Shown here: positions 1 to 64,000 of the stretch, one piece after another | Layout of the letters: the number at the start of each line of letters is the position of its first letter | How positions within the stretch are numbered: position 1 is the first letter of the stretch | Source: Pusillimonas sp. T7-7 | GTDB lineage: Bacteria > Pseudomonadota > Gammaproteobacteria > Burkholderiales > Burkholderiaceae_B | Direction of reading: 5' to 3' | Length of the DNA stretch: 64,000 nucleotides | Assembly: GCF_000209655.1 (NCBI RefSeq) | Contig: NC_015458.1 | Span: 682,001 to 746,000, forward strand | Program-made: the position numbers and the translations under genes | Notes under the pieces: generated by a model | What the model saw: only the letters and a program-made list of their open reading frames with translations | The model's database searches: none | What the model was told of the DNA's origin: nothing

Positions 1-1
1 G

Positions 2-793
2 AACAACCAGCGCATCCTTATCGAATCATTCAAGACATTGGCGTTGGAGCCTGGATGTCAGATCTTGCTTACGACGCACAGTCCTGGCTTTGCGTCGGAT
101 TTGCCTACCGCTAGCATCAGGTTTGTAACGCGCGACGCAGATCTTCAACCCGTTATCCTGGAGGGCGCAGACGTATTTGGGGAGGTGGCTGAAACGCTCG
201 GGGTCGTGCCGGATAGTCGTGTCAAAATCTTATTTTGCGTCGAAGGGCCAACAGACGTAGCAGCCTTTAAATCGCTCAGTCGGGCGTTACATACGGCAGA
301 CCAAACGCTGCCGAACCTGGCTTTAGATGACAGAGTTGCCTTCGTCTTGCTCGGCGGCTCGACGCTTAAGCACTGGGTTACACAACACTATCTCCGGTCG
401 CTGAATCGTCCTGAGGTACATATTTATGACAGCGACGTGGCCAAGTATGCGGAATCTGTCACTGAGGTAAACCTGCGTACGGATGGCTCCTGGGCCGTCC
501 AAACGAACAAGCACGAGATTGAATGTTATCTGCATGCGGACGCGATTAAGGATGCCTTTGACGTCGAGATTGTTGTCATTGATCAGCCCGCTGCCGACGG
601 GAAGTCAGTCCCAAGGATTTTTGCTGAAGCTTTCTCGGTACAACAGCATTATGATGGGGTTCTAGGCGATGACAAGGCAAAGCTACGTCTCGCGGACAAG
701 GCATTCCCCAGGATGACTGCAGAGCGGGTGGCCGAGAGAGATCCTTTGGGAGAAGTTGAGGGGTGGTTCCGCAGGATTGGGGCCATGCTATAA
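2..793 (+). CDS. OLD-family ATP-dependent endonuclease, C-terminal part (5' end outside window)
   Basis: The reading frame is open from base 2, so the gene starts upstream of the window and only about 263 C-terminal residues are seen. The first residues contain an ABC/SMC-type ATPase end (a run of hydrophobics followed by TTHSP, the H-loop region). A TOPRIM-like nuclease part follows, with the acidic signature EGPTD, then YDSD and a KHEIECY motif. This order, ATPase followed by TOPRIM, is that of OLD-family nucleases and related AAA_21 ATPases, many of which act in phage defence (known for the family, not shown here). The start is unknown. It lies convergent with the antitoxin-like gene at 888-1229 in a mobile region. 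No partner protein such as a UvrD-like GajB helicase is visible downstream. Confidence 0.75.
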   Translation, partial: NNQRILIESFKTLALEPGCQILLTTHSPGFASDLPTASIRFVTRDADLQPVILEGADVFGEVAETLGVVPDSRVKILFCVEGPTDVAAFKSLSRALHTADQTLPNLALDDRVAFVLLGGSTLKHWVTQHYLRSLNRPEVHIYDSDVAKYAESVTEVNLRTDGSWAVQTNKHEIECYLHADAIKDAFDVEIVVIDQPAADGKSVPRIFAEAFSVQQHYDGVLGDDKAKLRLADKAFPRMTAERVAERDPLGEVEGWFRRIGAML

Positions 794-887
794 GCGCTGG
801 GGCCGCGAGCTAGCGGCAGCACCCACGCCAGGCGCAGTTTTCCATAACCCCTCTGGCAGCGAGACTGGAACGACATCCCAAGCTGCA

Positions 888-1229
888 TTATTCCCAGCTC
901 TCAATTAAGCTGGCCGCAGCTTTTCCAAAGCCAATAGCGTCTGCTTCGGCCTTGTCTCCGCGTAGGCTGCGGCACTGCCGATTAAGCGTACCGGCTAGAT
1001 CAGGGGATCGCGTAACGAAAAAGCGGCGGGCCAGTAGTTCAAACGGTACTTCGGCATCCCGTGTTACGCCATTTGCATCCAGTAATTCAGGAATCATGCG
1101 ATTGAGCTTCGTGGACAGAATTTCTAACGTTTTAGCCTCTGTGACAAGACCCGGCACGTCATTAGATGCAGCCACCCAAACCTCTGCATTCTGATCCCAC
1201 TCTGCCTGTATAAATAAGATTTTCTGCAT
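888..1229 (-). CDS. DUF1902 antitoxin-like protein with a DUF3018/MazE-like tail
   Basis: A 113-residue protein. Residues 6-70 look like DUF1902, a HicB-like fold found in antitoxins: a WDQNAEVWVA strand, DVPGLVTEA, then a helix ending in IPELL. From about residue 70 the sequence changes to one resembling the C-terminus of DUF3018 (MazE-like antitoxins): TRSPDLAGTLNRQCRSL followed by an acidic helix ending in ESW. This could be a natural two-part protein or a fusion of two antitoxin genes. No toxin gene is visible next to it: downstream is the convergent nuclease and upstream is a hairpin-rich non-coding stretch. It is probably an orphan antitoxin. The domain assignments are from memory of family patterns. 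Confidence 0.6.
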   Translation of the reverse strand: MQKILFIQAEWDQNAEVWVAASNDVPGLVTEAKTLEILSTKLNRMIPELLDANGVTRDAEVPFELLARRFFVTRSPDLAGTLNRQCRSLRGDKAEADAIGFGKAAASLIESWE

Positions 1230-1376
1230 AAATCAGGTGCCTCTGGAGCTGATCGACCACCATTATTTTTCCACATCGCTGGCGTGTCAAATAATTTCGG
1301 TTTTGCCGCTTGAAAGAGCCTCGTTCATAGCGGCCTCTCGATTCTCACATTTCGTATTCGCCCCGCGAACATTTCG

Positions 1377-1536
1377 AATGCTGGCGTCGCCAGCATTTCA
1401 CTTTTTCCTGGCCGTATGGCCAGGCTTCCCGGTTGCAAAGGTGGAACCTTTGGCACACTGGTGTTTTACCGTAGGCGTAGCCGAAGTGTAAACATACCAG
1501 TAGTGCCTTTTTGGGCACGGCATGTGTAAACATGCC
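1377..1536. repeat. Cluster of five short perfect hairpins
   Basis: This lies in a non-coding stretch (1230-1759). Five perfect palindromes follow one another: 1377-1397 (10-bp arms, 1-nt spacer), 1407-1424 (7-bp arms, loop GTAT), 1436-1452 (7-bp arms, loop GGA), 1503-1518 (5-bp arms) and 1519-1536 (7-bp arms, loop GTAA). Between the third and fourth is a larger imperfect inverted repeat, ACTGGT near 1458 against ACCAGT near 1500. The element TAGTGCCTTT occurs twice, near 1501 and 1538. Such density suggests a folded RNA or a single-strand DNA structure (oriT, ssi or recombination site) of the mobile element. Function is not known. Confidence 0.7.
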
Positions 1537-1566
1537 CATAGTGCCTTTCTGAACTCACCCCACATC

Positions 1567-1753
1567 AATGGTCACTTATGGTCATTAACGATTTTTATGT
1601 GCTAATCATGTTAAATCGTTCGTTCATATGCGTACCATCGTGTTAACTCTATGGGACTTCATGTACCAATCATGTTAAATCGTTCGTCCAGATTACGTCG
1701 CCATTGCGTTTTCCTATGCCATAATTAGTTCCCATGGTCATTTATGGTCATTT
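1567..1753. repeat. Nested direct repeats A-B-B-A
   Basis: Two 30-bp direct repeats (1597-1626 and 1661-1690, 27 of 30 identical, offset 64 bp) share the core AATCATGTTAAATCGTTCGT. They are flanked by two copies of a 19-bp repeat (from 1568 and from 1734, 18 of 19 identical), each itself a double ATGGTCA. The outer copies sit just upstream of the start of the small gene at 1760, so these may be operators controlling that gene, or binding sites of a partition or transfer protein of the mobile element. Confidence 0.7.
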
Positions 1754-1759
1754 TCTGAT

Positions 1760-2050
1760 ATGACATACGATTTCGATAGTGTTCTGGCTTTTTTGAAGAC
1801 CTACGACCGGCCCAGCTCGACCAATCTTCACCGGTTGGTCGAACCGATGGCGTTCCTTCACTACCTGGGTTTTCGTCTGATCTCCATCCACAAGTTTGCC
1901 ACCCAGCAGGGATACAGCGGTAGCTACTCGGCCTTCTGCCGGTGGGTCAAGCGCAACGTCGATTTCGACGAGGTGTGCAAGCAGCATGAGGCAGAATTCA
2001 GCGCCCTCGATCCGCGCAAGGGTACAAAGACCAGCCAGGCCAAAGTGTGA
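1760..2050 (+). CDS. Hypothetical 96-residue protein of the mobile region
   Basis: A 96-residue mixed alpha/basic protein that I do not recognise. It has a central aromatic and basic stretch (residues about 35-60, with FATQQGYSGSYSAFCRW) that could form a helix-turn-helix, and a Lys/Thr-rich tail. The ATG at 1760 follows directly on the outer copy of the ATGGTCA repeat, which leaves little room for a separate ribosome-binding site. The composition and the repeat-rich setting suggest a small DNA-binding protein of a plasmid or integrative element, such as a relaxosome accessory or a regulator of the repeats upstream. This is inference only. Confidence 0.5.
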   Translation: MTYDFDSVLAFLKTYDRPSSTNLHRLVEPMAFLHYLGFRLISIHKFATQQGYSGSYSAFCRWVKRNVDFDEVCKQHEAEFSALDPRKGTKTSQAKV

Positions 2051-2267
2051 TGAACAACTCTCGCCATGGCGAAATCATCCAGGTCGAAATCATGGAACCA
2101 ATAAGTCTGACCGTCGAGAGTGCAGTCCAGCGTTTTGATGTGCCTACTGATATGCTCGCCGCTGTCTTGGCAGGCAGCAGGCCGATAACGCAGGAACTGG
2201 TCAGGGATTAGAGCAGGCAGGCTATAGCACTGCCCGCTTCTGGTTAGCCTTGTAGGGCTGATACTCC

Positions 2268-2815
2268 GTGACAGTTGAGATATTTTCCGCCTCGTTATAA
2301 GCAACGGAACAAAACCCGGCCTTGCCGGGAGCTGCAAGGATTTCGTCAATCGGAATACTCCCACGGTATTGCAATACAGCCCCTGGCTGCGTTTCTTCGG
2401 CATGTAGCACCCGTCTCCCACCTAAAACTATTTTTGCGCCGCCTTGCGGCTTTTCTAGCGTCTAATCGAGGCTTTGCCTTGAGGGCGGACTTTGTCGACT
2501 AAGCTAAAAGACTGAAAATGACGGCTTGCCATGACTGTTGGATACGGTAATGCGTTTTGCTGTATCTCAAGGGCGTGATGAACAACTCCCAAGAAAAGTT
2601 TAGAAAGTTGTGATTTTCCAATACAGTCACGGCTTTGCGTGTCAACTGTCACGCTAGACCGTGTTTCAGTCGATTTTGCGCAGGTTTTGTGAATAACTAT
2701 GGTTTTGTCCTGCGGCTGGCTTTCGTAGACTAGGCCAAAAGACCGAAAATGAGGGTTTGCCGTGACAGTGGAGATACGGTTTGGTGTTTTGCCGTATCTC
2801 CACTGTTACGTTATA
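2268..2815. repeat. Dispersed repeats with CGTGACAGT core and an 18-bp hairpin
   Basis: Two diverged direct copies of an approximately 80-bp unit lie at 2497-2577 and 2728-2810 (both start GACTA and contain AAAAGAC, GAAAATGA and GATACGG). The second copy holds a strong hairpin, arms 2762-2779 and 2792-2809, 17 of 18 bases paired. Its outer sequence CGTGACAGTGGAGATA recurs as CGTGACAGTTGAGATA at 2268-2283 and inverted as TCAACTGTCACG near 2643. A 14-bp repeat GTGATGAACAACTC is found at 2047-2060 and 2575-2588. No credible gene overlaps. Possible roles are protein-binding sites, an origin accessory region or a small RNA. Confidence 0.6.
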
Positions 2816-2819
2816 GGTC

Positions 2820-3119
2820 CTTCCTTATGTCTAATGGCATGGGGTGTTACCGTGCTGCTGCATGCTTACACTGTCTGGGTGCAAGCCCGTCCTATTGCAG
2901 ACCAACCCGAAGCCGTGGTGGTCAAATCGTGCTTGTTGGCGCTAAGGGCGCCGTGCACTGGCATTCGTCAGTCGCCAAGTGATTTGACCAAACTACACAG
3001 GGGCGCTTCAATCTTGCCGTGGAGGGAGCCGTCGAAAAACGCTGAGGACTACAAGGGTGCCCCCATGCCGGGTCGAATTGCGAGGACCTCTCGACAAGCG
3101 CACCTCGCGCACGCGGATT
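2820..3119. other. Non-coding stretch with a wide inverted repeat
   Basis: No convincing gene is found here: short open frames exist in two overlapping phases, but neither resembles a known protein or has a good start. An inverted repeat with 10-bp perfect arms (TGGTCAAATC at 2919-2928, GATTTGACCA at 2981-2990) encloses a smaller palindrome GGCGCTAAGGGCGCC. It may be a folded RNA or a protein-binding site next to the putative origin. Confidence 0.4.
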
Positions 3120-3309
3120 AAATAAATCTTAAAAGAATATTAGTGATGTTCGGAGTCTGTGGACAAAAACGTCAAGAAATAAGCATGACGCGGGTTCTCG
3201 GATTGGGCAAAAATTAGACGCCGCATCTGAAATGCCCCTATGGCGCACCTGAAATGCCCCTGTAGCGCATGTGAGATGCCCCGTGACGCACGTGAAATGC
3301 CCCTATTAC
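3120..3309. repeat. Putative plasmid replication origin: AT-rich stretch, DnaA-like box and four 22-bp iterons
   Basis: Four direct repeats begin at 3223, 3245, 3267 and 3288, a spacing of 22, 22 and 21 bp (two helical turns). The shared core is TGAAATGCCCCT, with small changes in the third copy. To the left are an AT-rich stretch (3120-3145) and TGTGGACAA at 3158-3166, one base from a DnaA box. The array lies upstream of a TrfA-type initiator gene, and TrfA binds iterons in IncP plasmids. This therefore looks like the oriV of an integrated plasmid. Confidence 0.75.
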
Positions 3310-3326
3310 TTGCAGGCATACCACGC

Positions 3327-4055
3327 CTATTTTCTCTTTTTTATCTCGACGTTTTGTTGGTCTTTTTTTTCGAACTCTGCAATCAGCTCGGCTTCAAATG
3401 CTCGTTGTCGGTCGATAACCGTATCCGCATCGTCAAAGTTTTCACGCAGGCGGGAAATCATGCTGTCAAGGTGATGGTTCCTAGACTTGGCCAGCCTGTT
3501 TACCAAACCCATTTGCCAGCGCTTGCCAAGCGCATTGGTAAATTCTGTCGCTCTTAGCTGGAGAGATGTATTGATTCCCGGCTTATATAAGTCAACTACC
3601 GAATTTCTGTCCATTTCAACTTTACTGTTTTTTTGAACATAATCCATCCACTCCTGCCAGCACGTACCTAGTATTTCTAGACATTCTTTGAAGTATCGGA
3701 CTGTTGCCTCCTGCTGCCCCGGCAAGTTGCCCAGGCCGCTTTCTAACGTGCCTGGAAACGCCAAATGAATTTCAGGCGCGGTGTGTCCTGCTTCGTAATC
3801 AGTCAAGCCAGTTGTTAGCCAGAACGCATGTTGCGGGTACAGCTTACAAAGCGCTTCAATCATATCGACTGAAGGCTGCTTGATAACCCCAGCGTGAAGG
3901 TGTCTCCACTTCACGCTTTTCACACCTGTTAACTCTTCTAGGCGCTTCCAATCATTTTTGTTTTGTAGCTTGCATTGAACAAGCAGGGCGAGGCGCACCT
4001 CGATGCTGTAGTCGAGGTGTTTTTTCTCGTCCAGGTCGTTGACTTTTGTAGCCAT
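3327..4055 (-). CDS. Putative DNA-binding regulator of the plasmid-like region
   Basis: A 242-residue soluble protein. The N-terminal 80 residues look like a Cro/CI-type helix-turn-helix: residues about 30-75 with NKNDWKRLEELTGVKSVKW, then PSVDMIEALCKLYPQHAFWL, which is the pattern of phage-repressor-like proteins in beta/gammaproteobacteria. The rest is helical and charged, ending in a Lys-rich tail (KKDQQNVEIKKRK). It is read divergently from the small gene at 4161, with about 105 bp of AT-rich DNA between, the usual arrangement for a repressor controlling a replication or excision gene. The iteron array lies just past its 3' end. No exact family is recognised. Confidence 0.6.
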   Translation of the reverse strand: MATKVNDLDEKKHLDYSIEVRLALLVQCKLQNKNDWKRLEELTGVKSVKWRHLHAGVIKQPSVDMIEALCKLYPQHAFWLTTGLTDYEAGHTAPEIHLAFPGTLESGLGNLPGQQEATVRYFKECLEILGTCWQEWMDYVQKNSKVEMDRNSVVDLYKPGINTSLQLRATEFTNALGKRWQMGLVNRLAKSRNHHLDSMISRLRENFDDADTVIDRQRAFEAELIAEFEKKDQQNVEIKKRK

Positions 4056-4160
4056 AGAAGTTATCTTACCTCAACGCGTAATAAATTTACGCTTTAGAGT
4101 AATTAAATTACTTATTTTGATCTAAATGGTGTGTATAGCTAAGTTATAGGTGGCTCAAGC

Positions 4161-4379
4161 ATGACAATGAATGATAACCCAGTGGTAAGTCTTAACACCG
4201 TCCCATTGATGACGCCAGGGGCCTATGCGCAGGCGGCAGGTATTGACTTTGCTGTGTTCCAAGCACAAATCAATCGTGGCTACTGGCCCACAGTAAAGAA
4301 AGGCAAGCGTGTTTTTATCAATGTTGAAGCAATACGCTTGCAAGCAGCACAGGATTTCTTTGACAAGTACTCAGCCTAA
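4161..4379 (+). CDS. Small winged-helix DNA-binding protein, AlpA/excisionase-like
   Basis: A 72-residue protein with the pattern of small MerR-like winged helices: a T-P-G-A-Y-A-Q-A-A-G-I recognition region at residues 17-28, then YWPTVKKGKRVFINVEAI at about 40-57, which is the wing and strand typical of AlpA, Xis and Cox proteins. AGGTGG lies 8 bases upstream of the ATG. It is immediately followed by the trfA remnant (5 bp between), so the two were probably one transcript divergent from the regulator at 3327-4055. It may act as a replication regulator or excisionase of the element. Confidence 0.6.
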   Translation: MTMNDNPVVSLNTVPLMTPGAYAQAAGIDFAVFQAQINRGYWPTVKKGKRVFINVEAIRLQAAQDFFDKYSA

Positions 4380-4384
4380 GCGTC

Positions 4385-5216
4385 GTGCCGCATCCAGTAG
4401 CCTCCATAAGCAGCGCACAACGGATGGTCAATCCATCGGAAAAGCTGGCTGTTAAGGGATCGAAAAAAACCGCAAGCGACGCCCTGGTGCGTGTGCGAGC
4501 CATGCAAGAGGAGGCCATGCAGCGTCAACAGGACACTGCTGCGCCCGATCAGCGGATCACAGCACAATTGCCGCTTTGGCCTGAAGTGGTTAGAGGTGTG
4601 CCGAACTCTTTGCTACGCACAGCGTTGTTCACTATCGGCAAAGGCCATGAGAAAGTCAAAACTCGGACACTTCTGGCCAGCACAACCGATATAGAACTTC
4701 GCTTCTCGGGTGATCGATTTAATCAGCATGATCTTGATGTATGGGAAATGCTTTTGCACCTAGCTCGTTTGCAGCCTCTTGGTGATGAGGTGCGATTCAG
4801 TACGTACTCCTTGCTAAAGGCGCTAGGTAGAGGCACTGGCAAAACGCAGCGCGAACAGTTGAAAAACGAGATTGCCCGCTTGCAAGGTGGCGTCGTTGAA
4901 ATTACGTGGAAAAAAGATAGGAAAACATTTAGCGGCCAACTTGTAGGAAATGCATACCGCGATGAAGTTACGAAACGGCAGGTCGTCATTCTCAATGAAA
5001 GCCTTCTTCGCCTTTATGACGATGGACATACCCATATTGATTGGGCACGTCGGAAAGCCTTAAAAAGCAGCTTAGCCAGATGGTTGCACGGCTTCTATGC
5101 CAGTCACGCCGTGGCTTATCCATACAAGGTGGAAACACTGCATGGCCTCTGCGGTAGTGCCACACAGCAGTTACGAAATTTCCGCCAAATACTCAAGATT
5201 GCACTGGATGATTTGG
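4385..5216 (+). pseudogene. trfA: TrfA-family plasmid replication initiator, truncated by an insertion sequence
   Basis: About 277 codons match the TrfA pattern of IncP and PromA plasmids: LPLWPEVVRGVPNSLLRTAL, then DLDVWEMLLHLAR, RFSTYSLLKALGRGTGK and a second winged-helix part with RWLHGFYASH. TrfA binds iterons and opens the origin. The start is either GTG 4385 or ATG 4424; neither has a clear Shine-Dalgarno sequence. At 5217 the gene is cut by the left inverted repeat of an ISL3-family element. Reading continues in frame through that end into the transposase, so the DNA encodes a 700-residue fusion. The 3' end of trfA is not found on the other side of the element, so it has been lost. The replicon is probably inactive, although DNA-binding domains may still be made. 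Confidence 0.85.
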
Positions 5217-6522
5217 GGCTCTTCATCATTAAAGGGGGACAGCGACATTCATTAGACTTGTTTTTGCGAAGAACGAGCTTAATGGAAGGAATGCCGATGT
5301 CCCCAGTAAATTCTATCTTAGGAATCAGAGATTTAGTAGTTCAGCGCGTAGAGCGGCACCGAGACATTCACGTCTGGGCCAGCCCGGCCAAGCGCTTGGC
5401 GTGCATCCATTGTCAGCAAGGGTCGGTACGTATTAAAGCGACGCACCAGCGTACGCTCAAGCACACCCGCCAAGGCAACCAGTTGATGGTGCTGCATCTA
5501 GCCGTGCCCAAGTACCACTGCTTGGACTGCAATCGCTATTTTCGTCACCGCTTCGCGGGCATCCGGCCACGGCGCCGGGCCACCGAGGCGTATCGCTTGG
5601 AGGTCTTCGAGGCGCACGACGGGGGCGTGAGCCAGCGCCAGCTGACGCGCACGCACCGGATCGGCAGTGCCACGGTCGAGCGCTGGTACCAGTCCTTTAT
5701 CAAGCAGCGGGTCTCGGAGCTGTCGGGTCGAAGTTGTCCGCAGGTTCTAGGCATTGATGAGCACTTCTTTAGCCGCAAGAAGGGCTACGCCACCACGCTG
5801 GTTGATTTGAAGCACCACAAGGTGTTCGATGTGGTGCTGGGGCGCTCAGAAGCGAGCCTGCGCAGCTATTTGAAGCGTTTACCAGGGCGTGAGCACGTGC
5901 GGGTCATTGTGATGGACCTGTCCGAGACCTATCGGCGCATTGCCCAGGAGTACTTCCCCAACGCCATGATCGTGGCTGACCGCTTCCATGTCGTGCGGTT
6001 GGTGAACCAGCACTTTCTGAAGCTATGGCAGCAGCATGATCCGGAGGGGCGCAAGAACCGGGGGCTGCTCAGCCTGATGCGCCGCCATCACTGGAAGCTA
6101 TCCTCAGTGCAAAAAGAACGCCTGCACCAGTACCTGGCCCAGGAGCCCGTACTGCAGGCGCTTTACTTTGCCAAGCAGCAGTTGAATGGGTTTCTGGTCA
6201 TGAAGCACTTGAAGGCCAAGCGGGCCAAACAGCTGTTGCCCAAGTTCCTGGCCTTGATTCGTCAGTTTGAGCAAAGTCCGGCCAAGGCGCTGGCCGCGAC
6301 GTTAACATCGTGGCTCGAGCCCATCGTACGTATGTGGCGATTCACCAAGTCCAATGGGATCACTGAAGGATTCCATACAAAGATGGAGATGCTCTCACGC
6401 CGAGCGTATGGGTTCAGGAATTTTGAGAATTACCGCATGAGAGTCTTGGCTCAATGCGGTTGGAATGGTGTAATTAACCGGGTTTGATGAATGCCCTGAT
6501 CCCCCGTTAATGGGGTAGAGCC
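5217..6522 (+). mobile_element. ISL3-family insertion sequence, 1306 bp
   Basis: The left end begins GGCTCTTCATCATTAAAGGG at 5217. The right end, read on the other strand from 6522, begins GGCTCTACCCCATTAACGGG. The 38-bp ends match at about 28 positions, as is usual for imperfect ISL3 ends. The element carries one transposase. No 8-bp target duplication is found: the left flank is TGATTTGG, the bases after the right end are AAGAACCG, and those after the duplicated end are ATCTAGAC. This points to a deletion next to the element after insertion. Confidence 0.9.
5282..6487 (+). CDS. ISL3-family transposase
   Basis: A transposase of 401 residues counted from the ATG at 5282 (further ATGs at 5291 and 5297). 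An N-terminal zinc finger is seen (CIHCQQG and, about 40 residues on, YHCLDCNRYF), then a helix-turn-helix (QRQLTRTHRIGSATVERWY). The DDE core includes VLGIDEHFF, VIVMDLSETYRR and IVADRFHVVRLV, with the late acidic residue in NGITEGFHTKMEMLSRRAYG. Length and motifs fit a complete ISL3 transposase. Because of the insertion point, trfA is read in frame into this gene. The element therefore looks capable of movement. Confidence 0.92.
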   Translation: MEGMPMSPVNSILGIRDLVVQRVERHRDIHVWASPAKRLACIHCQQGSVRIKATHQRTLKHTRQGNQLMVLHLAVPKYHCLDCNRYFRHRFAGIRPRRRATEAYRLEVFEAHDGGVSQRQLTRTHRIGSATVERWYQSFIKQRVSELSGRSCPQVLGIDEHFFSRKKGYATTLVDLKHHKVFDVVLGRSEASLRSYLKRLPGREHVRVIVMDLSETYRRIAQEYFPNAMIVADRFHVVRLVNQHFLKLWQQHDPEGRKNRGLLSLMRRHHWKLSSVQKERLHQYLAQEPVLQALYFAKQQLNGFLVMKHLKAKRAKQLLPKFLALIRQFEQSPAKALAATLTSWLEPIVRMWRFTKSNGITEGFHTKMEMLSRRAYGFRNFENYRMRVLAQCGWNGVINRV

Positions 6523-6957
6523 AAGAACCGGGGGCTGCTCAGCCTGATGCGCCGCCATCACTGGAAGCTATCCTCAGTGCAAAAAGAACGCCTGCACCAG
6601 TACCTGGCCCAGGAGCCCGTACTGCAGGCGCTTTACTTTGCCAAGCAGCAGTTGAATGGGTTTCTGGTCATGAAGCACTTGAAGGCCAAGCGGGCCAAAC
6701 AGCTGTTGCCCAAGTTCCTGGCCTTGATTCGTCAGTTTGAGCAAAGTCCGGCCAAGGCGCTGGCCGCGACGTTAACATCGTGGCTCGAGCCCATCGTACG
6801 TATGTGGCGATTCACCAAGTCCAATGGGATCACTGAAGGATTCCATACAAAGATGGAGATGCTCTCACGCCGAGCGTATGGGTTCAGGAATTTTGAGAAT
6901 TACCGCATGAGAGTCTTGGCTCAATGCGGTTGGAATGGTGTAATTAACCGGGTTTGA
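6523..6957 (+). pseudogene. C-terminal fragment of ISL3 transposase (duplicate)
   Basis: The last 144 codons of the transposase appear a second time inside the duplicated segment, open from 6523 with a first ATG at 6547 (136 residues). It lacks the zinc finger, the helix-turn-helix and most of the catalytic core, keeping only the final acidic region. It should have no activity of its own. Confidence 0.88.
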
Positions 6958-6992
6958 TGAATGCCCTGATCCCCCGTTAATGGGGTAGAGCC
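6523..6992 (+). repeat. Tandem 470-bp copy of the insertion-sequence right end
   Basis: Bases 6523-6992 repeat bases 6053-6522, with no difference noticed, and both copies end with the same right inverted repeat. The second copy directly abuts the integrase remnant. A simple history is that two copies of the element were present and a deletion starting exactly at the right end of the first ran into the second. This removed the 3' end of trfA, everything between, and the 5' part of the second copy. Confidence 0.92.
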
Positions 6993-7303
6993 ATCTAGAC
7001 GAGGCCATTCGCGCCCATCGAAAGATCCACAAAAGAGGCAATGTGCTGTTCGACTACTGCACCGGCGCATTCAAAGAGGCTATCGAGAGGGCGAAGATCG
7101 AACTACCGCTGGGCCAGCTAACCCATGTGCTGCGCCACACTTTCGCCAGCCACTTCATGATCAATGGCGGAAATATTCTGACCTTGCAGCGGATACTTGG
7201 TCATCAAGACTTGAAAACGACCATGCGATATGCCCATCTCGCACCGGACCACTTAGAAGCAGCAAGAAAGCTGAATCCAATTTCTGCGTTGACACTTGGT
7301 TGA
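6993..7303 (+). pseudogene. Tyrosine recombinase (phage-type integrase), C-terminal remnant
   Basis: An open frame runs from the insertion-sequence end to a TGA at 7303, about 103 codons, with a GTG at 7043 as first start-like codon. It has the second half of the tyrosine recombinase active site: HVLRHTFASHF (the H-x-x-R box), then LGHQDLKTTMRYAHLAPDHL with the second His and the catalytic Tyr. The first catalytic Arg and the N-terminal binding domains are gone, removed with the IS-associated deletion. The stop lies about 70 bp from the 3' end of tRNA-Met. Integrases often sit beside the tRNA used as attachment site, which suggests the left-hand region entered the chromosome there. Confidence 0.88.
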
Positions 7304-7323
7304 CAGATAGCCCCAAAACAAAA

Positions 7324-7349
7324 ACGCCAGCCTTGGAAGAGGCTGGCGT
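7324..7349 (-). terminator. Terminator of tRNA-Met
   Basis: Perfect 9-bp stem (ACGCCAGCC with GGCTGGCGT). On the minus strand it is followed by TTTTGTTTT, so it ends the tRNA-Met transcript. Confidence 0.75.
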
Positions 7350-7375
7350 AAGTGTCTGATACTACGTGGAATTCT

Positions 7376-7452
7376 TGGTGGCGCATCCCTGATTCGAACA
7401 GGGGACCTGCGGATTATGATTCCGTCGCTCTAACCGGCTGAGCTAATGCGCC
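7376..7452 (-). tRNA. tRNA-Met (CAT)
   Basis: 77 nt including an encoded CCA. The acceptor arms GGCGCAT/ATGCGCC pair fully, the T arm CCCTG-TTCGAAT-CAGGG is standard, and the anticodon loop ATCATAA gives CAT. Elongator Met is more likely than lysidine-type Ile from overall similarity to betaproteobacterial Met tRNAs, but the Ile2 reading cannot be fully excluded. It probably served as the integration site of the element to its left. Confidence 0.88.
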
Positions 7453-7521
7453 AAAGCACGCAACTTTAGCATATTTTTTTTGGCTTGTGTAGTCAGGGGT
7501 AGAGCTAGGCCCCGAAAAACG

Positions 7522-7547
7522 AAGGCCCCGCCTTTTGGCGGGGCCTT
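7522..7547 (-). terminator. Terminator downstream of the FMN glutamate-synthase-like gene
   Basis: Perfect 11-bp GC-rich stem (AAGGCCCCGCC with GGCGGGGCCTT, 4-nt loop). On the minus strand it is followed by CGTTTTTC. It lies about 160 bp past the stop of the gene at 7707-9401. Confidence 0.75.
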
Positions 7548-7706
7548 ACTGCCATTTGGGCAGTGAACACAGCATTGACGCTGTGCTGTATGGCTACCAA
7601 GGAAGGTAGCCGCGTCTGCCATCAGGCAGTGACTCAACGATAGATCCAATAGCCATCGGAAGCAAGCTGGGGAAAATACCGAATACTTTGTATTCCATAT
7701 CAATTA

Positions 7707-9401
7707 CTATGATTCGTTATGTGTTGGTTTATTGGCTTGGCTGGCCTCTTCAGGCAGCGGGCTGTTCACATTGCCCGACAGGGCGGCGCTCAAGCTATAT
7801 AGCGGCGCAAACGACTCGGCCTGTGCCATGGGCCATGCAGTCCTGAAAATCGTGTTACGAAACTTACCTTCCAATAGTTCGCCTTTTTCCAGATCAGGAA
7901 AAACTGCCGACAGCACACGGACTTCGCCATTAGGTATACGGCGCGCAATATGGTGAGGGCGTAGCTCGGTAGGGTGTTGCAAGCCGGCGGCTCCTAGCAA
8001 CTCGGCCAGGGCCTTGAGCGTATTTTGGTGAAAGCTGGCAACCCGCTCTGCTTTATCGGGTACATGCAGCGCAGCCTGTCGTTTTGGATCTTGTGTGGTG
8101 ACGCCGGTGGGGCATTTTCCCGTATGGCAGGCTTGCGCCTGAATACAGCCTACGGCAAACATGAAGCCACGTGCGCTGTTGCACCAGTCGGCGCCCAGTG
8201 CCAGAGCCCGCGCCATATGGAAGGCCGTGATGATTTTGCCCGATACACCCAGTTTGATGCGTTCGCGCAGCCCTATGCCTACCAAGGTGTTGTGTACCAG
8301 TCGCAGCCCTTCTTGCAGCGGGGTGCCCACATGATCAACAAGCTCTATGGGCGCGGCGCCAGTGCCGCCTTCGGCCCCGTCCACAACGATGAAGTCGGGT
8401 GTAATAGCGGTATGCAGCATGGCTTTGGCTATGGCAAACCATTCCCAGGGGTGGCCTATGCATAATTTGAACCCAACAGGCTTGCCGCCCGACAGTTCAC
8501 GTAGATGAGCCACGAAATGCATGAGCTCGATGGGCGTGCTAAAGGCGCTGTGCTGGCTTGGTGAATTGCAGTCCACGCCTACCGGTACGCCGCGTGCTTC
8601 GGCAATTTCCAGGGTAACTTTGGCGCCAGGAAGAATGCCGCCATGGCCTGGCTTGGCCCCTTGCGACAGCTTGATTTCTATCATCTTGACGCTGTCCTGT
8701 GTGGCACGCTGGGCAAAGAGTTCTTCCGAAAAATTACCTTTGCCATCGTTACAGCCGAAATAGCCCGACCCGATATTCCAGATCAGATCGCCCTGATGCT
8801 CAAGATGATAGCGACTGATGCCCCCCTCTCCGGTGTCGTGGGCAAAGCCGCCCTTGGAGGCTCCTTTGTTCAGCGCCAGCACTGCATTGGCCGATAACGC
8901 TCCAAAGCTCATGGCTGAAATATTGAATACCGACAGTGAATAGGGCTGTGTGCAATCAGGCCCCCCGACTGTGATGCGAAACTCCTTGGCGTCGGGGTGT
9001 GTGGGCGTCATGGAATGGTTGATCCATTCGTAGTCGCTGCGGTAGACGTCGCCTTGTGTTCCGAAGGGGCGTTTGTCTTCCTGGCGCTTGGCTCGCTGAT
9101 ATACCAGCGAGCGGTCCACGCGTGAAAATGGCAATTCGGTGGTGTCGTCTTCAATGAAGTACTGCCGCATTTCAGGGCGGATGGACTCAAAGAAGAAGCG
9201 CAAATTGCCGATTACCGGGTAGTTGCGGCGAACGGCATGGCTTGTTTGGTGAAGGTCGTAGCACCCTAGCGCCGTCAGGCCGGCCATGAAAATTGCCGCT
9301 ACCAACCACCATGCGTCAATCGTCAATCCCAGAATGGTAAAAAAAACAGTGCCTGCAATGACGGTATAAAAGGCGGTGTGGCGAGAAAGTAGGCGATCCA
9401 T
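7707..9401 (-). CDS. Membrane-anchored FMN-binding glutamate synthase family protein
   Basis: A 564-residue protein. Two N-terminal membrane helices (about residues 10-45) are followed by a domain like the FMN/Fe-S synthase domain of GltB (about 150-480): [51 protein letters not shown] and a Cys cluster [12 protein letters not shown] for a 3Fe-4S centre. It lacks the glutaminase domain of real GltB. Such stand-alone proteins are widespread in proteobacteria and their reaction is not firmly known; an FMN oxidoreductase at the inner membrane is a safe description. It stands alone, with a terminator downstream and tRNA-Met beyond. The ATG at 9401 is preceded by a weak CGGAAAC. Confidence 0.85.
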
Positions 9402-9557
9402 ATTGTTTCCGTTGTTACGGTTGCTTGGCGCACCGTTCGTTGCAATTATCGTGAAAATAGTAAAATAGCGGCCTTACTAACAGCAAGGACTGCCTTGCCG
9501 CTTCGAGTTGTTTCGAGGCGTACCCATACTAGTGCGACCCCTGTCGAAAAAAACATT

Positions 9558-9786
9558 ATGTCGACATCGATGTCCTGGCTGGTATTGATTATTGCAGGTC
9601 TGTTTGATGTAGGTTGGGCCATTGGCCTGAAGTACACCCAAGGTTTTACTCGATTATGGCCCTCTGTAGGCATTATTGGCTATGGTGGTCAGCATCGTCA
9701 TGCTGGGCGAATCCGTCAGCATTGCCCGCCTGGGCAGTGTTGGCTTCATCGTACTGGGCATTATTGGCCTGAAACTGGCTGCTTGA
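9558..9786 (+). pseudogene. sugE: SMR-family transporter SugE/Gdx, internal deletion
   Basis: The N-terminus [20 protein letters not shown] from ATG 9570 (or 9558) is typical of SugE (Gdx), a guanidinium/quaternary ammonium exporter with four membrane helices. After WPSVGIIG (about 9678) the frame shifts. The next bases encode [20 protein letters not shown] in another frame, then the last helix [13 protein letters not shown] and a stop at 9786. The middle helices are missing, so roughly 35-40 codons were lost together with a frame change. The gene cannot make a functional transporter. Only about 75 codons remain of the usual 105. Confidence 0.88.
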
Positions 9787-9815
9787 AGCGGGCCGGATTC
9801 TATCGGAGGCTATAG

Positions 9816-10250
9816 ATGAACAAGAATATCAACATCATTGTTGGCGACTGGGCTCGCTGCAAGGCCGACGCGGCCGCCATACGCCATGCTGTATTTGTGC
9901 AAGAGCAGTGTGTTCCTGTTGAACTCGAAATGGATGCCAATGACGAGCATTGCATTCATGCGGTAGCTTACAACGAGCATGGCCAGCCCTTGGGAACAGG
10001 GCGGCTGCTGCCCGATGGGCACATAGGCAGAATGGCGGTACAGGCCGATTACCGCAGCTTGGGTGTGGGTTCCATGTTGCTGCATGCACTCATTGACGAA
10101 GCACGCGTCAGGCAATATCTGGAAGTGGTTTTGTCAGCCCAGCTGCATGCACAAGACTTTTATGCGCGCCACGGATTTGTGGCGGAAGGCCCTGTATATA
10201 TGGATGCGGGCATTGAGCATATAACCATGCGGCATGCCCTGACTGTTTGA
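9816..10250 (+). CDS. GNAT-family N-acetyltransferase
   Basis: A 144-residue single-domain GNAT protein of the ElaA/YjcF type. The N-terminal part has IRHAVFVQEQCVP, the pattern that defines this subgroup. The acetyl-CoA binding motif is at about 75-92 (RMAVQADYRSLGVGSMLL), followed by LSAQLHAQDFYARHGF. GGAGG at about 9805 gives a good ribosome-binding site 6-7 bases before the ATG. The substrate is not known. The gene directly follows the broken sugE and ends at a bidirectional terminator. Confidence 0.88.
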   Translation: MNKNINIIVGDWARCKADAAAIRHAVFVQEQCVPVELEMDANDEHCIHAVAYNEHGQPLGTGRLLPDGHIGRMAVQADYRSLGVGSMLLHALIDEARVRQYLEVVLSAQLHAQDFYARHGFVAEGPVYMDAGIEHITMRHALTV

Positions 10251-10260
10251 ACGGCAACAA

Positions 10261-10293
10261 AAAACCCCGTAATCCACTGATATACGGGGTTTT
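10261..10293. terminator. Bidirectional terminator between convergent genes
   Basis: Stem AAAACCCCGTA with TACGGGGTTTT, 11-nt loop. The A and T runs serve both the acetyltransferase gene and the convergent substrate-binding protein gene. Confidence 0.85.
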
Positions 10294-10334
10294 GGCCAAT
10301 TCTGAATGGCGCTGCTTTGCAGGGGGGCGATCGT

Positions 10335-11534
10335 TTATTTTTTGACCAGTTTACATGTGGACTCTTCGAGCGAAGTGTAAATGTCCGAGCCGGCAAGCTT
10401 TGCGACCGGCTTGTAGTAATCCCACGGCGCTTTAGATTCTGCCGGCGTTTTTACTTGCATCAAGTACATGTCATGCAGCATGAGCCCATCCTCGCGCAAT
10501 TTGCCTTCCTGAAGGAAAAAGTCCTGGATGGTGTTGTTGCGCAGCCAGTCCATGATGGTGTCTCCATCTGTGGAGCCAGTCGCTTTCACTGCTTTCAGGT
10601 AGGTGGTCGCTGCCGAATAATCGCCAGCCTGAAGCATTGACGGTTTTTTGTTCATCCGTTTTTCGAAGCGTTCCGCCCAGGCACGTGATTCGGCGTCCTG
10701 GTCCCAATACCAGGCTGTAGTCAGGTACAGGCCCTGTGCTACATCCAGGCCCATGGAGTGTATGTCGGTAATGATGACGAGCAGGCCGGCCATCTTCATA
10801 GTATTGGTAATGCCAAATTCGATGGCTGTCTTGACTGCATTGCTGGTGTCGGCAGCAGAGTTTGCCAGGCCAAGCACTTGTGCCCCCGAAGATTGCGCCT
10901 GCAGCATATATGACGAAAAATCCGGTGCGCTCAAAGGATGCCGTACAGCGCCTTTTACGTTGCCGCCGTTGGCTTTCACTACGTTGGCGGCGTCTTTTTC
11001 AAGGGCGTGTCCGAATGCATGATCAACCGTAAGGAAGTACCAGTCCTTGTAGCCTTCCTTTACCATGGCATTGGCAGTGCCGCGTGACAATGCAACAGTG
11101 TCATAGGCATAGTGCACCGTATAGGGAGTGCAATGGCTGTTGGTCAGGCTGGCAGCGCCCGCGCTTACTACAAAAAATGGAACTTTCTTTTCTTCGGCGA
11201 CCTTTGCCATAGCCAGGGCTGCAGCAGAATTCGCCCCGGCAATCAGCATGGTGACGCCTTGCTGGTCAAGCCATTCCCGCGCCCGAGACGATGCGATGTC
11301 AGCTCTGTTCTGGTGATCGGCCACAAGGACCTCTACCTTTTTCCCATTGACCTGGCCGCCAAAATCCTCGATGGCCATTCGTATCGCTTCGACCCCTCCG
11401 GGGCCATCAGCGTCAGCCGACAGGCCTGACATGTCAGTGATGAAACCGATCTGGATGAGATCATCGTCTGCATGTGAAGACATGGGCATGGCCAGCGTCA
11501 TCGCCAAGGCGCTCATGGTTAACATTCTTTTCAT
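10335..11534 (-). CDS. ABC transporter substrate-binding protein, branched-chain amino acid type
   Basis: A 399-residue periplasmic protein. It has a clear Sec signal peptide (residues 1-22, cleavage after SSHA) and the type-I binding fold of the Leu/Ile/Val-binding family (Peripla_BP_6): IGFITDMSGLSADADGPGG at the start, VSAGAASLTNSHCTPYTVHY and TVDHAFGH in the middle. No permease or ATPase genes are next to it, so it must share a transporter encoded elsewhere or act as an orphan receptor. The ligand cannot be told from sequence; family members take amino acids, amides or aromatic acids. A typical GGAGC lies just before the ATG. The LysR gene upstream reads the same way but is about 180 bp off. 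Confidence 0.85.
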   Translation of the reverse strand: MKRMLTMSALAMTLAMPMSSHADDDLIQIGFITDMSGLSADADGPGGVEAIRMAIEDFGGQVNGKKVEVLVADHQNRADIASSRAREWLDQQGVTMLIAGANSAAALAMAKVAEEKKVPFFVVSAGAASLTNSHCTPYTVHYAYDTVALSRGTANAMVKEGYKDWYFLTVDHAFGHALEKDAANVVKANGGNVKGAVRHPLSAPDFSSYMLQAQSSGAQVLGLANSAADTSNAVKTAIEFGITNTMKMAGLLVIITDIHSMGLDVAQGLYLTTAWYWDQDAESRAWAERFEKRMNKKPSMLQAGDYSAATTYLKAVKATGSTDGDTIMDWLRNNTIQDFFLQEGKLREDGLMLHDMYLMQVKTPAESKAPWDYYKPVAKLAGSDIYTSLEESTCKLVKK

Positions 11535-11710
11535 TGTTTGCTCCTTAAAAACCTGAATAATGCGGTATACGCAAATATGCTTGTATTGTTTTTTTGCTTG
11601 GCCGCTAGCCTGTTTTGATATCAGGAATGATGGCTCGAACGGTGTAGTTCGGGCATTCTATCGGCGCGCATAGGCAAAGTCATATGCAGAGTTTTGATCA
11701 CTTGATATGG

Positions 11711-12703
11711 TTATTGTTTGTGCGTCGCAGCATTTTCTCTTGGCGCAGCACTTTGCTGTTGAGCATCTTCGTGTGCCTCAGGAGCGGTTAGCGTATTGCG
11801 AAATACGCCGATCTTGCGTTCTTCCAATACGTTGTGCAGAGCATTCAACAGCCGCTCGTGCAGGTCGGCTTGCAAGCCTGGCTTGCGCATGGTCAGGTAG
11901 AACGTGAACCACTGGCGTATATCGATAGGTATGGCGACCAAGTCCGGGTAAACGTTGATCAGATCAAATGCGGTCAGCGCTGAAATCAGCGATAGGCCTT
12001 TGGTTTCGTTGATCATGCCCGGCAATAGCGACATGTGCGCTTGCATGCCGCTCCAGCCGTTTATGCGTTGGTAATGTTCGCCTTCCGCAACGATGTAATC
12101 CGACCATAAGGGTTTTATGAATGTGGCTGGCTCTATCTCGTTCAGTCGAACTATTTCCGCGCCTGCCAGCACATGCCGCTTGTGAAGAACAGCCATGACA
12201 TATGAACGTGCGAATGGAATGCACATTAATCCGGGAGAGTCTTTCCGAAAGGCGCCAAGCGCTATATCGGTCAAGCCTGTTTCTACCGCGCTAACTGCTT
12301 GCACCGATGAACTCATATCAAGTACTAGCGGGCGCCGTCCGTTTTCGGCGCCGTATTGTCTGACCAGGTTCGAGGAAAAATCCCAGGCCAGCCCCGGAGT
12401 CATGGTTACTCTAAGGCTTCGCGCCCCGAACTGTTCGATTGTGTGCAGCTCTTCATCAATGCGGGTGATGTCGTCAAGAATGCGGCTGGATTCTTCAAAC
12501 AAATAAAGGCCGGCAGCGGTAGGGCGCAGTGATTGCTTTTGACGATCGAATAGCGCGGCACCCGACGCTTGCTCGATTCGTGCAATGGCATGACTTATGG
12601 CTGGCTGCGACAGGTGCAGGCTGCGTGATGCCTGGCGAGTACCCCCTTCGCTGATGACAGTGTGAAAAATTCGCAGGTCATGAAAGCTGAAGTTGCGCTT
12701 CAT
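11711..12703 (-). CDS. LysR-family transcriptional regulator
   Basis: A 330-residue protein. The N-terminal helix-turn-helix (residues 5-64, with ASRSLHLSQPAISHAIARIE) is typical of LysR, followed by the two-lobe effector domain (about 95-300). The C-terminus carries an extra 25-30 residue Glu/Gln/Ala-rich tail (TAPEAHEDAQQQSAAPRENA) not usual in the family. The gene lies upstream of the orphan substrate-binding protein gene and reads in the same direction, so control of that gene is possible but not shown. Confidence 0.88.
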   Translation of the reverse strand: MKRNFSFHDLRIFHTVISEGGTRQASRSLHLSQPAISHAIARIEQASGAALFDRQKQSLRPTAAGLYLFEESSRILDDITRIDEELHTIEQFGARSLRVTMTPGLAWDFSSNLVRQYGAENGRRPLVLDMSSSVQAVSAVETGLTDIALGAFRKDSPGLMCIPFARSYVMAVLHKRHVLAGAEIVRLNEIEPATFIKPLWSDYIVAEGEHYQRINGWSGMQAHMSLLPGMINETKGLSLISALTAFDLINVYPDLVAIPIDIRQWFTFYLTMRKPGLQADLHERLLNALHNVLEERKIGVFRNTLTAPEAHEDAQQQSAAPRENAATHKQ

Positions 12704-12791
12704 GGGGGCCTAATATTGGATGAAGACATGGGGATTATGCCATGCGTGTGCCGCGGCAAGAGGCCGTCTAATATTTTATTTAAAACAAAAA

Positions 12792-12818
12792 ACCCCGTAA
12801 ATCAATGACTTACGGGGT
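12792..12818 (-). terminator. Terminator of tRNA-Leu
   Basis: 9-bp stem ACCCCGTAA/TTACGGGGT. On the minus strand it is followed by TTTTTTGTTTTA. The same CCCCGTA stem is used by the terminator at 10261. Confidence 0.85.
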
Positions 12819-12835
12819 AATCTGCTAATCTTGGA

Positions 12836-12920
12836 TGGTGCCCAGGAGAGGACTCGAACCTCCACACCTTGCGGCACATGGACCTGAACCATGCGCGTCT
12901 ACCAATTCCGCCACCTGGGC
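12836..12920 (-). tRNA. tRNA-Leu (CAG)
   Basis: 85 nt with encoded CCA. Acceptor GCCCAGG pairs with CCTGGGC, the long variable arm (TGCCGCAAGGTGT) marks a class II tRNA, and the anticodon loop TTCAGGT gives CAG. It has its own terminator downstream and lies divergent from rnr. Confidence 0.95.
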
Positions 12921-13036
12921 ATAAAGTGTATGCTAGCGCTTTACCGTATTTGCGATAATACTGGTGTTTGCGTTTTGCACAACATCTTTAAGAGGCGCAA
13001 AGTATAACGGATATTTTAAATAAATGGAAATCACCT

Positions 13037-15496
13037 TTGATCAAGCGATCTAAAAAAGATACACATAACAACGAAAATGGCTCCAGGCATGCGCTGCCGC
13101 CGGATTTTGATCCCGATGTGCCCAGCCGCGAAGCCATTTTGCAGTACTTGCGCGCCAATCCGGCGCCCATCGCTCCAGAGGCTCTGGCAAAGGCGCTGGG
13201 CATTTCGTCTGTATCGGTTGGGTTCGACCGGCGCCTGAAAGCGATGGAGCGCGATGGCCAGGCCTTCTTCAATGCGCAAGGGCAGTTGCTCTTGAATACT
13301 CAGTTGGATTTCATCGCCGGAAAAGTGCAGGGCCACCGTGATGGCTTTGGTTTTCTGCTGCGCGACGATGGCGGACAAGATTTATTTTTGTCTCCGCGTG
13401 AAATGCTCAAGGTACTGCACGGCGACCGTGTACTGGCCAAGCCCGATGGAGAATACCGCGGCAAACCCGAAGCCTCTATTGTTGAAGTGCTTGAGCGGCA
13501 CACCAATAAATTGGTGGGGCGCTTTCTAAAAGAGCGCGGCGCCTTTATCGTCGCTCCCGAAGACCAGCGCATCAAGCACGATATCATCATTGCTTCGTCC
13601 GACACAGGGGGGGCTGAGCATGGTCAGGTTGTGTCAATCGAAATCCTGCAGCAACCTACGCGCCACACGCAGCCATTGGGCCGTGTCATCGAAGTGCTGG
13701 GCGAAATCGACGATCCAGGCATGGAAATTGAAATTGCCGTGCGTAAGTTCGATGTCCCACACGAATTTTCCGAAGCGGCCCTGCAGCAGGCCGCCAAAAT
13801 TCCGTCTACAGTCAAACCGGCCGAGCTCAAAGGCCGTGTCGATTTACGTGACGTACCCTTCGTCACCATCGACGGCGAAGATGCTCGCGATTTTGATGAT
13901 GCCGTATTTTGCATGCCGGTCGAACTGGGCACTGAGAAGCGCAAAAAGCCGGGGTGGCGTCTGCTGGTCGCCATTGCCGATGTCAGCCATTATGTGCGGC
14001 CTGGCGATAGCCTGGATGATGATGCGTTCGACCGAGGCACCAGCGTGTATTTTCCGCGCCGCGTCATTCCGATGCTGCCCGAATCTTTATCCAATGGCAT
14101 CTGTTCCCTGAATCCGGATGCCGACCGGCTGGTGCTGGTTTGCGACATGGTGATCGCCGCAAGCGGCGCCAAGGCGGGCAGCATCAATGCTTATCAGTTC
14201 TACGAAGCCGTCATTCATTCACATGCCCGCACCACCTATACCGATGTCTGGGCCGCGTTGCAGCAGCCCGGCGGTCCGGCAGGACAGGCCATGCAGCCTG
14301 TGTTGCCTCACATACAGAATCTATACGAGCTATATCAGTTGTTTGCTCAGGCGCGTATCAAGCGCGGCGCCATCGACTTCGACACGGTCGAGACCCGCAT
14401 CGTCTGCAATCCGCTGGGCAAGATCGAGCGTATAGAAGCTTATACCCGTAACGATGCACACAAGCTCATTGAAGAATGCATGCTGGCGGCCAATACTTGT
14501 GCAGCCGAGTTCATGAAGCGCAATAAGCGGGTGGGGCTTTATCGGGTGCATGAAGGGCCGACGCCTGAAAAAATGCAGTCCTTGCGCGACTATCTGCGCA
14601 ACCTGGGCCTGACTCTTGGCGGTGGTGATGATCCGTCCACCACCGACTACGCACGTCTGATCAAAGAGGCGCGCGCGCGTCCCGACTTCGAGATCATACA
14701 AACCATGTGCTTGCGCTCTTTGCAGCAAGCGATCTACAGCCCCGAGCAGGTCGGCCATTTCGGTTTGTCTTACGAACACTACGCGCATTTCACCTCACCC
14801 ATACGCCGCTATCCCGACCTCCTTACCCACCGGGTCATCAAAAGCGTATTGCAAGGCAAGCGCTATATTCCAGACCTGGATGATGTCGCTGCTGCGGTGG
14901 CCTTGCCCAAGGGCGAACGCGAACACGCCTTGTGGGAAAAGCTGGGCTTGATATTGTCGGCGCGCGAGCGTCGGGCCGATGATGCCTCGCGCGATGTCGA
15001 GGCCTGGCTCAAGTGCTGGTTCGTCAAAGAGCATGTAGGCGAGGTCTTCAGCGGTCGCGTCACGGGTGTAGCCACCTTCGGCATTTTCATCACCCTCGAT
15101 ACGCTGTTTGTTGAAGGCATGGTGCATGTGTCCGAACTGGGTTCTGACTATTTTCAGTACAACGAAGCCATGAACGAGTTGCGCGGAGAGCGTACCGGAA
15201 TACGCTACCGTCTTACTGATGCGGTGCAGGTGCAGGTCTCACGCGTAGATCTGGAAGCCAGGCGCATCGAGTTTCGTCTGGTAAAAGGCACTGGTTTCAA
15301 AGCCTTGAAGGCATCCATAGAGCCCGAGGCGCCCAGCGGGCGGCGTGTCAAAAAGGCAGCTTCGGCCAAACCAGCGGCGCTCAAGGGAACGACCTCGCAG
15401 CAACGCAGGGCTGCAGCCAAACGCAGTACCAAGGCGGCTGCGCCGGGTAAAACCAGCCGGGCCGGAAAAGCGGGAAAAACCAGTCGAGGCCGATAA
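13037..15496 (+). CDS. rnr: Ribonuclease R
   Basis: An 819-residue 3'-5' exoribonuclease of the RNase II/RNB family that degrades structured RNA. Domains: N-terminal winged helix (about 25-85), two cold-shock domains (about 90-240), RNB catalytic domain (about 270-600, with DGEDARDFDDAV holding the metal-binding Asp residues), S1 domain (about 670-750, GRVTGVATFGIFITL) and a Lys/Arg/Ala-rich tail (755-819) typical of RNase R. The start used is TTG at 13037, with GGAAA about 7 bases before it. The first in-frame ATG lies only at residue 70, inside the winged helix, so the TTG is the sensible choice. It is followed by rlmB, the same order as in many proteobacteria (rnr-rlmB). Confidence 0.95.
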   Translation: MIKRSKKDTHNNENGSRHALPPDFDPDVPSREAILQYLRANPAPIAPEALAKALGISSVSVGFDRRLKAMERDGQAFFNAQGQLLLNTQLDFIAGKVQGHRDGFGFLLRDDGGQDLFLSPREMLKVLHGDRVLAKPDGEYRGKPEASIVEVLERHTNKLVGRFLKERGAFIVAPEDQRIKHDIIIASSDTGGAEHGQVVSIEILQQPTRHTQPLGRVIEVLGEIDDPGMEIEIAVRKFDVPHEFSEAALQQAAKIPSTVKPAELKGRVDLRDVPFVTIDGEDARDFDDAVFCMPVELGTEKRKKPGWRLLVAIADVSHYVRPGDSLDDDAFDRGTSVYFPRRVIPMLPESLSNGICSLNPDADRLVLVCDMVIAASGAKAGSINAYQFYEAVIHSHARTTYTDVWAALQQPGGPAGQAMQPVLPHIQNLYELYQLFAQARIKRGAIDFDTVETRIVCNPLGKIERIEAYTRNDAHKLIEECMLAANTCAAEFMKRNKRVGLYRVHEGPTPEKMQSLRDYLRNLGLTLGGGDDPSTTDYARLIKEARARPDFEIIQTMCLRSLQQAIYSPEQVGHFGLSYEHYAHFTSPIRRYPDLLTHRVIKSVLQGKRYIPDLDDVAAAVALPKGEREHALWEKLGLILSARERRADDASRDVEAWLKCWFVKEHVGEVFSGRVTGVATFGIFITLDTLFVEGMVHVSELGSDYFQYNEAMNELRGERTGIRYRLTDAVQVQVSRVDLEARRIEFRLVKGTGFKALKASIEPEAPSGRRVKKAASAKPAALKGTTSQQRRAAAKRSTKAAAPGKTSRAGKAGKTSRGR

Positions 15497-15578
15497 AAAA
15501 AGCGTAATCTTGCCGGTGTTACCGACGCCGGCAGACAGGCGCGATAAAATAAGGGCTGGTCTGCTCTGGCCTGTAGGG

Positions 15579-15607
15579 TCGCACCACCCGTAATCCGGGT
15601 GGTGCGC
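15579..15607. other. Hairpin between rnr and rlmB
   Basis: A stem CGCACCACCC/GGGTGGTGCG with the loop GTAATCC, without a T run. It may slow polymerase, protect the rnr mRNA 3' end or mark a processing site. It is not a standard terminator, so rnr and rlmB may be co-transcribed. Confidence 0.55.
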
Positions 15608-15641
15608 CGTGCGCGCATCAGGCGTATTTCAAAGGAAAACA

Positions 15642-16391
15642 ATGTCGTCTCACCAGGTTCTGGCCGGCTTTCATGCGGTCGTCGCTCGCTTGCGCCATGC
15701 GCCGGACTCTATTAAAGAACTCTATGTCGAAGCGTCCCGGCGCGACAAGCGCATGCAGACGTTTATCGAGCAGGCCCAGGCTGCCAACATTCGTGTTCGT
15801 CCTGTCCCGGCGGAGCGACTCGATGGTCTGGCGCGTGGAACGCGTCATCAGGGCGTGGTGGCCCTTGCAGAGGCCCGCGAAATTGCCGCCGATGTGGACG
15901 AGGTGCTTGATCTGCTTGAAGACAAGTCCGAGCCCGCCTTGCTGCTGATTCTGGACAGCGTGACTGATCCGCACAATCTGGGTGCGTGTTTGCGCACGGC
16001 CGATGCTGCTGGTGTGCATGCGGTCATAGCCCCGCGTGATAAGGCGGTGGGTCTGAACAGCACGGTCCAGCGTGTGGCTTGCGGCGCTGCCGAAACTGTG
16101 CCTTATATCATGGTCACGAATCTGGCCCGCACGATGCGGCAACTGAAATCACGTGACGTATGGCTGGTGGGAACCGATGACCAGGCTACCGGCAGTTTGC
16201 ACCAAGTGGATGCGCGCCGGCCTATGGCCTGGGTCATGGGCGCCGAGGGGGAAGGAATGCGCCGGCTCACGCGTGAAACCTGCGATGAGCTGGTCACCAT
16301 TCCCATGCTGGGTTCGGTAGAAAGCCTGAACGTCAGTGTGGCCAGTGCGGTATGCCTGTACGAATCGGTGCGTCAGCGTACTGTTGCCTGA
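15642..16391 (+). CDS. rlmB: 23S rRNA (guanosine(2251)-2'-O)-methyltransferase RlmB
   Basis: A 249-residue SpoU-family methyltransferase. An N-terminal RNA-binding substrate domain (residues 1-75, beginning [14 protein letters not shown]) is followed by the knotted SPOUT catalytic domain with all three family motifs: [19 protein letters not shown] (about 103-121), [13 protein letters not shown] (about 196-208) and [18 protein letters not shown] (about 219-236). It adds a 2'-O-methyl group to a guanosine in the peptidyl-transferase region of 23S rRNA, using S-adenosylmethionine. The ATG at 15642 has AAAGGAAA at a good distance; a GTG 33 bases upstream is less likely. Confidence 0.95.
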
Positions 16392-16430
16392 GCTCTCTTA
16401 CTACCTAACTTTTATTGACCTCTTTGAATC

Positions 16431-17660
16431 ATGGCTAAGAACGGCTTTACCACCACGATTGTCCATTCCGACCGGCGCGCCTCGGCCGAGCACGGTGCTA
16501 TCCACAAGCCCATGCATCCTTCATCGGAATATGCCTTTGCCGATGCTCGTGAACTGGCAGCGGTGTTCCAGGGCAAGTCCGGTTTCACCTATGCACGCCA
16601 AGGCACACCCACTACTACTGCCCTGGAGTCCAAAGTCAGCCAGATGGAAGGCGGGGCCGGCACGGTAAGCTTTGCAACTGGCATGGCTGCATTGGCTGCT
16701 ACCTTCTTTACCTTGCTGAAATCGGGAGACCATCTGATCAGCAGCAAGTATATTTTCGGCAATACCAATAGTCTGCTGGGCACGCTTGCGGGTCTGGGGA
16801 TTGAGGTAACGCTGGTGGACGCCACCGATGTGCGCAATGTCGAGCAGGCCTGGCGCCCCGAAACCCGCATGGTGTTCACAGAAGCGCTGGCCAACCCGGG
16901 CACGCAGATCGCTGACCTGGCGGCTATGGGCGAGTGGTGCAAAAGCAAGGGCATAGTGTATGTGCTGGACAACACCCTGGCCACACCATTGCTGTGCCAA
17001 GGCAAAACGGTGGGCGCATCGCTGGTGGTCAATTCCTTGTCCAAGCATATTGGCGGGCATGGCAATGCACTGGGCGGCGCAGTTACTGATACAGGCCTGT
17101 ACGACTGGTCTGTTTATCCGAACATCGCAGAGCCTTACCGCAAGGGCAATCCAACGTCCTGGGGCCTGACCCAGATCAAGAAAAAGGGCTTGCGCGACAT
17201 GGGCGGCACGCTGGCGTCCGAAGCCGCACACCGCCTGGCGGTGGGGGCCGAGACCTTGTCTTTGCGTATGAACAAGATTTGTTCCAATGCCCTGGCTCTG
17301 GCGCAAGTTCTTAGCCAGCATCCCAAGGTTGCAAAAATACACTACCCGGGTTTGCCGGACCATCCTCAGCATGAGCGGGCCAAGCAGTTGTTTGGTGGCT
17401 TGTATGGCGGCTTGATGGGTATTGAGCTGGTCAATGATCTTGATGTTTTCGATTTTTTGAATCGCCTGCGAGTGCTGGCGTTGGCAACGCATCTGGGTGA
17501 TAACCGGACACTGGTGTTGCCTATGGCTCACACTATCTACTACGAGATGGGGCCAGAAACTCGTGCCCTGATGGGAATCTCGGACAACTTCCTGCGTGTA
17601 TCAATAGGTATTGAGGATATACAGGATTTGGTCGAAGATTTTCATCAAGCTCTGGCATAA
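16431..17660 (+). CDS. PLP-dependent trans-sulfuration enzyme (MetZ / cystathionine gamma-synthase family)
   Basis: A 409-residue Cys/Met metabolism PLP enzyme. Recognised motifs are YARQGTPTTTALE, SFATGMAAL, LDNTLATPLL and the PLP lysine in VVNSLSKHIGGHGNALGG (about residues 200-217). Length and motifs fit O-succinylhomoserine sulfhydrylase, cystathionine gamma-synthase or methionine gamma-lyase; these are hard to separate by eye. In Alcaligenaceae close relatives are annotated as cystathionine gamma-synthase family proteins. It lies about 40 bp behind rlmB on the same strand, with no sign of a riboswitch or repressor site in front. A role in methionine or cysteine metabolism is likely, the exact reaction uncertain. 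Confidence 0.85.
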   Translation: MAKNGFTTTIVHSDRRASAEHGAIHKPMHPSSEYAFADARELAAVFQGKSGFTYARQGTPTTTALESKVSQMEGGAGTVSFATGMAALAATFFTLLKSGDHLISSKYIFGNTNSLLGTLAGLGIEVTLVDATDVRNVEQAWRPETRMVFTEALANPGTQIADLAAMGEWCKSKGIVYVLDNTLATPLLCQGKTVGASLVVNSLSKHIGGHGNALGGAVTDTGLYDWSVYPNIAEPYRKGNPTSWGLTQIKKKGLRDMGGTLASEAAHRLAVGAETLSLRMNKICSNALALAQVLSQHPKVAKIHYPGLPDHPQHERAKQLFGGLYGGLMGIELVNDLDVFDFLNRLRVLALATHLGDNRTLVLPMAHTIYYEMGPETRALMGISDNFLRVSIGIEDIQDLVEDFHQALA

Positions 17661-17997
17661 GAAGGGGCGGCGCAGTTCATGGCTGGCGGCAGTATAAGTA
17701 ATCTGATGCAAGCAGCCATCGTGGCGTAGGTTAAAAAAATAGATGTTGTTGCTGCGCAAAAACAAAAAAAGTCAGTAAAGATGCGGGTTTTGAGAGTTTT
17801 TTTGCTTGACAGCTCCTCTATTCGAAGGCTTAATACGCGGTAGCCACCCAAGAGTGCTTTGCAGCAGTGAAGCAAGCTGGTTGTGCTCACAGGATCTTTT
17901 GTGAGTAGTACGCATTGCATCCTTAAGTATTTTTCAATCAAGCGCCAAGTCGGCTCCAGTGCGGGCTTGGCTAAATAATTTTTAGGGGTAAACCTTA
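17661..17997. other. Leader region upstream of hupB
   Basis: 337 bp without a gene. A run of A and T tracts (17735-17800) precedes TTGACA at 17806-17811, with TAATAC at 17831 as a possible weak -10 box, giving a candidate hupB promoter about 160 bp before the start codon. Nothing else stands out. Confidence 0.4.
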
Positions 17998-18270
17998 ATG
18001 AACAAAACCGAGCTTATCGAACACATTTCCACCAAAGCTGATTTGTCGAAGGCCGACGCAGGCCGCGCCCTTGAAGCATTCATTGGCGCCGTCAAAACCA
18101 CGCTAAAAAAGAAGGGTACAGTTACGCTGGTCGGTTTTGGCACATTTGCTGTTTCCGAGCGCGCTGCTCGTACAGGCCGTAACCCTCGCACTGGCGAAGC
18201 CATCAAAATCAAAAAGGCCAAGGTGCCTAAATTCCGTCCTGGCAAAGCACTGAAAGACGCTGTCAACTAA
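17998..18270 (+). CDS. hupB: DNA-binding protein HU
   Basis: A 90-residue histone-like protein matching HU-beta over its full length: [20 protein letters not shown] at the start, then [20 protein letters not shown] (the DNA-clasping arm with the conserved RNP) and the C-terminal helix [13 protein letters not shown]. It bends and packs DNA non-specifically as a dimer. AGGGGT precedes the ATG by about 9 bases. A long AT-rich leader lies upstream, and hairpins plus tRNA-Val downstream. Confidence 0.96.
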
Positions 18271-18292
18271 GATTGCGTAGGCTTTCGCTGGT

Positions 18293-18321
18293 TTGCATTG
18301 CAACACGCGATCTTATATAAT
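18293..18321 (+). promoter_or_regulatory. Sigma-70 promoter for tRNA-Val
   Basis: TTGCAT (18293-18298), 17 bp, then a perfect TATAAT (18316-18321). The only gene downstream on this strand is tRNA-Val at 18419. Confidence 0.65.
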
Positions 18322-18365
18322 TGCGTTCTCGCGTTTTGCAGCAAGTGCAACCCGAAATTTGCAGT

Positions 18366-18409
18366 ATGCGGTTTTCAAAAAACCGCATTACATGATTGAA
18401 TCATGTAAT
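18366..18409. other. Two adjacent perfect hairpins before tRNA-Val
   Basis: ATGCGGTTTT/AAAACCGCAT (18366-18388, 3-nt loop) is followed directly by ATTACATGATT/AATCATGTAAT (18387-18409, 1-nt spacer). The first has a T run in its stem and may end hupB transcripts. The second lies only 9 bases before the tRNA 5' end and could guide RNase P or other processing of the precursor. Confidence 0.55.
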
Positions 18410-18418
18410 GGCAAAAAA

Positions 18419-18494
18419 GGGTGCTTAGCTCAGCTGGTAGAGCGGCGCCCTTACAAGGCGTAGGTCACAGGTTCGACCCCTGTAGCACCCACCA
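18419..18494 (+). tRNA. tRNA-Val (TAC)
   Basis: 76 nt with encoded CCA. Acceptor GGGTGCT pairs with AGCACCC, T arm CACAG-GTTCGACC-CCTGT-like, anticodon loop CTTACAA giving TAC. Confidence 0.96.
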
Positions 18495-18514
18495 CTACAC
18501 TGCAAACGAAATCA

Positions 18515-18545
18515 GCCACTTAAAGTAATTTAAGTGGCTTTTTTC
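18515..18545 (+). terminator. Terminator of tRNA-Val
   Basis: 10-bp stem GCCACTTAAA/TTTAAGTGGC with a 4-nt loop, followed by TTTTTT. Confidence 0.9.
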
Positions 18546-18588
18546 ATGTCTATTTTTAGGCCTTGAAGGCGCCTGCAATGGCATGTCT

Positions 18589-19500
18589 TTATTCTTTTTG
18601 CAGCCTGCTTTTGAGCGACAGGATGAAAGCCTGCATAGGCTTGGACAACACCCGTCCGCTAAGGGTCTGGATTTGAACGCTGCGGGCACTGGCTTCTGGT
18701 TCGTTCAGGCGAATGTAGTGCAAGGGTTCACGCAGCTGACGATGAATCACGGACGTTGTGCCGGCTATGGTCAGTCCGCCGCCGTATTGCACGAAATTGA
18801 GCAGGGTTTCAAACTCGTTGCACTGCAGCACGGGTTCGAATGCAAGCTGGCGATTGCTGCAGGCAATATCAAATAACTGTCGTACTGTGTTGTCAGGACC
18901 GGGCAATGCGATCTCGTGCCCGTGCATTTGCTTTAGCGTAAGCGATTTCCTTTTTGCCAGTTTGTGATCGGGTCGCATCACGACAACAACGCTTCCCGCC
19001 TGTGCATAATTTACGTATATGTCTTTTTGCGCGGTGCGACTATATGTCAAGCCGATATCAACGTCTCCGTTCAGCAGGCGCTGGCTGATAGTGGCTGGTT
19101 TTTCCACTTGAAGCGCAAAAGTGATGCCAGGATTTATTAGCCGAAATTCGGCCATCGTAGCGGGTAGAAAATCGATTGCAAAACCACTGGTACATGCAAT
19201 TCGGATGTGGCCTTGATGCATGCCCTGGGCTGAATCGATTGCTGAAATGACCGCTGCCGCGTCCAGGGATGCCCGACGAGCGTGCGCAGCAAGCAGATCG
19301 CCCGTGGGGTTTGGCCGCATCCCACGCGGCAAACGATCAAACAAGGGAGCTTCCAGCAATTCTTCCAGCGCCAGGATCTGCCGGCTGACGGCCGAGGCAG
19401 TAACGTGCAGGTGTTTGGCTGCATTGGTGATCGAACCTCGTTGTACTACTTCCAGGAAATAACGCAGGGCAGTGCTTTGAATGAAGTCGGGTTTATTCAT
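18589..19500 (-). CDS. LysR-family regulator, divergent from amidase
   Basis: A 303-residue LysR protein. The helix-turn-helix is at residues 8-66 (NAAKHLHVTASAVSRQILAL), and the effector domain spans about 92-295 (RIACTSGFAIDFLPATMAEF at its start). It is transcribed away from an amidase gene and a Bug receptor gene, with a 119-bp intergenic region holding an inverted repeat of LysR type. It most likely controls that amidase/receptor pair in response to the imported compound. The effector is unknown. Confidence 0.9.
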   Translation of the reverse strand: MNKPDFIQSTALRYFLEVVQRGSITNAAKHLHVTASAVSRQILALEELLEAPLFDRLPRGMRPNPTGDLLAAHARRASLDAAAVISAIDSAQGMHQGHIRIACTSGFAIDFLPATMAEFRLINPGITFALQVEKPATISQRLLNGDVDIGLTYSRTAQKDIYVNYAQAGSVVVVMRPDHKLAKRKSLTLKQMHGHEIALPGPDNTVRQLFDIACSNRQLAFEPVLQCNEFETLLNFVQYGGGLTIAGTTSVIHRQLREPLHYIRLNEPEASARSVQIQTLSGRVLSKPMQAFILSLKSRLQKE

Positions 19501-19530
19501 TGGGCGAAATTTGGATAATAATCAATAAAA

Positions 19531-19557
19531 ACTCAATGCTTCGTCAACTAAATTGAG
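19531..19557. promoter_or_regulatory. Putative LysR operator
   Basis: CTCAAT at 19532-19537 and ATTGAG at 19552-19557 form an inverted repeat with a 14-bp spacer, between the divergent LysR and amidase genes. The spacing is close to that of LysR binding sites. Confidence 0.45.
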
Positions 19558-19619
19558 ATAGTCGCAACGATGATTAAACCTTAAGCTATACCGGACAACA
19601 ATAAGGGTTTTTTTTCAGC

Positions 19620-21038
19620 ATGGCTCGAAACGATTTGATTTCCATGAGTGCTGTTGCACTGATGACAGCGATCCATAAGCGTGAGCTGTCTTGTGTAGAG
19701 GTGATGCAAGCATATCTGGACCGTATTGCCGCCTGTAATCCAGAACATAATGCTTTGGTGGCAATACGGGATGCGTCGCAGTTGTTAAGCGAGGCGGGCC
19801 AGAAAGACCGTTCGCTTGAGCGCGGCGATGTATGTGGCCTGTTGCATGGCTTTCCCATGGCCCCAAAGGACCTCCAGCCGGTAGCCGGCATGGCAAGTAC
19901 GCGGGGTTCCTTGGTCTTCAAGAACAATATTCCTGATACCGATGCGGAAGTCGTTGCACGCATGCGTGCTGCGGGTGCGTTGTTTGTCGGGCGCTCCAAT
20001 ACCCCGGAGTTTGGCTTGGGTGGCCACACCTACAATCCCGTTTACGGCATTACCGGCAATGCTCATGATCCAGGGCTGTCGGCCGGCGGAAGCAGCGGTG
20101 GGGCAGGGGTTGCTGTGGCGAAGCTCATGCTGCCTCTTGCCGATGGCAGTGACATGATGGGGTCGTTACGCACACCTGCTGCTTTCAACGGTATTTATGG
20201 TTTTCGGACCACTCCAGGGTTGATACCCAATGGCGTGCAGGACGCATCAGTTGCGCCAGCCCTGTCTGTAGGAGGGCCCATGGCAAGATCTGTTCCGGAT
20301 CTTGCTCTGCTCCTGTCCGTGATGGCTGATTTTCCTGAAAAACTGCCCTTTATGCGTACAGCGCAAGCGGCAGCATTCACAGAGCCGCTGCTGCGTGACT
20401 TTCGCGGTACGCGCGTTGCATGGCTGGGCGACCTGAATGGGCATCTGGCATTTGAGGCTGGCGTGCTCGATGCATGCACGGCCGCCTTGCCGCGGTTCAG
20501 CGCTACCGGCTGTACTGTTGAACAGTATGTGCCGAAGTTTGACTACGACGCTTTGTGGCATTCGTGGATCGATCTGCGCAGCCACCTTTTTTATCGAACC
20601 AACGCTGAGGCATTGGGTGTCGAGCAGCACTTTGCAATGATCAAACCCGAAGCGCAATGGGAGTTCTTGCGGGGTGAACGGCTGATGGCCGATCAGGTGG
20701 ACACGGCCAAGCATATCCGAAGCCAGTGGCAAGCCTTGCTCGGTGACGTTTTCAGTCATTACGACTATTTGCTTGTGCCATCAGCGCAGGTTTTTCCTTT
20801 TCAGACGGCACAGCACTGGCCTTCTGTGATTGATGGACGAAGCATGGACACCTATCACCGCTGGATGGAGGTGGTGATACTGGCGTCAATGGCGGGAGCG
20901 CCGTCGTTGAGTGTGCCGGTTGGAGATGCGTTTGTCGGCCGCGGTGCCGGTATACAGATTATTGCGCGTCCGGATGCTGAGTTGTCGGTCATGCAACTGG
21001 GACATGCTTACGATCAAGCACGAGGAAGCTTGCAGTAG
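19620..21038 (+). CDS. Amidase (amidase signature family)
   Basis: A 472-residue amidase-signature hydrolase. The catalytic Lys is in PMAPKDLQPVAG (about residue 84), and the signature GGSSGGAGVAVAKLMLPLAD with the cis-Ser and Ser nucleophile region lies at about 155-190. The AS family cleaves amides to acid plus ammonia or amine. The substrate is unknown: close relatives are annotated just as amidase or as aryl-acylamidase. It is followed after 54 bp by a Bug-type receptor gene, which could bind the product or the substrate in the periplasm, and is divergent from a LysR regulator. It has no signal peptide, so it acts in the cytoplasm. Confidence 0.9.
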   Translation: MARNDLISMSAVALMTAIHKRELSCVEVMQAYLDRIAACNPEHNALVAIRDASQLLSEAGQKDRSLERGDVCGLLHGFPMAPKDLQPVAGMASTRGSLVFKNNIPDTDAEVVARMRAAGALFVGRSNTPEFGLGGHTYNPVYGITGNAHDPGLSAGGSSGGAGVAVAKLMLPLADGSDMMGSLRTPAAFNGIYGFRTTPGLIPNGVQDASVAPALSVGGPMARSVPDLALLLSVMADFPEKLPFMRTAQAAAFTEPLLRDFRGTRVAWLGDLNGHLAFEAGVLDACTAALPRFSATGCTVEQYVPKFDYDALWHSWIDLRSHLFYRTNAEALGVEQHFAMIKPEAQWEFLRGERLMADQVDTAKHIRSQWQALLGDVFSHYDYLLVPSAQVFPFQTAQHWPSVIDGRSMDTYHRWMEVVILASMAGAPSLSVPVGDAFVGRGAGIQIIARPDAELSVMQLGHAYDQARGSLQ

Positions 21039-21092
21039 CTGTTGCCTGTAACTATCTACACAAGAAGTAAAACCAATAGGAGACAAAACTCA

Positions 21093-22070
21093 ATGCGTAA
21101 AATTATACTAAGCCGGCTTGTGGGCGCCAGCCTTGCTTTGCTGCTGTCCGTCAATGCGGCCAGTGCCGCGAACTATCCAGACAAACCGATCACAATGGTT
21201 GTACCGTTTTCACCAGGTGGCGCCACTGATCAACTTGGCAGGTATCTGGGCCAGCGCTTGAGTGACAAGCTTGGGCAGCCGGTGATCATCGAGAACCGGC
21301 CGGGCGCCGGTACGGTGGTTGCTGCCGGCCATGTCGCAAAATCCGCAGCCGATGGCTATACGCTTTTTCTGTCGGGTAGTTCCGGTTTGACGCTTAACCC
21401 CGCTATCCGCAGCCAGCTTCCATACGATCCGCTAAAGAGCTATACCTTTATCAGCCATGTGGCCTCCATGGACTTGCTGTTATTGGGAAACAGCCAGACC
21501 CGGGAAAAAACGCTCAAGGATGTCGTGCAAACGGCCAAGGCTGACCCTAAAGCGTTGTCGTATGGCTCATTTGGGGTAGGGTCGACTTCGCACTTTGCCG
21601 GTGAAATGCTTAAAGACGCCAAAGATGCCGAGATAATGCATATTCCGTTCAACGGCAGTTCGCAGAATTTAACTGCGCTGATCGGCAATCAAATGCCTTT
21701 GGCTGTTGATACCATTGTCGCTTCATTGCCACACATTCGGGCAGGCACGCTGCATCCCATTGCCTTGCTTTCTGCTGAGCGTTCAGCTTTGTTACCCGAT
21801 GTGCCCACGGTGGCGGAAACGGGTTCTCCAGGTTTTGAAATCATGTCCTGGTTTGCAGTCGTAGCGCCTGCCGGCTTGCCTGAAGGCATTCAAAAAACGC
21901 TGGATGACAGCTTCCGTGAGATCGTTGCAGAGCCGGAAACACGTGAAAAATTGCTCGGCATGGGCTTGACGCCAGGCTACGCATCAAGCGACCAGCTTCA
22001 GGAAATAGTCGAGAAGGAGCTGCCCTTGATGAAACGCATTGCGCAAACAGCCCAAATACAAGTTCAATAG
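21093..22070 (+). CDS. Bug-family (tripartite tricarboxylate) periplasmic receptor
   Basis: A 325-residue exported binding protein of the Bug/TctC family, which is expanded in Bordetella and its relatives. It has a signal peptide (1-25, cleavage after ASA) and the diagnostic strand NYPDKPITMVVPFSPGGATD with the ligand-binding loop. Also present are IENRPGAGTVVAAGHVAKS and the second loop with FGVGSTSHFAGEM. The start is the ATG at 21093, preceded by AGGAGA; an upstream in-frame start lacks one. No membrane subunits TctA/TctB are next to it, which is usual for orphan Bug proteins. It forms a unit with the amidase. Confidence 0.9.
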   Translation: MRKIILSRLVGASLALLLSVNAASAANYPDKPITMVVPFSPGGATDQLGRYLGQRLSDKLGQPVIIENRPGAGTVVAAGHVAKSAADGYTLFLSGSSGLTLNPAIRSQLPYDPLKSYTFISHVASMDLLLLGNSQTREKTLKDVVQTAKADPKALSYGSFGVGSTSHFAGEMLKDAKDAEIMHIPFNGSSQNLTALIGNQMPLAVDTIVASLPHIRAGTLHPIALLSAERSALLPDVPTVAETGSPGFEIMSWFAVVAPAGLPEGIQKTLDDSFREIVAEPETREKLLGMGLTPGYASSDQLQEIVEKELPLMKRIAQTAQIQVQ

Positions 22071-22125
22071 CCCAATACCCTGCGATATGTAACAGCAAAG
22101 GAAGACCTGATTCAGATATTTTATT

Positions 22126-22151
22126 GCGAACAATTCGCATTATTGTTAATA
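22126..22151. promoter_or_regulatory. Possible Fur box upstream of tonB
   Basis: A palindrome GCGAACAATTCGC (22126-22138) is followed by ATTATTGTTAATAT, an AT-rich stretch resembling a degenerate Fur box, about 75-100 bp before tonB. Iron control of TonB-ExbB-ExbD is usual, but the match is weak. Confidence 0.35.
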
Positions 22152-22224
22152 TCTTGATCTTGAATAAGTAGCAGTCGTTAGGCCACGAAACCGACGCTGT
22201 TCAACCTTTTCTATTGCTGGATTC

Positions 22225-23115
22225 ATGTCGCGTTTTCGTGTCCAACCCAAGTCTCCGTCCGTGCTTGTCAAAGTATCGGGAGCGGCTATCGTCGTGGGTC
22301 TTCATCTGGCCGTGCTTGCGGCCATTGTGTCGTCCAAGCCAAGCAAGCCCGAGTTTGAACTGCCCGAGGCTGTAGAAGTGCGCTTTGTGGAAATCGCCGA
22401 CGAAGTCGTTGACGCCGCTCCCAACGTTGAAGAGCCGGAAGAGCCCGTCGAGGCCGAGATTCCTCCACCCGAGGAAATACCGTATCCGCCTCCAGAGCCG
22501 GATATCGTTCCCGAGCCTCCGGAACCCGAGCCTGAGCCCGAGCCTGTCGAGGCCGAAATTCCTCCGCCGGAAGAAATACCTTATCCTCCTCCAGAGCCCG
22601 AGATTATTCCTGAGCCGGAACCAGAGCCAGAAGCAATAGTGGAAGAGGTCAAGCCCGAGCCGCCACCTCCGCCGCCTAAACCTAAGCCAAAACCCAAGCC
22701 GAAACCAAAACCCAAGCCGAAGCCGAAGCCAGTAGTTAAACCGGCGCCACCGCCGCCCAAAGCGGCGGCACCATCGGGGAAGGCCGCTGAAGTCGCCGTG
22801 CCTAAGGCGCCTTCCAAGCCTGTGGATCCGAACCGGCCACGCATGATAGGCAAGGTGGACTACATGGGCAAACGGCCCATGCCGGTGTATCCGCGTGCTT
22901 CCGAGCGGCGTGGTGAACAGGGACGAGTTGTTATTCGTGTCGTGATCTCTGCCCAGGGCGGGGTGGTCGATGCGTCTGTGCGGTCTTCGTCGGGCTATTC
23001 CCGGCTGGATGAGGCGGCGCTGAAAGCTGCGCGCTCGGCCCGTTTCAAGCCTTATACGGAAAACGGCATTGCTTATAAGGCCATGGCTGATATTCCTTTC
23101 GATTTTGTTTTATAG
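22225..23115 (+). CDS. tonB: Energy transducer TonB
   Basis: A 296-residue protein with one N-terminal membrane helix (about residues 16-36, AAIVVGLHLAVLAAIV, containing the conserved His), a long Pro/Glu then Pro/Lys periplasmic spacer (about 60-195), and a C-terminal TonB domain (about 215-296, YPRASERRGEQGRVVIRVVI and SGYSRLDEAALKAARSARFK). It passes proton-motive energy from ExbB/ExbD to outer-membrane receptors. The spacer contains a repeated block (EAEIPPPEEIPYPPPEP appears twice). The gene heads a tonB-exbB-exbD operon (13 bp, then 0 bp between genes). Confidence 0.93.
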   Translation: MSRFRVQPKSPSVLVKVSGAAIVVGLHLAVLAAIVSSKPSKPEFELPEAVEVRFVEIADEVVDAAPNVEEPEEPVEAEIPPPEEIPYPPPEPDIVPEPPEPEPEPEPVEAEIPPPEEIPYPPPEPEIIPEPEPEPEAIVEEVKPEPPPPPPKPKPKPKPKPKPKPKPKPVVKPAPPPPKAAAPSGKAAEVAVPKAPSKPVDPNRPRMIGKVDYMGKRPMPVYPRASERRGEQGRVVIRVVISAQGGVVDASVRSSSGYSRLDEAALKAARSARFKPYTENGIAYKAMADIPFDFVL

Positions 23116-23128
23116 GACTTAAAGAATA

Positions 23129-24010
23129 ATGTTCGATCTAGTAAACAGCGCGATGCATGTGCTTGCACAGTTAAGTGAAGCAGCGCCCGCCGTGCAGTCG
23201 GGCGCAACTGAGGCTGCTGGCCTGGCCGTGTCTGCGGCGGCGCCTGCCGCCGCTGCGGTCGGTACTACGGCGGCCGATGTGGCGCAGGACGGGATGCTGC
23301 ACTTTATTTCCGAAAGCGATATTGTTGGGAAATCACTTTTCGGAATTCTGGTGATTATGTCTGTGGTCAGCTGGTATCTGATCTTCGTGAAGTCATTCAT
23401 GAACATGCGCGTCCAGCTCCGGTCAAACAAGTTTCTGCGTGAATTCTGGGCAGCCAGCTCACTGGAGCAGGTCGAGAATGAAATCGCCACGCATGGCGCG
23501 AATGAGCCTTTTGCACATTTGGCCAGTCACGCCATTCACGCCCGTAATCACCATGCCAAGTATGGCGCCCTGAAGCTCGAAGAAAAAGGCTCGACCAGCG
23601 CCTTCATTACCCGCACCATACGTAAAGTCATAGACGAAGAAACCGCCAGGTTGGAAAATGGGCTTACCGTATTGGCTTCGATCGGTTCCACCGCTCCTTT
23701 TGTTGGCTTGTTTGGTACGGTTTGGGGCGTGTACCATGCCTTGATCGGAATAGGCTTGTCAGACGGGGTCACGGTCAACCGCATTGCTGGTCCTGTGGGC
23801 GAGGCGTTGATCATGACGGGTCTGGGGCTTGCTGTTGCGATCCCGGCGGTGTTGGCTTATAACGGTTTTGTGCGCGGCAATCGCGTTTATCTGGCGCGTC
23901 TGGATGCCTTTGCACATGACCTCTTTACTTTCCTGTCCACTGGGCAGCAGGTGTATGAATCGTCCGGCAAGGCACGCCGCGCAACGATTGCCACATCCAA
24001 AGGTGAATAA
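23129..24010 (+). CDS. exbB: TonB-system proton channel subunit ExbB
   Basis: A 293-residue MotA/TolQ/ExbB protein. An Ala-rich N-terminal segment (about 15-50) precedes three membrane helices (about 65-85, 180-205, 225-250) with the family signature LASIGSTAPFVGLFGTVWGV. It forms the pentamer of the ExbBD motor. It lies between tonB and exbD. The Ala-rich N-terminal extension may be a periplasmic leader as in pseudomonad ExbB. Confidence 0.94.
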   Translation: MFDLVNSAMHVLAQLSEAAPAVQSGATEAAGLAVSAAAPAAAAVGTTAADVAQDGMLHFISESDIVGKSLFGILVIMSVVSWYLIFVKSFMNMRVQLRSNKFLREFWAASSLEQVENEIATHGANEPFAHLASHAIHARNHHAKYGALKLEEKGSTSAFITRTIRKVIDEETARLENGLTVLASIGSTAPFVGLFGTVWGVYHALIGIGLSDGVTVNRIAGPVGEALIMTGLGLAVAIPAVLAYNGFVRGNRVYLARLDAFAHDLFTFLSTGQQVYESSGKARRATIATSKGE

Positions 24011-24544
24011 ATGGCGTTCGGCAGCTTCGATAATGGTAGTGGGCGCAGCCATACGGTCTCCGAGATCAATATGGTGCCTCTTATTGACGTAATGCTGGTT
24101 TTGCTGGTGATATTCATCATCACGGCGCCTTTGCTCAGTCATTCCATCAAGATCAATATTCCGCAAGTCACAGCACAGCCGGTCGAGCAGGAACCAAAGA
24201 TCATCGACCTTGCGGTTGATGCCAACGGCATGCTGTTCTGGAACGAGCAGGCCATCAACATGGATCAGCTGAAAGAACGGTTTGCGGCTGAAGCCGTGCT
24301 CGATCCCCAACCCGACCTGCGCATACGCGCCGATCTGAATACACGCTACGAAGTATTGGCCCAGGTCATGAGCAGTGCCCGGCAATCCGGACTGAAGCGG
24401 CTGGGTTTCATTACCCGGCCAGGTTCCGATGCGCAGACGCCCAATGCGGCGGAAAACGCCGCTGCAAAGGGTGATTCACCGGCGCCAACTGCTGCTGGAG
24501 CCACTGGCAGCACCCAGACGCAGCCGCAAGCAGGTCAACCCTGA
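24011..24544 (+). CDS. exbD: TonB-system subunit ExbD
   Basis: A 177-residue protein. A short cytoplasmic N-terminus (with SEINMVPLIDVMLVLLVIFI containing the essential membrane Asp at about residue 25) is followed by one membrane helix, then the periplasmic ExbD/TolR domain (to about 135). The C-terminal Ala/Thr/Gln-rich tail of about 40 residues is longer than in most ExbD proteins. The ATG follows directly on the exbB stop codon, so translation is probably coupled. Confidence 0.94.
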   Translation: MAFGSFDNGSGRSHTVSEINMVPLIDVMLVLLVIFIITAPLLSHSIKINIPQVTAQPVEQEPKIIDLAVDANGMLFWNEQAINMDQLKERFAAEAVLDPQPDLRIRADLNTRYEVLAQVMSSARQSGLKRLGFITRPGSDAQTPNAAENAAAKGDSPAPTAAGATGSTQTQPQAGQP

Positions 24545-24665
24545 CTTTTTCTAGTCCGGGCCGCCAGCACCAACCGTGCTAAGCGGCCTGTCAGGGTTGT
24601 AACGCCACAAACGTTAATCGTCTGAATTCGGCCCGCCTCGCGGCACTTCGATATAGAATCGCAGG

Positions 24666-25340
24666 ATGCGAGTTCTAGTTATCGAAGACGACACAACGTT
24701 GGGCCATGCCCTGCAAGAGTTTCTGGTCGAGCAAGGCTATGCTGTCGACTGGCTGGCCGACGGTGATCAGGTATTGGGTGCCGTGGCAGGTCAAAGTTAT
24801 GACTTGCTATTGCTCGACTTGAATCTTCCCGGGCATAGCGGCCTGGATATCCTGGCCAAGTTGCGAGCAGAGGGCGAGCAGGTTCCGGTCCTTATACTTA
24901 CTGCCCGAGATGGCGTGGAAGACCGTGTGGCGGGACTGGACGCCGGCGCCGACGATTACGTCACCAAACCCTTCGACCTGACTGAGTTGGCCGCCCGCGT
25001 GCGTGCCTTTGGCCGTCGTCGTACCGGGCAGGCACAGCCCTTTATCGAAGCCGGTCCTTTGCTGTTCGATACGGTGGGGCGTGAAGTCCGGGGCAACGGC
25101 GAAAGGCTATCGCTCTCGGTGCGTGAAATTTCCGTGCTTGAAATGCTCATGGCGCGCGCCGGTCGCGTCGTAACCAAGCGGCAGATCGTCAACTCCCTGT
25201 CAGCCTGGGATGCCGACTTCAGCGAGAATGCGGTCGAAGTCTATGTCTATCGCTTGCGCAAGCGCCTTGAGGGCACGGGTGCAAGCATACAAACCGTACG
25301 CGGTTTCGGTTATTTGCTTGATGTGGAAAGTACTGGATAA
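24666..25340 (+). CDS. OmpR-family response regulator (TctD/QseB-like)
   Basis: A 224-residue regulator. The receiver domain (1-115) has acidic residues at 8-9, the phospho-acceptor Asp51 in LLLLDLNLPG and the conserved Lys in VTKPF. The C-terminal winged helix (about 125-220) has LSVREISVLEMLMARAGRVV and a VYRLRKRL recognition helix. It overlaps the start of the kinase gene by 20 bp, so the two form one operon. By similarity it belongs to the TctD/QseB group, which in this family of bacteria often controls carboxylate uptake; the targets are not known here. Confidence 0.92.
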   Translation: MRVLVIEDDTTLGHALQEFLVEQGYAVDWLADGDQVLGAVAGQSYDLLLLDLNLPGHSGLDILAKLRAEGEQVPVLILTARDGVEDRVAGLDAGADDYVTKPFDLTELAARVRAFGRRRTGQAQPFIEAGPLLFDTVGREVRGNGERLSLSVREISVLEMLMARAGRVVTKRQIVNSLSAWDADFSENAVEVYVYRLRKRLEGTGASIQTVRGFGYLLDVESTG

Positions 25341-26424
25341 ATTTCTTGCGGCTTTCCTGCCGCAGGGCTCACTGGCCCGTCATCTGGTCCTGCGCCTCTT
25401 TCCGGCCGTTATTGTGCTGGTAGTGCTTGACGTGAGCGCCACATGGGTCATGACGCGCAAAATCAATTTTGATGCTTGGCTGCTGCGCGATATTTTCTGG
25501 ACCATGATTTTCAGTCAAATATTGCTGGTGACCATTTTCGCCTGGGTGTTGATATCGGGTGTGCGCTCTGGCCTGGCATCCATTAACCGGCTGTCGCATG
25601 AAATCAGCCAGCGTTCGGTCGATGATTTGCAACCGCTGGATACAGCGGGCCTGCCTACCGAAGTGGCGCCTCTGGTTACTCATTTCAACGATTTACTGCT
25701 TCGGCTGGACGATTCGATGCAGGCGCAGAAGCGTTTTATAGGCCATGCAGCACATCAGCTGCGTACGCCTTTGACCGGTCTGAAGCTGGAGTCTGAATTG
25801 ATGCTCACGCGCAACTTGCCGGACGATGTGCGTGAGCGTGCCGAGCGAATCAAGTCGGTCAGTGATCGTATGATCAGGCTGGGACAGCAGTTGCTGGTGC
25901 TGGCCAAGGCTGATTCAAGTACCCGGCGGCCGCAAGACAGCTTTGTGCGTATGGATTTGTGTGAATGGGTCAGGGTCAGTGGCGCTGAATGGATACCCGC
26001 TGCCCGAGCCAGGCATGTCGAACTCGAACTGATTGCACCCGAGGACCCGGTCTGGGTCGATGTCGACACTTTATTGCTCGAAGAGCTATTGAGTAATCTG
26101 ATCGACAATGCTTTGCGCTATGGTGTTGGCGCCAGCATTATCAAGCTGCGTGTAGGCGCCAACCCGCCTTCGTTGGCTGTCGAGGATAACGGCCCAGGCA
26201 TTGATCCAGACGACGCCAAGCGAGTGTTCGAGGCGTTTTATCGTTCGCCCCGCGCCAATGCGGGCGGGTCTGGCCTGGGCTTGGCCATCGTGCGGGAAAT
26301 TGCACGTGCCCATGGCGCCTGGTGGAGCCTGATCAGTCGGCCGGACTTTCTGGGTACGCGCATCACCGTTGTGTTCCCGGGGCCCCGCATAGGCGCCAAA
26401 CTGACTCGGCAAGAGCAGGAATAG
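25321..26424 (+). CDS. Sensor histidine kinase (TctE-like)
   Basis: A 367-residue membrane kinase. TM1 is at about 21-44 and TM2 at about 58-80, with only about 13 residues between them, so there is almost no periplasmic sensor domain. HAMP follows at about 80-130. The H-box has GHAAHQLRTPLTGL with His145, and the ATPase domain shows NLIDNALRYG, EDNGPGI and GSGLGLAIV. The ATG at 25321 overlaps the regulator gene; earlier in-frame codons would overlap it far more. Usual TctE proteins have a longer periplasmic domain, so this one may sense membrane state or an intramembrane partner. Confidence 0.9.
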   Translation: MWKVLDKFLAAFLPQGSLARHLVLRLFPAVIVLVVLDVSATWVMTRKINFDAWLLRDIFWTMIFSQILLVTIFAWVLISGVRSGLASINRLSHEISQRSVDDLQPLDTAGLPTEVAPLVTHFNDLLLRLDDSMQAQKRFIGHAAHQLRTPLTGLKLESELMLTRNLPDDVRERAERIKSVSDRMIRLGQQLLVLAKADSSTRRPQDSFVRMDLCEWVRVSGAEWIPAARARHVELELIAPEDPVWVDVDTLLLEELLSNLIDNALRYGVGASIIKLRVGANPPSLAVEDNGPGIDPDDAKRVFEAFYRSPRANAGGSGLGLAIVREIARAHGAWWSLISRPDFLGTRITVVFPGPRIGAKLTRQEQE

Positions 26425-26445
26425 CCCTTGCCGAGAGCCGTCAGG

Positions 26446-26976
26446 CTATTGGGTTCCACCCGGCATGGGGGTAACGTTGGTTCCTGGCGCCGGTATGGCT
26501 GGCATGGGTGTAGTCGCCGCTGGTGCTGTCGTGGTTGGAGGCGAAGTAGTAGGGGAGGCGGGCATGGTGATGGTGGTTTCACGCAGCACGCCACCGCCGC
26601 CTACGCTGCCCTGAGTGGTGGTGTTTTGTGTTGCCGTGTTTTGGCCCGACATTTGCAGTAAACAATCTTCACGCTCGCCGGTTGGCAGGCTATTGCAGCG
26701 CTGGGTTTGGTTCTGGTCATAAGCTTGATTGCCGTTGACCAGGCGCTGGCGATTGGCCTCATCGCGGGCTGCGCCGGCTTCTCGCAGGCAAGTGGTTTTG
26801 TCCTGATTGGTCTGGCCGGCATTGCAACGTTGTACATCAAGCTTGTAGCGGGCTTCGATATCTGCCTGGGTGCTGCCGCTGCCTGCGGCGTAAACCGCGG
26901 GTGTGGCCAAGCAGGCGCCCAGCGCGCAGGCGGCCAACAGCTGACGGGTCAGAAAGGTAGGGCGAGTATGCATCAT
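26446..26976 (-). CDS. Exported hypothetical protein, Cys-paired, Thr/Pro-rich tail
   Basis: A 176-residue protein not recognised as a known family. It has a signal peptide (1-30, cleavage after VYA), then a helical part with four spaced cysteines (residues about 51-105: RCNAGQ, TTCLREAG, RCNSLPTGEREDCL) suggesting two disulfides, and a low-complexity Thr/Pro/Ala tail (about 125-176). Such proteins, with RCxxxxxxxxxxxC pairs, are common in Burkholderiales and seem to be small periplasmic or surface proteins. It is convergent with the kinase gene and stands alone. Confidence 0.7.
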   Translation of the reverse strand: MMHTRPTFLTRQLLAACALGACLATPAVYAAGSGSTQADIEARYKLDVQRCNAGQTNQDKTTCLREAGAARDEANRQRLVNGNQAYDQNQTQRCNSLPTGEREDCLLQMSGQNTATQNTTTQGSVGGGGVLRETTITMPASPTTSPPTTTAPAATTPMPAIPAPGTNVTPMPGGTQ

Positions 26977-27105
26977 ATACGTACTCCTTTTGATTCGAGG
27001 TTCGATCCTTCTTGATGTCGAAGGGCTTAGGAATAGTATATAAGCCTCACAACCCGCTAATGTAATAAAACATTTCTTTTTTGTAAGCTTTATGTGCCGA
27101 GCCCC

Positions 27106-27495
27106 TTAAGGGAGCTTGTCTTCTTCCGGCTCGTTTCCGTAGCTGGCAAGATCGGCAATAGGCCCTTGCTGAGCTAGTCTTTCTTCTTCGCGCAGTTTGC
27201 GTTTGATGCCGGCCCTCATCAGCAGCATGGCGGTCACCGGAGAGGTGATCACCAAAAAGACGGTAATCAGTATCTGGTGCACGATCAGCCGTTGCTCCAG
27301 AAAAGAAGATACCAGAATGGAAGCTACCAGCACGCAAAAAACACCCAGAGTGTTGCCCAGGGTAGGAGCGTGTATGCGCGAGTAGAAGGTAGGCAGGCGC
27401 AGCAGGCCCAGCGAGCCGGTCAGCGTCAGGACACCGCTGATGATCAGCAGCAGTGCAACGGGAATAGTGATCCAGATGGGCAGGGTATCGATCAT
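27106..27495 (-). CDS. mrpG: Mrp Na+/H+ antiporter subunit G
   Basis: A 129-residue subunit with three membrane helices (IPVALLLIISGVLTLTGSLG at the start) and the family motif RLPTFYSRIHAPTLGNTLG. The start at 27495 overlaps the mrpF stop by 4 bases (ATGA). The C-terminus is hydrophilic and longer than usual, ending in NEPEEDKLP. It is the last gene of the operon. Confidence 0.93.
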   Translation of the reverse strand: MIDTLPIWITIPVALLLIISGVLTLTGSLGLLRLPTFYSRIHAPTLGNTLGVFCVLVASILVSSFLEQRLIVHQILITVFLVITSPVTAMLLMRAGIKRKLREEERLAQQGPIADLASYGNEPEEDKLP

Positions 27496-27773
27496 GGCTC
27501 TATGACCTCGCCACGCAGAAGGAACTTGGCCATGGCCACCGAACCCACGAAACCAAACAGGCTGATCAGCAGGGCGATATCGAAATACAGGCTGGAGTTG
27601 AATTGCAGACCAAGTACCAGGAGGATCAGCATGCCATTGATGTACATAGTGTCCAGGGCCAGTACGCGGTCTACCGCGGCCGGGCCGCGCAGCATGCGTA
27701 CTGCGGCAAATGTCAGGCCGAGCACAAAGCATGCGAGTGCAAAGGTGGTTGACCAATATAGAAGGTAGTTCAT
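27492..27773 (-). CDS. mrpF: Mrp Na+/H+ antiporter subunit F
   Basis: A 93-residue, three-helix subunit with the family motif MLRGPAAVDRVLALDTMYIN. It overlaps mrpE upstream and mrpG downstream by 4 bases each, so translation is coupled. Confidence 0.93.
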   Translation of the reverse strand: MNYLLYWSTTFALACFVLGLTFAAVRMLRGPAAVDRVLALDTMYINGMLILLVLGLQFNSSLYFDIALLISLFGFVGSVAMAKFLLRGEVIEP

Positions 27774-28258
27774 TCAAAAATCTCCATCAGTGGGCGCTCA
27801 TAGCGCTGCTGTATGGTGTGCAGCCATTCTGCTTCGTCTTTCAGGTCCAGCACGTGCAAGGTCATCATGCCGTCTTGCTCGGAGTAGTCGGACCAGACCG
27901 TTCCAGGCGTGTAGGTAACAATGCAGGCCAAGGCCGCCAGTCCGTGCGGATCATGTATGCGCAAAGGGATCTTGATGAATCCCGGAGTGACATTGGCACG
28001 TGGTCCCAGCCAGACAATGCGTGCCACGGCAATATTGGATTTGGTGATGTCGATGGCAACGTGAGCAATCAGCTGCAGCGCGATCAGAATGTTTTTAGGT
28101 GACGCCCGCAAGGGGCGCAGGGCAGACGCGGCCCATGACAGAACCGCAGCAAGAATAGCGCCCAGGGCAATTTGCCCGGCTGAAAGCGAGTCGTTCAGCA
28201 AGAGCCAGATGGCCAGCAGCACGGCCGGCAGCATGAGCAGTGTCAGGTAGCGCCTCAT
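27770..28258 (-). CDS. mrpE: Mrp Na+/H+ antiporter subunit E
   Basis: A 162-residue subunit. Two to three N-terminal membrane helices (MLPAVLLAIWLLLNDSLSAG) are followed by the conserved cytoplasmic part with VTYTPGTVWSDY and LHVLDL. The start is the ATG at 28258, overlapping the mrpD end by 4 bases; a long upstream extension in the same frame is only shadow of mrpD. Confidence 0.93.
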   Translation of the reverse strand: MRRYLTLLMLPAVLLAIWLLLNDSLSAGQIALGAILAAVLSWAASALRPLRASPKNILIALQLIAHVAIDITKSNIAVARIVWLGPRANVTPGFIKIPLRIHDPHGLAALACIVTYTPGTVWSDYSEQDGMMTLHVLDLKDEAEWLHTIQQRYERPLMEIFE

Positions 28259-29889
28259 AGGCCGCCTCCGGTGACGGCCCTGTCTGGGCTTTGCGACAGC
28301 ACGGCATTGATATAGGATGCCGGACGATCCAGGTAGTTGGCGGTTTGTTCCATCTGGTGCATGACGGGACCGGCCCAGAAAGCCAAAGCGACCGTGGCCA
28401 GTATTAGTAAACCGACCGGCGCGGCTTCGCTGATACGCAGGCGTGGCGTAACCGTTTCTTCTGAGCTCCAGAACAGACGTATGCCGCTGCGACCCAGGGC
28501 GATAATACCGATCAGTCCTGAACCCAGCATGCCGGCGACCAGCGACCAAGCCGCGAAAGAAGGCGTGTCGGTGGCTGAGGTTTGCAAGGCAGCCGACAAG
28601 AGCGCGAATTTTCCAACAAAGGCGGAAGTGGGCGGCAGCCCGATAATCAGCAGTGCGCAGAAACCGTAGGACATGCCCAGAAAGGCCATGGCAGCGGGAA
28701 TGGCTACACCCACGACATCATCAGAACGGTCGGCCGGTTCGGGATCTTCCAGATCAAAGGCTTCAAGACTGACGGCAAGCACATCTGCGCCGAAGGACTG
28801 CGTGCGCTCGACAAGCTCCAGCAGCATGTAGAGCGCACCCAGTGCCAGTACTGAGCTGATCAGGTAGAACAAGGCCGGCCCGGTCAGGGTGACGCCGGGC
28901 ATGCCCAATGCCGCGAATAAGGTGCCCGACGACATGATGACGCAGTAACCGGCCTGGCGCTCCACTTGCGTAGCAGCCAGCAGACCGATGGTTCCGAAAA
29001 CCAGAGTGGCCATGCCTGCGGGGAACATCCATTCGCCACCAAAGGCCGCCGGAGCGCCGGTGGGCAAAAGAAGGGACCCTATGCGCAGCAGGGAATAGAT
29101 GCCTACCTTGGTCATGATCGCGAAAATACCCCCTACAGGGGCACAGGCATTGGCGTAGGCTGCCGGCAGCCAGAAGTTGAGCGGCCATGCGGCGGCCTTG
29201 ATCAGGAAGGCTATACCAAGAACGGCGGCGCCAGTTTCAAACAGGCGCCGTTCAGCACCTGCCAACTGTCCTGCCCGTACCGCCAGGTCGGCCATGTTCA
29301 GGGTGCCGGTGACGCCGTAGATCAGGGCCATGGCTATCAGCAGCAGGAAAGACGCCACCAGATTGATTGCAATATAGTGCAGTCCGGCGGCAACGCGATG
29401 GCGGCCTGACCCATGCAGCATCAGCCCGTAGGACGCCGCCAGCAGTACTTCAAAGAAGACGAACAGATTGAACAGGTCACCAGTCAGGAAAGCGCCGTTC
29501 AGCCCCATAAGCAAAAACTGGAACAATGGGTGAAAGTGCGCGCCGGCGCGATCCCAGCGTGCCGTAGCGTAGACCCAGGTTGCGGCGCCCAGTATTGCGG
29601 TCAAGAGCAGCATGATAGTCGACAGCCGATCGACCACGGCCACGATGCCGAACGGAGCCGGCCAGTCGCCCAGCAAATAAACGCCCACGCCATCGGGCCA
29701 GTTGCTCGGTATATAGCCTGCCGACAGACAGAACAGCGTGACGGCAAAGCAGGCCTGGGCGGTGAGGGAAAGGAACCCCAATGTCAGTCGCGTGCGTCGG
29801 TGCGAGTCGTTGACCAGCAGCAAGAGCGCACCGATTACAAGCGGTACGGCAACGGGAAGAATGGGTAAGTGCTGCAACCATCCGTTCAT
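28255..29889 (-). CDS. mrpD: Mrp Na+/H+ antiporter subunit D
   Basis: A 544-residue, about 14-helix subunit of the NuoM/NuoN-like proton-translocating family. Motifs include LTGDLFNLFVFFEVLLAASY and AAWPLNFWLPAAYANACAPV. It forms one of the ion channels of the Mrp complex. A cytoplasmic acidic insertion of about 25 residues (DLEDPEPADRSDD) is seen at about 375-395. It overlaps mrpC by 4 bases. Confidence 0.94.
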   Translation of the reverse strand: MNGWLQHLPILPVAVPLVIGALLLLVNDSHRRTRLTLGFLSLTAQACFAVTLFCLSAGYIPSNWPDGVGVYLLGDWPAPFGIVAVVDRLSTIMLLLTAILGAATWVYATARWDRAGAHFHPLFQFLLMGLNGAFLTGDLFNLFVFFEVLLAASYGLMLHGSGRHRVAAGLHYIAINLVASFLLLIAMALIYGVTGTLNMADLAVRAGQLAGAERRLFETGAAVLGIAFLIKAAAWPLNFWLPAAYANACAPVGGIFAIMTKVGIYSLLRIGSLLLPTGAPAAFGGEWMFPAGMATLVFGTIGLLAATQVERQAGYCVIMSSGTLFAALGMPGVTLTGPALFYLISSVLALGALYMLLELVERTQSFGADVLAVSLEAFDLEDPEPADRSDDVVGVAIPAAMAFLGMSYGFCALLIIGLPPTSAFVGKFALLSAALQTSATDTPSFAAWSLVAGMLGSGLIGIIALGRSGIRLFWSSEETVTPRLRISEAAPVGLLILATVALAFWAGPVMHQMEQTANYLDRPASYINAVLSQSPDRAVTGGGL

Positions 29890-30230
29890 TGGCGGCTCTC
29901 CCTGCCATCAACGTGGTCGGTATCCGATAAGCCGCGCGAGGCCAACAGTACCACCAGAAACAGCGCGGTGGTCGCAAAACCGATAACAATGGCGGTCAAC
30001 ACCAGCGCCTGAGGCAAGGGGTCGGCATACTGGCTGGCGTCGGCGGCCCAGCCGGTCTGGATGACTGGCGGTGCGCCAAGCGTGACGCGCCCCATGGCAA
30101 AGATGAACAGATTGACGGCATATGAAATCAGCGTCAGCCCCATGATGACTTGAAAGGTACGGGGCCGCAGCAGCAGCCATATGCCCGATCCGGCCAGCAC
30201 TCCTATGGCAATGGCAAGGACGATTTCCAT
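29886..30230 (-). CDS. mrpC: Mrp Na+/H+ antiporter subunit C
   Basis: A 114-residue, three-helix subunit related to NuoK, with LIGLTLISYAVNLFIF-like motifs (here MGLTLISYAVNLFIFAMGRV) and DPLPQALVLTAIVIGFATTA. It overlaps mrpD by 4 bases and adjoins mrpAB. Confidence 0.94.
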   Translation of the reverse strand: MEIVLAIAIGVLAGSGIWLLLRPRTFQVIMGLTLISYAVNLFIFAMGRVTLGAPPVIQTGWAADASQYADPLPQALVLTAIVIGFATTALFLVVLLASRGLSDTDHVDGRESRQ

Positions 30231-33166
30231 CAGGGGGTGTTTCCTTGTACGGGGGCTGCTTGCGCCAAGGCGCCTGCAGCCGGTTTGCGATACAGCCTGA
30301 GCGACTGGTGTGCCAGTGCGACAAGCATCAATACAGTGGCGCCCACGACCAGCATGTACACACCAATATCAAACAGCAATACGGTAGACACATGTATATG
30401 ACCGATAACAGGCAGTGCGACGTTCCAGCTGATGGCCGCCAGGAAGGGTTTGGCTGCCCACCATACCGACATGGCAGCCGTGCCTGCAGCCAGTAGGCCC
30501 AGAGCTATCCAGTATTGCGGATGTATGCGGGGCCGTGCTTCGACCCAGATAACCCCGCCCACCATGTATTGCAGGATAATGGCGGTGGCCATGATCAGTC
30601 CGCCTACGAAGCCGCCGCCGGGCAGGTTGTGTCCGCGTATCAGGAAGTACAGCGAAATCAGTGCGGCTATGGGCAACAGCAGGCGTACCAGCACGGCGGG
30701 CAGTTTCATGACGCCGTCCGGAACCAAGGTCGTGGGATCGGGATCGGCAAATCTGTCGAGCAACTTGTCTTTAGGAGGCAGTTTCTGGCGAGCCTTGGGT
30801 AAGCTCATTGTTTCGGGTGGCGGACGGAAGCGGCGCAGCAAGGCGTAGACGGTCAGTGCCACAATTCCCAGCACGGTGATTTCGCCAAAGGTATCGAAAC
30901 CGCGGAAGTCGACCAGAATGACGTTGACGACATTGGCGCCGCCGCCCAACGGGATGGACTGCTCGACAAAGAATGATGAGATGCCCGCCGGGTGAGGGCG
31001 TGTCAGCACGGCATACGCAATGGCCGACAGGCCGGCGCCGCTGATGACGGCAATGATCAGGTCGCGAAAACGCCGTATGAAAGCTCGCACCTTGCTCTGC
31101 AGCACGGGTTGCTCGTCGTCGCCCTCGACTCGCGGCGGCAGCCAGCGCAGGCCGAGCAATATCAACACCATGGTCACGACTTCAACGGCCAGCTGAGTCA
31201 GGGCCAGGTCGGGCGCTGAAAGCCATGCAAAGGTCAGGGCGGTGACCAGGCCGGCTCCGCCCGACAATAGCAGGGAAACGGCACGGTGGTATTTTGCCAG
31301 GCGAGCAGCACCTATGGCACAGGCCCCGCCCGCGACCCACATCAGCGCGAAGAAGGGGTCTATGGGTGTTGACACCTCGGGCTTTAGCCAACCACCATGC
31401 AGCAGCGGCAGCATGGCTACAAAAAAGGTGCATAGCACGATCAACAGCAGTTGGGGCTGCAGTCGTGATGAGCGGGTCCAGGCAAGCAGGAAGTCGGCTA
31501 CGGCATCAAGACCTTCCAGCACCAGGTCGAAGGTTCGGCGGCCGTCGAGACGATAGATGAGCGGTGCCTTACCAGGCCGCGAGCGATGCCGATGGCGCAA
31601 TAGCCAGAGCAGGAGTATGCCGCCTATAAGCGCCAGGAAGCTCATGGCCAATGGCAGATTGAAGCCATGCCATACACGCAGGTCGTATTCGGGAGTTGCC
31701 TCGCCAAGAATGGACAGCGCGGCATTGTGCAGGAAGGGTCCCACGGTGAAGCTGGGCAAGATGCCCACCACCAGGCAGGTCAGGACCAGGATGGCGCTGG
31801 GGATCAGCATGCGCAGCGGTGGTTCATGAGGTGCGCGGGGCAGGTCGCGTGGCGGCGGGCCAAAAAACACCTGGATCACGAAGCGCAGCGAGTAAGCTAC
31901 GCTGAAGGCGCTGGCAATGATGGCGGCCAGGGGCAAGCCATATCGGCTGAAGTCGTTACCGCTGGCAAAAACGGTTTCGGCAAAGAACATTTCTTTGGAA
32001 AGAAAGCCATTGAGCAGTGGTACACCAGCCATGGATGCCGCCGCCACCACGGCAAGAGCCGCTGTAATCGGCATGCTGCGGTAAAGCCCCGAGAGCCGGC
32101 TCAGGTCGCGTGTGCCCGTTTCGTGGTCGACGATGCCGGCTGCCATGAACAACGAAGCCTTGAAAGTGGCATGGTTGATCATATGGAAGATGGCCGCCAC
32201 CAGCGCCAGCTTGCTGTTCAGGCCCAGTAACAACGTGATCAGGCCCAGATGACTGATGGTTGAATAGGCCAGTACGCCTTTCATGTCCATCTGGAAAGTT
32301 GCCGCATAGGCGCCCAGCACCAGCGAACACAGGCCCGCTCCGCCTATGATGTAGGCCCATTCGTCCGTACCCGCCAAGACGGGCCAAAAGCGGGCCAAAA
32401 GGAATACCCCGGCTTTGACCATAGTGGCTGAGTGCAGATAGGCCGAGACGGGTGTTGGCGCCGCCATGGCATTGGGCAGCCATACGTGAAAAGGAAATTG
32501 CGCGCTTTTGCTCAGGGCGCCCAAAGCCACCAGCACCAAAATGGCGGTATACCAGGGGTGATTGCGAATAAGATCGCCCGAGGCCAGCACGGCGTCAAGG
32601 TCGTAGCTGCCCACCACATGTCCCAGCATCAGCACCCCGCCCAGCAGGCACAAGCCGCCGGCCCCGGTTATGGTCAGCGACATGCGCGCGCCGCGGCGTG
32701 CATCCAGCCGATGATGCCAGTAGGCGATCAGCATGAACGACGAGAGGCTGGTGAGTTCCCAGAACACCACGAGTTGGATCAGGTTGCCGGACAGCACCAC
32801 GCCCAGCATCGAGCCCATGAAGGCCAGGAAAAATGAAAAGAAGCGGGGGACAGGGTCTTGCGGCGACAGGTAGTAGCGTGCGTAAAGGACGATCAGGGCG
32901 CCCATGGTCGTGATGATCATGGAAAACAGCCACGAATAGCCATCCATGCGCAAGCTGAAATCGACGCCAAGGCTGGGCATCCAGGGCGTGACTGTCTTGA
33001 TCACGTGCCCGTCGAATACACCCGGAAGCTGGATGAATACCAGAATGCTGCACATGACGGCAACAAAACCCGCCAGCCATGCCTCGAGCTTGCGCGCATT
33101 TGAAGGTAGCAGCGCAGCAATGACGCTGCCCGCGAAGGGCAGGACTAGGATAAATACAAGCGACAT
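30230..33166 (-). CDS. mrpA: Mrp Na+/H+ antiporter fused subunits A and B
   Basis: A 978-residue protein. The first about 770 residues are MrpA, the NuoL-like channel subunit (VVFWELTSLSSFMLIAYW, FPFHVWLPNAMAAPTPVSAY, AYSTISHLGLITLLLGL). The C-terminal about 160 residues are MrpB (LLPIAALISLYFLIRGHNLP, GGFVGGLIMATAIILQYM). This A-B fusion is common in proteobacterial group-2 Mrp (Pha) systems. The operon order AB-C-D-E-F-G is complete. Mrp uses proton-motive force to export Na+ (or K+) and helps at high pH or salt. The gene is divergent from hemN. Confidence 0.94.
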   Translation of the reverse strand: MSLVFILVLPFAGSVIAALLPSNARKLEAWLAGFVAVMCSILVFIQLPGVFDGHVIKTVTPWMPSLGVDFSLRMDGYSWLFSMIITTMGALIVLYARYYLSPQDPVPRFFSFFLAFMGSMLGVVLSGNLIQLVVFWELTSLSSFMLIAYWHHRLDARRGARMSLTITGAGGLCLLGGVLMLGHVVGSYDLDAVLASGDLIRNHPWYTAILVLVALGALSKSAQFPFHVWLPNAMAAPTPVSAYLHSATMVKAGVFLLARFWPVLAGTDEWAYIIGGAGLCSLVLGAYAATFQMDMKGVLAYSTISHLGLITLLLGLNSKLALVAAIFHMINHATFKASLFMAAGIVDHETGTRDLSRLSGLYRSMPITAALAVVAAASMAGVPLLNGFLSKEMFFAETVFASGNDFSRYGLPLAAIIASAFSVAYSLRFVIQVFFGPPPRDLPRAPHEPPLRMLIPSAILVLTCLVVGILPSFTVGPFLHNAALSILGEATPEYDLRVWHGFNLPLAMSFLALIGGILLLWLLRHRHRSRPGKAPLIYRLDGRRTFDLVLEGLDAVADFLLAWTRSSRLQPQLLLIVLCTFFVAMLPLLHGGWLKPEVSTPIDPFFALMWVAGGACAIGAARLAKYHRAVSLLLSGGAGLVTALTFAWLSAPDLALTQLAVEVVTMVLILLGLRWLPPRVEGDDEQPVLQSKVRAFIRRFRDLIIAVISGAGLSAIAYAVLTRPHPAGISSFFVEQSIPLGGGANVVNVILVDFRGFDTFGEITVLGIVALTVYALLRRFRPPPETMSLPKARQKLPPKDKLLDRFADPDPTTLVPDGVMKLPAVLVRLLLPIAALISLYFLIRGHNLPGGGFVGGLIMATAIILQYMVGGVIWVEARPRIHPQYWIALGLLAAGTAAMSVWWAAKPFLAAISWNVALPVIGHIHVSTVLLFDIGVYMLVVGATVLMLVALAHQSLRLYRKPAAGALAQAAPVQGNTP

Positions 33167-33263
33167 CTGAGGGGGGATTGGGTTTTATATGAATGCAGCC
33201 CTAATAATACGATATGTTGCGTTCAGCTTTAAGAAAGCTACGCCATAACCATTGTATTTTTGC

Positions 33264-33277
33264 TTGACCTAAGTCAA
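33264..33277 (+). promoter_or_regulatory. Anr/FNR box upstream of hemN
   Basis: TTGACCTAAGTCAA, a perfect inverted repeat close to the FNR/Anr consensus TTGATNNNNATCAA, 123 bp before the hemN start. hemN is a classic FNR/Anr target. Confidence 0.8.
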
Positions 33278-33399
33278 GAATCATTTTTGCGTTGGGCCGC
33301 ACAATAGCGGCAAGATATATTCCAGGCCTGCTGTCTTGGCGCACATCGCGCGCAGCGCGCAGGCAAAGTACCCGTGGCAACATCAATCGGAGAACGGCC

Positions 33400-34821
33400 A
33401 TGAGCGCCCAGCAGTCCACCATCAACGACAACACTGTCTTGTTTCCAGATATAGAGATTTCCGAATCCTTGATCAGGCGCTACGATAGTTCCGGTCCGCG
33501 CTATACCTCGTATCCCACCGCTGACCGGTTCACTGCCGGTTTTGCCGAGGCCGATTACCTGGGCTACCTGGCACAGCGCGCCAATGCCGCGAACAACCCC
33601 TTGTTGTCGGTTTACGTTCACTTGCCTTTTTGCGAATCGCTTTGCTATTTCTGTGCCTGTAACAAGATCATCACCCAGGATCACGGCCGCTCGGCTGAAT
33701 ACCTGCGCTATCTGGACAAAGAAATGGAGCTGGTGGCCGGCAGCCTGGGATCGGATCGCAAGACCGGGCAGTTGCATCTTGGAGGCGGCACGCCCACATT
33801 TTTAAGTTCTGCCGAACTGACACAACTGATGGATTCCCTGCGCCGGCATTTCGAGTTCACGTCCGATGCCGAACTGGGTGTCGAGATCGACCCACGTACC
33901 GTCAACGACAAAACTCTGAATATGCTGTCAGGCCTGGGTTTTAACCGTACCAGCTTTGGTGTGCAGGATTTTGATCCTGACGTGCAGGCTGCCGTCAACC
34001 GTATCCAGCCGCTGGCCATGGTCGAAGCAGCGCTGAACGCCAGCCGCCAGGCAGGCTTCGAGTCGGTGAATATCGACCTGATCTACGGCTTGCCCAAACA
34101 GACGCTGGCCAGTTTCAACCATACTCTGGATAAAGTTCTGCACCTGTCGCCCGATCGCATTGCCTTGTACAACTACGCCCATTTGCCCTCGCGTTTCAAG
34201 GCACAGCGCCTGATCAAGGCCGAAGACCTCCCTTCCGCCGAAGAGCGTCTGCAAATTTTCCTGATGTCCATAAGGCGGCTGCTCGAAGCCGGTTATGTCT
34301 ATATAGGCCTGGACCACTTCGCCAAGCCCGACGATGAGTTGAACAAGGCGCGCATGGATAAAAGCCTGCATCGCAATTTCCAGGGCTACACGACGCGGGC
34401 CGAATACGATATGGTTGGTTTCGGCGTGTCGGCCATAGGCAAGGTGGGCCGTTCGTATAGCGCGTCCGTTCGTTCTCTGAATGCCTATTATGCTCATCTG
34501 GACGAAGGCCGCCTGCCTATAGAAAGAGGTTTTGAACTGACTGACGACGATGTGTTGCGCCGTCAGATCATCATGACCCTGATGTGCAGCATGCCACTCG
34601 ATTACCAGGCCATCAGGCAAGAGCATGGCATTGACTTCGCAAGTTATTTCCAGACTGAGCTCGAACGCCTGGCGCAGTTTGAAGAAGCCGGCCTGCTGAC
34701 CAAGGATGACAACAGTTTGTGTATTACGCCCAAGGGCCGCCTGTTTGTGCGAGCCATCGGGATGGTGTTCGACAAGTATCTGGGACGGCCAACCGTATCG
34801 ACTTACTCTAAGCTGATCTAG
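33400..34821 (+). CDS. hemN: Oxygen-independent coproporphyrinogen III dehydrogenase
   Basis: A 473-residue radical SAM enzyme that turns coproporphyrinogen III into protoporphyrinogen IX without O2 in haem synthesis. The N-terminus holds the HemN trip-wire type segment with RYTSYPTADRF. The Fe-S motif is HLPFCESLCYFCACN (C-x3-C-x2-C), followed by LGGGTPTFL, and the C-terminal HemN domain is complete. The start is the ATG at 33400 behind CGGAGA; the same frame is open further upstream but lacks similarity. An Anr/FNR box lies in the promoter region. Confidence 0.96.
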   Translation: MSAQQSTINDNTVLFPDIEISESLIRRYDSSGPRYTSYPTADRFTAGFAEADYLGYLAQRANAANNPLLSVYVHLPFCESLCYFCACNKIITQDHGRSAEYLRYLDKEMELVAGSLGSDRKTGQLHLGGGTPTFLSSAELTQLMDSLRRHFEFTSDAELGVEIDPRTVNDKTLNMLSGLGFNRTSFGVQDFDPDVQAAVNRIQPLAMVEAALNASRQAGFESVNIDLIYGLPKQTLASFNHTLDKVLHLSPDRIALYNYAHLPSRFKAQRLIKAEDLPSAEERLQIFLMSIRRLLEAGYVYIGLDHFAKPDDELNKARMDKSLHRNFQGYTTRAEYDMVGFGVSAIGKVGRSYSASVRSLNAYYAHLDEGRLPIERGFELTDDDVLRRQIIMTLMCSMPLDYQAIRQEHGIDFASYFQTELERLAQFEEAGLLTKDDNSLCITPKGRLFVRAIGMVFDKYLGRPTVSTYSKLI

Positions 34822-34827
34822 TAGCTT

Positions 34828-35196
34828 CTACCGACCATGCTCCAGCGTTTTCATCCTAAGCAGGTAAATGGTCACACCTATGCCGGGAATCAGTAGTAGT
34901 AGCCGTACCCAGGGCAAGGGCACATACCAGGCTGAAAAGGCCAGGGATGCCCACATCAAGGTCAGGGCGATGATCTTGCCGCGCAGGGGTATGCCCCTGC
35001 CCGCCTGCAGATTGCTTAGGTACGGCCCCAATGTCCGGTTGCTCATCAGCCAGCGGTGCAGGCGTTCAGAGCCGCGCAGATAGCAGGCCGAGGCCAGGAG
35101 CAGGAAGGGCGTTGTAGGCAGCAAGGGCAGGAATATGCCAAGTATGGCCAGAATCAGGGCCAGCGTGCCGACAACATTGAACAGAATTTTGATCAC
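34828..35196 (-). CDS. DUF454 (YbaN-family) inner-membrane protein
   Basis: About 122 residues, with three to four membrane helices. The family pattern is clear: VGTLALILAILGIFLPLLPT then TPFLLLASACYLRGSERLH and WLMSNRTLGPYL. The function of DUF454 is not known. The start is taken as the GTG at 35196, since no ATG is available at the domain start and longer frames run over the divergent regulator gene; the Shine-Dalgarno sequence is poor. It is convergent with hemN (6 bp between) and divergent from the Crp/Fnr gene, with which it shares a 67-bp promoter region. Confidence 0.85.
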   Translation of the reverse strand: MIKILFNVVGTLALILAILGIFLPLLPTTPFLLLASACYLRGSERLHRWLMSNRTLGPYLSNLQAGRGIPLRGKIIALTLMWASLAFSAWYVPLPWVRLLLLIPGIGVTIYLLRMKTLEHGR

Positions 35197-35219
35197 AAGT
35201 TTTTTTGGGTTGGCGCATG

Positions 35220-35233
35220 CAGGCAATTGCCTG
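35220..35233. promoter_or_regulatory. Perfect palindrome between DUF454 gene and Crp/Fnr gene
   Basis: CAGGCAATTGCCTG, a 14-bp perfect palindrome in the short divergent promoter region, 30 bp before the regulator start. It could be an operator; it does not match the FNR consensus. Confidence 0.45.
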
Positions 35234-35263
35234 GCAAATCTATCGTTACAGGATTCTAGCAAG

Positions 35264-35947
35264 ATGGCAACAAGCAAAACACGCGTGCAAGATTTTTTGG
35301 CCAAACTCCCACTGTTCAACGAGCTGTCCACGCAAGAGCTCGATGTCCTGGCAGCCGGCACGACCGAGGTACAGGTGGCGCGCGGGGAAATGATTTTCCA
35401 TCGAGGAGATCCATGCGTGGGTTTCCATACCGTGGTGTATGGACAAATCAAGCTGATGTTCGTCTCGCCCATGGGCGGCGAGAAGGTCGTTCGCTTGATC
35501 GGGCCCGGGGACAGCTTTGGCGAAGCACTGATGTTCCTGGACAAGGCCTATATCGTGTCGGCCCAGGCGCTGGCCGATACCATGCTGCTGCATGTGGCCA
35601 AATCGGTGTTGTTTACTGAACTCGACCGTCATCCCGGGTTTGCACGCAAGATGCTGGCCGGACTGAGCCAACGCTTGCATAACCTGATGAGCGACGTCGA
35701 GGCCTATTCGCTACGATCCGGAACGCAACGTGTAATAGGCTATTTGTTGAAAGACGGGGGCGCACGCCAGGATGGCCGACAGTTTCGACTGGAAACCAGC
35801 AAGACTGTCATTGCCTCCCGTCTGAATCTGACGCCCGAGCATTTCTCTCGAATACTGCATGATCTGGGAGCCAACGGCCTCATCAAGGTCAAGGGCCGCG
35901 ACATCACCATTATTGACGGCGCAAAACTCAGTGCATATCAAGGCTAA
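35264..35947 (+). CDS. Crp/Fnr-family regulator without the FNR iron-sulfur cysteines (Dnr-like)
   Basis: A 227-residue regulator. The cyclic-nucleotide-type sensor domain (about 15-130, GEMIFHRGDPCVGFHTVVYG, RLIGPGDSFGEALMFLDKAY) is followed by a long dimer helix and a helix-turn-helix (about 175-215, SKTVIASRLNLTPEHFSRIL). Only one cysteine is seen in the N-terminal half, so it cannot bind the 4Fe-4S cluster of FNR/Anr. Dnr/NnrR-type proteins, which sense nitric oxide through haem, fit the pattern. The recognition helix has an E-x-x-S-R pattern as in FNR, so FNR-like boxes are likely targets. Next door, convergent, are an NnrS-like protein and a DUF2249 protein. Confidence 0.85.
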   Translation: MATSKTRVQDFLAKLPLFNELSTQELDVLAAGTTEVQVARGEMIFHRGDPCVGFHTVVYGQIKLMFVSPMGGEKVVRLIGPGDSFGEALMFLDKAYIVSAQALADTMLLHVAKSVLFTELDRHPGFARKMLAGLSQRLHNLMSDVEAYSLRSGTQRVIGYLLKDGGARQDGRQFRLETSKTVIASRLNLTPEHFSRILHDLGANGLIKVKGRDITIIDGAKLSAYQG

Positions 35948-36003
35948 GGCTTGTCAGCATCAAAAGCCAGGCTGGCCATGCCCGCCCAGAGGCAGGCCTG
36001 GCA

Positions 36004-37329
36004 CTAACGCTTCCAGGGCGGTGTGGCAGTGGCTAGCGCCTGAGCTATGTCTTTCCTGGCTTGCTTGAATAGCCTGAGGGCATAGGCAATATTCCACAAT
36101 AGCCATAGGGCCGATACGGTCAGGACCAGGGCAGCCGCATAAGTAAACGGCATGGGCTGCAGGCTGGCCGCCACCAGCAGGAGCAAGGCCAGCAGATGCG
36201 GCCAGAACTGCCGCGCAGCAATGGCGTCGGGAATGATCTGCTTGACTTTGGGTACCGCGCGTAGCGCGATAGTCAGGTCTTTTTGCAAGTGGTGCCACAG
36301 CAGGAAAGGAATGATTTTGTACATCATGCCGTTGATGGCAGACCAGGCAAAGCCCACAATAAACAACACACCCAGGGTTACGGTGAAGTCGCCACGGCCA
36401 CTGATCTGCAACAGCCACACCGGTGCGCAGGCGGCCAGGCTGATCATTGATGTGCGCCAGAACAGGGTGGTGGTGTCGGCCTGCGGGCGTTTGCGTGTCC
36501 AGAGCAGCTGAAATGTGATGGCGGCGAACAACAGGCACGCGGCCAGCAGCAGCACGGCAATGGCGCGCCCTGTTTCCCACTGTATGGGGCTGACGGCATA
36601 TGAGTTGACCGTAAAGGCGGCCAGCAGCACGAAGATGGCTGGCGCCAACCACCGGGTGATGGGCTTGGGGTAGAGCTCGGTTACCTGGAAAATGGGAATG
36701 ACCTGATAAGCCATGCCGATAAGCAAAATGCCTACCCAACCCAAGAGTCCCCAGCCGGCATGCAGGTCGGTCATGGGCCTGGAAAGCGGTAGCCACCCGG
36801 CCCAAGCCGCTGCCAGTCCGATGCCTATGGATGCCGTCACCGCCAGGGCCATGATGGCGAATCGGGTAGCAAGCAGGATTTCACTGGAGCCCTTGGTAGC
36901 TTGCTTGCGGTAGCGCCATAAGCCGCCGGCACAGGCCAGAGCGAGCCACATCAAGGCGCCGCCCAGTAGCCCGGCTGCTAGCGGGAACAGGCTGGCTTGG
37001 CCAGAAAGAAACCCGGCCGCCAGCGCCAGCGTGCCCAGGGTGAGCAGGGCGTGCACGCCGGCCGATGTTGTGCGGGGGGCCAATACATTGATGCCGGTTG
37101 CCACCGGCAATATCTGCATCATGGCGCCGGCCATGGCACTGGACAGTGCGCCCAAGGTAAACAAGTGGGTGATCGCCAGTGCTGGCGCGGTCCAGCGCGA
37201 CGCCATGGCGCTGGGCCCTTCCCACAGCAGCAGTAGCGCCGCCAACACGACAAACACGGGTGCGCTGAGCAGCAGGCGCAAAGGTACGCTTATGGGAGGC
37301 GAGCTATTGAACGATAGGGCACGTTGCAT
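36004..37329 (-). CDS. Polytopic membrane protein, NnrS/haem-copper-oxidase-like
   Basis: A 441-residue protein with about 12 membrane helices. Conserved His positions sit in helices (THLFTLGALSSAMAGAMMQI, MTDLHAGWGLLGWVGILLIG, PFLLWHHLQK), the pattern of NnrS-type proteins and of cytochrome oxidase subunit I relatives that bind haem. NnrS is linked to nitric-oxide stress in several proteobacteria. The start codon overlaps the stop of the upstream DUF2249 gene by one base, so the two are one unit, with an FNR-like box in front. The exact family is uncertain; a haem- or copper-binding role in NO or low-oxygen physiology is inferred from context. Confidence 0.65.
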   Translation of the reverse strand: MQRALSFNSSPPISVPLRLLLSAPVFVVLAALLLLWEGPSAMASRWTAPALAITHLFTLGALSSAMAGAMMQILPVATGINVLAPRTTSAGVHALLTLGTLALAAGFLSGQASLFPLAAGLLGGALMWLALACAGGLWRYRKQATKGSSEILLATRFAIMALAVTASIGIGLAAAWAGWLPLSRPMTDLHAGWGLLGWVGILLIGMAYQVIPIFQVTELYPKPITRWLAPAIFVLLAAFTVNSYAVSPIQWETGRAIAVLLLAACLLFAAITFQLLWTRKRPQADTTTLFWRTSMISLAACAPVWLLQISGRGDFTVTLGVLFIVGFAWSAINGMMYKIIPFLLWHHLQKDLTIALRAVPKVKQIIPDAIAARQFWPHLLALLLLVAASLQPMPFTYAAALVLTVSALWLLWNIAYALRLFKQARKDIAQALATATPPWKR

Positions 37330-37562
37330 CAGTCTTTATGCCAGATAAGGATTTGGTAGCGGTGGTCGGGCAAGGTGGCAACCTGGTATTGGAAGTGGTT
37401 GTTGTCCAAAATGCCATATAGCGGATGCGGTTCACGATCAATAAGCATGCAAAGCCGCTGGCCAAGTGGCAGCACGGCCAGTGCGTCGAGCACGCGTTCA
37501 AGTGGTTCGGGCGCTTCGAGGCCGCGCACGTCCAGAAGAATGTGTGGGTGTGAATTATTCAT
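37329..37562 (-). CDS. DUF2249 domain protein
   Basis: A 77-residue protein. It shows the DUF2249 pattern: ILLDVRGLEAPEPLERVLDA, LPLGQRLCMLIDREPHPLY and a last strand YQILIWHKD. DUF2249 is a small TusA/SirA-like fold often encoded near haem-copper and NO-related genes; its biochemical role is unclear. The start is the ATG at 37562; the frame is open further upstream without similarity. It is the first gene of a unit with the NnrS-like protein. A second DUF2249 gene lies at 45538-45807. Confidence 0.8.
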   Translation of the reverse strand: MNNSHPHILLDVRGLEAPEPLERVLDALAVLPLGQRLCMLIDREPHPLYGILDNNHFQYQVATLPDHRYQILIWHKD

Positions 37563-37652
37563 GTGTTCCAACCATACAGGAGACGTGTGTTTATCGAGGG
37601 CAAGGCCCCATTGCGAACAAGGCAATAGTAGCCTCAGCTATCCACCATAAAG

Positions 37653-37666
37653 TTGATATTTATTAA
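37653..37666 (-). promoter_or_regulatory. FNR/Dnr-type box upstream of the DUF2249 operon
   Basis: TTGATATTTATTAA matches TTGATNNNNATCAA at all but one position. It lies 91 bp before the DUF2249 start and 72 bp before the divergent nitronate monooxygenase gene, so it could serve either. Confidence 0.6.
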
Positions 37667-37738
37667 GGAATGTCTTGTCTTATGCCTGCATAGTGATGAC
37701 TGCGTTTTAAAGCGATCATTTTCGCGAGGATAACTACA

Positions 37739-38944
37739 GTGCTGCAAACCGTTTTAGACCGACTCAAGTTAAAAGGCAAATCTCTGTTGCCTGTTGTGCA
37801 GGGTGGCATGGGTGTAGGCGTTTCCGCACACAGATTGGCCGGAACGGTCGCATCGTATGGCGCCATGGGTACCATATCCAGTGTCGATTTGCGCCGACAT
37901 CATCCCGATCTCATGGTGCAAACCGGTAAGTCGCGCAATAAAGAGCTCATCGACTCGGCCAACCTGCTTGCCCTTGATCGCGAAATCAAGGCGGCAAAAA
38001 AGCTGTCCGCAGGCAAAGGGCTTATTGCCGTCAACGTCATGCGGGCGGTTTCTGAATATGCATCCTACGTGCGCCAGGCCTGCGAAAGCGAGGCCGATGC
38101 GGTGGTCGTTGGCGCCGGCTTGCCGCTTGATCTGCCTGAGCTCACCGAAGGCTCCAAGACGGCCATTATTCCCATTTTGTCAGACGTGCGCGGTATTGGT
38201 TTGATCCTGAAAAAGTGGATGCGCAAGAACCGTCTGCCCGATGCCATCGTCATCGAGAATCCCCGTTTTGCTGCCGGCCATCTGGGCGCGCCCACGGCCG
38301 AGGCCTTGAACAATCCCAACTTCGCGTTCAACAATGTACTGGAAGGGGCCTTGCAGCTGTTCAAGGACATGGGCCTCGAACAAGAGAATATTCCCTTGAT
38401 TACCGCTGGCGGCATACACAGCAACGAACAGGTGCTCAAGCTGATGGGCATGGGCGCCAATGCCGTCCAGCTGGGTTCTGCCTTTGCGGTGACCGAAGAA
38501 GGCGATGCGCACCCCAACTTCAAAAAGGTGCTGGTCGAGGCCAAGCCCGAAGACATCGTCACCTTCATGAGCGTGGCCGGCTTGCCCGCGCGGGCGGTGC
38601 GTACCCCCTGGCTGGCCAACTATCTTGAAAAAGAAGAAAAGTTGCAGCGCATCGCCAAGAAGCGTCCTTGCACTGTGGGCTTTGATTGCCTGGCCTCTTG
38701 CGGCTTGCGTGACGGCATCAGCAAGCATGGCCAATTTTGCATCGATACCCAGCTGGCGTTCGCGCTGGCGGGTGACATCAGGCGCGGCTTGTTCTTCAGA
38801 GGTTCTGAAAAGCTGCCTTTTGGCAATGCCATCCGTTCGGTACGCGATTTGCTCGAACTGCTGCTCAATGGCATCAAACCAAGCATCGAAGCTATACGCG
38901 CCCCAACAGTGCGTTCGGCCGACGAGGCTTTGGCCTTGGCTTAG
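37739..38944 (+). CDS. Nitronate monooxygenase family FMN protein
   Basis: A 401-residue TIM-barrel flavoprotein. Family motifs: VVQGGMGVGVSAHRLAGTVA at the start, IPLITAGGIHSNEQVLKLMG and ANAVQLGSAFAVTEE for FMN phosphate binding, and a C-terminal cysteine-containing stretch (CTVGFDCLASCGLRDG). Members oxidise nitroalkanes or act as related FMN reductases; the length (about 400) and Cys-rich tail resemble the long 2-nitropropane-dioxygenase-like group rather than classic NMO. The GTG at 37739 has AGGA about 9 bases upstream. It lies in the low-oxygen gene group and shares a promoter region with an FNR-type box. Confidence 0.85.
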   Translation: MLQTVLDRLKLKGKSLLPVVQGGMGVGVSAHRLAGTVASYGAMGTISSVDLRRHHPDLMVQTGKSRNKELIDSANLLALDREIKAAKKLSAGKGLIAVNVMRAVSEYASYVRQACESEADAVVVGAGLPLDLPELTEGSKTAIIPILSDVRGIGLILKKWMRKNRLPDAIVIENPRFAAGHLGAPTAEALNNPNFAFNNVLEGALQLFKDMGLEQENIPLITAGGIHSNEQVLKLMGMGANAVQLGSAFAVTEEGDAHPNFKKVLVEAKPEDIVTFMSVAGLPARAVRTPWLANYLEKEEKLQRIAKKRPCTVGFDCLASCGLRDGISKHGQFCIDTQLAFALAGDIRRGLFFRGSEKLPFGNAIRSVRDLLELLLNGIKPSIEAIRAPTVRSADEALALA

Positions 38945-39030
38945 TAACGTTCCGCCGGGAAAGTTCTGCGTACGGCCAGTAACAAGGCTTTATTCAGCAC
39001 TTTCCACGATTCACCTTTCTTTTAGATATC

Positions 39031-40080
39031 ATGAACAACGCAACTGCTGTTAAGCACGCTGCGGCGGGTTCTGCTGCGCCTGCTGTCGAGCTGGTTTGCC
39101 CTGCGGGCAGCCTGCCTGCCCTGAAGGCCGCCATTGATCATGGCGCCGACTGTGTTTATTTAGGCTTTCGTGATGCGACCAATGCACGCAATTTTGCCGG
39201 CCTGAATTTCGATGAAGCGGCTATCAACGAAGGGATACGTTATGCGCATGCCAACGGGCGCAAAGTGTTTCTGGCGCTTAATACCTATTCACAGCCAGCG
39301 GGCTGGCAGGCGTGGCGCAAGGCGGTTGATCGTGCTGCCGGGGCGGGTGTGGATGCCATGATAGTGGCTGATCCTGGCCTGATGGCGTATGCCAGCCGGC
39401 ATTATCCGCAACTGCGTCTGCACTTGTCAGTGCAGGGCTCCGCCACCAATTACGAGGCCATCAACTATTATCGCAAGCATTTCGGTGTGGTTCGGGCCGT
39501 ATTGCCACGCGTACTGTCGCTGGCCCAGGTTGAGCAGGTCACCGAAAACACCGGGGTCGAGATCGAAGTGTTCGGCTTCGGCAGCCTGTGTGTCATGGTC
39601 GAAGGGCGTTGCGCCTTGTCTTCCTACGTAACCGGCGAATCGCCCAATACACATGGCGTGTGTTCACCGGCTAAATCGGTGCGCTGGCAACAGACGGACA
39701 AGGGTTTGGAATCGCGCCTGAACGGGGTGCTGATCGACCGCTATGCCGATGGCGAAAACGCCGGTTACCCCACTTTATGCAAGGGTCGCTTCGACGTAGC
39801 CAACGAAAACTATTATGCGTTGGAAGAACCCACCAGTTTGAACACGCTTGAACTATTGCCAAAACTGACGCAGATGGGTGTGCGCGCCATCAAGGTTGAA
39901 GGCCGCCAGCGCAGTCCGGCTTATGTGGCGCAGGTCACGCGGGTGTGGCGCGCCGCCATCGACCAGTGCCTGGCGAGCCAGCAGCGCTACTCGGTCAAAC
40001 CGGCCTGGATGGCCGAGCTGAACAAGGTGGCCGAAGGGCAGCAGCATACGCTGGGCGCCTATCACCGGCCATGGAAATAA
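39031..40080 (+). CDS. ubiU: O2-independent ubiquinone biosynthesis protein UbiU
   Basis: A 349-residue protein of peptidase family U32 without protease activity. UbiU with UbiV hydroxylates ubiquinone precursors without O2, using prephenate as oxygen source (known for E. coli). Motifs: ELVCPAGSLPALKAAIDHGA at the N-terminus, FGFGSLCVMVEGRCALSSY and GVCSPAK, giving the cysteines for the 4Fe-4S cluster (Cys about 189, 196, 213, with a fourth in TLCKGRFD about 249). The N-terminus is about 20 residues longer than in E. coli. The gene is followed by ubiV after 83 bp. Confidence 0.93.
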   Translation: MNNATAVKHAAAGSAAPAVELVCPAGSLPALKAAIDHGADCVYLGFRDATNARNFAGLNFDEAAINEGIRYAHANGRKVFLALNTYSQPAGWQAWRKAVDRAAGAGVDAMIVADPGLMAYASRHYPQLRLHLSVQGSATNYEAINYYRKHFGVVRAVLPRVLSLAQVEQVTENTGVEIEVFGFGSLCVMVEGRCALSSYVTGESPNTHGVCSPAKSVRWQQTDKGLESRLNGVLIDRYADGENAGYPTLCKGRFDVANENYYALEEPTSLNTLELLPKLTQMGVRAIKVEGRQRSPAYVAQVTRVWRAAIDQCLASQQRYSVKPAWMAELNKVAEGQQHTLGAYHRPWK

Positions 40081-40163
40081 TGGATGCCTCCACGCTGCGC
40101 CTTTTGCCTTGGGGCGGCCCAGCGGTAAAAGATGCCCCCTGCTCACTGTAGAAGGAAAGAGAA

Positions 40164-41051
40164 GTGAAGATTGCTTTGGGACCCGTTCAGTATTATTGGT
40201 CGCGCATTGCCATGATGCAGTTTTATGAGTCCATGACCGATACCCCTGTCGACATCGTATATTTGGGCGAAACCGTTTGCTCGCGGCGGCACGAACTGCG
40301 TCTGCCCGATTGGCTCGACATTGCGCACATGCTGGCTGATGCGGGCAAAAACGTCGTGCTGTCCACCCAGGTATTGCTGGAGTCAGGCCAAGACCTGACC
40401 ACCATGCGCAAAATCGTGGCCAACGATGGCTTCATGGTCGAGGCCAATGACATGGGCGCTGTGCATTGCCTGGATGGCAAGTCTTTCGTGGCCGGTCCTT
40501 ACTTGAATGTGTACAGCAGCCCCACGCTGGAATTGCTGGCCGGCCAGGGTGCGCAGCGCTGGGTGATGCCGCTGGAAATGGGGCGCGACGGTCTGGCGCA
40601 GCTGCAGGCTGAACGACCCAAGAATATGCAGACTGAAGTGTTTGGGTTTGGACGCATGCCGCTGGCTTATTCAGCGCGCTGTTTTACCGCTCGGCACCGG
40701 AATATTCCCAAAGATAATTGTCAGTATGTATGCATGGACCATCCCGATGGCCTGCTTCTGGAGACGCGTGAGCGCCAGCCGTTCCTGGTTCTAAACGGTA
40801 TTCAAACCCAGTCGGCGCTGGTCTATAACCTGGTGAACGAGCTTGAATCCATGCGTGCTCTGGAGGTGGATGTGCTGCGCATCAGTCCTCAATCGCAGCA
40901 TACCGGCGCGATTGTACGGATGTTTCGCCAGGTACTTGATAGGCAGTTGGATAGCGCCGACGCATTCGAACAAATGTTGCCCCTGATGCCGGCCGGCTCC
41001 TGTAATGGCTACTGGTATGGCCGCCCGGGCCTCGAGCAACTGGTAGCGTAA
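40164..41051 (+). CDS. ubiV: O2-independent ubiquinone biosynthesis protein UbiV
   Basis: A 295-residue U32-family partner of UbiU. Motifs: KIALGPVQYYWSR at the N-terminus, a VCSRRHELR cysteine, and FGFGRMPLAYSARCFTARH then NCQYVCMDHPDG, which supply the cluster cysteines. GAAGGAAAGAG before the ATG gives a good ribosome-binding site. It is followed after 15 bp by a hemolysin-III-like gene and then ubiT. Confidence 0.94.
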   Translation: MKIALGPVQYYWSRIAMMQFYESMTDTPVDIVYLGETVCSRRHELRLPDWLDIAHMLADAGKNVVLSTQVLLESGQDLTTMRKIVANDGFMVEANDMGAVHCLDGKSFVAGPYLNVYSSPTLELLAGQGAQRWVMPLEMGRDGLAQLQAERPKNMQTEVFGFGRMPLAYSARCFTARHRNIPKDNCQYVCMDHPDGLLLETRERQPFLVLNGIQTQSALVYNLVNELESMRALEVDVLRISPQSQHTGAIVRMFRQVLDRQLDSADAFEQMLPLMPAGSCNGYWYGRPGLEQLVA

Positions 41052-41066
41052 CTGGACGAGGTTGCA

Positions 41067-41684
41067 ATGTATTACGGAGAACGGTTCAACAGTATTTCGC
41101 ATTTGACCGGCGCCATATTGGCTGCCGTCGGCGGGATTCTTCTTGTGGTGCTGGCGGCCAGCCTGGGTGACCCATGGAAGATTGTCAGCTTCAGTGTTTA
41201 TGGCGCTGCGCTATTGGGCTTGTATCTGGCCTCTACGCTCTATCACAGCTTGCGAGGACGCGCCAAGCGCATCTGGTGCAAGTTCGATCATTGCGCCATT
41301 TATCTGTTGATAGCGGGCAGCTATACGCCATTTGCCTTGGTCAGCTTGCGCGGCGCCTGGGGTTGGACTTTGTTTGGCGTAGTCTGGGGGCTGGCATTGT
41401 TTGGCATTGCTCAGGAAATCTGGCTGGCCAAAGGTCGGCGCATACTGTCTTTGCTGATCTATGTTGCCATGGGCTGGCTGGCAGTGATTGCGGCCGCTCC
41501 ACTCATCCACGCATTGGGTTGGGCTGGTTTTCGCTGGCTGGTTTTGGGCGGCGTCATTTATACCGTCGGCATCATTTTTTATGCCACCGATGAAAAGTGG
41601 CGTTATGGCCATGGCGTGTGGCACTTGTTTGTTATGGGCGGCAGTGGCTGCCACTATTTCACTGTTATGAACTATGTGGCCTGA
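41067..41684 (+). CDS. Hemolysin III family membrane protein (TrhA/YqfA-like)
   Basis: A 205-residue protein with seven membrane helices of the PAQR/HlyIII family. Motifs: NSISHLTGAILAAVGGI, LYHSLRGRAKRIWCKFDHCA, SYTPFALVSLRG, and a final HLFVMGGSGCHYF with the conserved His residues that bind zinc. TrhA in E. coli keeps membrane energetics in balance. It lies inside the ubiU-ubiV-x-ubiT string and overlaps or adjoins ubiT, so it may be co-expressed under low oxygen. Confidence 0.9.
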   Translation: MYYGERFNSISHLTGAILAAVGGILLVVLAASLGDPWKIVSFSVYGAALLGLYLASTLYHSLRGRAKRIWCKFDHCAIYLLIAGSYTPFALVSLRGAWGWTLFGVVWGLALFGIAQEIWLAKGRRILSLLIYVAMGWLAVIAAAPLIHALGWAGFRWLVLGGVIYTVGIIFYATDEKWRYGHGVWHLFVMGGSGCHYFTVMNYVA

Positions 41685-41712
41685 ACAAGTGGGCCTTTAC
41701 CAGGAGTCTGCA

Positions 41713-42198
41713 GTGAGTTCAGGCCATCATTCCGTACCCGCCCCAGTGGGCAAGTTGCTGGCACGTTTGCCCGCTTATCCAGGCTCCGCGCTGTTTGCCG
41801 TCGGACTGAATTTGGCCTTGGCGCAGCACCTGCCCGCGGATACCCTGCAAATGCTCGAAGGCCGTGTGCTGCGGATTCAGGCGCCCGATGCAGGCATTGC
41901 CTTTGACTTCATCTGGCGCAAACAAAAGTTCTTGCCGGTCGCCCCAGGAGGTGACGCCGCCCTGACCATAGCGGCCAATCTGCATGATTTTTATCTACTC
42001 ATACAGCGCAAGGAAGATCCGGATACGCTGTTCTTCAGCCGCCGGCTGGCCATGGAAGGGGACACTGAACTGGGCCTGCTGGTCAAGAACACGCTGGATG
42101 CGCTCGATATGTCGCTGTTCGCACCCAGCCAATTTCTGCCTGGCAATGTGTTCGGGCGCCTGTTTCCGCAGACCAGATCAAGATCGCAAGCTGCTTGA
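41713..42198 (+). CDS. ubiT: O2-independent ubiquinone biosynthesis accessory protein UbiT (SCP2 domain)
   Basis: About 161 residues from the GTG at 41713, which has AGGAG 7 bases upstream. An earlier ATG at 41674 would overlap the previous gene by 11 bases without a Shine-Dalgarno sequence. The SCP2 sterol-carrier-like lipid-binding domain has LPADTLQMLEGRVLRIQAPD, then FFSRRLAMEGDTELGLLVKN, the classic UbiT/YhbT motif. UbiT binds ubiquinone intermediates for UbiU/UbiV. This completes the anaerobic ubiquinone set. Confidence 0.9.
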   Translation: MSSGHHSVPAPVGKLLARLPAYPGSALFAVGLNLALAQHLPADTLQMLEGRVLRIQAPDAGIAFDFIWRKQKFLPVAPGGDAALTIAANLHDFYLLIQRKEDPDTLFFSRRLAMEGDTELGLLVKNTLDALDMSLFAPSQFLPGNVFGRLFPQTRSRSQAA

Positions 42199-42239
42199 GC
42201 ATTGGGTGGAACGATCCACCCAACATATCGAGCTTGGCT

Positions 42240-43028
42240 CTATCCGCGCCGCAGCGTAAATTCAGGAAACATACCCGCTATGCTATTAACCGTCTCACGG
42301 CTTGGGTAGCCCGGCTCCATGGATGCGTTCAAGAGCTCGCTTGTGCAGCCTTGTTCGCGAAAGACTTGCAAGGCATAGCGTTTGATGTCCAGTTCGGCCA
42401 GGCTTCGCGCCAGTTGCAGAACCTCGTTTTCGGGCAACAAGGCCGGATGCAAGGTCGTGCGGCATTCATAGTCCACACCACTGTCGAGTATCGCCTGCAG
42501 CCCTTTCAGGGCCGGTTCACCACTGTTGGCTACTTTGGTGACACGCGCGTAATTAGCGAACAAGGCCTTGACGTCGAAACCTACCCAGTCCACGAGCGGC
42601 AGTACGCTTTTCAGACGCTCGGGGTGTGTGCCGCCGCTGTGCAATCCTATCTTGAATCCCAGTGCACGAGCTTGGCCTATGGCGTCGGCCAGCCCGGGAT
42701 CCATTGTGGGTTCTCCGCCACTGAACACGACTGCGTCTACAAGTCCGCGCCTGCGCTGCAGCAAGGCCAATGCATCGGCCCAGGGTATGGGACTGTGGGG
42801 CGTACGCTCTTGCAGATGAGGGTTGTGACAATAGCCGCAGCGCCACGGGCAGCCCTGTACGAAAATAACGGTAGACAAATGACCAGGATAGTCGGTGGCG
42901 GTGAACGGCGTGACGCCGCCCACCTTCAGGTGGCGCGGCCGCCCGCCCATGGGGCGAACCACGCCTTGCGGCTTATGCGTTTCAGGCAGCAAGCCGGGCT
43001 CCTTGTTCGCTGAAATATTTGCGTTCAT
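42240..43028 (-). CDS. nrdG: Anaerobic ribonucleoside-triphosphate reductase activating protein
   Basis: About 262 residues. A radical SAM enzyme that makes the glycyl radical on NrdD. The cluster motif is CPWRCGYCHNPHLQ (C-x3-C-x2-C), followed by VVFSGGEPTMDPGL. The length and the N-terminal about 30-residue leader are those of the NrdG type found in pseudomonads and Ralstonia. The ATG at 43028 lies inside the 3' end of the small glycyl-radical gene (47-bp overlap), so the genes are tightly coupled. Confidence 0.93.
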   Translation of the reverse strand: MNANISANKEPGLLPETHKPQGVVRPMGGRPRHLKVGGVTPFTATDYPGHLSTVIFVQGCPWRCGYCHNPHLQERTPHSPIPWADALALLQRRRGLVDAVVFSGGEPTMDPGLADAIGQARALGFKIGLHSGGTHPERLKSVLPLVDWVGFDVKALFANYARVTKVANSGEPALKGLQAILDSGVDYECRTTLHPALLPENEVLQLARSLAELDIKRYALQVFREQGCTSELLNASMEPGYPSRETVNSIAGMFPEFTLRRG

Positions 43029-43176
43029 GGAACTCGCCCTTTTTGCCAATATTGAACGAAGACATGGGACGGTGATAGCCCATGACGCGCGTCCAGATTT
43101 CGCAAGGCTGGCGTTCGTCGTCGCTCAGTGTGATGGTGAGGCTGGAATGCTGTGCGTCGGGTGTAGTGATCGTCAT
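42982..43176 (-). CDS. Small glycyl-radical protein: detached C-terminal domain of NrdD
   Basis: A 64-residue protein. Its centre CEIWTRVMGYHRPMSSFNIG looks like the C-terminal glycyl-radical loop of class III ribonucleotide reductases (R-V-M-G-Y, Gly being the radical site), which is missing from the preceding nrdD. It has its own ATG at 43176 with AAGGAG 8 bases upstream, so it is a designed separate gene and not just the result of a recent frameshift. It starts 48 bp past the nrdD stop, in a different frame, and overlaps nrdG. The active reductase is probably built from the two peptides. The alternative is an old frameshift kept by coupled translation. Confidence 0.78.
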   Translation of the reverse strand: MTITTPDAQHSSLTITLSDDERQPCEIWTRVMGYHRPMSSFNIGKKGEFHERKYFSEQGARLAA

Positions 43177-43223
43177 AGTGGTACTCCTTGTTTTGGGGTT
43201 GAAAAAATTGAAGTATTCCAGCT

Positions 43224-44945
43224 TCAGGCCGCGCACGTTTCTGGATAAGCGGCTTGCTGCCGTTTTTTTTCGATGAGTTCTTCATCGCATTTGGGGCAGA
43301 ACTTGTGGCTGCCGCCCAGGTAACCATGTACCGGGCAGATCGAAAAAGTTGGCGTTACAGTGATGTAGGGCAAGTGAAAGCGGCCCAGAGCTCTTTGCAC
43401 CAGCGTACGGCAGGCCTGCGCGCTGGACAGAGGTTCGGTCATATATAAATGCAAGACCGTGCCGCCTGTGTACTTGCGTTGCAATTCGTCCTGATGCTCC
43501 AGCGCTTCGAAGGGGTCGTCGGTAAAACCTACCGGCAATTGAGACGAATTGGTGTAGTAGGGCATGTCAGCCGTTCCGGCCTGAAGGATTTTCGGGTAGC
43601 GTTTGCGGTCTTCCTTGGCGAAACGGTAGGTGGTGCCTTCGGCGGGTGTAGCTTCAAGGTTGTACATGTGGCCGGTTTCTTCCTGAAACTCCAGCATGCG
43701 GACACGTACATGATCCAGCAGGCGAATGGCCAGCTCGTATCCTGGGGCCGAGGTGATGTCGTGCTGGCCGTATGTGAAGTTGCGCAGCATCTCGTTGATG
43801 CCGTTCACCCCCAGCGTCGAGAAATGGTTGCGCAGCGTACCCAGATAGCGGCGGGTATAGGGAAACAAGCCATCATCCATCAAACGCTGGATGACCTCGC
43901 GCTTGAGTTCCAGGCTGGTTCTGCCCAACTCCAGCAGTTCATCCAAGCGTTTGAATAATGCAGCTTCATCACCGGCATACCGATAGCCCAGCCTGGCGCA
44001 GTTGATCGTCACAACGCCCAGCGAGCCGGTTTGCTCGGCCGAACCGAACAGACCATTGCCGCGCTTGAGGAGCTCGCGCAGGTCGAGCTGCAGCCGGCAG
44101 CACATGGACCGGATCATATTGGGCTTGAGCTCGGAATTTATAAAATTCTGGAAGTAGGGCAGACCATAGCGCGCGGTCATCTCGAACAGCAGTTCGGCGT
44201 TCGGGCTGTGCCAGTCAAAGTCTTCGGTCATGTTGTAGGTGGGGATCGGAAAGGTGAACACGCGTCCTTTGGCGTCGCCCGCCATCATGATCTCGATGTA
44301 GGCACGATTGATCATGTCCATTTCCGACTGGAGGTCGCCATAGGTAAAAGGCATTTCCTGGCCGCCGATCAGCGGTACCTGTTCGCGCAGGTCTTCAGGG
44401 CAGACCCAGTCGAAGGTCAGGTTGGTGAATGGCGTTTGTGTTCCCCAGCGTGAAGGAACGTTCAGGTTATAGATGAGTTCCTGAACGTATTGCTTGACGT
44501 CGGTATATCTGAGTGCGTCTTTACGGATGAAGGGCGCCATGTATGTGTCGAAGGAGCTGAAGGCTTGCGCACCGGCCCACTCGTTCTGCAAGGTGCCAAG
44601 AAAGTTCACGATTTGCCCCACCGCGCTAGACATGTGTTTAGGTGGTGAAGATTCGACTTTTCCGGGAATGCCATTAAGGCCCTCGTTCAGCAGCGTACGC
44701 AGCGACCAGCCGGCGCAATAGCCGGACAGCATATCCAGATCGTGAATGTGGAGGTCGGCCTCACGGTGTGCTTTGCCAACAGCCGCCGGATACACTTCGT
44801 CGAGCCAATAATTGGCAATGACCTTGCCGGAAACGTTGAGGATCAAACCGCCGAGTGAATAGCCCTGGTTGGCATTGGCATTAACGCGCCAGTCGGCCTG
44901 ATCGAGATATTCGTTAATTGATGAGGCAACGTCGATATGTGCCAT
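43224..44945 (-). CDS. nrdD: Anaerobic ribonucleoside-triphosphate reductase, large part without glycyl-radical tail
   Basis: A 573-residue class III reductase, making deoxynucleotides without oxygen. Motifs: ADLHIHDLDMLSGYCAGWSL, VPSRWGTQTPFTNLTFDW, SLGVVTINCARLGYRYAGDE (active-site Cys region), YTNSSQLPVGFTDDPFEALE, and a zinc site CPVHGY then FCPKC at the C-terminus. It then ends (EKKRQQAAYPETCAA) without the usual R-V-x-G-Y radical loop, which is encoded by the next small gene. No ATP-cone is visible at the N-terminus. Two NrdR boxes lie in front. Anaerobic growth fits hemN and UbiTUV nearby. Confidence 0.93.
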   Translation of the reverse strand: MAHIDVASSINEYLDQADWRVNANANQGYSLGGLILNVSGKVIANYWLDEVYPAAVGKAHREADLHIHDLDMLSGYCAGWSLRTLLNEGLNGIPGKVESSPPKHMSSAVGQIVNFLGTLQNEWAGAQAFSSFDTYMAPFIRKDALRYTDVKQYVQELIYNLNVPSRWGTQTPFTNLTFDWVCPEDLREQVPLIGGQEMPFTYGDLQSEMDMINRAYIEIMMAGDAKGRVFTFPIPTYNMTEDFDWHSPNAELLFEMTARYGLPYFQNFINSELKPNMIRSMCCRLQLDLRELLKRGNGLFGSAEQTGSLGVVTINCARLGYRYAGDEAALFKRLDELLELGRTSLELKREVIQRLMDDGLFPYTRRYLGTLRNHFSTLGVNGINEMLRNFTYGQHDITSAPGYELAIRLLDHVRVRMLEFQEETGHMYNLEATPAEGTTYRFAKEDRKRYPKILQAGTADMPYYTNSSQLPVGFTDDPFEALEHQDELQRKYTGGTVLHLYMTEPLSSAQACRTLVQRALGRFHLPYITVTPTFSICPVHGYLGGSHKFCPKCDEELIEKKRQQAAYPETCAA

Positions 44946-44958
44946 ATATACTCCGAAT

Positions 44959-45003
44959 CACTACATATTGTGGTGATTGTCAGAATATTAACTATATATA
45001 GTA
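44959..45003 (-). promoter_or_regulatory. Two NrdR boxes upstream of nrdD
   Basis: Core CTACATATTG at 44961-44970 and perfect core CTATATATAG at 44992-45001, 31 bp apart (three helical turns), the usual arrangement of paired NrdR sites in front of ribonucleotide reductase genes. NrdR represses when dATP is high. The distal box probably overlaps the promoter. Confidence 0.85.
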
Positions 45004-45204
45004 TGGTCAAGCATTGAGGGTAGAAATTTGGCATTAGCTTGATGTGTGCTAAATCGACGCCGAAAACAACATTCGCCATGCCCGTTGCCGCAGACATGGC
45101 GAATGAAAAACTTTAATTGTCTGTTGCTTAGTGCATTCTTGGTTCAAGTATGTGTACGCTGCGGTATGCATCAAGTAAGGCGGTCTCTTGGAAAAGTCAG
45201 CTTC

Positions 45205-45232
45205 TTGATACCTGCGTCGGACTTGTTCTAAT
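45205..45232 (+). promoter_or_regulatory. Promoter in front of the structured element
   Basis: TTGATA (45205-45210), 16 bp, TCTAAT (45227-45232): 5 of 6 matches to each sigma-70 box. Transcription would begin near 45238, just at the start of the 19-bp arm of the inverted repeat. Confidence 0.5.
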
Positions 45233-45234
45233 GC

Positions 45235-45347
45235 GGCCTGGCGGGTGTTTGCGAGGTGGTCAGACTCCCGTGCCTCGGTCCTGCTGCGCAGGACTTCCTG
45301 CGGCCGGCCCGAAGTCGCGCTCCCACCCCGCAAACACCCGCCAGGCC
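45235..45347 (+). ncRNA. Candidate structured RNA or MITE: 113 bp with 19-bp perfect terminal inverted repeats
   Basis: GGCCTGGCGGGTGTTTGCG at 45235-45253 is the exact inverse of 45329-45347. After one mismatch the arms continue with GGTGG/CCACC, making a helix of about 24 bp. The inner part has further stems: GTCCTG/CAGGAC around CTGCG, and GACTTC/GAAGTC. No known RNA family is recognised: it lacks the conserved SRP tetraloop region and the 6S pattern. It lies in a 535-bp gene-free stretch with a promoter starting at its left arm. It could be a small RNA or a small inverted-repeat transposon. Confidence 0.5.
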
Positions 45348-45537
45348 TCGCAGCGTGTCAAATTGGGACGGTGCTCATCAAACGCTATGCAGGTCTGTCA
45401 ACCAGGCAGACCGTGTTATAGACACCGAGACCCTGAACCCCTTAGAGCAAGTTTGACGCATGTATGAACTGGCTTTTTTATGAGGTCAGCCCGTTCGTGT
45501 TGCTTGGTAGCGTGTACATATCTAAGCCAAAAATTCT
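45348..45537. other. Gene-free stretch after the structured element
   Basis: A short hairpin GGTCTG/CAGACC occurs near 45391-45412 without a T run. Nothing else is seen; no gene or terminator for the upstream candidate RNA is recognised. Confidence 0.35.
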
Positions 45538-45807
45538 CTAGCCTACGATCTGGAAGTCGATGACGATCTCTCCGGGATGCCGGGCGACGTATTCGATTTT
45601 TATTTGATCACCGAAATGCCCTTGCAACTGTTGCAGCAAGGGTAATGGGTCGTGATCGTTGCAAAAGCGCATGGTTTCGCCGGGTTGCAGGGCCGATAAT
45701 GCACCGAAAATGGCTGCGTGCCGAAAGCGCTTGGCGACGCCGCGCGCATCGAAGGGGTAAACAGCATCAGCAAACATGGGTATGGAAGACGGGCTAGACA
45801 CGATCAT
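45538..45807 (-). CDS. DUF2249 domain protein (second copy)
   Basis: An 89-residue protein with the strong DUF2249 signature: YPFDARGVAKRFRHAAIFGA, LQPGETMRFCNDHDPLPLLQ (the HDPLPL box) and a last strand EIVIDFQIV. This form with N-D-H-D-P-L-P-L is the common one in proteobacteria; the copy at 37329-37562 lacks that box. DUF2249 genes are often Anr/Dnr controlled. A weak FNR-like sequence (TTTAACTATTTCAA, reverse strand near 45812-45830) is seen before the start. Function unknown. Confidence 0.85.
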   Translation of the reverse strand: MIVSSPSSIPMFADAVYPFDARGVAKRFRHAAIFGALSALQPGETMRFCNDHDPLPLLQQLQGHFGDQIKIEYVARHPGEIVIDFQIVG

Positions 45808-46234
45808 ATCCTTGAAATAGTTAAAAATCGTGGCTCGATTATAGGTAGCGCCGGCTTTAATTCAGGCCAGAACCACACTGCCGATAAGGTTGAATCTATA
45901 GGCTTTTCAGCGGTTTTTGCGTCAAGGCGATCAGCGTACCCAGAAGCTGAATGGCGGCCGACGACACCATGAATATCCTGATCTACTGATAGCAGGTGTG
46001 GCATCTGTTACACCGCTGCCTGATTTGATAAGTGGATGTTGCAATATTGTTGGCCTGCCTTGAGGCTTCGTCTTTGTTCTGTTACATATGCCGGTCTTTT
46101 GTAGGCACTTTATTTGCTAGGAGCGTTACGGTAGCAGTGTCTGCATAAGAAGCCAAAGCAGAACGGGAAGTCAAGCGGTTCTTTAATGACAATCGTTAGC
46201 TTGGCTGGCATTCTTCCAAACAACAAGCCCAGTC
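45808..46234. other. Gene-free stretch ending in a plus-strand terminator
   Basis: 427 bp without a convincing gene. Because a plus-strand terminator follows at 46263-46296 and no plus-strand gene lies upstream, a small RNA may be made here; a weak candidate promoter is TTGAGG-N17-TACATA near 46056-46084. Confidence 0.35.
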
Positions 46235-46258
46235 CAACCTGATTGAAAAATCAGGTTG
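46235..46258 (+). other. Hairpin with GAAA tetraloop
   Basis: Perfect 10-bp stem CAACCTGATT/AATCAGGTTG closed by a GAAA tetraloop, four bases before the terminator hairpin. Its stability suggests that it is part of a transcribed RNA. Confidence 0.6.
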
Positions 46259-46262
46259 TTTA

Positions 46263-46296
46263 ACCCACCAACTTTATGTTCGGTGGGTCTTTTTTA
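46263..46296 (+). terminator. Intrinsic terminator on the plus strand
   Basis: Stem ACCCACC/GGTGGGT followed by CTTTTTT. There is no plus-strand gene upstream back to 44 kb, so it probably ends a non-coding transcript. Confidence 0.75.
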
Positions 46297-46363
46297 TGAC
46301 TGTTTCCTATAAAGACAAGTGGGAATCCCGGCTGGCGCTGCGGTCGAACCCATCTCGCATGGC

Positions 46364-47803
46364 TCAGTCATCCAGATTGCGTATGGCGGTGTTCAGGGTG
46401 GAAAAATCAAAATGCACCGGGCTTTTCAGGCGCAGCATCAGGAATGACACAAGTGCTGGAACCAGAGCTGCCAGCAGGAATGACTCAAGCAGGTATGTTG
46501 GTTTTTCTCCTGGTTCGGGAAACAGCAGGATCCCGGCAATTAGCCCGCACAGGGTGCTGAAAAAAGCCATGCCACCGCTGTAGCGACGGTTGAACAGGCC
46601 AAAGAAAACAGGGAAGGCGGCGGCCGAGCAGAATAGATCGGCCAGCAAGAACAGGTAGAGCACACTGTATCCCTGGGCCGCTACGATCATGACGGGTATG
46701 GCCAGCAAAAAAATCAGCCAGCGTGAAAGCGCCATCAGCGCTCTCTTGTTGATGGCAGGCGTGAGGCGGCGAACGTCTACGGCGATCAGGCTGGAAACGG
46801 CGCTTATGGTGGTGTCGGCCGTACTCATGACCAGAGCCAGGCCCAAGGGGATCAGTGCGATGGCAAACCAGCCCGGTATATGCCCCAGCAAAACACTGAA
46901 CAGGGCAACGGAGCTGTCGCCGGTGTGCCCCAGGCCGACAAAAGCCAGGCCGAACAGGCCCATGACGAAGATGAACGGACCGGCGAACAGCCCTCCCAAC
47001 AGGAAGCCGCGCCGCATGCTGCGTGTATCTTTTGCGGAATAGACGCGTTGCCAATTGCCTTGGTGAAACAGGCCGGTCAGCAAAATAGCCACAAAAAAAG
47101 TAAAGCCCGCCTTGACGCCCACTGGATCGGTCAGGCTAAGCAGCTGTGGCGCTTTGATCTGTAGTCCCTCGATAGCGGGAGCCAAGCCGCCTGTGGCCTG
47201 CCAGCCCAGCACCAACAATACCAGCAGCAAAGGCACAATGACCGCCATCTGTACCTTGTCGGTAAAGATCGATGCGCGCAGTCCGCCGTAAGAGGTGTAG
47301 AGCAGGGTGGAGCCCATGACAATGGCGGCCGTCACCCACAAAGGTACGGGCGCCAGCAGTTGCACCAGCTTGGCGATAGCGGTGATCTCGGCGGCCAGTG
47401 TGATGAACATGTAGAACATCATAATGATCAGTGCCAGGCCATACATGGGCTTGCCATACCGGACGATCACAAACTCGGTCAGCGTATGTCCTTGGGGAAT
47501 CAGTTCGCGCATGCGCCGCCCCAGGGGAATCATTAGCCAGCGCGGCGAAGCGGCGCCCAATCCATAGCCAATGATGGCCGCCAGCCCGCCCCAGGTGGCC
47601 GCCTGGGCTGGAGCAAACAGAATCCATGCGCCCAGCGAGGTGGCCAGTAAAGTCAAGATGGTGGCAATCGTGCTTTGGCTGTTGCGGGCAACGACATAAT
47701 CTTCAAGGCTATTGCGCTCATGTCGGGAATACAGCACGCCGGAGATGGAAAAACCCGCTGAAAACAATAGCAGCCAGAGTATGGCGGAAGAGCTCGTAAG
47801 CAT
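46364..47803 (-). CDS. Sodium:solute symporter under TPP riboswitch, candidate thiamine-related transporter
   Basis: A 479-residue SSS-family transporter with about 13 membrane helices (family motif TSLGAWILFAPAQAATWGGL in the first third, and SLTDPVGVKAGFTFFVAIL). A TPP riboswitch and a terminator-like hairpin precede it, so expression should rise when thiamine pyrophosphate is low. The likely cargo is thiamine or a precursor such as HMP. Comparative surveys have reported SSS-type transporters (called ThiV) under THI elements; I recall this but could not check that this protein is one. The ATG at 47803 has GGGGA at good distance; a longer frame upstream runs into the riboswitch hairpin. Confidence 0.85.
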   Translation of the reverse strand: MLTSSSAILWLLLFSAGFSISGVLYSRHERNSLEDYVVARNSQSTIATILTLLATSLGAWILFAPAQAATWGGLAAIIGYGLGAASPRWLMIPLGRRMRELIPQGHTLTEFVIVRYGKPMYGLALIIMMFYMFITLAAEITAIAKLVQLLAPVPLWVTAAIVMGSTLLYTSYGGLRASIFTDKVQMAVIVPLLLVLLVLGWQATGGLAPAIEGLQIKAPQLLSLTDPVGVKAGFTFFVAILLTGLFHQGNWQRVYSAKDTRSMRRGFLLGGLFAGPFIFVMGLFGLAFVGLGHTGDSSVALFSVLLGHIPGWFAIALIPLGLALVMSTADTTISAVSSLIAVDVRRLTPAINKRALMALSRWLIFLLAIPVMIVAAQGYSVLYLFLLADLFCSAAAFPVFFGLFNRRYSGGMAFFSTLCGLIAGILLFPEPGEKPTYLLESFLLAALVPALVSFLMLRLKSPVHFDFSTLNTAIRNLDD

Positions 47804-47845
47804 TTTTTCCCCAGATGTTCCGGTACGTCGGAACAAACAAAACAG

Positions 47846-47867
47846 GCTTTATCCGCGTAGATAAAGC
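47846..47867 (-). terminator. Terminator-like hairpin in the riboswitch leader
   Basis: Stem GCTTTATC/GATAAAGC, followed on the minus strand by CTGTTTTGTTTG. It lies between the TPP aptamer and the symporter start, the place of an expression platform. Confidence 0.6.
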
Positions 47868-47916
47868 AAACCGGGAAACAAGGGGAAAAGAGAGGGCGTG
47901 ATGTATTGAGCTTCCT

Positions 47917-48006
47917 TCCCTTCGCCGGCATTACCCGGATCAGGTTCAAAGGGTTACCGCAAGAAAAATTGCGGAATCTCAGCCCATACAGGGCTCCCCC
48001 AGGAAC
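47917..48006 (-). promoter_or_regulatory. TPP riboswitch (THI element), symporter side
   Basis: On the minus strand the conserved TPP aptamer parts are clear: GGGGGAGCCC then CTGAGATTCCGC, ACCCTTTGAACCTGATCCGG and TAATGCCGGCGAAGGGAAG. It controls the symporter. Confidence 0.95.
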
Positions 48007-48070
48007 TGCCGGCAAGGTTAATGTGTGGCGGCTTGCTTGTCAATCGTGCACTTTGCGCTATGATGGCGCA

Positions 48071-48154
48071 ACGACACGGGGTGCCGGGCCTGAAAAGGCC
48101 GGCTGAGATCAACACCCGTCGAACCTGAAACAGTTAGCACTGGCGAAGGGATGT
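48071..48154 (+). promoter_or_regulatory. TPP riboswitch (THI element), SDR side
   Basis: CACGGGGTGCCGGGCC, GGCTGAGATCAACACCCG, TCGAACCTGAAACAGTTAGC and ACTGGCGAAGGGATG match the TPP aptamer. It is divergent from the first riboswitch with about 65 bp between, and lies in front of the SDR and flavin monooxygenase genes. Confidence 0.95.
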
Positions 48155-48186
48155 CGGCCTTAAGGCCCGCAGCGGCATTGCCGCGC

Positions 48187-48217
48187 GCATACCTTCGTTA
48201 TTTTTACAAAGGTATGC
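48187..48217 (+). promoter_or_regulatory. Hairpin hiding the SDR ribosome-binding site
   Basis: 9-bp stem GCATACCTT (48187-48195) with AAGGTATGC (48209-48217); the AAGG Shine-Dalgarno lies in the 3' arm, directly before the ATG at 48219. It is the likely translational expression platform of the TPP riboswitch. Confidence 0.75.
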
Positions 48218-48218
48218 C

Positions 48219-49001
48219 ATGCACAATCACCCCGCAGTTCTTCCCATCAATCAGCAAATCGTACTGGTTACCGGCGGTGGTCGGGGTCTGGGCCAACACA
48301 TCGTGCGCGCTTTTTTGCGTGAAGGCGCGCGTGTTGTCGTCAATTATTTGAACAGCGCCGACAGCGCCCGACAACTTGCCTTGGCGGGTGACGGCCGGGC
48401 AATTGCCTTGCGTGCCGACGTGACCGATGCCAATGCCGTGCAAGCCATGCTGGATCACGCCGGCAAGCATTTCGGCGCATCGGTCAGCACCATCGTGAAT
48501 AATGCCTTGCCCACGTTTTCGTTCAATGGTGATGCGCGGCCCCATGCCGATGTGCTGGCCTGGAGCCAGCTGCAGCAGCAATTTGAAGGGGTGGTCCGCG
48601 GAGCCTTGAATACCACGCAAGCCGCATTGCCAGGCATGCGTGCAGCAGGTTTTGGCCGTGTCATCAATGTGGGCACGAACCTGTTTCAGAACCCCGTTGT
48701 TCCTTATCACGACTACACGGCCGCCAAGGCTGCTTTGTTGTCGATGACCCGTACTCTGTCGCACGATCTTGGCCCCGATGGCATTACCGTCAATATGGTG
48801 TCAGGCGGCTTGCTGCGCACCACCGATGCCTCGGCGGCCACACCCGAGGCGGTGTTCGACATGATCGCCTCGGGCACTCCGCTACGCCGCGTAACCACAC
48901 CTGCCGAATTTGCGGATGCGACGCTATTCTTTGCTTCGCCTTGGTCTCGCTCGGTAACCGGGCAAAACCTGGTGGTGGACGGCGGATTGGTCAAGAATTA
49001 G
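48219..49001 (+). CDS. Short-chain dehydrogenase/reductase under TPP riboswitch
   Basis: A 260-residue classic SDR. NAD(P)-binding motif TGGGRGLGQH (about residues 14-23), VNNALPTFSF in place of the usual NNAG, catalytic Tyr and Lys in HDYTAAKAALL, and a C-terminal VTGQNLVVDGGL. The reaction is unknown. Its place behind a TPP riboswitch, next to a flavin monooxygenase and opposite a TPP-controlled transporter, suggests work on a thiamine precursor or degradation product, for example oxidising or reducing an alcohol or aldehyde side chain. I recall that an oxidoreductase named OarX was reported as a THI-regulated gene in proteobacteria; this may be the same family. Confidence 0.85.
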   Translation: MHNHPAVLPINQQIVLVTGGGRGLGQHIVRAFLREGARVVVNYLNSADSARQLALAGDGRAIALRADVTDANAVQAMLDHAGKHFGASVSTIVNNALPTFSFNGDARPHADVLAWSQLQQQFEGVVRGALNTTQAALPGMRAAGFGRVINVGTNLFQNPVVPYHDYTAAKAALLSMTRTLSHDLGPDGITVNMVSGGLLRTTDASAATPEAVFDMIASGTPLRRVTTPAEFADATLFFASPWSRSVTGQNLVVDGGLVKN

Positions 49002-49010
49002 GGCGACGAC

Positions 49011-50318
49011 ATGAGCAAGCGCATGATGCACATCAATCTGTTCATTTTTGGTTGCGGTCACCATCGGGCGGCATGGCGTCATCCCGACTCCGCCGTTGAG
49101 CGTCTGGGCGATATTGCCTATTACGAACAGTTGGCTCAAGTTGCCGAGCGCGGCAAGCTGGACGCCATTTTTTTTGCCGATGGGCATTCAACCGACAACC
49201 TCACAGATGGGCCGCGTTGGTTCCTGGAGCCCTTGACCGCTTTATCGGCCATCAGCCGGGCCACTCGGCGCATAGGCTTGATCAGCACCGTGTCCAGTAC
49301 TTTCTACACGCCTTTCCATGCCGCCCGCCTGGTGGCTTCGCTTGACCATATCTCCAAGGGGCGAGTGGGTTGGAATGTGGTGACCTCGATGTTCGATTCC
49401 GAAGCGCGTAATCATGGCTACGATGCCATGCCAGGGCACGATTGGCGCTATGCGCGGGCCGAGGAGTTCGTGGATGTGGCGCTGCGCTTGTGGGATTCCT
49501 GGCATGACGAGGCGCCGCAAGCAGACCGGCAAGGTGTTTATGTAAAACCTGAATCGACGCAGGCCATTCACCATAAGGGCGAGCACTTCCGGGTGGATGG
49601 GCCGCTTACCATACCCCGCCCGCCGCAAGGCCACCCGGTATTATTCCAGGCCGGAGCTTCCGAACAGGGCAGAGATTTGGCGGCGCGCCGCGCCGAAGCC
49701 ATTTATGCCGTGGCGTACGACTTGCCGGCTGCACAGGAATACTATCGCGACATCAAGCGGCGCGTGCAGGCAGCGGGCCGCTCTGGCCCTGTGCCTATCA
49801 TGCCTGGGCTGGTTACTTATGTGGGTTCGTCCCAGGCCGAGGCCCGAGCCAGGCAGCGTGAACTCGATGAATTGCTGCCGGCGCAAGATGCCCTGCGCCA
49901 ACTGGGCATGTATGTGGGCTGCGATTGCACGCATTGGGAGCTGGATGCACCGGTACCTGCCTTGCCGCCGCTAGAGGCGTTCAAGGGTCCCAAGGGGCGT
50001 TATGCCACTGTGCTGCGCATTATCAGCACTGAAAGGCCCACCGTGCGTCAGCTGTTGGGCCGTCTTGCGGCGGGTGGCGGCCATTGCACCATGGTTGGCA
50101 CGCCTGAGCAGATTGCCGACGAAATGGAGCGCTGGTTTTTGAGTGAGGGGGCCGATGGTTTCAATCTGATGCCGCCTGCGCTGCCTGGCAGCATTGTCGA
50201 TTTTGTGGAACAGGTGGTGCCTGTTCTGCAAAAGCGCGGGCTGTTTCGCAAGGAATATGATACCGACACTCTGCGCGGACACCTGGGCTTGGCGCGACCA
50301 GATGCCAGCCGTGCCTGA
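49011..50318 (+). CDS. NtaA/DmoA-type FMN-dependent monooxygenase under TPP riboswitch
   Basis: A 435-residue luciferase-like flavin monooxygenase. Motifs of the NtaA/SnaA/DszA group: FFADGHSTDNL, RIGLISTVSSTFYTPFHAAR, SLDHISKGRVGWNVVTSMFD and GHPVLFQAGASEQGRDLAAR. Members use FMNH2 and O2 to cut C-S, C-N or related bonds (DszA opens a sulfone, NtaA attacks an aminoacid). Lying 9 bp behind a TPP-controlled SDR, it may take part in thiamine salvage, perhaps breaking down a thiazole or pyrimidine compound. A separate flavin reductase is not encoded nearby. The reaction is inferred only. Confidence 0.85.
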   Translation: MSKRMMHINLFIFGCGHHRAAWRHPDSAVERLGDIAYYEQLAQVAERGKLDAIFFADGHSTDNLTDGPRWFLEPLTALSAISRATRRIGLISTVSSTFYTPFHAARLVASLDHISKGRVGWNVVTSMFDSEARNHGYDAMPGHDWRYARAEEFVDVALRLWDSWHDEAPQADRQGVYVKPESTQAIHHKGEHFRVDGPLTIPRPPQGHPVLFQAGASEQGRDLAARRAEAIYAVAYDLPAAQEYYRDIKRRVQAAGRSGPVPIMPGLVTYVGSSQAEARARQRELDELLPAQDALRQLGMYVGCDCTHWELDAPVPALPPLEAFKGPKGRYATVLRIISTERPTVRQLLGRLAAGGGHCTMVGTPEQIADEMERWFLSEGADGFNLMPPALPGSIVDFVEQVVPVLQKRGLFRKEYDTDTLRGHLGLARPDASRA

Positions 50319-50333
50319 AGTACAGCCGAACCT

Positions 50334-50876
50334 TCAGCGCTTATTTTTGCAGCGGGGCAGTATGCGTACAAGCACGGTATCGCGATCTATGAAGTGATGT
50401 TTCAGGGCCGCCGCTACGTGTGCAACAACCATGACCAGCAAGGTGTAGTTCAGTACTTGATGGACTTGTTTCAATGCTTGGCCCAGGGCCTTGTCCTTGG
50501 GCACCAAGTCGGGCAATTGCAGTACGCCAAACCACACCACCGGAAAGCCAACGGCCGAACTCATGGTCCAGCCGCTTAATGGTATGGCCAGCATAAGGGC
50601 ATACAGCAGCCAGTGCGTCGCGTGGGCGGCGAAGCGTGCGGCGGGCGACATGTTGGCAGGCAACGGCGGCGCCGGATGGGTCAGGCGCCATGACAAGCGT
50701 GCCGCCACCAGCACCAGCAAACTGATGCCGACCCACTTATGCCATGAGTACACTTTTAGCTTGGTGGGTGAAAGAGGTAAATCTTGCATGAAGAAGCCCA
50801 CGGCAAAAGTGCCGATCAGACCTATCGCTACAAGCCAGTGAAAAAATATTGCGGTCCGGGTGTAGCGTTGTTCCAT
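50334..50876 (-). CDS. cybB: Cytochrome b561
   Basis: About 180 residues, a four-helix dihaem membrane protein of the CybB (YodB-like) type. Haem-ligand His residues are in FFHWLVAIGL, YSWHKWVGISLLVLVA, HATHWLLYALMLAIPLSGW and VHQVLNYTLLVMVVAHVAAA followed by KHHFIDRD. The ATG at 50876 fits the family start better than a TTG six bases upstream. It moves electrons between quinols and other carriers at the inner membrane. It stands alone, convergent with the monooxygenase gene. Confidence 0.93.
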   Translation of the reverse strand: MEQRYTRTAIFFHWLVAIGLIGTFAVGFFMQDLPLSPTKLKVYSWHKWVGISLLVLVAARLSWRLTHPAPPLPANMSPAARFAAHATHWLLYALMLAIPLSGWTMSSAVGFPVVWFGVLQLPDLVPKDKALGQALKQVHQVLNYTLLVMVVAHVAAALKHHFIDRDTVLVRILPRCKNKR

Positions 50877-50927
50877 TATCAAGATTCACTGAGGCGCCGG
50901 GCGCTGGATGCCCGGCTTGTTTCGTTG

Positions 50928-52322
50928 TCAGGTCAGATTGCGGGTGCTGATGGCCGTTTTTGCCTTGGCCATTGTTTTAACATAAGGACGACTTTCCGGA
51001 ATGCCGCGTTCGCCCTGCGCATAATAGCTTGCTGCCACTTGTGTGCTGCGTTTTTTTGCGTTCACGGTAAGCGCTGATTCGCGTTGCGGGTGCAGGACGC
51101 GGTCGCCTTGTGCATCGCGAACCCGAGTTACCAGACCCATGCGATTCATCAAGTCTATGAATGGCTTGGGGTCCAGTTCTTCTACGTTGGCCATGTGGCC
51201 TACGTCCCAGGCGCCGTCGGCAATCAGCATGGCGGCCGCAACCACCGGCACGCCAGCTGTGTACGAAATAGCTTGACTGCCGACTTCTTCGTAGCTTTCC
51301 TTGTGATCGCAAATGTTGTAGATGAGCACTTCTTGTGGTTTGCCGTTCTTTTTGCCTTTGACCAGGTCGCCTATGCAGGTCTTGCCCGAGTAGCCGGGAG
51401 CCAGCGAGGCGGGGTCGGGCAAAACCGCCTTGACGACCTTCAGCGGTATGACCTCTTGCCCTTCGGCGGTGCGTACGGGCTGTTCGGATAGCAGGCCCAA
51501 GTTTTTGAGCACGGTGAAAACATTGATGTAGTGGTCGCCAAAGCCCATCCAGAAACGAATATTGGGCACGCCCAGGTTTCTGGACATGGAGTGCAGTTCA
51601 TCGTGGCCGGTAAGGTAGGTGGTATTTTTACCTACGACCGGCATGTCCCATTCCTGGCGGTGTTCGAACATGGCATTGGCTTTCCATTGGCCCTGTTCCC
51701 ACGACCACACTGTGGAAGTGAATTCGCGGAAATTGATTTCCGGGTCGAAGTTGGTGGCGAAGTAGCGTCCGTGACTGCCGGCGTTGATGTCGATGATGTC
51801 GATGGATTCGACTTTATCGAAATAGGTGTCCATGGCAAAGCGCCCATAGGCATTGACGACGCCCGGGTCAAATCCCACCCCCAAAATGGCGGTTACACCG
51901 GCCTTCTTGCAGTCGTCACGCCGTTTCCATTCGTAGTTGCCATACCAGGGTGGAGGCTCGCACACTTTGCTGGGATCTTCATGGATGGCGGTGTCGAGGT
52001 AGGCGGCGCCGGTTTCTATGCAGGCAGTCATGACCGCCATATTCAGGAACGGTGAGCCGACATTGATCACGATCTGGCTGTTGGTTGAGCGAATCAATGA
52101 CTTGGTGGCTTCGATGTCGAGGGCATCCAGTGCATGCGCCTGCAAGCGCCCAGCGCCGCGCTGACTACCTTTTTCCTTGATGGATTTGATAATGGCCTGG
52201 CACTTTTCCAGCGTGCGCGATGCAATATGAATATCGCCCAGCAAAATATTGTTCTGAGCGCATTTGTGGGCGGCTACATGAGCGACGCCGCCGGCGCCGA
52301 TAATAAGAACATTGCGTTTCAT
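50928..52322 (-). CDS. Saccharopine-dehydrogenase-like, carboxy(nor)spermidine dehydrogenase
   Basis: A 464-residue NAD(P)-dependent enzyme: GAGGVAHVAAHKCAQNN (Rossmann motif, about 9-25), GVGFDPGVVNAYGRFAMDTY, a substrate-binding domain, and a C-terminal return to the Rossmann part. It is read together with a carboxynorspermidine decarboxylase gene (40 bp between). In this route (Vibrio, Campylobacter) a diamine and aspartate semialdehyde are joined and reduced by this enzyme, then decarboxylated to norspermidine or spermidine. Homologues are also called Lys1-type saccharopine dehydrogenase, but the partner gene supports the polyamine role. The ATG at 52322 marks the domain start. Confidence 0.88.
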   Translation of the reverse strand: MKRNVLIIGAGGVAHVAAHKCAQNNILLGDIHIASRTLEKCQAIIKSIKEKGSQRGAGRLQAHALDALDIEATKSLIRSTNSQIVINVGSPFLNMAVMTACIETGAAYLDTAIHEDPSKVCEPPPWYGNYEWKRRDDCKKAGVTAILGVGFDPGVVNAYGRFAMDTYFDKVESIDIIDINAGSHGRYFATNFDPEINFREFTSTVWSWEQGQWKANAMFEHRQEWDMPVVGKNTTYLTGHDELHSMSRNLGVPNIRFWMGFGDHYINVFTVLKNLGLLSEQPVRTAEGQEVIPLKVVKAVLPDPASLAPGYSGKTCIGDLVKGKKNGKPQEVLIYNICDHKESYEEVGSQAISYTAGVPVVAAAMLIADGAWDVGHMANVEELDPKPFIDLMNRMGLVTRVRDAQGDRVLHPQRESALTVNAKKRSTQVAASYYAQGERGIPESRPYVKTMAKAKTAISTRNLT

Positions 52323-52362
52323 TGTGGATAATCCCCTAATTGTTGAAATAAGTGCAGTGCTG

Positions 52363-53469
52363 TCAGGACAGACTGTTGACGTAGTCGTCAAAGGAAAATT
52401 CGCGCACTACGCGCATGGAGCCATCGGCTTCTTTGATTGCGATCGACGGCATGTGCACGCCGTTGAACCAGTTTTTCTTGACCATGGTGTAACCGGCGGC
52501 GTCCCCAATGGAGATGCGATCGCCGACTTTAAGCGGGGCGGCAAAACGGCCTTCGCCGAAGATATCGCCTGCCAGGCAGGTTTTGCCGCAGATCATGTAT
52601 TCGTGTTCACCGATGCCGTCGCCCACTGGCGCGGTCTCTCGGTAAATCAGCAAATCGAGCATGTGTGCTTCGGTGGAGCTGTCTACCACAGCCAGGTGCT
52701 TTCCGTTGAAACCGACATCGAGCACGCTGACTTCGAGTGTAGTGCTGTGGCGTACGGCGGCCTCGCCGGGTTCGAGGTAAACCTGAACATCGTATTCTTG
52801 CGCGAAGCGGCGCAGGCGCTGGCAAAACACATCGACCGGATAATCTTGTGCGGTGAAGCTGATGCCGCCGCCCAGGCTTACCCATTTCAAACGCTTGAGA
52901 ATATCGCCATAAGTTTGTTCGACCTGGGTAAGCAAATCGTCGAAGCGTGCAAAATCGCTGTTTTCGCAATTGTTGTGGATCATGACGCCGTCAAGCTGAT
53001 CGACCACCGCCAGAATGCGCGCCGGGTCGGTCTCGCCCAGCCGGCTGTAAGTGCGGGCGGGATCGGCCAGATCAAAGCCTGCGCAGCTGATGCCGGGGTT
53101 AAGACGCAGGCCCATGGGTTTGCCCTGGGCTTTTGGTGCGAACCGTTCCAGCTGATTGATGGAGTTGAAAATGATCTTGTCGCAATTGGCCACGACTTCT
53201 TCGATTTCGTGATCGGCAAAAGCGACGCTGTAGGCATGGGTTTCACCGCCGAACTTCTGGTGGCCCAGCTTGACTTCGTATAAAGACGAGGAGGTGGTGC
53301 CGTCCATGTGCCGGCGCATCAGGTCGAATACCGACCAGGTGGCAAAGCACTTGAGCGCCAGCAGGACTTTGGCGCCGGAGTGCTTGCGTATGTAATCTAT
53401 GGTGTCCAGATTGCGTTGCAATGCTGGCTTGTCGATCAGGTAGTAGGGTGTTGGCAGGGTGGTATGCAT
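52363..53469 (-). CDS. nspC: Carboxynorspermidine decarboxylase
   Basis: A 368-residue PLP enzyme of the alanine-racemase-fold type III group. The PLP Lys is in KVLLALKCFATWSVFDLMR (about residue 40), and other motifs are KFGGETHAYSVAF, WVSLGGGISFTAQDYP, VYLEPGEAAVR and YMICGKTCLAGDIFGEGRF with the catalytic Cys and Asp. It removes CO2 from carboxyspermidine or carboxynorspermidine, completing the non-aminopropyltransferase polyamine route together with the dehydrogenase downstream. The ATG at 53469 is 6 bp after the stop of a Cro/CI-type regulator gene, which may head the operon. Confidence 0.93.
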   Translation of the reverse strand: MHTTLPTPYYLIDKPALQRNLDTIDYIRKHSGAKVLLALKCFATWSVFDLMRRHMDGTTSSSLYEVKLGHQKFGGETHAYSVAFADHEIEEVVANCDKIIFNSINQLERFAPKAQGKPMGLRLNPGISCAGFDLADPARTYSRLGETDPARILAVVDQLDGVMIHNNCENSDFARFDDLLTQVEQTYGDILKRLKWVSLGGGISFTAQDYPVDVFCQRLRRFAQEYDVQVYLEPGEAAVRHSTTLEVSVLDVGFNGKHLAVVDSSTEAHMLDLLIYRETAPVGDGIGEHEYMICGKTCLAGDIFGEGRFAAPLKVGDRISIGDAAGYTMVKKNWFNGVHMPSIAIKEADGSMRVVREFSFDDYVNSLS

Positions 53470-53475
53470 TGTTGC

Positions 53476-53862
53476 TTAAGTGGCCGGCAGGCTGTTTGAG
53501 CCCGGAGGTTTTACAGTAGAGTTGTTGTGTTGTGCGGCAGGTTTCTTGCTGAGCCGTTCAATAATCAGCGATGTGCGGTTCGGAAAGGTAGCCAGAATCT
53601 GCATGGTGCCACCCACGCTTTCTATATAGTGCTGCAAGGTGGAAACCAGCATGTCGTCGCGTTTTTCAATGCGCGAAATCGTGCCCTGGCCTACGCCCAG
53701 CGCAACGGCCAGATCGTCCTGGGTGTGCTGCGTGGCTTTGCGCAATTCTTTAAGCGTTGCCACCTTGGTGGCGTTGATTTGAATGTTTATGCCGTTCACG
53801 AGTTTTTGCTTTGGTTTATTGCCAGCAGGTGCCGTTTTCGCCTTATTGGGCTTCTTGGGCAT
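53476..53862 (-). CDS. Cro/CI-type (XRE) regulator upstream of the polyamine genes
   Basis: A 128-residue protein. Lys-rich N-terminal tail (1-25), then a helix-turn-helix (about 38-95: TLKELRKATQHTQDDLAVAL, GVGQGTISRIEKRDDMLVST, LQHYIESVGGTMQILATFPN), the pattern of HigA-like antitoxin-type regulators and stand-alone XRE proteins, and a short Pro-rich tail. The stop is 6 bp before nspC. No toxin gene is adjacent, so a regulator of the nspC operon is likelier than an antitoxin. A repeat array lies about 95-145 bp upstream and may be its binding site. Confidence 0.8.
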   Translation of the reverse strand: MPKKPNKAKTAPAGNKPKQKLVNGINIQINATKVATLKELRKATQHTQDDLAVALGVGQGTISRIEKRDDMLVSTLQHYIESVGGTMQILATFPNRTSLIIERLSKKPAAQHNNSTVKPPGSNSLPAT

Positions 53863-53948
53863 GGTAAGTCCTTTGCTTGGTGTGGCCGTTGCGTTGGTAG
53901 TACTGAGGCAAGAGGGTCAGGCCTCAGTTCAAGGTGGTGATGATATAT

Positions 53949-54006
53949 GCTTTCAAAGCCATATGCAACCCAAGCCATATGCAAAGTAAGCCATATGGCT
54001 TGAAAG
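53949..54006. repeat. Three GCCATATG repeats at exact 16-bp spacing
   Basis: AAGCCATATG starts at 53956, 53972 and 53988, each one 16 bp apart; the last forms the perfect palindrome AAGCCATATGGCTT (53988-54001). Outer parts GCTTTCAAAG and CTTGAAAGGC make the block an imperfect large inverted repeat. It lies in front of the Cro/CI-type gene and is likely an operator array. Nothing else is seen in 53863-54164. Confidence 0.65.
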
Positions 54007-54164
54007 GCATGGAAGTGCAGTGCTTGGTTTTGCCCCATGTCTTGGCGGGCCTGGGGTTTTATGCCCAGCGAAAGATTGTTTTTTTGGAGCAAACCCTGCC
54101 GTGCGGAGGGCTTTGAAGGAGTGTCGCCGGAGTCAAGGCCTACGGCTTGACTCCGGCTCTGGGA

Positions 54165-56111
54165 TTAGCTGCCGATTACGCCGCCATCATCCTTGGTGAC
54201 AATAACGGTCGCCGAGCGGGGAATGCTAGTGCCGCCGTCAGGCCAGTGGCTGTTTCCGGCTTCGCCAGGGTGCTGAATATTGATGAACATGGTTTTGCTG
54301 TCTGGTGTGAAAGCAATGCCCGTTACTTCGCACTCTTTTGGGCCAGTCAGGAAGCGTCGTATCTCTTTGCTGGCTGGGTCGGCGCATAGCATCTGGTTGT
54401 TGCCCTGGCCTTCATATTCGCCGCTATTGCTGTATTTTCCATCAGTCTGTATCCATAGGCGTCCGTCCTTGTCGAATGCCAGTCCATCAGGGCTGTTGAA
54501 CATATTGTCCGCGGTGATGTTGGCTGAACCGGAACTCAAGTTGTTGCGATCAGTGTATTTGACCGGGTTGCCGGCAAGCACGAAGATATCCCATTCAAAA
54601 CGGGTGGCGGCAGCGTCGCCAGCAGCTTCGCGCCAACGCACAATCTGACCATAAATATTTTTGGCGCGCGGGTTTGCCGCATCGGGTGTCGTGCGTTTGT
54701 TATTGTTGGTAAGCGTTACATAGACTTCGCCGCTGCCTGGGTGCACGCTGACCCATTCCGGGCGGTCCATTTTTGTGGCGCCTACCGCATCGGCGGCCAA
54801 GCGCGCATGAATCAGCACTTCAGCCTGCGATTTGAATTCATCAGAGGCGGCCAGTGTGGTGTTGGCTGCTTTATCAAGCAGCACCCATTCGCCTGTACCC
54901 ATGAAGTCGCCTGAGGCTGCCCCATCGTTGAATTTGGCGACATACAGCTTGCCTGCATCAAGTAAAGACGAGTTATCGCCACCTTCCTGATAGGTGTTGT
55001 CGGAGACGAATTTATATATATAGTCATTGCGTTGGTCGTCGCCCATATAAACGACGACGCGCTGGTCGGACGTTAGTGTATAGGCCGCGTTCTCGTGCTT
55101 GAAACGTCCGAGTGCGGTGCGTTTCTTGGGTGTTGAATCCGGATTGAAGGGGTCGATCTCGACGATCCAGCCATGACGGTTTGATTCGTTGGGCTCCTTA
55201 GCGTAATCGAAACGTTCTTCGAACTCCTCCCAGCGATATTGACTGCCCTTGGCCGAAAGGCCGTAGCGTTTTTGTGCCGTATTGCGCGTGTCGCTGCCTG
55301 ATGCCGTGCCAAAATAATTGTTGAAGTTTTCTTCGCAAGCCAGGTAGGTATTCCAGGGTGTCCAGCCATTGCCGCAGTTATTGAACGTGCCCAGTACTCG
55401 GGTGCCAGTGGGGTCTGCCTGGGTTTGGAGCAGCGCATCGCCTGCCGCCGGGCCGGTCAGTTCCATGGGCGTGGCTGCTGTGATCCGGCGGTTATAGCGT
55501 GAGTCCTGCTTGATTTCCCATTTGTCGGCACTGCTGCGTGCAATGTGGATCACCGACACACCGTGGGCATTGATGGATTTCTTGACCTTGTCTGCTGTCA
55601 AGGGCTCGGTGCCATTGGCGCCAAACAACCAAACGTAGGCGCCGTCGTCTACGGTCGCATACTCATGATTCATTGTCAGCAAGCCTTCGGTGCTACTGCC
55701 GTTGATGGCAAAAAAGTGTATGCCGTCATGGTTGTCGCCTAGCTGTCGTGCCTGTGCGGCTGCGTCGTCGCTGGCATCCGCCTTCCATGCGGGATCTGCG
55801 CTGAACAACGGCGTGCCCCAGGGCGCAAAGACAGTGGCGGTATAGCCCGCTGCAACGGTGATTGAGTCATCAGTGGAAATCGGAATGGTCTTGAAGCCAA
55901 GCAGGACAGGGGAGCCTGCCGGACTGGTCTGGGCGGGTTCTTTACCGTAGGCGCTGATTGGACCGCTCAGGAACAAGGCGGCCGATAGCCCGAGGCCCGA
56001 TTTTAGAAAACCACGCCGGCTGTATGCGCGTTCGACTACGGTCTGGAAATGTTCGTTTGCCGAAGTATTGCTTGGCAGATCTTCAGAATCGACAGGACAG
56101 GATTTTGGCAT
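54165..56111 (-). CDS. phoX: PhoX-family alkaline phosphatase, Tat-exported
   Basis: A 648-residue protein of the PhoX (DUF839) family. A Tat signal is at residues 28-65 (YSRRGFLKSGLGLSAALFLS, with twin Arg and a hydrophobic core). Beta-propeller motifs follow: VAAGYTATVFAPWGTPLF, LLTMNHEYATVDDGAYVWLF, LACEENFNNYFGTA, and a late DGLAFDKDGRLWIQTDGKYS. PhoX enzymes are Ca2+/Fe3+-dependent phosphomonoesterases that act in the periplasm on organic phosphates. It stands alone. No Pho box was recognised in the 225-bp upstream stretch. Confidence 0.9.
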   Translation of the reverse strand: MPKSCPVDSEDLPSNTSANEHFQTVVERAYSRRGFLKSGLGLSAALFLSGPISAYGKEPAQTSPAGSPVLLGFKTIPISTDDSITVAAGYTATVFAPWGTPLFSADPAWKADASDDAAAQARQLGDNHDGIHFFAINGSSTEGLLTMNHEYATVDDGAYVWLFGANGTEPLTADKVKKSINAHGVSVIHIARSSADKWEIKQDSRYNRRITAATPMELTGPAAGDALLQTQADPTGTRVLGTFNNCGNGWTPWNTYLACEENFNNYFGTASGSDTRNTAQKRYGLSAKGSQYRWEEFEERFDYAKEPNESNRHGWIVEIDPFNPDSTPKKRTALGRFKHENAAYTLTSDQRVVVYMGDDQRNDYIYKFVSDNTYQEGGDNSSLLDAGKLYVAKFNDGAASGDFMGTGEWVLLDKAANTTLAASDEFKSQAEVLIHARLAADAVGATKMDRPEWVSVHPGSGEVYVTLTNNNKRTTPDAANPRAKNIYGQIVRWREAAGDAAATRFEWDIFVLAGNPVKYTDRNNLSSGSANITADNMFNSPDGLAFDKDGRLWIQTDGKYSNSGEYEGQGNNQMLCADPASKEIRRFLTGPKECEVTGIAFTPDSKTMFINIQHPGEAGNSHWPDGGTSIPRSATVIVTKDDGGVIGS

Positions 56112-56336
56112 GGTGCTTTTCCTACAGAGCAGAAAAATCCCCAGTGTTGCCGTTCAGTGTTGCGCGAGTATTAAGCGACTGGGAGTCCGGGGCTTGAGCC
56201 CGTCTGGCAGTTGTGGTGTGCACAACACATTTTTGTAATGGGCCTGACACGTATTTTATATATCTTGTCTTGCAACTGATATAAAATTCCTTGCCCAGGC
56301 CCATTTGATTCTCTTGGGCTTGATTAATATTGCCAT

Positions 56337-56786
56337 ATGCCAAAGGAACGTTCAAAACATACTCCGCCCAAGCGCGGAGCCTGGGCAGTCATTTATTGCC
56401 CCGCTACCGGCAAGTTTTTGCTCGGTAAGCGTTCCAGTGCGGTCAACAATAGCGGGACCTGGAATCTTTTTGGCGGGCGTGTCGAGCGCAACGAAGAACC
56501 TTTCAAGGCCTTGATGCGCGAGCTGGCAGAAGAAGCAGGCTGGCGCATCAAGCCCAAGCATTTGGACAAGCTGGGCAGGGTGGCAGGCGTCAAGAAAAGT
56601 AAAAGAGTCGGCGACCGCGAACTGCATTACTACTTATTGAAAGTCGATAAAGAAGTCGCTCCGCGGCTGAACCGCGAACACTCAGACTATAGGTGGTTCA
56701 AGCACAAGCGCCTTCCCGGCAAGTACAACCTGCCAACCGCCGTAGCCATCGAGCTTGGCTTGTTGAAGAACGTCTCGCTGTCGTAG
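56337..56786 (+). CDS. Nudix hydrolase
   Basis: A 149-residue single-domain Nudix protein. The Nudix box is read from GRVERNEEPFKALMREL (Gly about 51) into AEEAGW, matching GX5EX7REUXEEXGU. The N-terminus is basic (KERSKHTPPKRG). Members hydrolyse nucleoside diphosphates linked to other groups; the substrate is not known. It is divergent from phoX with 225 bp between, and the upstream AT-rich part may hold both promoters. Confidence 0.9.
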   Translation: MPKERSKHTPPKRGAWAVIYCPATGKFLLGKRSSAVNNSGTWNLFGGRVERNEEPFKALMRELAEEAGWRIKPKHLDKLGRVAGVKKSKRVGDRELHYYLLKVDKEVAPRLNREHSDYRWFKHKRLPGKYNLPTAVAIELGLLKNVSLS

Positions 56787-56843
56787 GCGGCAAAGAATGA
56801 AAACACCGTCAGGGTGCAGGTTCTTCCTGTTGATTCGATGAGA

Positions 56844-57545
56844 TCAAACGGGTGCTACACCCACTGTCATGCCGCCGCATACGTATAAAACCTGGCCTGT
56901 GGTGAAGCCACTGCGTTCGTCCATGAGGAATGATGCCGCCTGTGCAATGTCATCTGGGGTGCCGACCCGCTTGACCGGTACTGACTCGATGATTCTTTCA
57001 GTTCGTGCGTCGCCGGGTGGGTTTGCTTTGTCGAATAATTCTGTACGGATGGGGCCTGGCCCTATGGCATTAGCGGTAATTCCATACTGGCCCAGCTCTA
57101 GCGCCCATACCCGGGTCATGCCGAGCAAACCTGCTTTTGATGTGGCGTAGGCCGTGCGTAGTTCTTTGCCCAGCGCTGCGCGCGAAGACATATTGACGAT
57201 ACGGCCAAATTTGGCTGCTTTCATTCCCGGGAGCAGTGCTTGCATGCATTGCACTGCGCAGCGTACATTCAAAGACCAGGCTAATTGCAGCTCATCCAGA
57301 GTCTGGTTTTCAGCGAGGGCGGGCACCACTATGCCTACATTGTTGACCAGCCGCGTAATCGGACCACCTTCAAGAGCCTGCTCCAATGCGTGAGCTGTTT
57401 CTTTGGGGTCGGATAGGTCAGCCTGAATCCCATCCCCGATACGGTCGATGATGATGGGTTGATACCCATCCTGGCGACAGCGGGTAGCGATGGCGGCGCC
57501 GATGCCGCTGGCGCCGCCGGTGATCAGAACACGTTCTTTACTCAC
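56844..57545 (-). CDS. Short-chain dehydrogenase/reductase of a catabolic cluster
   Basis: A 233-residue SDR. NAD(P) motif TGGASGIGAAIA (about 8-19), NNVGIV (variant of NNAG), catalytic YATSKAGLLG and TGQVLYVCGGM at the C-terminus. It lies at the 3' end of a string with a Bug receptor and a BKACE enzyme, all on the minus strand. A role in oxidising a beta-hydroxy acid to the beta-keto acid that BKACE cleaves is plausible but inferred. Confidence 0.88.
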   Translation of the reverse strand: MSKERVLITGGASGIGAAIATRCRQDGYQPIIIDRIGDGIQADLSDPKETAHALEQALEGGPITRLVNNVGIVVPALAENQTLDELQLAWSLNVRCAVQCMQALLPGMKAAKFGRIVNMSSRAALGKELRTAYATSKAGLLGMTRVWALELGQYGITANAIGPGPIRTELFDKANPPGDARTERIIESVPVKRVGTPDDIAQAASFLMDERSGFTTGQVLYVCGGMTVGVAPV

Positions 57546-57602
57546 AAATATCCTTTTATATTATTTCCCCACCCTTCATTTTCTGAAGAGTTGGGGAGGT
57601 GA

Positions 57603-58586
57603 TCAGAGGGGTTGAAAGCCTGAAGACTTGACAACATCTTCCCATTTTTGAAGTTCGGCCTTGATATAGCTTGCAAACTCTGCAGGGCTGTTGCTGACCG
57701 CTTTTGCCCCTTGTCCTGCCAGACGTTCTTTTACATCAGGCATATCCAGAATCTTGACTATCTCGGTATTGAGTTTTTCAATGATATCTGTTGGTGTGCC
57801 GGCAGGGGCCAAGATACCAAACCAGGCAGTGGCTTCGTAGTTCTTGACGCCTTCTTCCGCAATAGTCGGCAATTCTGGCGCTGCTTCAGAACGTTCGCTT
57901 GTTGTTACGGCAAAGGCCTTCAATTTTCCGGCTTGCACATGAGGTAATGCCGACGGCATGTTGTCGAACATGATGTCGACCTGGCCGCCAAGCAGATCAA
58001 TGACGGCGGGGCCACTGCCTTTGTAAGGCACATGCAGCATGTCTACACCAGCCAGACTTTTGAACATCTCTCCTGAAAGATGAATGGAACTGCCGTTACC
58101 TGACGAAGCAAAGGTGATTTCACCCGGTTTTTGTTTTGCCAAGGCAATGAGTTCCTGGACGGAATTGGCCTCTAGGGAAGGATTGGCTACCAGAATGTTA
58201 GGCACTGCGGCAACGAGCGATATAGGCGCGAAGTCTTTGACCGCATCAAAGGACATCTCTTTGTAGACACTTTGATTGATTGCGTGCGTCCCAACGGTGC
58301 CAAGCAGCAGCGTATAGCCGTCTGGTTTGGCGCGGGCGACCATCGCGGAGCCAATGTTGCCGCCTGCTCCGGGGCGATTATCGACGACCACGGTAGTATC
58401 AAGGGCGGTACCCAGCTTCTCAGCAACGGTGCGTGCCAGAAAATCGCTGGTGCCTCCGGCGGAGAAGGGCACAATCATTTGAATAGGCTTGGAGGGATAA
58501 TCAGTGGCTGCAGCGTTTGCCGACGCGCCGGTGACCGTGACGGCAAGCAGCAGGGCATTGAATAGAGGGGCAGGGGAAATTTTCAT
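57603..58586 (-). CDS. Bug-family (tripartite tricarboxylate) periplasmic receptor
   Basis: A 327-residue receptor with a signal peptide (1-28, cleavage after NAAA) and the family strand DYPSKPIQMIVPFSAGGTSD, followed by VDNRPGAGGNIGSAMVARAK and FASSGNGSSIHLSGEMFKSL. The start is the ATG at 58586; an earlier start in frame lacks support. It should bind the organic acid used by the neighbouring BKACE/SDR pathway. No membrane subunits are adjacent. Confidence 0.9.
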   Translation of the reverse strand: MKISPAPLFNALLLAVTVTGASANAAATDYPSKPIQMIVPFSAGGTSDFLARTVAEKLGTALDTTVVVDNRPGAGGNIGSAMVARAKPDGYTLLLGTVGTHAINQSVYKEMSFDAVKDFAPISLVAAVPNILVANPSLEANSVQELIALAKQKPGEITFASSGNGSSIHLSGEMFKSLAGVDMLHVPYKGSGPAVIDLLGGQVDIMFDNMPSALPHVQAGKLKAFAVTTSERSEAAPELPTIAEEGVKNYEATAWFGILAPAGTPTDIIEKLNTEIVKILDMPDVKERLAGQGAKAVSNSPAEFASYIKAELQKWEDVVKSSGFQPL

Positions 58587-58630
58587 GTTGTCTCCGGACG
58601 TCGTATTAAATAAAAAGCTGCGTACAGCAC

Positions 58631-59509
58631 TCAAGATGACAAACCGAGTATTTTTCGAGCTTGGCTTGCCGAGGCAACATCGCCTCCAATTGACTCAATG
58701 ATGCGGCGTGCTCGTCCAACGAGTTGCGCGTTACTCTCGGCCAGGACGCCTTTGGACATGTAGATGTTGTCTTCAAGGCCGACCCGCACGTGGCCGCCGT
58801 AAAGATAGGCCTGAGCGACCATGGGAAACTCGTGCCTGCCTATGCCGAACGCGGACCATGTGGCGCCTGCCGGTAGCATGCTGCGCGCATAGGCCATGGT
58901 TTCGGGGTTGGCCGCAAAGCCGTAATTCACGCCGAGTACAAAACTGAACAGTCCTGGACCATCGAGTTCGCCTTCGCGTATCAAGTCGCACGCCAAACGC
59001 AGGTCGCCGGAATCAAAGATTTCAAGTTCAGGTTTGACACCTGCTTGTTTGATGATGCGAGCCATCTTGCGTACGTTGGTCGGCGTGTTGATCACGACCT
59101 GCCCGGCTGAGTTCATCGTATTCAGATCCAGCGTACAGATTTCAGGACGCAATTCAGCAATATGCTCGACACGTAATTCAGGGCGCAGCAGCGTCGTCCC
59201 CGGGCCTGCCACCCTTGGATCCTCCTCGCTTGGAACGAAGCGTCCGCCAGGGCCTGTTGTCAGGTTAATCACCATATCGGGATTGCCCTGACGGATCCGG
59301 TCCATGACCTCCCGGTAGTGCTCCATTTCCATGGAGGGCCTGCCCGTCTTGGGGTCGCGCACATGAATGTGCGCGACGGTAGCGCCTTCTTTCGATGCCT
59401 CGAGTGCCGAATCCGCAATTTCTTTTGGCGTGACTGGAAGTCCGGGATGTTGCTCAGGTGTGGTGAGATTGCCGGTAATAGCGCAGGTGATGATGACCTT
59501 CTCTTGCAT
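58631..59509 (-). CDS. BKACE family enzyme (beta-keto acid cleavage)
   Basis: A 292-residue Zn-dependent TIM barrel of the DUF849/Kce family (3-keto-5-aminohexanoate cleavage enzyme type). Motifs: VIITCAITGNLTTPEQHP, ATVAHIHVRDPKTGRPSMEM (zinc-binding His pair), VINLTTGPGG, LNTMNSAGQVVINTPTNVRK and GGHVRVGLEDNIY. BKACE enzymes join a beta-keto acid with acetyl-CoA to give acetoacetate and a new acyl-CoA. Which keto acid is used cannot be told from sequence; the conserved pattern HxHxR-DP is intact. It is the first gene after the IclR operator. Confidence 0.9.
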   Translation of the reverse strand: MQEKVIITCAITGNLTTPEQHPGLPVTPKEIADSALEASKEGATVAHIHVRDPKTGRPSMEMEHYREVMDRIRQGNPDMVINLTTGPGGRFVPSEEDPRVAGPGTTLLRPELRVEHIAELRPEICTLDLNTMNSAGQVVINTPTNVRKMARIIKQAGVKPELEIFDSGDLRLACDLIREGELDGPGLFSFVLGVNYGFAANPETMAYARSMLPAGATWSAFGIGRHEFPMVAQAYLYGGHVRVGLEDNIYMSKGVLAESNAQLVGRARRIIESIGGDVASASQARKILGLSS

Positions 59510-59577
59510 GATGTTGACGTCTGCCCTGTTGATCGTAGAAAGTTCATCCTACTCATACGCCGAAAACCGGTCAATAC

Positions 59578-59605
59578 CGATTATCGAAATATTGTGCGAT
59601 AATCG
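59578..59605. promoter_or_regulatory. IclR-type operator between BKACE and IclR genes
   Basis: CGATTATCG (59578-59586) and its exact inverse CGATAATCG (59597-59605), 10-bp spacer, in the 128-bp divergent promoter region. IclR proteins bind such palindromes. Confidence 0.75.
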
Positions 59606-59637
59606 AACATATGTATTGATGCAAAATAGGAGAGTAA

Positions 59638-60432
59638 GTGAATTCAGCTGAGGAAATTGCCGCGCTGGCGGGCGATCCTAATTTCATGGCGTCGCTGGCA
59701 CGTGGCCTTGTAGTGATTCGAGCTTTTTCAGCTGAACGCCCGCATATGACGGTTTCGCAGGTCAGCCAAAAAACAGGCATACCTCGTGCAGCTGTGCGAC
59801 GCTGCTTGTACACGCTCTGCAAAATGGAATTTGTTGATAGCCTGGAAGGGGGGATGTTTGGCTTGAGGCCCAGGGTGCTTCTTCTGGGGCATGGCTATTT
59901 TGCTTCATCGTCGCTGCGCCAGGCGGCCGAGCCGATTTTGAATCGTTTAAGCGGCCCGCTAGATGAGTCAAGTTCAGTCTCGGTTCTTGATGGCGATGAC
60001 ATACTCTACATTGCCCGCGCGCAAACCAAACGCCTGATGGCCATGCATCTGGATGTGGGTAGTCGGCTTCCCGCCATCTATACATCAATGGGACGTGTTT
60101 TGATCGCAGCCTTGCCTGAGCAGGAGCAAGAGCAGTATCTGGCCCGTGCCCGGTACATTCAGTACACGCCACATTCACTTGTGGATGCCAAGGCGCTTGT
60201 CCAAGAACTACAGCAGGTTCGTGCTCAAGGATTTTCAATCATTGACCAAGAGCTTGAGGCGGGTGTCCGGTCTATTGCTCTTCCGGTCATGGGCCGGGAT
60301 GGTCGACCCAAGGCCGCCATGAGCGTAGGGGTGCATGCTCAGCGGGTAACCATCCATGAGATGAAAGAGAAAATTCTGCCGGCGCTTCAGGAGGCCGTGA
60401 CGGAGCTGACCTTGCTTAGCAAGACGATCTAG
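59638..60432 (+). CDS. IclR-family transcriptional regulator
   Basis: A 264-residue IclR protein. The winged helix-turn-helix (about 15-75) contains TVSQVSQKTGIPRAAVRRCL. The effector domain (about 85-255) has SSVSVLDGDDILYIARAQTK and the typical SMGRVLIAALP, GFSIIDQELEAGVRSIALPV. The GTG start at 59638 has AGGAGA 6 bases before it. It is divergent from the BKACE/Bug/SDR genes with a clear palindrome between, and most likely controls them in answer to the pathway substrate or an intermediate; PcaR-like similarity is seen. Confidence 0.93.
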   Translation: MNSAEEIAALAGDPNFMASLARGLVVIRAFSAERPHMTVSQVSQKTGIPRAAVRRCLYTLCKMEFVDSLEGGMFGLRPRVLLLGHGYFASSSLRQAAEPILNRLSGPLDESSSVSVLDGDDILYIARAQTKRLMAMHLDVGSRLPAIYTSMGRVLIAALPEQEQEQYLARARYIQYTPHSLVDAKALVQELQQVRAQGFSIIDQELEAGVRSIALPVMGRDGRPKAAMSVGVHAQRVTIHEMKEKILPALQEAVTELTLLSKTI

Positions 60433-60457
60433 CCAAACGGAACAAGAGTCGGGTCCA

Positions 60458-61204
60458 TCAGGCAATTTTATTGATGATCTCTTCGGACAGCGTTCCATAG
60501 GCCTGGCCCGCCGCGCTGTTGGGCGAGGTGGCCATGACTGGCGCCCGGTGCACACCCATGCGCTCAACGTCGGAAGCAAACGGAATATGGGTTTGCAGGA
60601 AACGCTTGCGGAACTTGTTTCCCATGGCCTCCATGGTTTCAAGGTGGAGGTTCTTTACACCCTGGACCATAGAGAAAAAACCATGCAGTTTTTGTACCGG
60701 AAGCTTGTTTTCCTTGAAAAAGGAAATGAGCTGTTCAAAGGTGCGCTCGGAAAGCGTGGTGGGAATGACCGGCACAACAATGGCGTCGGCCGATCGGAAG
60801 ACGTTTTCGGACAGCGTTGAAATGGTTGGCGGGCAATCGAGCACGATGACGTCGTAATCATCTTTGACGGCTTTTAATGATTTCTGAAGGCGATTATGGC
60901 TATTGCGCATCTGCGACAGGAATACGTCAAAGTCGCGAAAGCTTATGTTGGCGGGCAGGATGTCGAGGTTTTCGTAGTCGCTGCCACGGATTGCGTCGGT
61001 GAATTTTTCTGCGTCCTTGAAAAAGGCCGTATTCGTCAGTTTTTTGGAGGGTTTTACGCGAAAATAAAAACCCGAAGCGCCCTGTGGATCCAGATCGCAT
61101 AACAGTGTTCGGTATCCCGATGCAGCCATTGCATAGGCCAAGTTGACGGAGGTGGCTGTTTTGCCGACGCCCCCTTTGTTCGAGTAGCAGGCAATGATCT
61201 TCAT
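60458..61204 (-). CDS. ParA-family ATPase of an RHH-CHAD-ParA operon
   Basis: A 248-residue Walker-type ATPase. The deviant Walker A KGGVGKTATS is at residues 10-19, LLCDLDPQGASGFYF (A' motif) at about 35-49, Walker B VIVLDCPPTI at about 118-127. It lacks the N-terminal helix-turn-helix of plasmid type Ia ParA and so resembles type Ib and cargo-positioning ParA/McdA proteins. It overlaps the upstream CHAD gene by 4 bases (ATGA). No ParB gene is present; the partner is expected to be the small RHH protein and/or the CHAD protein. The role inferred is moving or spacing a CHAD-bound cargo over the nucleoid. Confidence 0.9.
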   Translation of the reverse strand: MKIIACYSNKGGVGKTATSVNLAYAMAASGYRTLLCDLDPQGASGFYFRVKPSKKLTNTAFFKDAEKFTDAIRGSDYENLDILPANISFRDFDVFLSQMRNSHNRLQKSLKAVKDDYDVIVLDCPPTISTLSENVFRSADAIVVPVIPTTLSERTFEQLISFFKENKLPVQKLHGFFSMVQGVKNLHLETMEAMGNKFRKRFLQTHIPFASDVERMGVHRAPVMATSPNSAAGQAYGTLSEEIINKIA

Positions 61205-62736
61205 GGGTGTTGAGTCTTCCTTTCTTGAAAGAGTTCGCTGAATGTTTGCTGTGTTTCGGGGCTGTTGAATCGCGTAAAGCTCTTTACGATTTTGGCCCGC
61301 TCTTTGAGTTGGCGGTTATGAAGCACGGCGATCAGTGCGCCTATGCTTTGGGCGACCTCAAGGTTGTTATCGTCTTGATTCCCGGACAAGGCCAGTAAAG
61401 TCTTCTGCAGGCTTACCTGCTGGACCGAGTAATCGTTGAACAGCCCAAGATTGTCCTGCAAGCCCTTTAGCGATTTGAGCAGCTTTTTAAAAGCGGCGGG
61501 TGGAAATACCGTGCCAAAGAATTCCATGAGGTAGCGCAGCTTCTTGCACTGTATGCGCAAGTCGTGGACTTTGGCGTCAGGCGTGTCGGCATCTATGCAG
61601 GTAGCAATCTTGCATACCTTGCGGTAGCGCCTCCAGATCAGCTTGCTGGCGTAATCGTGCGCTGGCAGCTGGGCATTGGGCCCTTGTTTCAAGCCTTGAG
61701 GCTGAGTAAAGAGTGCTGCAAGCTTCTTGATTTCTTGCTGGTAAGGCTGGCTGCGCAAATAGTGCGACAGCTTGACTTGTTCAGCCTGCCTTTGGTCGGC
61801 GAATATGTTGTAAAGGGTGTTCAGGCCTTTGTGCAGGTTTTGGGGCAGCAGCGCGTAATAGGCCTGCTTTTCGAGCAGGTAGACGTCCAGGTCGCGCAAG
61901 GGCCCGGTGGGCGCCATGATCGCTGAAAACCTGGCTTTCAGGTCGGCCGTTTGTGCATGGTCATAAATGCCCTGGAACAGGCTGACTACAGACCTGATCT
62001 TGCGCAACTGTATGCGGTAGTCATGCAGGAACTCGGTATCGTGATCGGCAATGATGCCGTGTTCGTTTGCACGGGCAATGGGAAGGTGGGCGCCGATGAT
62101 TTTGTTTGCCGCATCGAAAGCAGTGGTGTCGCTGGCGATGGCGATTTCAGGCTTGGCGTCGTAGGCGGCTTGCAGGGGAAACAGCGATTCATACAAGGCA
62201 TTGCCGCTAACGGCAAACCCGCCCAGGTCAACGATGCGCTCACGCAGGGAATCAAGTGACGCGTCGTAGCCCCTGATTTCCTGCAGCACCGCCAAGGCGG
62301 TGGCACGGCTTTTTTCGGCAGTGATAAACAACAAATATGCCCGGCAGTGCGTTTTCTCTTCGTCGTCGATGAGCGTCAGCACAGCATGCTGCCGTTCCCC
62401 CGATCCTGCCGGCAAAAGCCGGCGTAGCGGTGATAGATCTGCCAGCGCCTGTTTAAGCGGGCCTTTGGCAAAGTCTGTAACAAAACCTACTTCGCCCTCT
62501 GCCGCTTGAGATATCGGCTGGCCGGCTTCGTGAAAGAGCTCGAGGGTGCTGTGGGTTTTCAGAAGGATTCGGCCTGAATGACGCAAGGACTGATCAAAGC
62601 AATCGAGTGCGGTGTATGCCGCGATATCGCTTTCCAGCCTTAGCAATGGTCTGAGCTTGCCAATGGATTGCGAGGTCAGGTCGTTGATTGATGCGACCGG
62701 TAATTGGTAACAGCAAGAGGGGGACGTGATCATCAA
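61201..62736 (-). CDS. CHAD domain protein (polyphosphate-binding) coupled to ParA
   Basis: A 511-residue protein. The C-terminal half (about 215-500) is a CHAD domain: EFLHDYRIQLRKIRSVVSLF, GPLRDLDVYL, KVHDLRIQCKKLRYLMEFFG with the conserved His and Lys/Arg residues that form a basic channel binding polyphosphate. The N-terminal part (about 25-190) may be a degenerate CYTH-like domain but lacks the E-x-E-x-K catalytic start. CHAD proteins sit on polyphosphate granules in Ralstonia (known). Here the gene overlaps the RHH gene before it and the ParA gene after it by 4 bases each, a very tight unit. Confidence 0.88.
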   Translation of the reverse strand: MMITSPSCCYQLPVASINDLTSQSIGKLRPLLRLESDIAAYTALDCFDQSLRHSGRILLKTHSTLELFHEAGQPISQAAEGEVGFVTDFAKGPLKQALADLSPLRRLLPAGSGERQHAVLTLIDDEEKTHCRAYLLFITAEKSRATALAVLQEIRGYDASLDSLRERIVDLGGFAVSGNALYESLFPLQAAYDAKPEIAIASDTTAFDAANKIIGAHLPIARANEHGIIADHDTEFLHDYRIQLRKIRSVVSLFQGIYDHAQTADLKARFSAIMAPTGPLRDLDVYLLEKQAYYALLPQNLHKGLNTLYNIFADQRQAEQVKLSHYLRSQPYQQEIKKLAALFTQPQGLKQGPNAQLPAHDYASKLIWRRYRKVCKIATCIDADTPDAKVHDLRIQCKKLRYLMEFFGTVFPPAAFKKLLKSLKGLQDNLGLFNDYSVQQVSLQKTLLALSGNQDDNNLEVAQSIGALIAVLHNRQLKERAKIVKSFTRFNSPETQQTFSELFQERKTQHP

Positions 62737-62918
62737 GGCTTCTTTGAAGGGGTGTTTATATAGGCTTGGACAAGCGTTTCGATGATTTTCTGCACGCTTG
62801 TGTCTTCTTCGATGGCGCGGATTTTCAATGCCTTTAAGGTCTTTTTTTCAAGCCGTAAGGAAGTGTTCTTTTTGCTGTTGATGTTTGTTGCTGAATCGCC
62901 TGTTTTATCTTTACCCAT
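62733..62918 (-). CDS. Small ribbon-helix-helix DNA-binding protein
   Basis: A 61-residue protein. A disordered Lys/Ser/Asn N-terminus (1-18) is followed by an RHH fold: NTSLRLEKKTLKALKIRAIE (strand then helix) and DTSVQKIIETLVQAYI (second helix). It resembles CopG/ParG/Arc-type proteins. In ParG the flexible tail contacts the ParA ATPase. It heads the CHAD-ParA operon and overlaps the CHAD gene by 4 bases. A TGACGTCA palindrome lies just upstream and is a likely binding site, so it probably represses its own operon and may also act as the ParA partner. Confidence 0.82.
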   Translation of the reverse strand: MGKDKTGDSATNINSKKNTSLRLEKKTLKALKIRAIEEDTSVQKIIETLVQAYINTPSKKP

Positions 62919-62934
62919 GATTATTCACTTTCAT

Positions 62935-62960
62935 AATGACGTCATTGTTTCATGACGTTT
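62935..62960 (-). promoter_or_regulatory. Putative RHH operator upstream of the RHH-CHAD-ParA operon
   Basis: Perfect 12-bp palindrome AATGACGTCATT (62935-62946), then another ATGACGT at 62952-62958, a 16-bp step from the first. It lies 17 bp before the RHH start codon. Confidence 0.6.
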
Positions 62961-63107
62961 TATGGCGGTCAAGATATCGGATTGGCATCTTGCCGATTCT
63001 GGATCTGCTTGTTATTCTTTGCAGACTGATAAAAACTAATACACACATGTGAAACATAATCGCGGTTTTACATACACGAATAAATATAAGGACGGAGGCT
63101 TTATTCA

Positions 63108-64000
63108 ATGCGCTCATATCTTTTCGTTCCCGCCGATAGCCAGCGCAAGCTGCAAAAATCTTTGGGCACCGGTGCGGACGCGCTTATTTTTGATCTGGAA
63201 GACGCCGTATCACTGGCTCGCAAAGAAGAGGGCCGCAAGATTCTGGCCGAGTTCCTGGACCAGACCCGGCAAGCGGGTGGTACGGCAGCGCAGTTGCTGG
63301 TAAGGGTTAACGCCCTGACTACGGGTATGACTTTGGCGGACCTGGCTGCGGTCATGCCTTACAGGCCGGCAGGCATTGTGCTGCCCAAGTGCCGGGGCGC
63401 CGCCGATTTGAATTTGCTGGGTTCATATCTTGATGTATTCGAGCAGCTGTACCCGGCATCGGCCAATACGGCTTCCACCTCCATTCTTGCCATTGTGACG
63501 GAAACAGCCGATTCCTTGGCGGGGCTGAACGAGTACCGGGGCGCCTCGCCGCGCCTGGCCGGCATGATGTGGGGGGCCGAAGACCTATCCGGGGATATCG
63601 GCGCGCTGGCCAACAAGCAGGAAGCCGCCCCGGAAGAATGGACGGCTCCATTTACGCTGGTGCGCTCATTGTGCCTGTTTGCCGCTGCGGCGGCGGGCGT
63701 GGCGGCCATCGACACAGTGCCCACAGAAATCAACAACCCGGAAGCGTTGCTGCGGGAAACCCGCCAGGCATATCGTGACGGCTTCTCGGCCAAAGCCGCC
63801 ATTCATCCTGGGCAAGTGCCAGTGATTAATCAAGGCATGACGCCAGATGAAAAAACCATTCAGTGGGCCAGGAATGTGGCGGCTGCCTTTGAGCAGAATA
63901 CCGAGGTCGGGGTAGCCACCCTGGATGGAAAAATGCTCGATATGCCTCATTTGCGGCTGGCCAAAAAGATTCTTTCCGCAGCTGAAAAGGCGGGACTAGC
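63108..64000 (+). CDS. CitE-like HpcH/HpaI aldolase/CoA ester lyase (3' end outside window)
   Basis: The first 297 codons are open to the window edge. MRSYLFVPADSQRKLQKSLG, DALIFDLEDAVSLARKEEGR (acidic metal ligand region), VNALTTGMTLADLAAV, VLPKCRGAADLNLL, VTETADSLAGL and MMWGAEDLSGDIGAL are standard motifs of the citrate-lyase beta-like family: malyl-CoA, citramalyl-CoA or similar acyl-CoA lyases. GGAGG lies about 9 bases before the ATG. The usual length is about 280-300, so only a few codons are likely missing. No partner gene is in view; the substrate is unknown. Confidence 0.92.
   Translation, partial: MRSYLFVPADSQRKLQKSLGTGADALIFDLEDAVSLARKEEGRKILAEFLDQTRQAGGTAAQLLVRVNALTTGMTLADLAAVMPYRPAGIVLPKCRGAADLNLLGSYLDVFEQLYPASANTASTSILAIVTETADSLAGLNEYRGASPRLAGMMWGAEDLSGDIGALANKQEAAPEEWTAPFTLVRSLCLFAAAAAGVAAIDTVPTEINNPEALLRETRQAYRDGFSAKAAIHPGQVPVINQGMTPDEKTIQWARNVAAAFEQNTEVGVATLDGKMLDMPHLRLAKKILSAAEKAGL

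Follow-up and report, generated by a model that had tools for sequence, protein, structure and literature searches.

A CHAD protein encoded with a distinct ParA-type ATPase: a candidate system for positioning polyphosphate granules

The window analysed here, a stretch of 64,000 nucleotides from Pusillimonas sp. T7-7, carries genes for a ribbon-helix-helix (RHH) protein, a CHAD protein and a ParA-type ATPase on its minus strand (positions 60458-62918), as a preliminary description had stated. Judged by sequence comparison, this gene set is a strong candidate for an apparatus that keeps polyphosphate (polyP) granules spaced and divides them between daughter cells. We consider it probable that the unit is a polyP-granule positioning system in which the CHAD protein acts as the cargo adaptor of ParA and the RHH protein is optional. 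We lean, with less assurance, towards a broader proposal: ATP-driven positioning and partition of polyP granules would be widespread, being carried out by ParA proteins of a distinct clade together with an adaptor, a CYTH-CHAD phosin mostly without its catalytic motif, in at least three phyla and on plasmids, and certain lineages would use a dedicated RHH protein to couple partition to expression and to provide a second contact with ParA.

In the passages of a 2025 review drawn on here, AlgP is the sole protein named for the placement and inheritance of polyP granules, the Caulobacter proteins responsible for granule placement are described as not identified, and the use of energy for these granules is said to remain to be seen (PMC13052382).

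Layout of the gene unit

The copy of the unit in the window lies on a 3.88-Mb contig, presumably the chromosome. Its features are collected in Table 1.

Table 1. Features of the RHH-CHAD-ParA unit and its surroundings, in window positions
Feature	Position	Strand	Remarks
RHH protein, 61 aa, N-terminal tail MGKDKT	62733..62918	-	dedicated to the RHH-CHAD-ParA unit
CHAD protein, 510 aa (ATG) or 511 aa (TTG at 62736)	61201..62733	-	Pfam CHAD; nearest solved chain CtCHAD
CYTH-like N-terminal region of the CHAD protein, without ExExK	62101..62733	-	hhalign; low-confidence model
ParA-type ATPase, 248 aa, KGGVGKT deviant Walker A	60458..61204	-	distinct ParA clade
Presumed RHH operator ACGTCATGAAACAATGACGTCA, including the palindrome TGACGTCA (62937-62944)	62937..62958	-	conserved upstream sequence
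NUDIX hydrolase, possibly a loosely linked member	56337..56786	+	61% identical homologue beside parA in the relative G890

Both junctions of the unit had been described as 4-bp overlaps; the CHAD and ParA genes do overlap in this way (ATGA), but the overlap of the RHH and CHAD genes is 4 bp only with the TTG start and 1 bp with the adjoining ATG. The palindrome reported upstream of the unit occurs once in the window, inside a longer conserved operator, and, as far as the unit itself is concerned, ParA lacks a ParB partner as described, none of the three genes encoding one. The CHAD protein and ParA are recognised by Pfam (CHAD, 3.6e-58; AAA_31, 1.3e-42), and the RHH protein has a weak match (RHH_4, 9e-4) under the curated cut-off. 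The genome encodes one CHAD protein, one PPK1 and, in addition, PPK2. It contains six AAA_31 matches, the top-scoring of which is a gene other than the unit's parA; plain plasmid or chromosome partition was rejected as the function of the unit because a better AAA_31 match lies elsewhere in the genome and because CHAD recurs, whereas RHH does not.

Linkage of the CHAD, ParA and RHH genes across genomes

At 24 of the 100 ParA loci that were gathered, the gene immediately preceding parA on the same strand encodes a CHAD protein; five of the 24 came from a CHAD query, and the others from searches with ParA or from the window. Seven of the 14 stretches in one set (L037-L040 and L043-L045) and a Halomonas stretch were left out of the locus analysis. 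The gap between the paired genes runs from -4 to +17 bp, with a 4-bp overlap in 18 of the 24 pairs. The linkage spans at least three phyla (Pseudomonadota, Thermodesulfobacteriota and Actinomycetota) and occurs on Paracoccus plasmids as well. Among 73 loci that encode other ParA proteins, some of them on short contigs, none had CHAD as a same-strand neighbour, and chance adjacency was rejected on the basis of this control. At the remaining 76 gathered loci, four of them outside the clade, ParA is solo.

The preliminary description had counted rarity of the arrangement elsewhere against its reading, and the outcome is mixed. In the phylum sample, CHAD adjoins the clade ParA in only 7 of the 68 genomes that have this ParA, but CHAD is present somewhere in 57 of the 68, versus 145 of 330 genomes without the clade ParA (Fisher p 7e-10, ignoring shared descent). 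In the window's own family, CHAD is found in all 16 clade-ParA genomes, versus 211 of 268 genomes overall, and adjoins ParA in 10 of the 16. Six of these 10 pairs show the complete RHH-CHAD-ParA order, which also recurs in G435 and on plasmids of Paracoccus. CHAD without the clade ParA is common, as the 145 genomes of the phylum sample illustrate; one genome (G867) has a high-scoring CHAD protein (L296) and no clade ParA, and in 12 genomes that have CHAD but no clade ParA next to it, a model that finds matches in other samples detected no clade ParA. Conversely, a CHAD match is absent from 11 of the 68 ParA-positive phylum genomes (12 of 69 counting G668), four or five of them in family f85. 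Together with the 76 solo loci, these genomes suggest that the clade may serve other cargo as well.

The RHH gene is dedicated to the CHAD-ParA unit. In the 268 family genomes it gave six strong matches, every one of which immediately precedes CHAD-ParA and has the same operator, and a profile run over all 100 loci found RHH at seven of the 24 CHAD-ParA pairs and at none of the 76 solo loci, plus one diverged RHH protein (L195). The operator is exact in all seven searched genomes that carry RHH and in none of six that do not, by a pattern derived from the same sites; six of the seven genomes have one exact copy and G862 has two. An N-terminal tail of the form MxKx[KR] is shared by eight RHH proteins, one of them diverged, and by the readable Paracoccus ones (the starts of L174, L175 and L316 were chosen by alignment). 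RHH is nevertheless missing from 16 of the 24 pairs, which rules it out as an obligatory third member, so that CHAD or some other protein must be the ParA activator there. The earlier proposal that RHH activates ParA as ParG does is less well supported as a general role. RHH has a dedicated operator, and its basic N-terminal tail could touch ParA. The best reading of these sequences is that RHH is an optional autoregulator of the unit acting through the presumed operator; perhaps it is also a ParA activator.

Neighbouring genes point in the same direction as the CHAD linkage. A CYTH gene lies nearby at 9 of 28 linked loci and a NUDIX gene at 8 of 28, versus none of the 76 solo loci in either case; L188, L186, L317 and L318 trained the models and so match by construction. 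SixA is also among the neighbours at part of the loci, and PPK2 lies directly upstream of RHH in G890. The homologue of the window's NUDIX gene was seen beside parA in that genome and not in the other family stretches fetched. Six Paracoccus plasmids carry CHAD-ParA-CYTH, with a readable RHH in five, and on one of the six the unit is preceded, at a distance of about 1.3 kb, by pstA-pstB-phoU-phoB. Near pstS on a Thiodictyon plasmid there is a related CHAD gene that has no annotated ParA as its neighbour. The recurrent CHAD linkage, the co-occurrence and the neighbours CYTH, NUDIX, PPK2 and SixA argue for the suggested tie between ParA and polyP biology.

Features of the CHAD and ParA proteins

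The nearest solved chain to the window's CHAD protein is CtCHAD (1.7e-51), whose central polyP contacts H253, R256, R260, R296, R418 and Y419 have been mutated in combinations (PMC6537752). All six are kept in 28 of 28 ParA-linked CHAD proteins, the equivalents in the window being H237, R240, R244, R280, R400 and Y401, a comparison that agrees with the earlier designation of the protein as a putative polyP binder. In the six-position outer polyP patch, R385 is replaced by Trp in the window protein and in 18 of the 28, and is basic (Lys or Arg) in five; the other positions are mostly basic.

Within their first 130 residues, 23 of the 24 linked CHAD proteins, the window's included, lack the ExExK motif; it is retained in L052, the Actinomycetota case, and in all 15 of the ordinary CYTH-CHAD proteins compared. 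The resemblance of the N-terminal region to CYTH is weak (hhalign E 4.8e-4, probability 32%, 208 columns), and Pfam CYTH does not match this region of the window protein, L052 alone having passed. An AlphaFold model from a 5-row alignment is confident for the CHAD part and gives beta strands at low confidence, with pLDDT below 60, over residues 1-200. The CYTH-like domain, having lost its catalytic motif, probably acts as a scaffold or in interactions. In the CHAD protein, we identified no peptide that would activate ParA.

The window's ParA has the KGGxGKT deviant Walker A motif with the signature lysine and the Walker A' and B aspartates; K10, G11, G12, G14, K15, T16, D37, D39 and D123 do not vary among the 13 members aligned, and a solo member, L245, deviates with KSGTGKT. 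Among solved chains, the window's ParA is closest to a ParA family protein and to Soj (best match 2.9e-41), rather than to McdA, and ParF is distant (4.9e-16). In G005 and G100, ParA has a C-terminal CYTH-like extension, possibly a fusion, of weak hhalign resemblance that Pfam does not recognise as CYTH. Inspection of 18 solo neighbourhoods revealed no recurrent adaptor candidate; a divergent gene that we take to be RnfH-like recurs in four of them (L196, L200, L201 and L230).

Proposed mechanism and alternative readings

We propose that the CHAD protein, with its conserved polyP contacts, coats or binds polyP granules as cargo adaptor. By analogy with ParA and McdA, ParA-ATP would bind the nucleoid non-specifically and be released on meeting the adaptor, so that granules would become spaced over the nucleoid and divided between daughter cells. 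Where present, RHH would bind the conserved operator and autoregulate the unit, and its basic N-terminal tail might, more speculatively, also stimulate ParA.

It is unlikely that ParA instead controls polyP metabolism or granule assembly, as an ATP switch that would act on a CHAD/CYTH/PPK2 complex to keep granules small or to dissolve condensates. Its motifs are of the cargo-positioning type and its nearest solved chains belong to that family, although part of the loci adjoin CYTH, NUDIX, PPK2, SixA or pst/pho genes, and the DNA-binding protein AlgP alters granule number and size in Pseudomonas according to the cited part of the review (PMC13052382). Size control is hard to tell apart from positioning. 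The solo loci (76 of 100), the 11 of 68 ParA-positive genomes without CHAD and a solo clade member near phbB on Marinobacter pMAQU02 would fit a clade of general storage-granule positioners, for polyP, PHB and others, with CHAD as one of several adaptors; given CHAD in 57 of the 68 genomes and 18 solo neighbourhoods with no recurrent adaptor candidate, we regard this as quite improbable. Very improbable, too, is a derived type Ib-like DNA partition locus with CHAD as a passenger. The ParF-ParG-parH system of TP228 likewise consists of a ParA, a small RHH protein and a site upstream, which in the present unit is palindromic, and the Paracoccus copies of this unit are plasmid-borne. However, ParF-ParG-parH is not known to include CHAD, its RHH gene lies downstream of parF, unlike the order in the window, and ParF is the distant match noted above. 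ParABS and type Ib systems are by definition equipped with a centromere binder (ParB or RHH) and a repeated site; RHH occurs in 8 of the 24 pairs, so that the binder fits only the RHH-bearing subset, window included, 16 pairs keep CHAD without RHH, the exact site is single in six of seven genomes (two in G862), and the window's copy is presumably chromosomal.

The CHAD-ParA positioning system that we favour would resemble McdAB, in which a ParA-type ATPase has an adaptor of its own that attaches to a cytoplasmic body, the carboxysome; the adaptor here would be a polyP-binding CHAD protein and the presumed cargo a polymer granule. McdB has a basic N-terminal stretch that, in the passage cited, is required for contact with McdA (PMC12204374). 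The window's protein has its CHAD domain, with the six central contacts that were mutated, in common with phosins such as CtCHAD, ReCHAD and ygiF, and differs in being encoded with ParA and in its CYTH-like region without ExExK. AlgP for polyP, and PhaM, PhaF and PhaH for PHB, also join storage granules to the nucleoid, but the passages on these tethers name no ATPase (PMC13052382). The preliminary description knew of no described system of this make-up, yet parA-CHAD adjacency is in print: an Acidithiobacillus folD-ppk-parA-CHAD cluster, which we compare by its published gene context, has parA adjoining a CYTH-CHAD gene and ppk. The published passages on that cluster call ParA a plasmid or chromosome partition protein and make no proposal of polyP positioning (PMC10892726, PMC6416229).

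If our reading is correct, it would provide named, testable components for the placement of polyP granules, including in environmental Paracoccus strains, add another cargo to the ParA family, and account for the presence in CHAD-bearing genomes of numerous orphan ParA genes from this clade.

The three-gene unit and its CHAD protein

The preliminary description had given both gene junctions of the unit as 4-bp overlaps. This holds for CHAD and ParA, whereas RHH and CHAD overlap by 4 bp from the TTG start but by 1 bp from the ATG.

Genes of the RHH-CHAD-ParA unit
Gene	Position in window	Strand	Properties
RHH	62733-62918	minus	61 aa; Pfam matches weak, sub-threshold
CHAD	61201-62733 from ATG (alternative TTG at 62736)	minus	Pfam CHAD 3.6e-58
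ParA	60458-61204	minus	248 aa; Pfam AAA_31 1.3e-42

The genome carries one CHAD gene, one PPK1 gene and PPK2, together with six AAA_31 matches, the top-scoring of which is a gene other than the window ParA. The cassette is flanked (60432-63108) by genes that we take to encode an IclR-type regulator and a CitE-like protein, and these flanks recur in G868. In the congeneric G869 it occupies another site (L174 and L171 compared), and this difference between the two genomes suggests that the cassette has moved. A presumed PhoX-like (DUF839) phosphatase gene lies a few kb away (54165-56111), and from ORF reading two adjoining genes at 50928-53469 presumably resemble carboxynorspermidine dehydrogenase and decarboxylase.

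The closest solved chain to the window CHAD protein is CtCHAD (3e0s, 1.7e-51; the nearly identical 6qv7, 2.1e-51), a CHAD protein crystallised with polyP. According to the portion of PMC6537752 consulted, its binding of polyP is weakened by combined mutation of the central residues H253, R256, R260, R296, R418 and Y419. The window equivalents are H237, R240, R244, R280, R400 and Y401, and all six contacts are invariant in 28 of 28 ParA-linked CHAD proteins (24 loci and four plasmid copies). Of the outer patch, which has six positions, R385 is replaced by Trp in the window protein and in 18 of these 28, and Lys or Arg predominates at the remaining five. The N-terminal region bears a weak likeness to CYTH (hhalign E 4.8e-4, probability 32%, 208 columns), and a Pfam scan of seven stretches, N-terminal regions or extensions, matched CYTH in L052 alone. 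The catalytic ExExK motif is absent from the first 130 residues of 23 of 24 linked CHAD proteins, and all 15 ordinary CYTH-CHAD proteins compared keep it in their N-termini. An AlphaFold model is confident over the CHAD part only. The ParA proteins of G005 and G100 carry a C-terminal extension with a weak CYTH-like motif.

Association of CHAD with the ParA clade

Queried with the window CHAD protein, the order gave some CHAD match in 171 of 300 genomes; 30 loci were examined and, the window's own excluded, 5 of 29 had directly downstream a ParA 42-47% identical to that of the window. A profile search over genome contigs returned at least 80 ParA loci, the best seven of which belong to the clade of the window ParA. 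CHAD lies immediately upstream in four of these (Rhodothalassium, Thiogranum, a Desulfobacterales MAG and a Microthrixaceae MAG), two are solo, and one has just 366 bp of upstream sequence; CHAD was not found in the stretches retrieved around the other 73 ParA loci among the matches listed, some of which are on short contigs. Clade ParA occurs in 16 of 268 genomes of the family, one (G837) being a partial match with a stop, and in 72 of 398 genomes of the phylum sample. Among 100 gathered loci, 24 have CHAD directly upstream in the same orientation (-4 to +17 bp apart; a 4-bp overlap in 18), and five of these 24 (L032-L036) came in via the CHAD query. The remaining 76 are solo, including two with less than 1.5 kb of upstream sequence and four (L254-L257) outside the clade in the ParA tree. 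The check for recurrence of the neighbourhood elsewhere gave a mixed result: CHAD stands beside ParA in 10 of 16 genomes within the family and in 7 of 68 strong-match genomes of the phylum sample.

In a 102-row tree the clade (94 rows) is split from other ParA proteins by a long branch of 2.01 (SH-aLRT 100). CHAD-linked members are dispersed across several sub-lineages, with 6 label changes versus a shuffled mean of 21.6; fine detail is unsure because long branches meet, as the tree program warned. When CHAD was searched in the same 398 genomes, leaving out four weak ParA matches (G410, G444, G577, G668), it was present in 57 of 68 ParA-positive versus 145 of 330 other genomes (Fisher p 7e-10, uncorrected for descent), or 57 of 69 with G668, which falls inside the clade in the tree. 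Counted by family, 24 of 25 had at least one such co-occurrence. Within the window's family the figures are 16 of 16 ParA-positive genomes versus 211 of 268 overall, likewise uncorrected, and G848, G889 and G890 list a second CHAD unlinked to ParA. Family f85 has ParA, often without CHAD (present in just 3 of 7), which speaks against strict dependence. Clade ParA was not found anywhere in 12 of 12 CHAD genomes lacking it adjacently.

RHH, its putative operator and neighbouring genes

By profile, RHH of this type accompanies 7 of 24 CHAD-ParA pairs and none of 76 solo loci, and L195 has one diverged RHH. The 268 family genomes gave six strong matches, each of them immediately ahead of CHAD-ParA, plus a weak one with stops. 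Upstream of the unit six family members share TTGAC and then ACGTCATGAAAYAMTGACGTCA; G435 has the opposite orientation. The 22-bp putative operator (62937-62958), its pattern built from the same seven sites on which it scored (those six and G435), is exact in 7 of 7 RHH-bearing genomes and was not found, at up to three mismatches, in 6 of 6 genomes without RHH, nor was it found upstream of the diverged RHH. A reversed control pattern matched once, in G435. Additional copies comprise one with three mismatches in G000 and one exact copy in G862 (L307, ~1501), which lies between what we take to be a TRIC-family channel-like gene and an MFS transporter and possibly marks a second regulon member. 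The N-terminal MxKx[KR] common to all eight RHH proteins compared, L195 included, is compatible with, though no proof of, a ParA-contacting tail.

Of 72,556 plasmid records, only six from Paracoccus matched RHH, which is readable on five, the sixth having ambiguous letters; in five copies TGACGTCA is kept ~27 bp ahead of the aligned RHH start. CHAD-ATPase-CYTH is annotated on all six and NUDIX on four. ParA reads as two pieces on the P. liaowanqingii plasmid, and on P. marcusii pCP157_03 pstA-pstB-phoU-phoB end ~1.3 kb upstream, two hypothetical genes intervening. Ten records, these six included, matched ParA to 1e-35; in the eight examined, no CHAD annotation was found near ParA on the Pontibacter and Marinobacter plasmids. 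On Marinobacter nauticus pMAQU02 (L324, 4001-4747) a solo clade ParA lies close to phbB, a possible PHB-granule counterpart.

G435 has the order RHH-CHAD-ParA-CYTH-NUDIX. In G890, PPK2 immediately precedes RHH in the same orientation, and the NUDIX gene adjoining parA is 61% identical to the window gene at 56337-56786. SixA-type histidine phosphatases lie close to the pair in L035, L178 and L179, and by one solo locus. In three loci of family f14 (L017, L019, L029) CHAD is adjoined by a different ParA of 207 aa. The two read at length, L041 (G243) and L042 (G014), hold SixA-ParA-CHAD and a PPK2-like gene, confirmed by Pfam in L041. In these two and in L017 the neighbour of this ParA (clade profile score just 46-52) is a CYTH-CHAD gene, which makes a second, apparently independent ParA-phosin association. 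PPK2, read by eye, adjoins a short CHAD in 4 of 10 loci of solo-ParA genomes (L272, L280, L281, L283). Gammaproteobacterial-looking solo loci (L196, L200, L201, L230) share a divergent neighbour that we take to be RnfH-like, and the Alcanivorax-type L050 and L187 a conserved opposite-strand gene, presumably DUF4062-like.

A candidate system for granule positioning

Searches of open-access papers turned up no proposal of a ParA for polyP granules. In the portions consulted of PMC10892726 and PMC6416229, a conserved ppk-parA-CHAD neighbourhood is described from Acidithiobacillus, where ParA is regarded as a plasmid or chromosome partition protein. PMC13052382, in the part consulted, leaves open which proteins position polyP and whether energy is used; the main text of PMC9239181 does not mention ParA, and that of PMC10241942, by term counts, mentions neither polyphosphate nor granule.

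Judged from sequence, linkage is recurrent, polyP contacts are conserved, ParA motifs are intact and a dedicated RHH has a matched site. Since RHH is optional, the CHAD protein should be the general ParA partner. The CHAD protein would sit on polyP granules and ParA would occupy the nucleoid, and adaptor-stimulated release of ParA would lead to the spacing and inheritance of granules.
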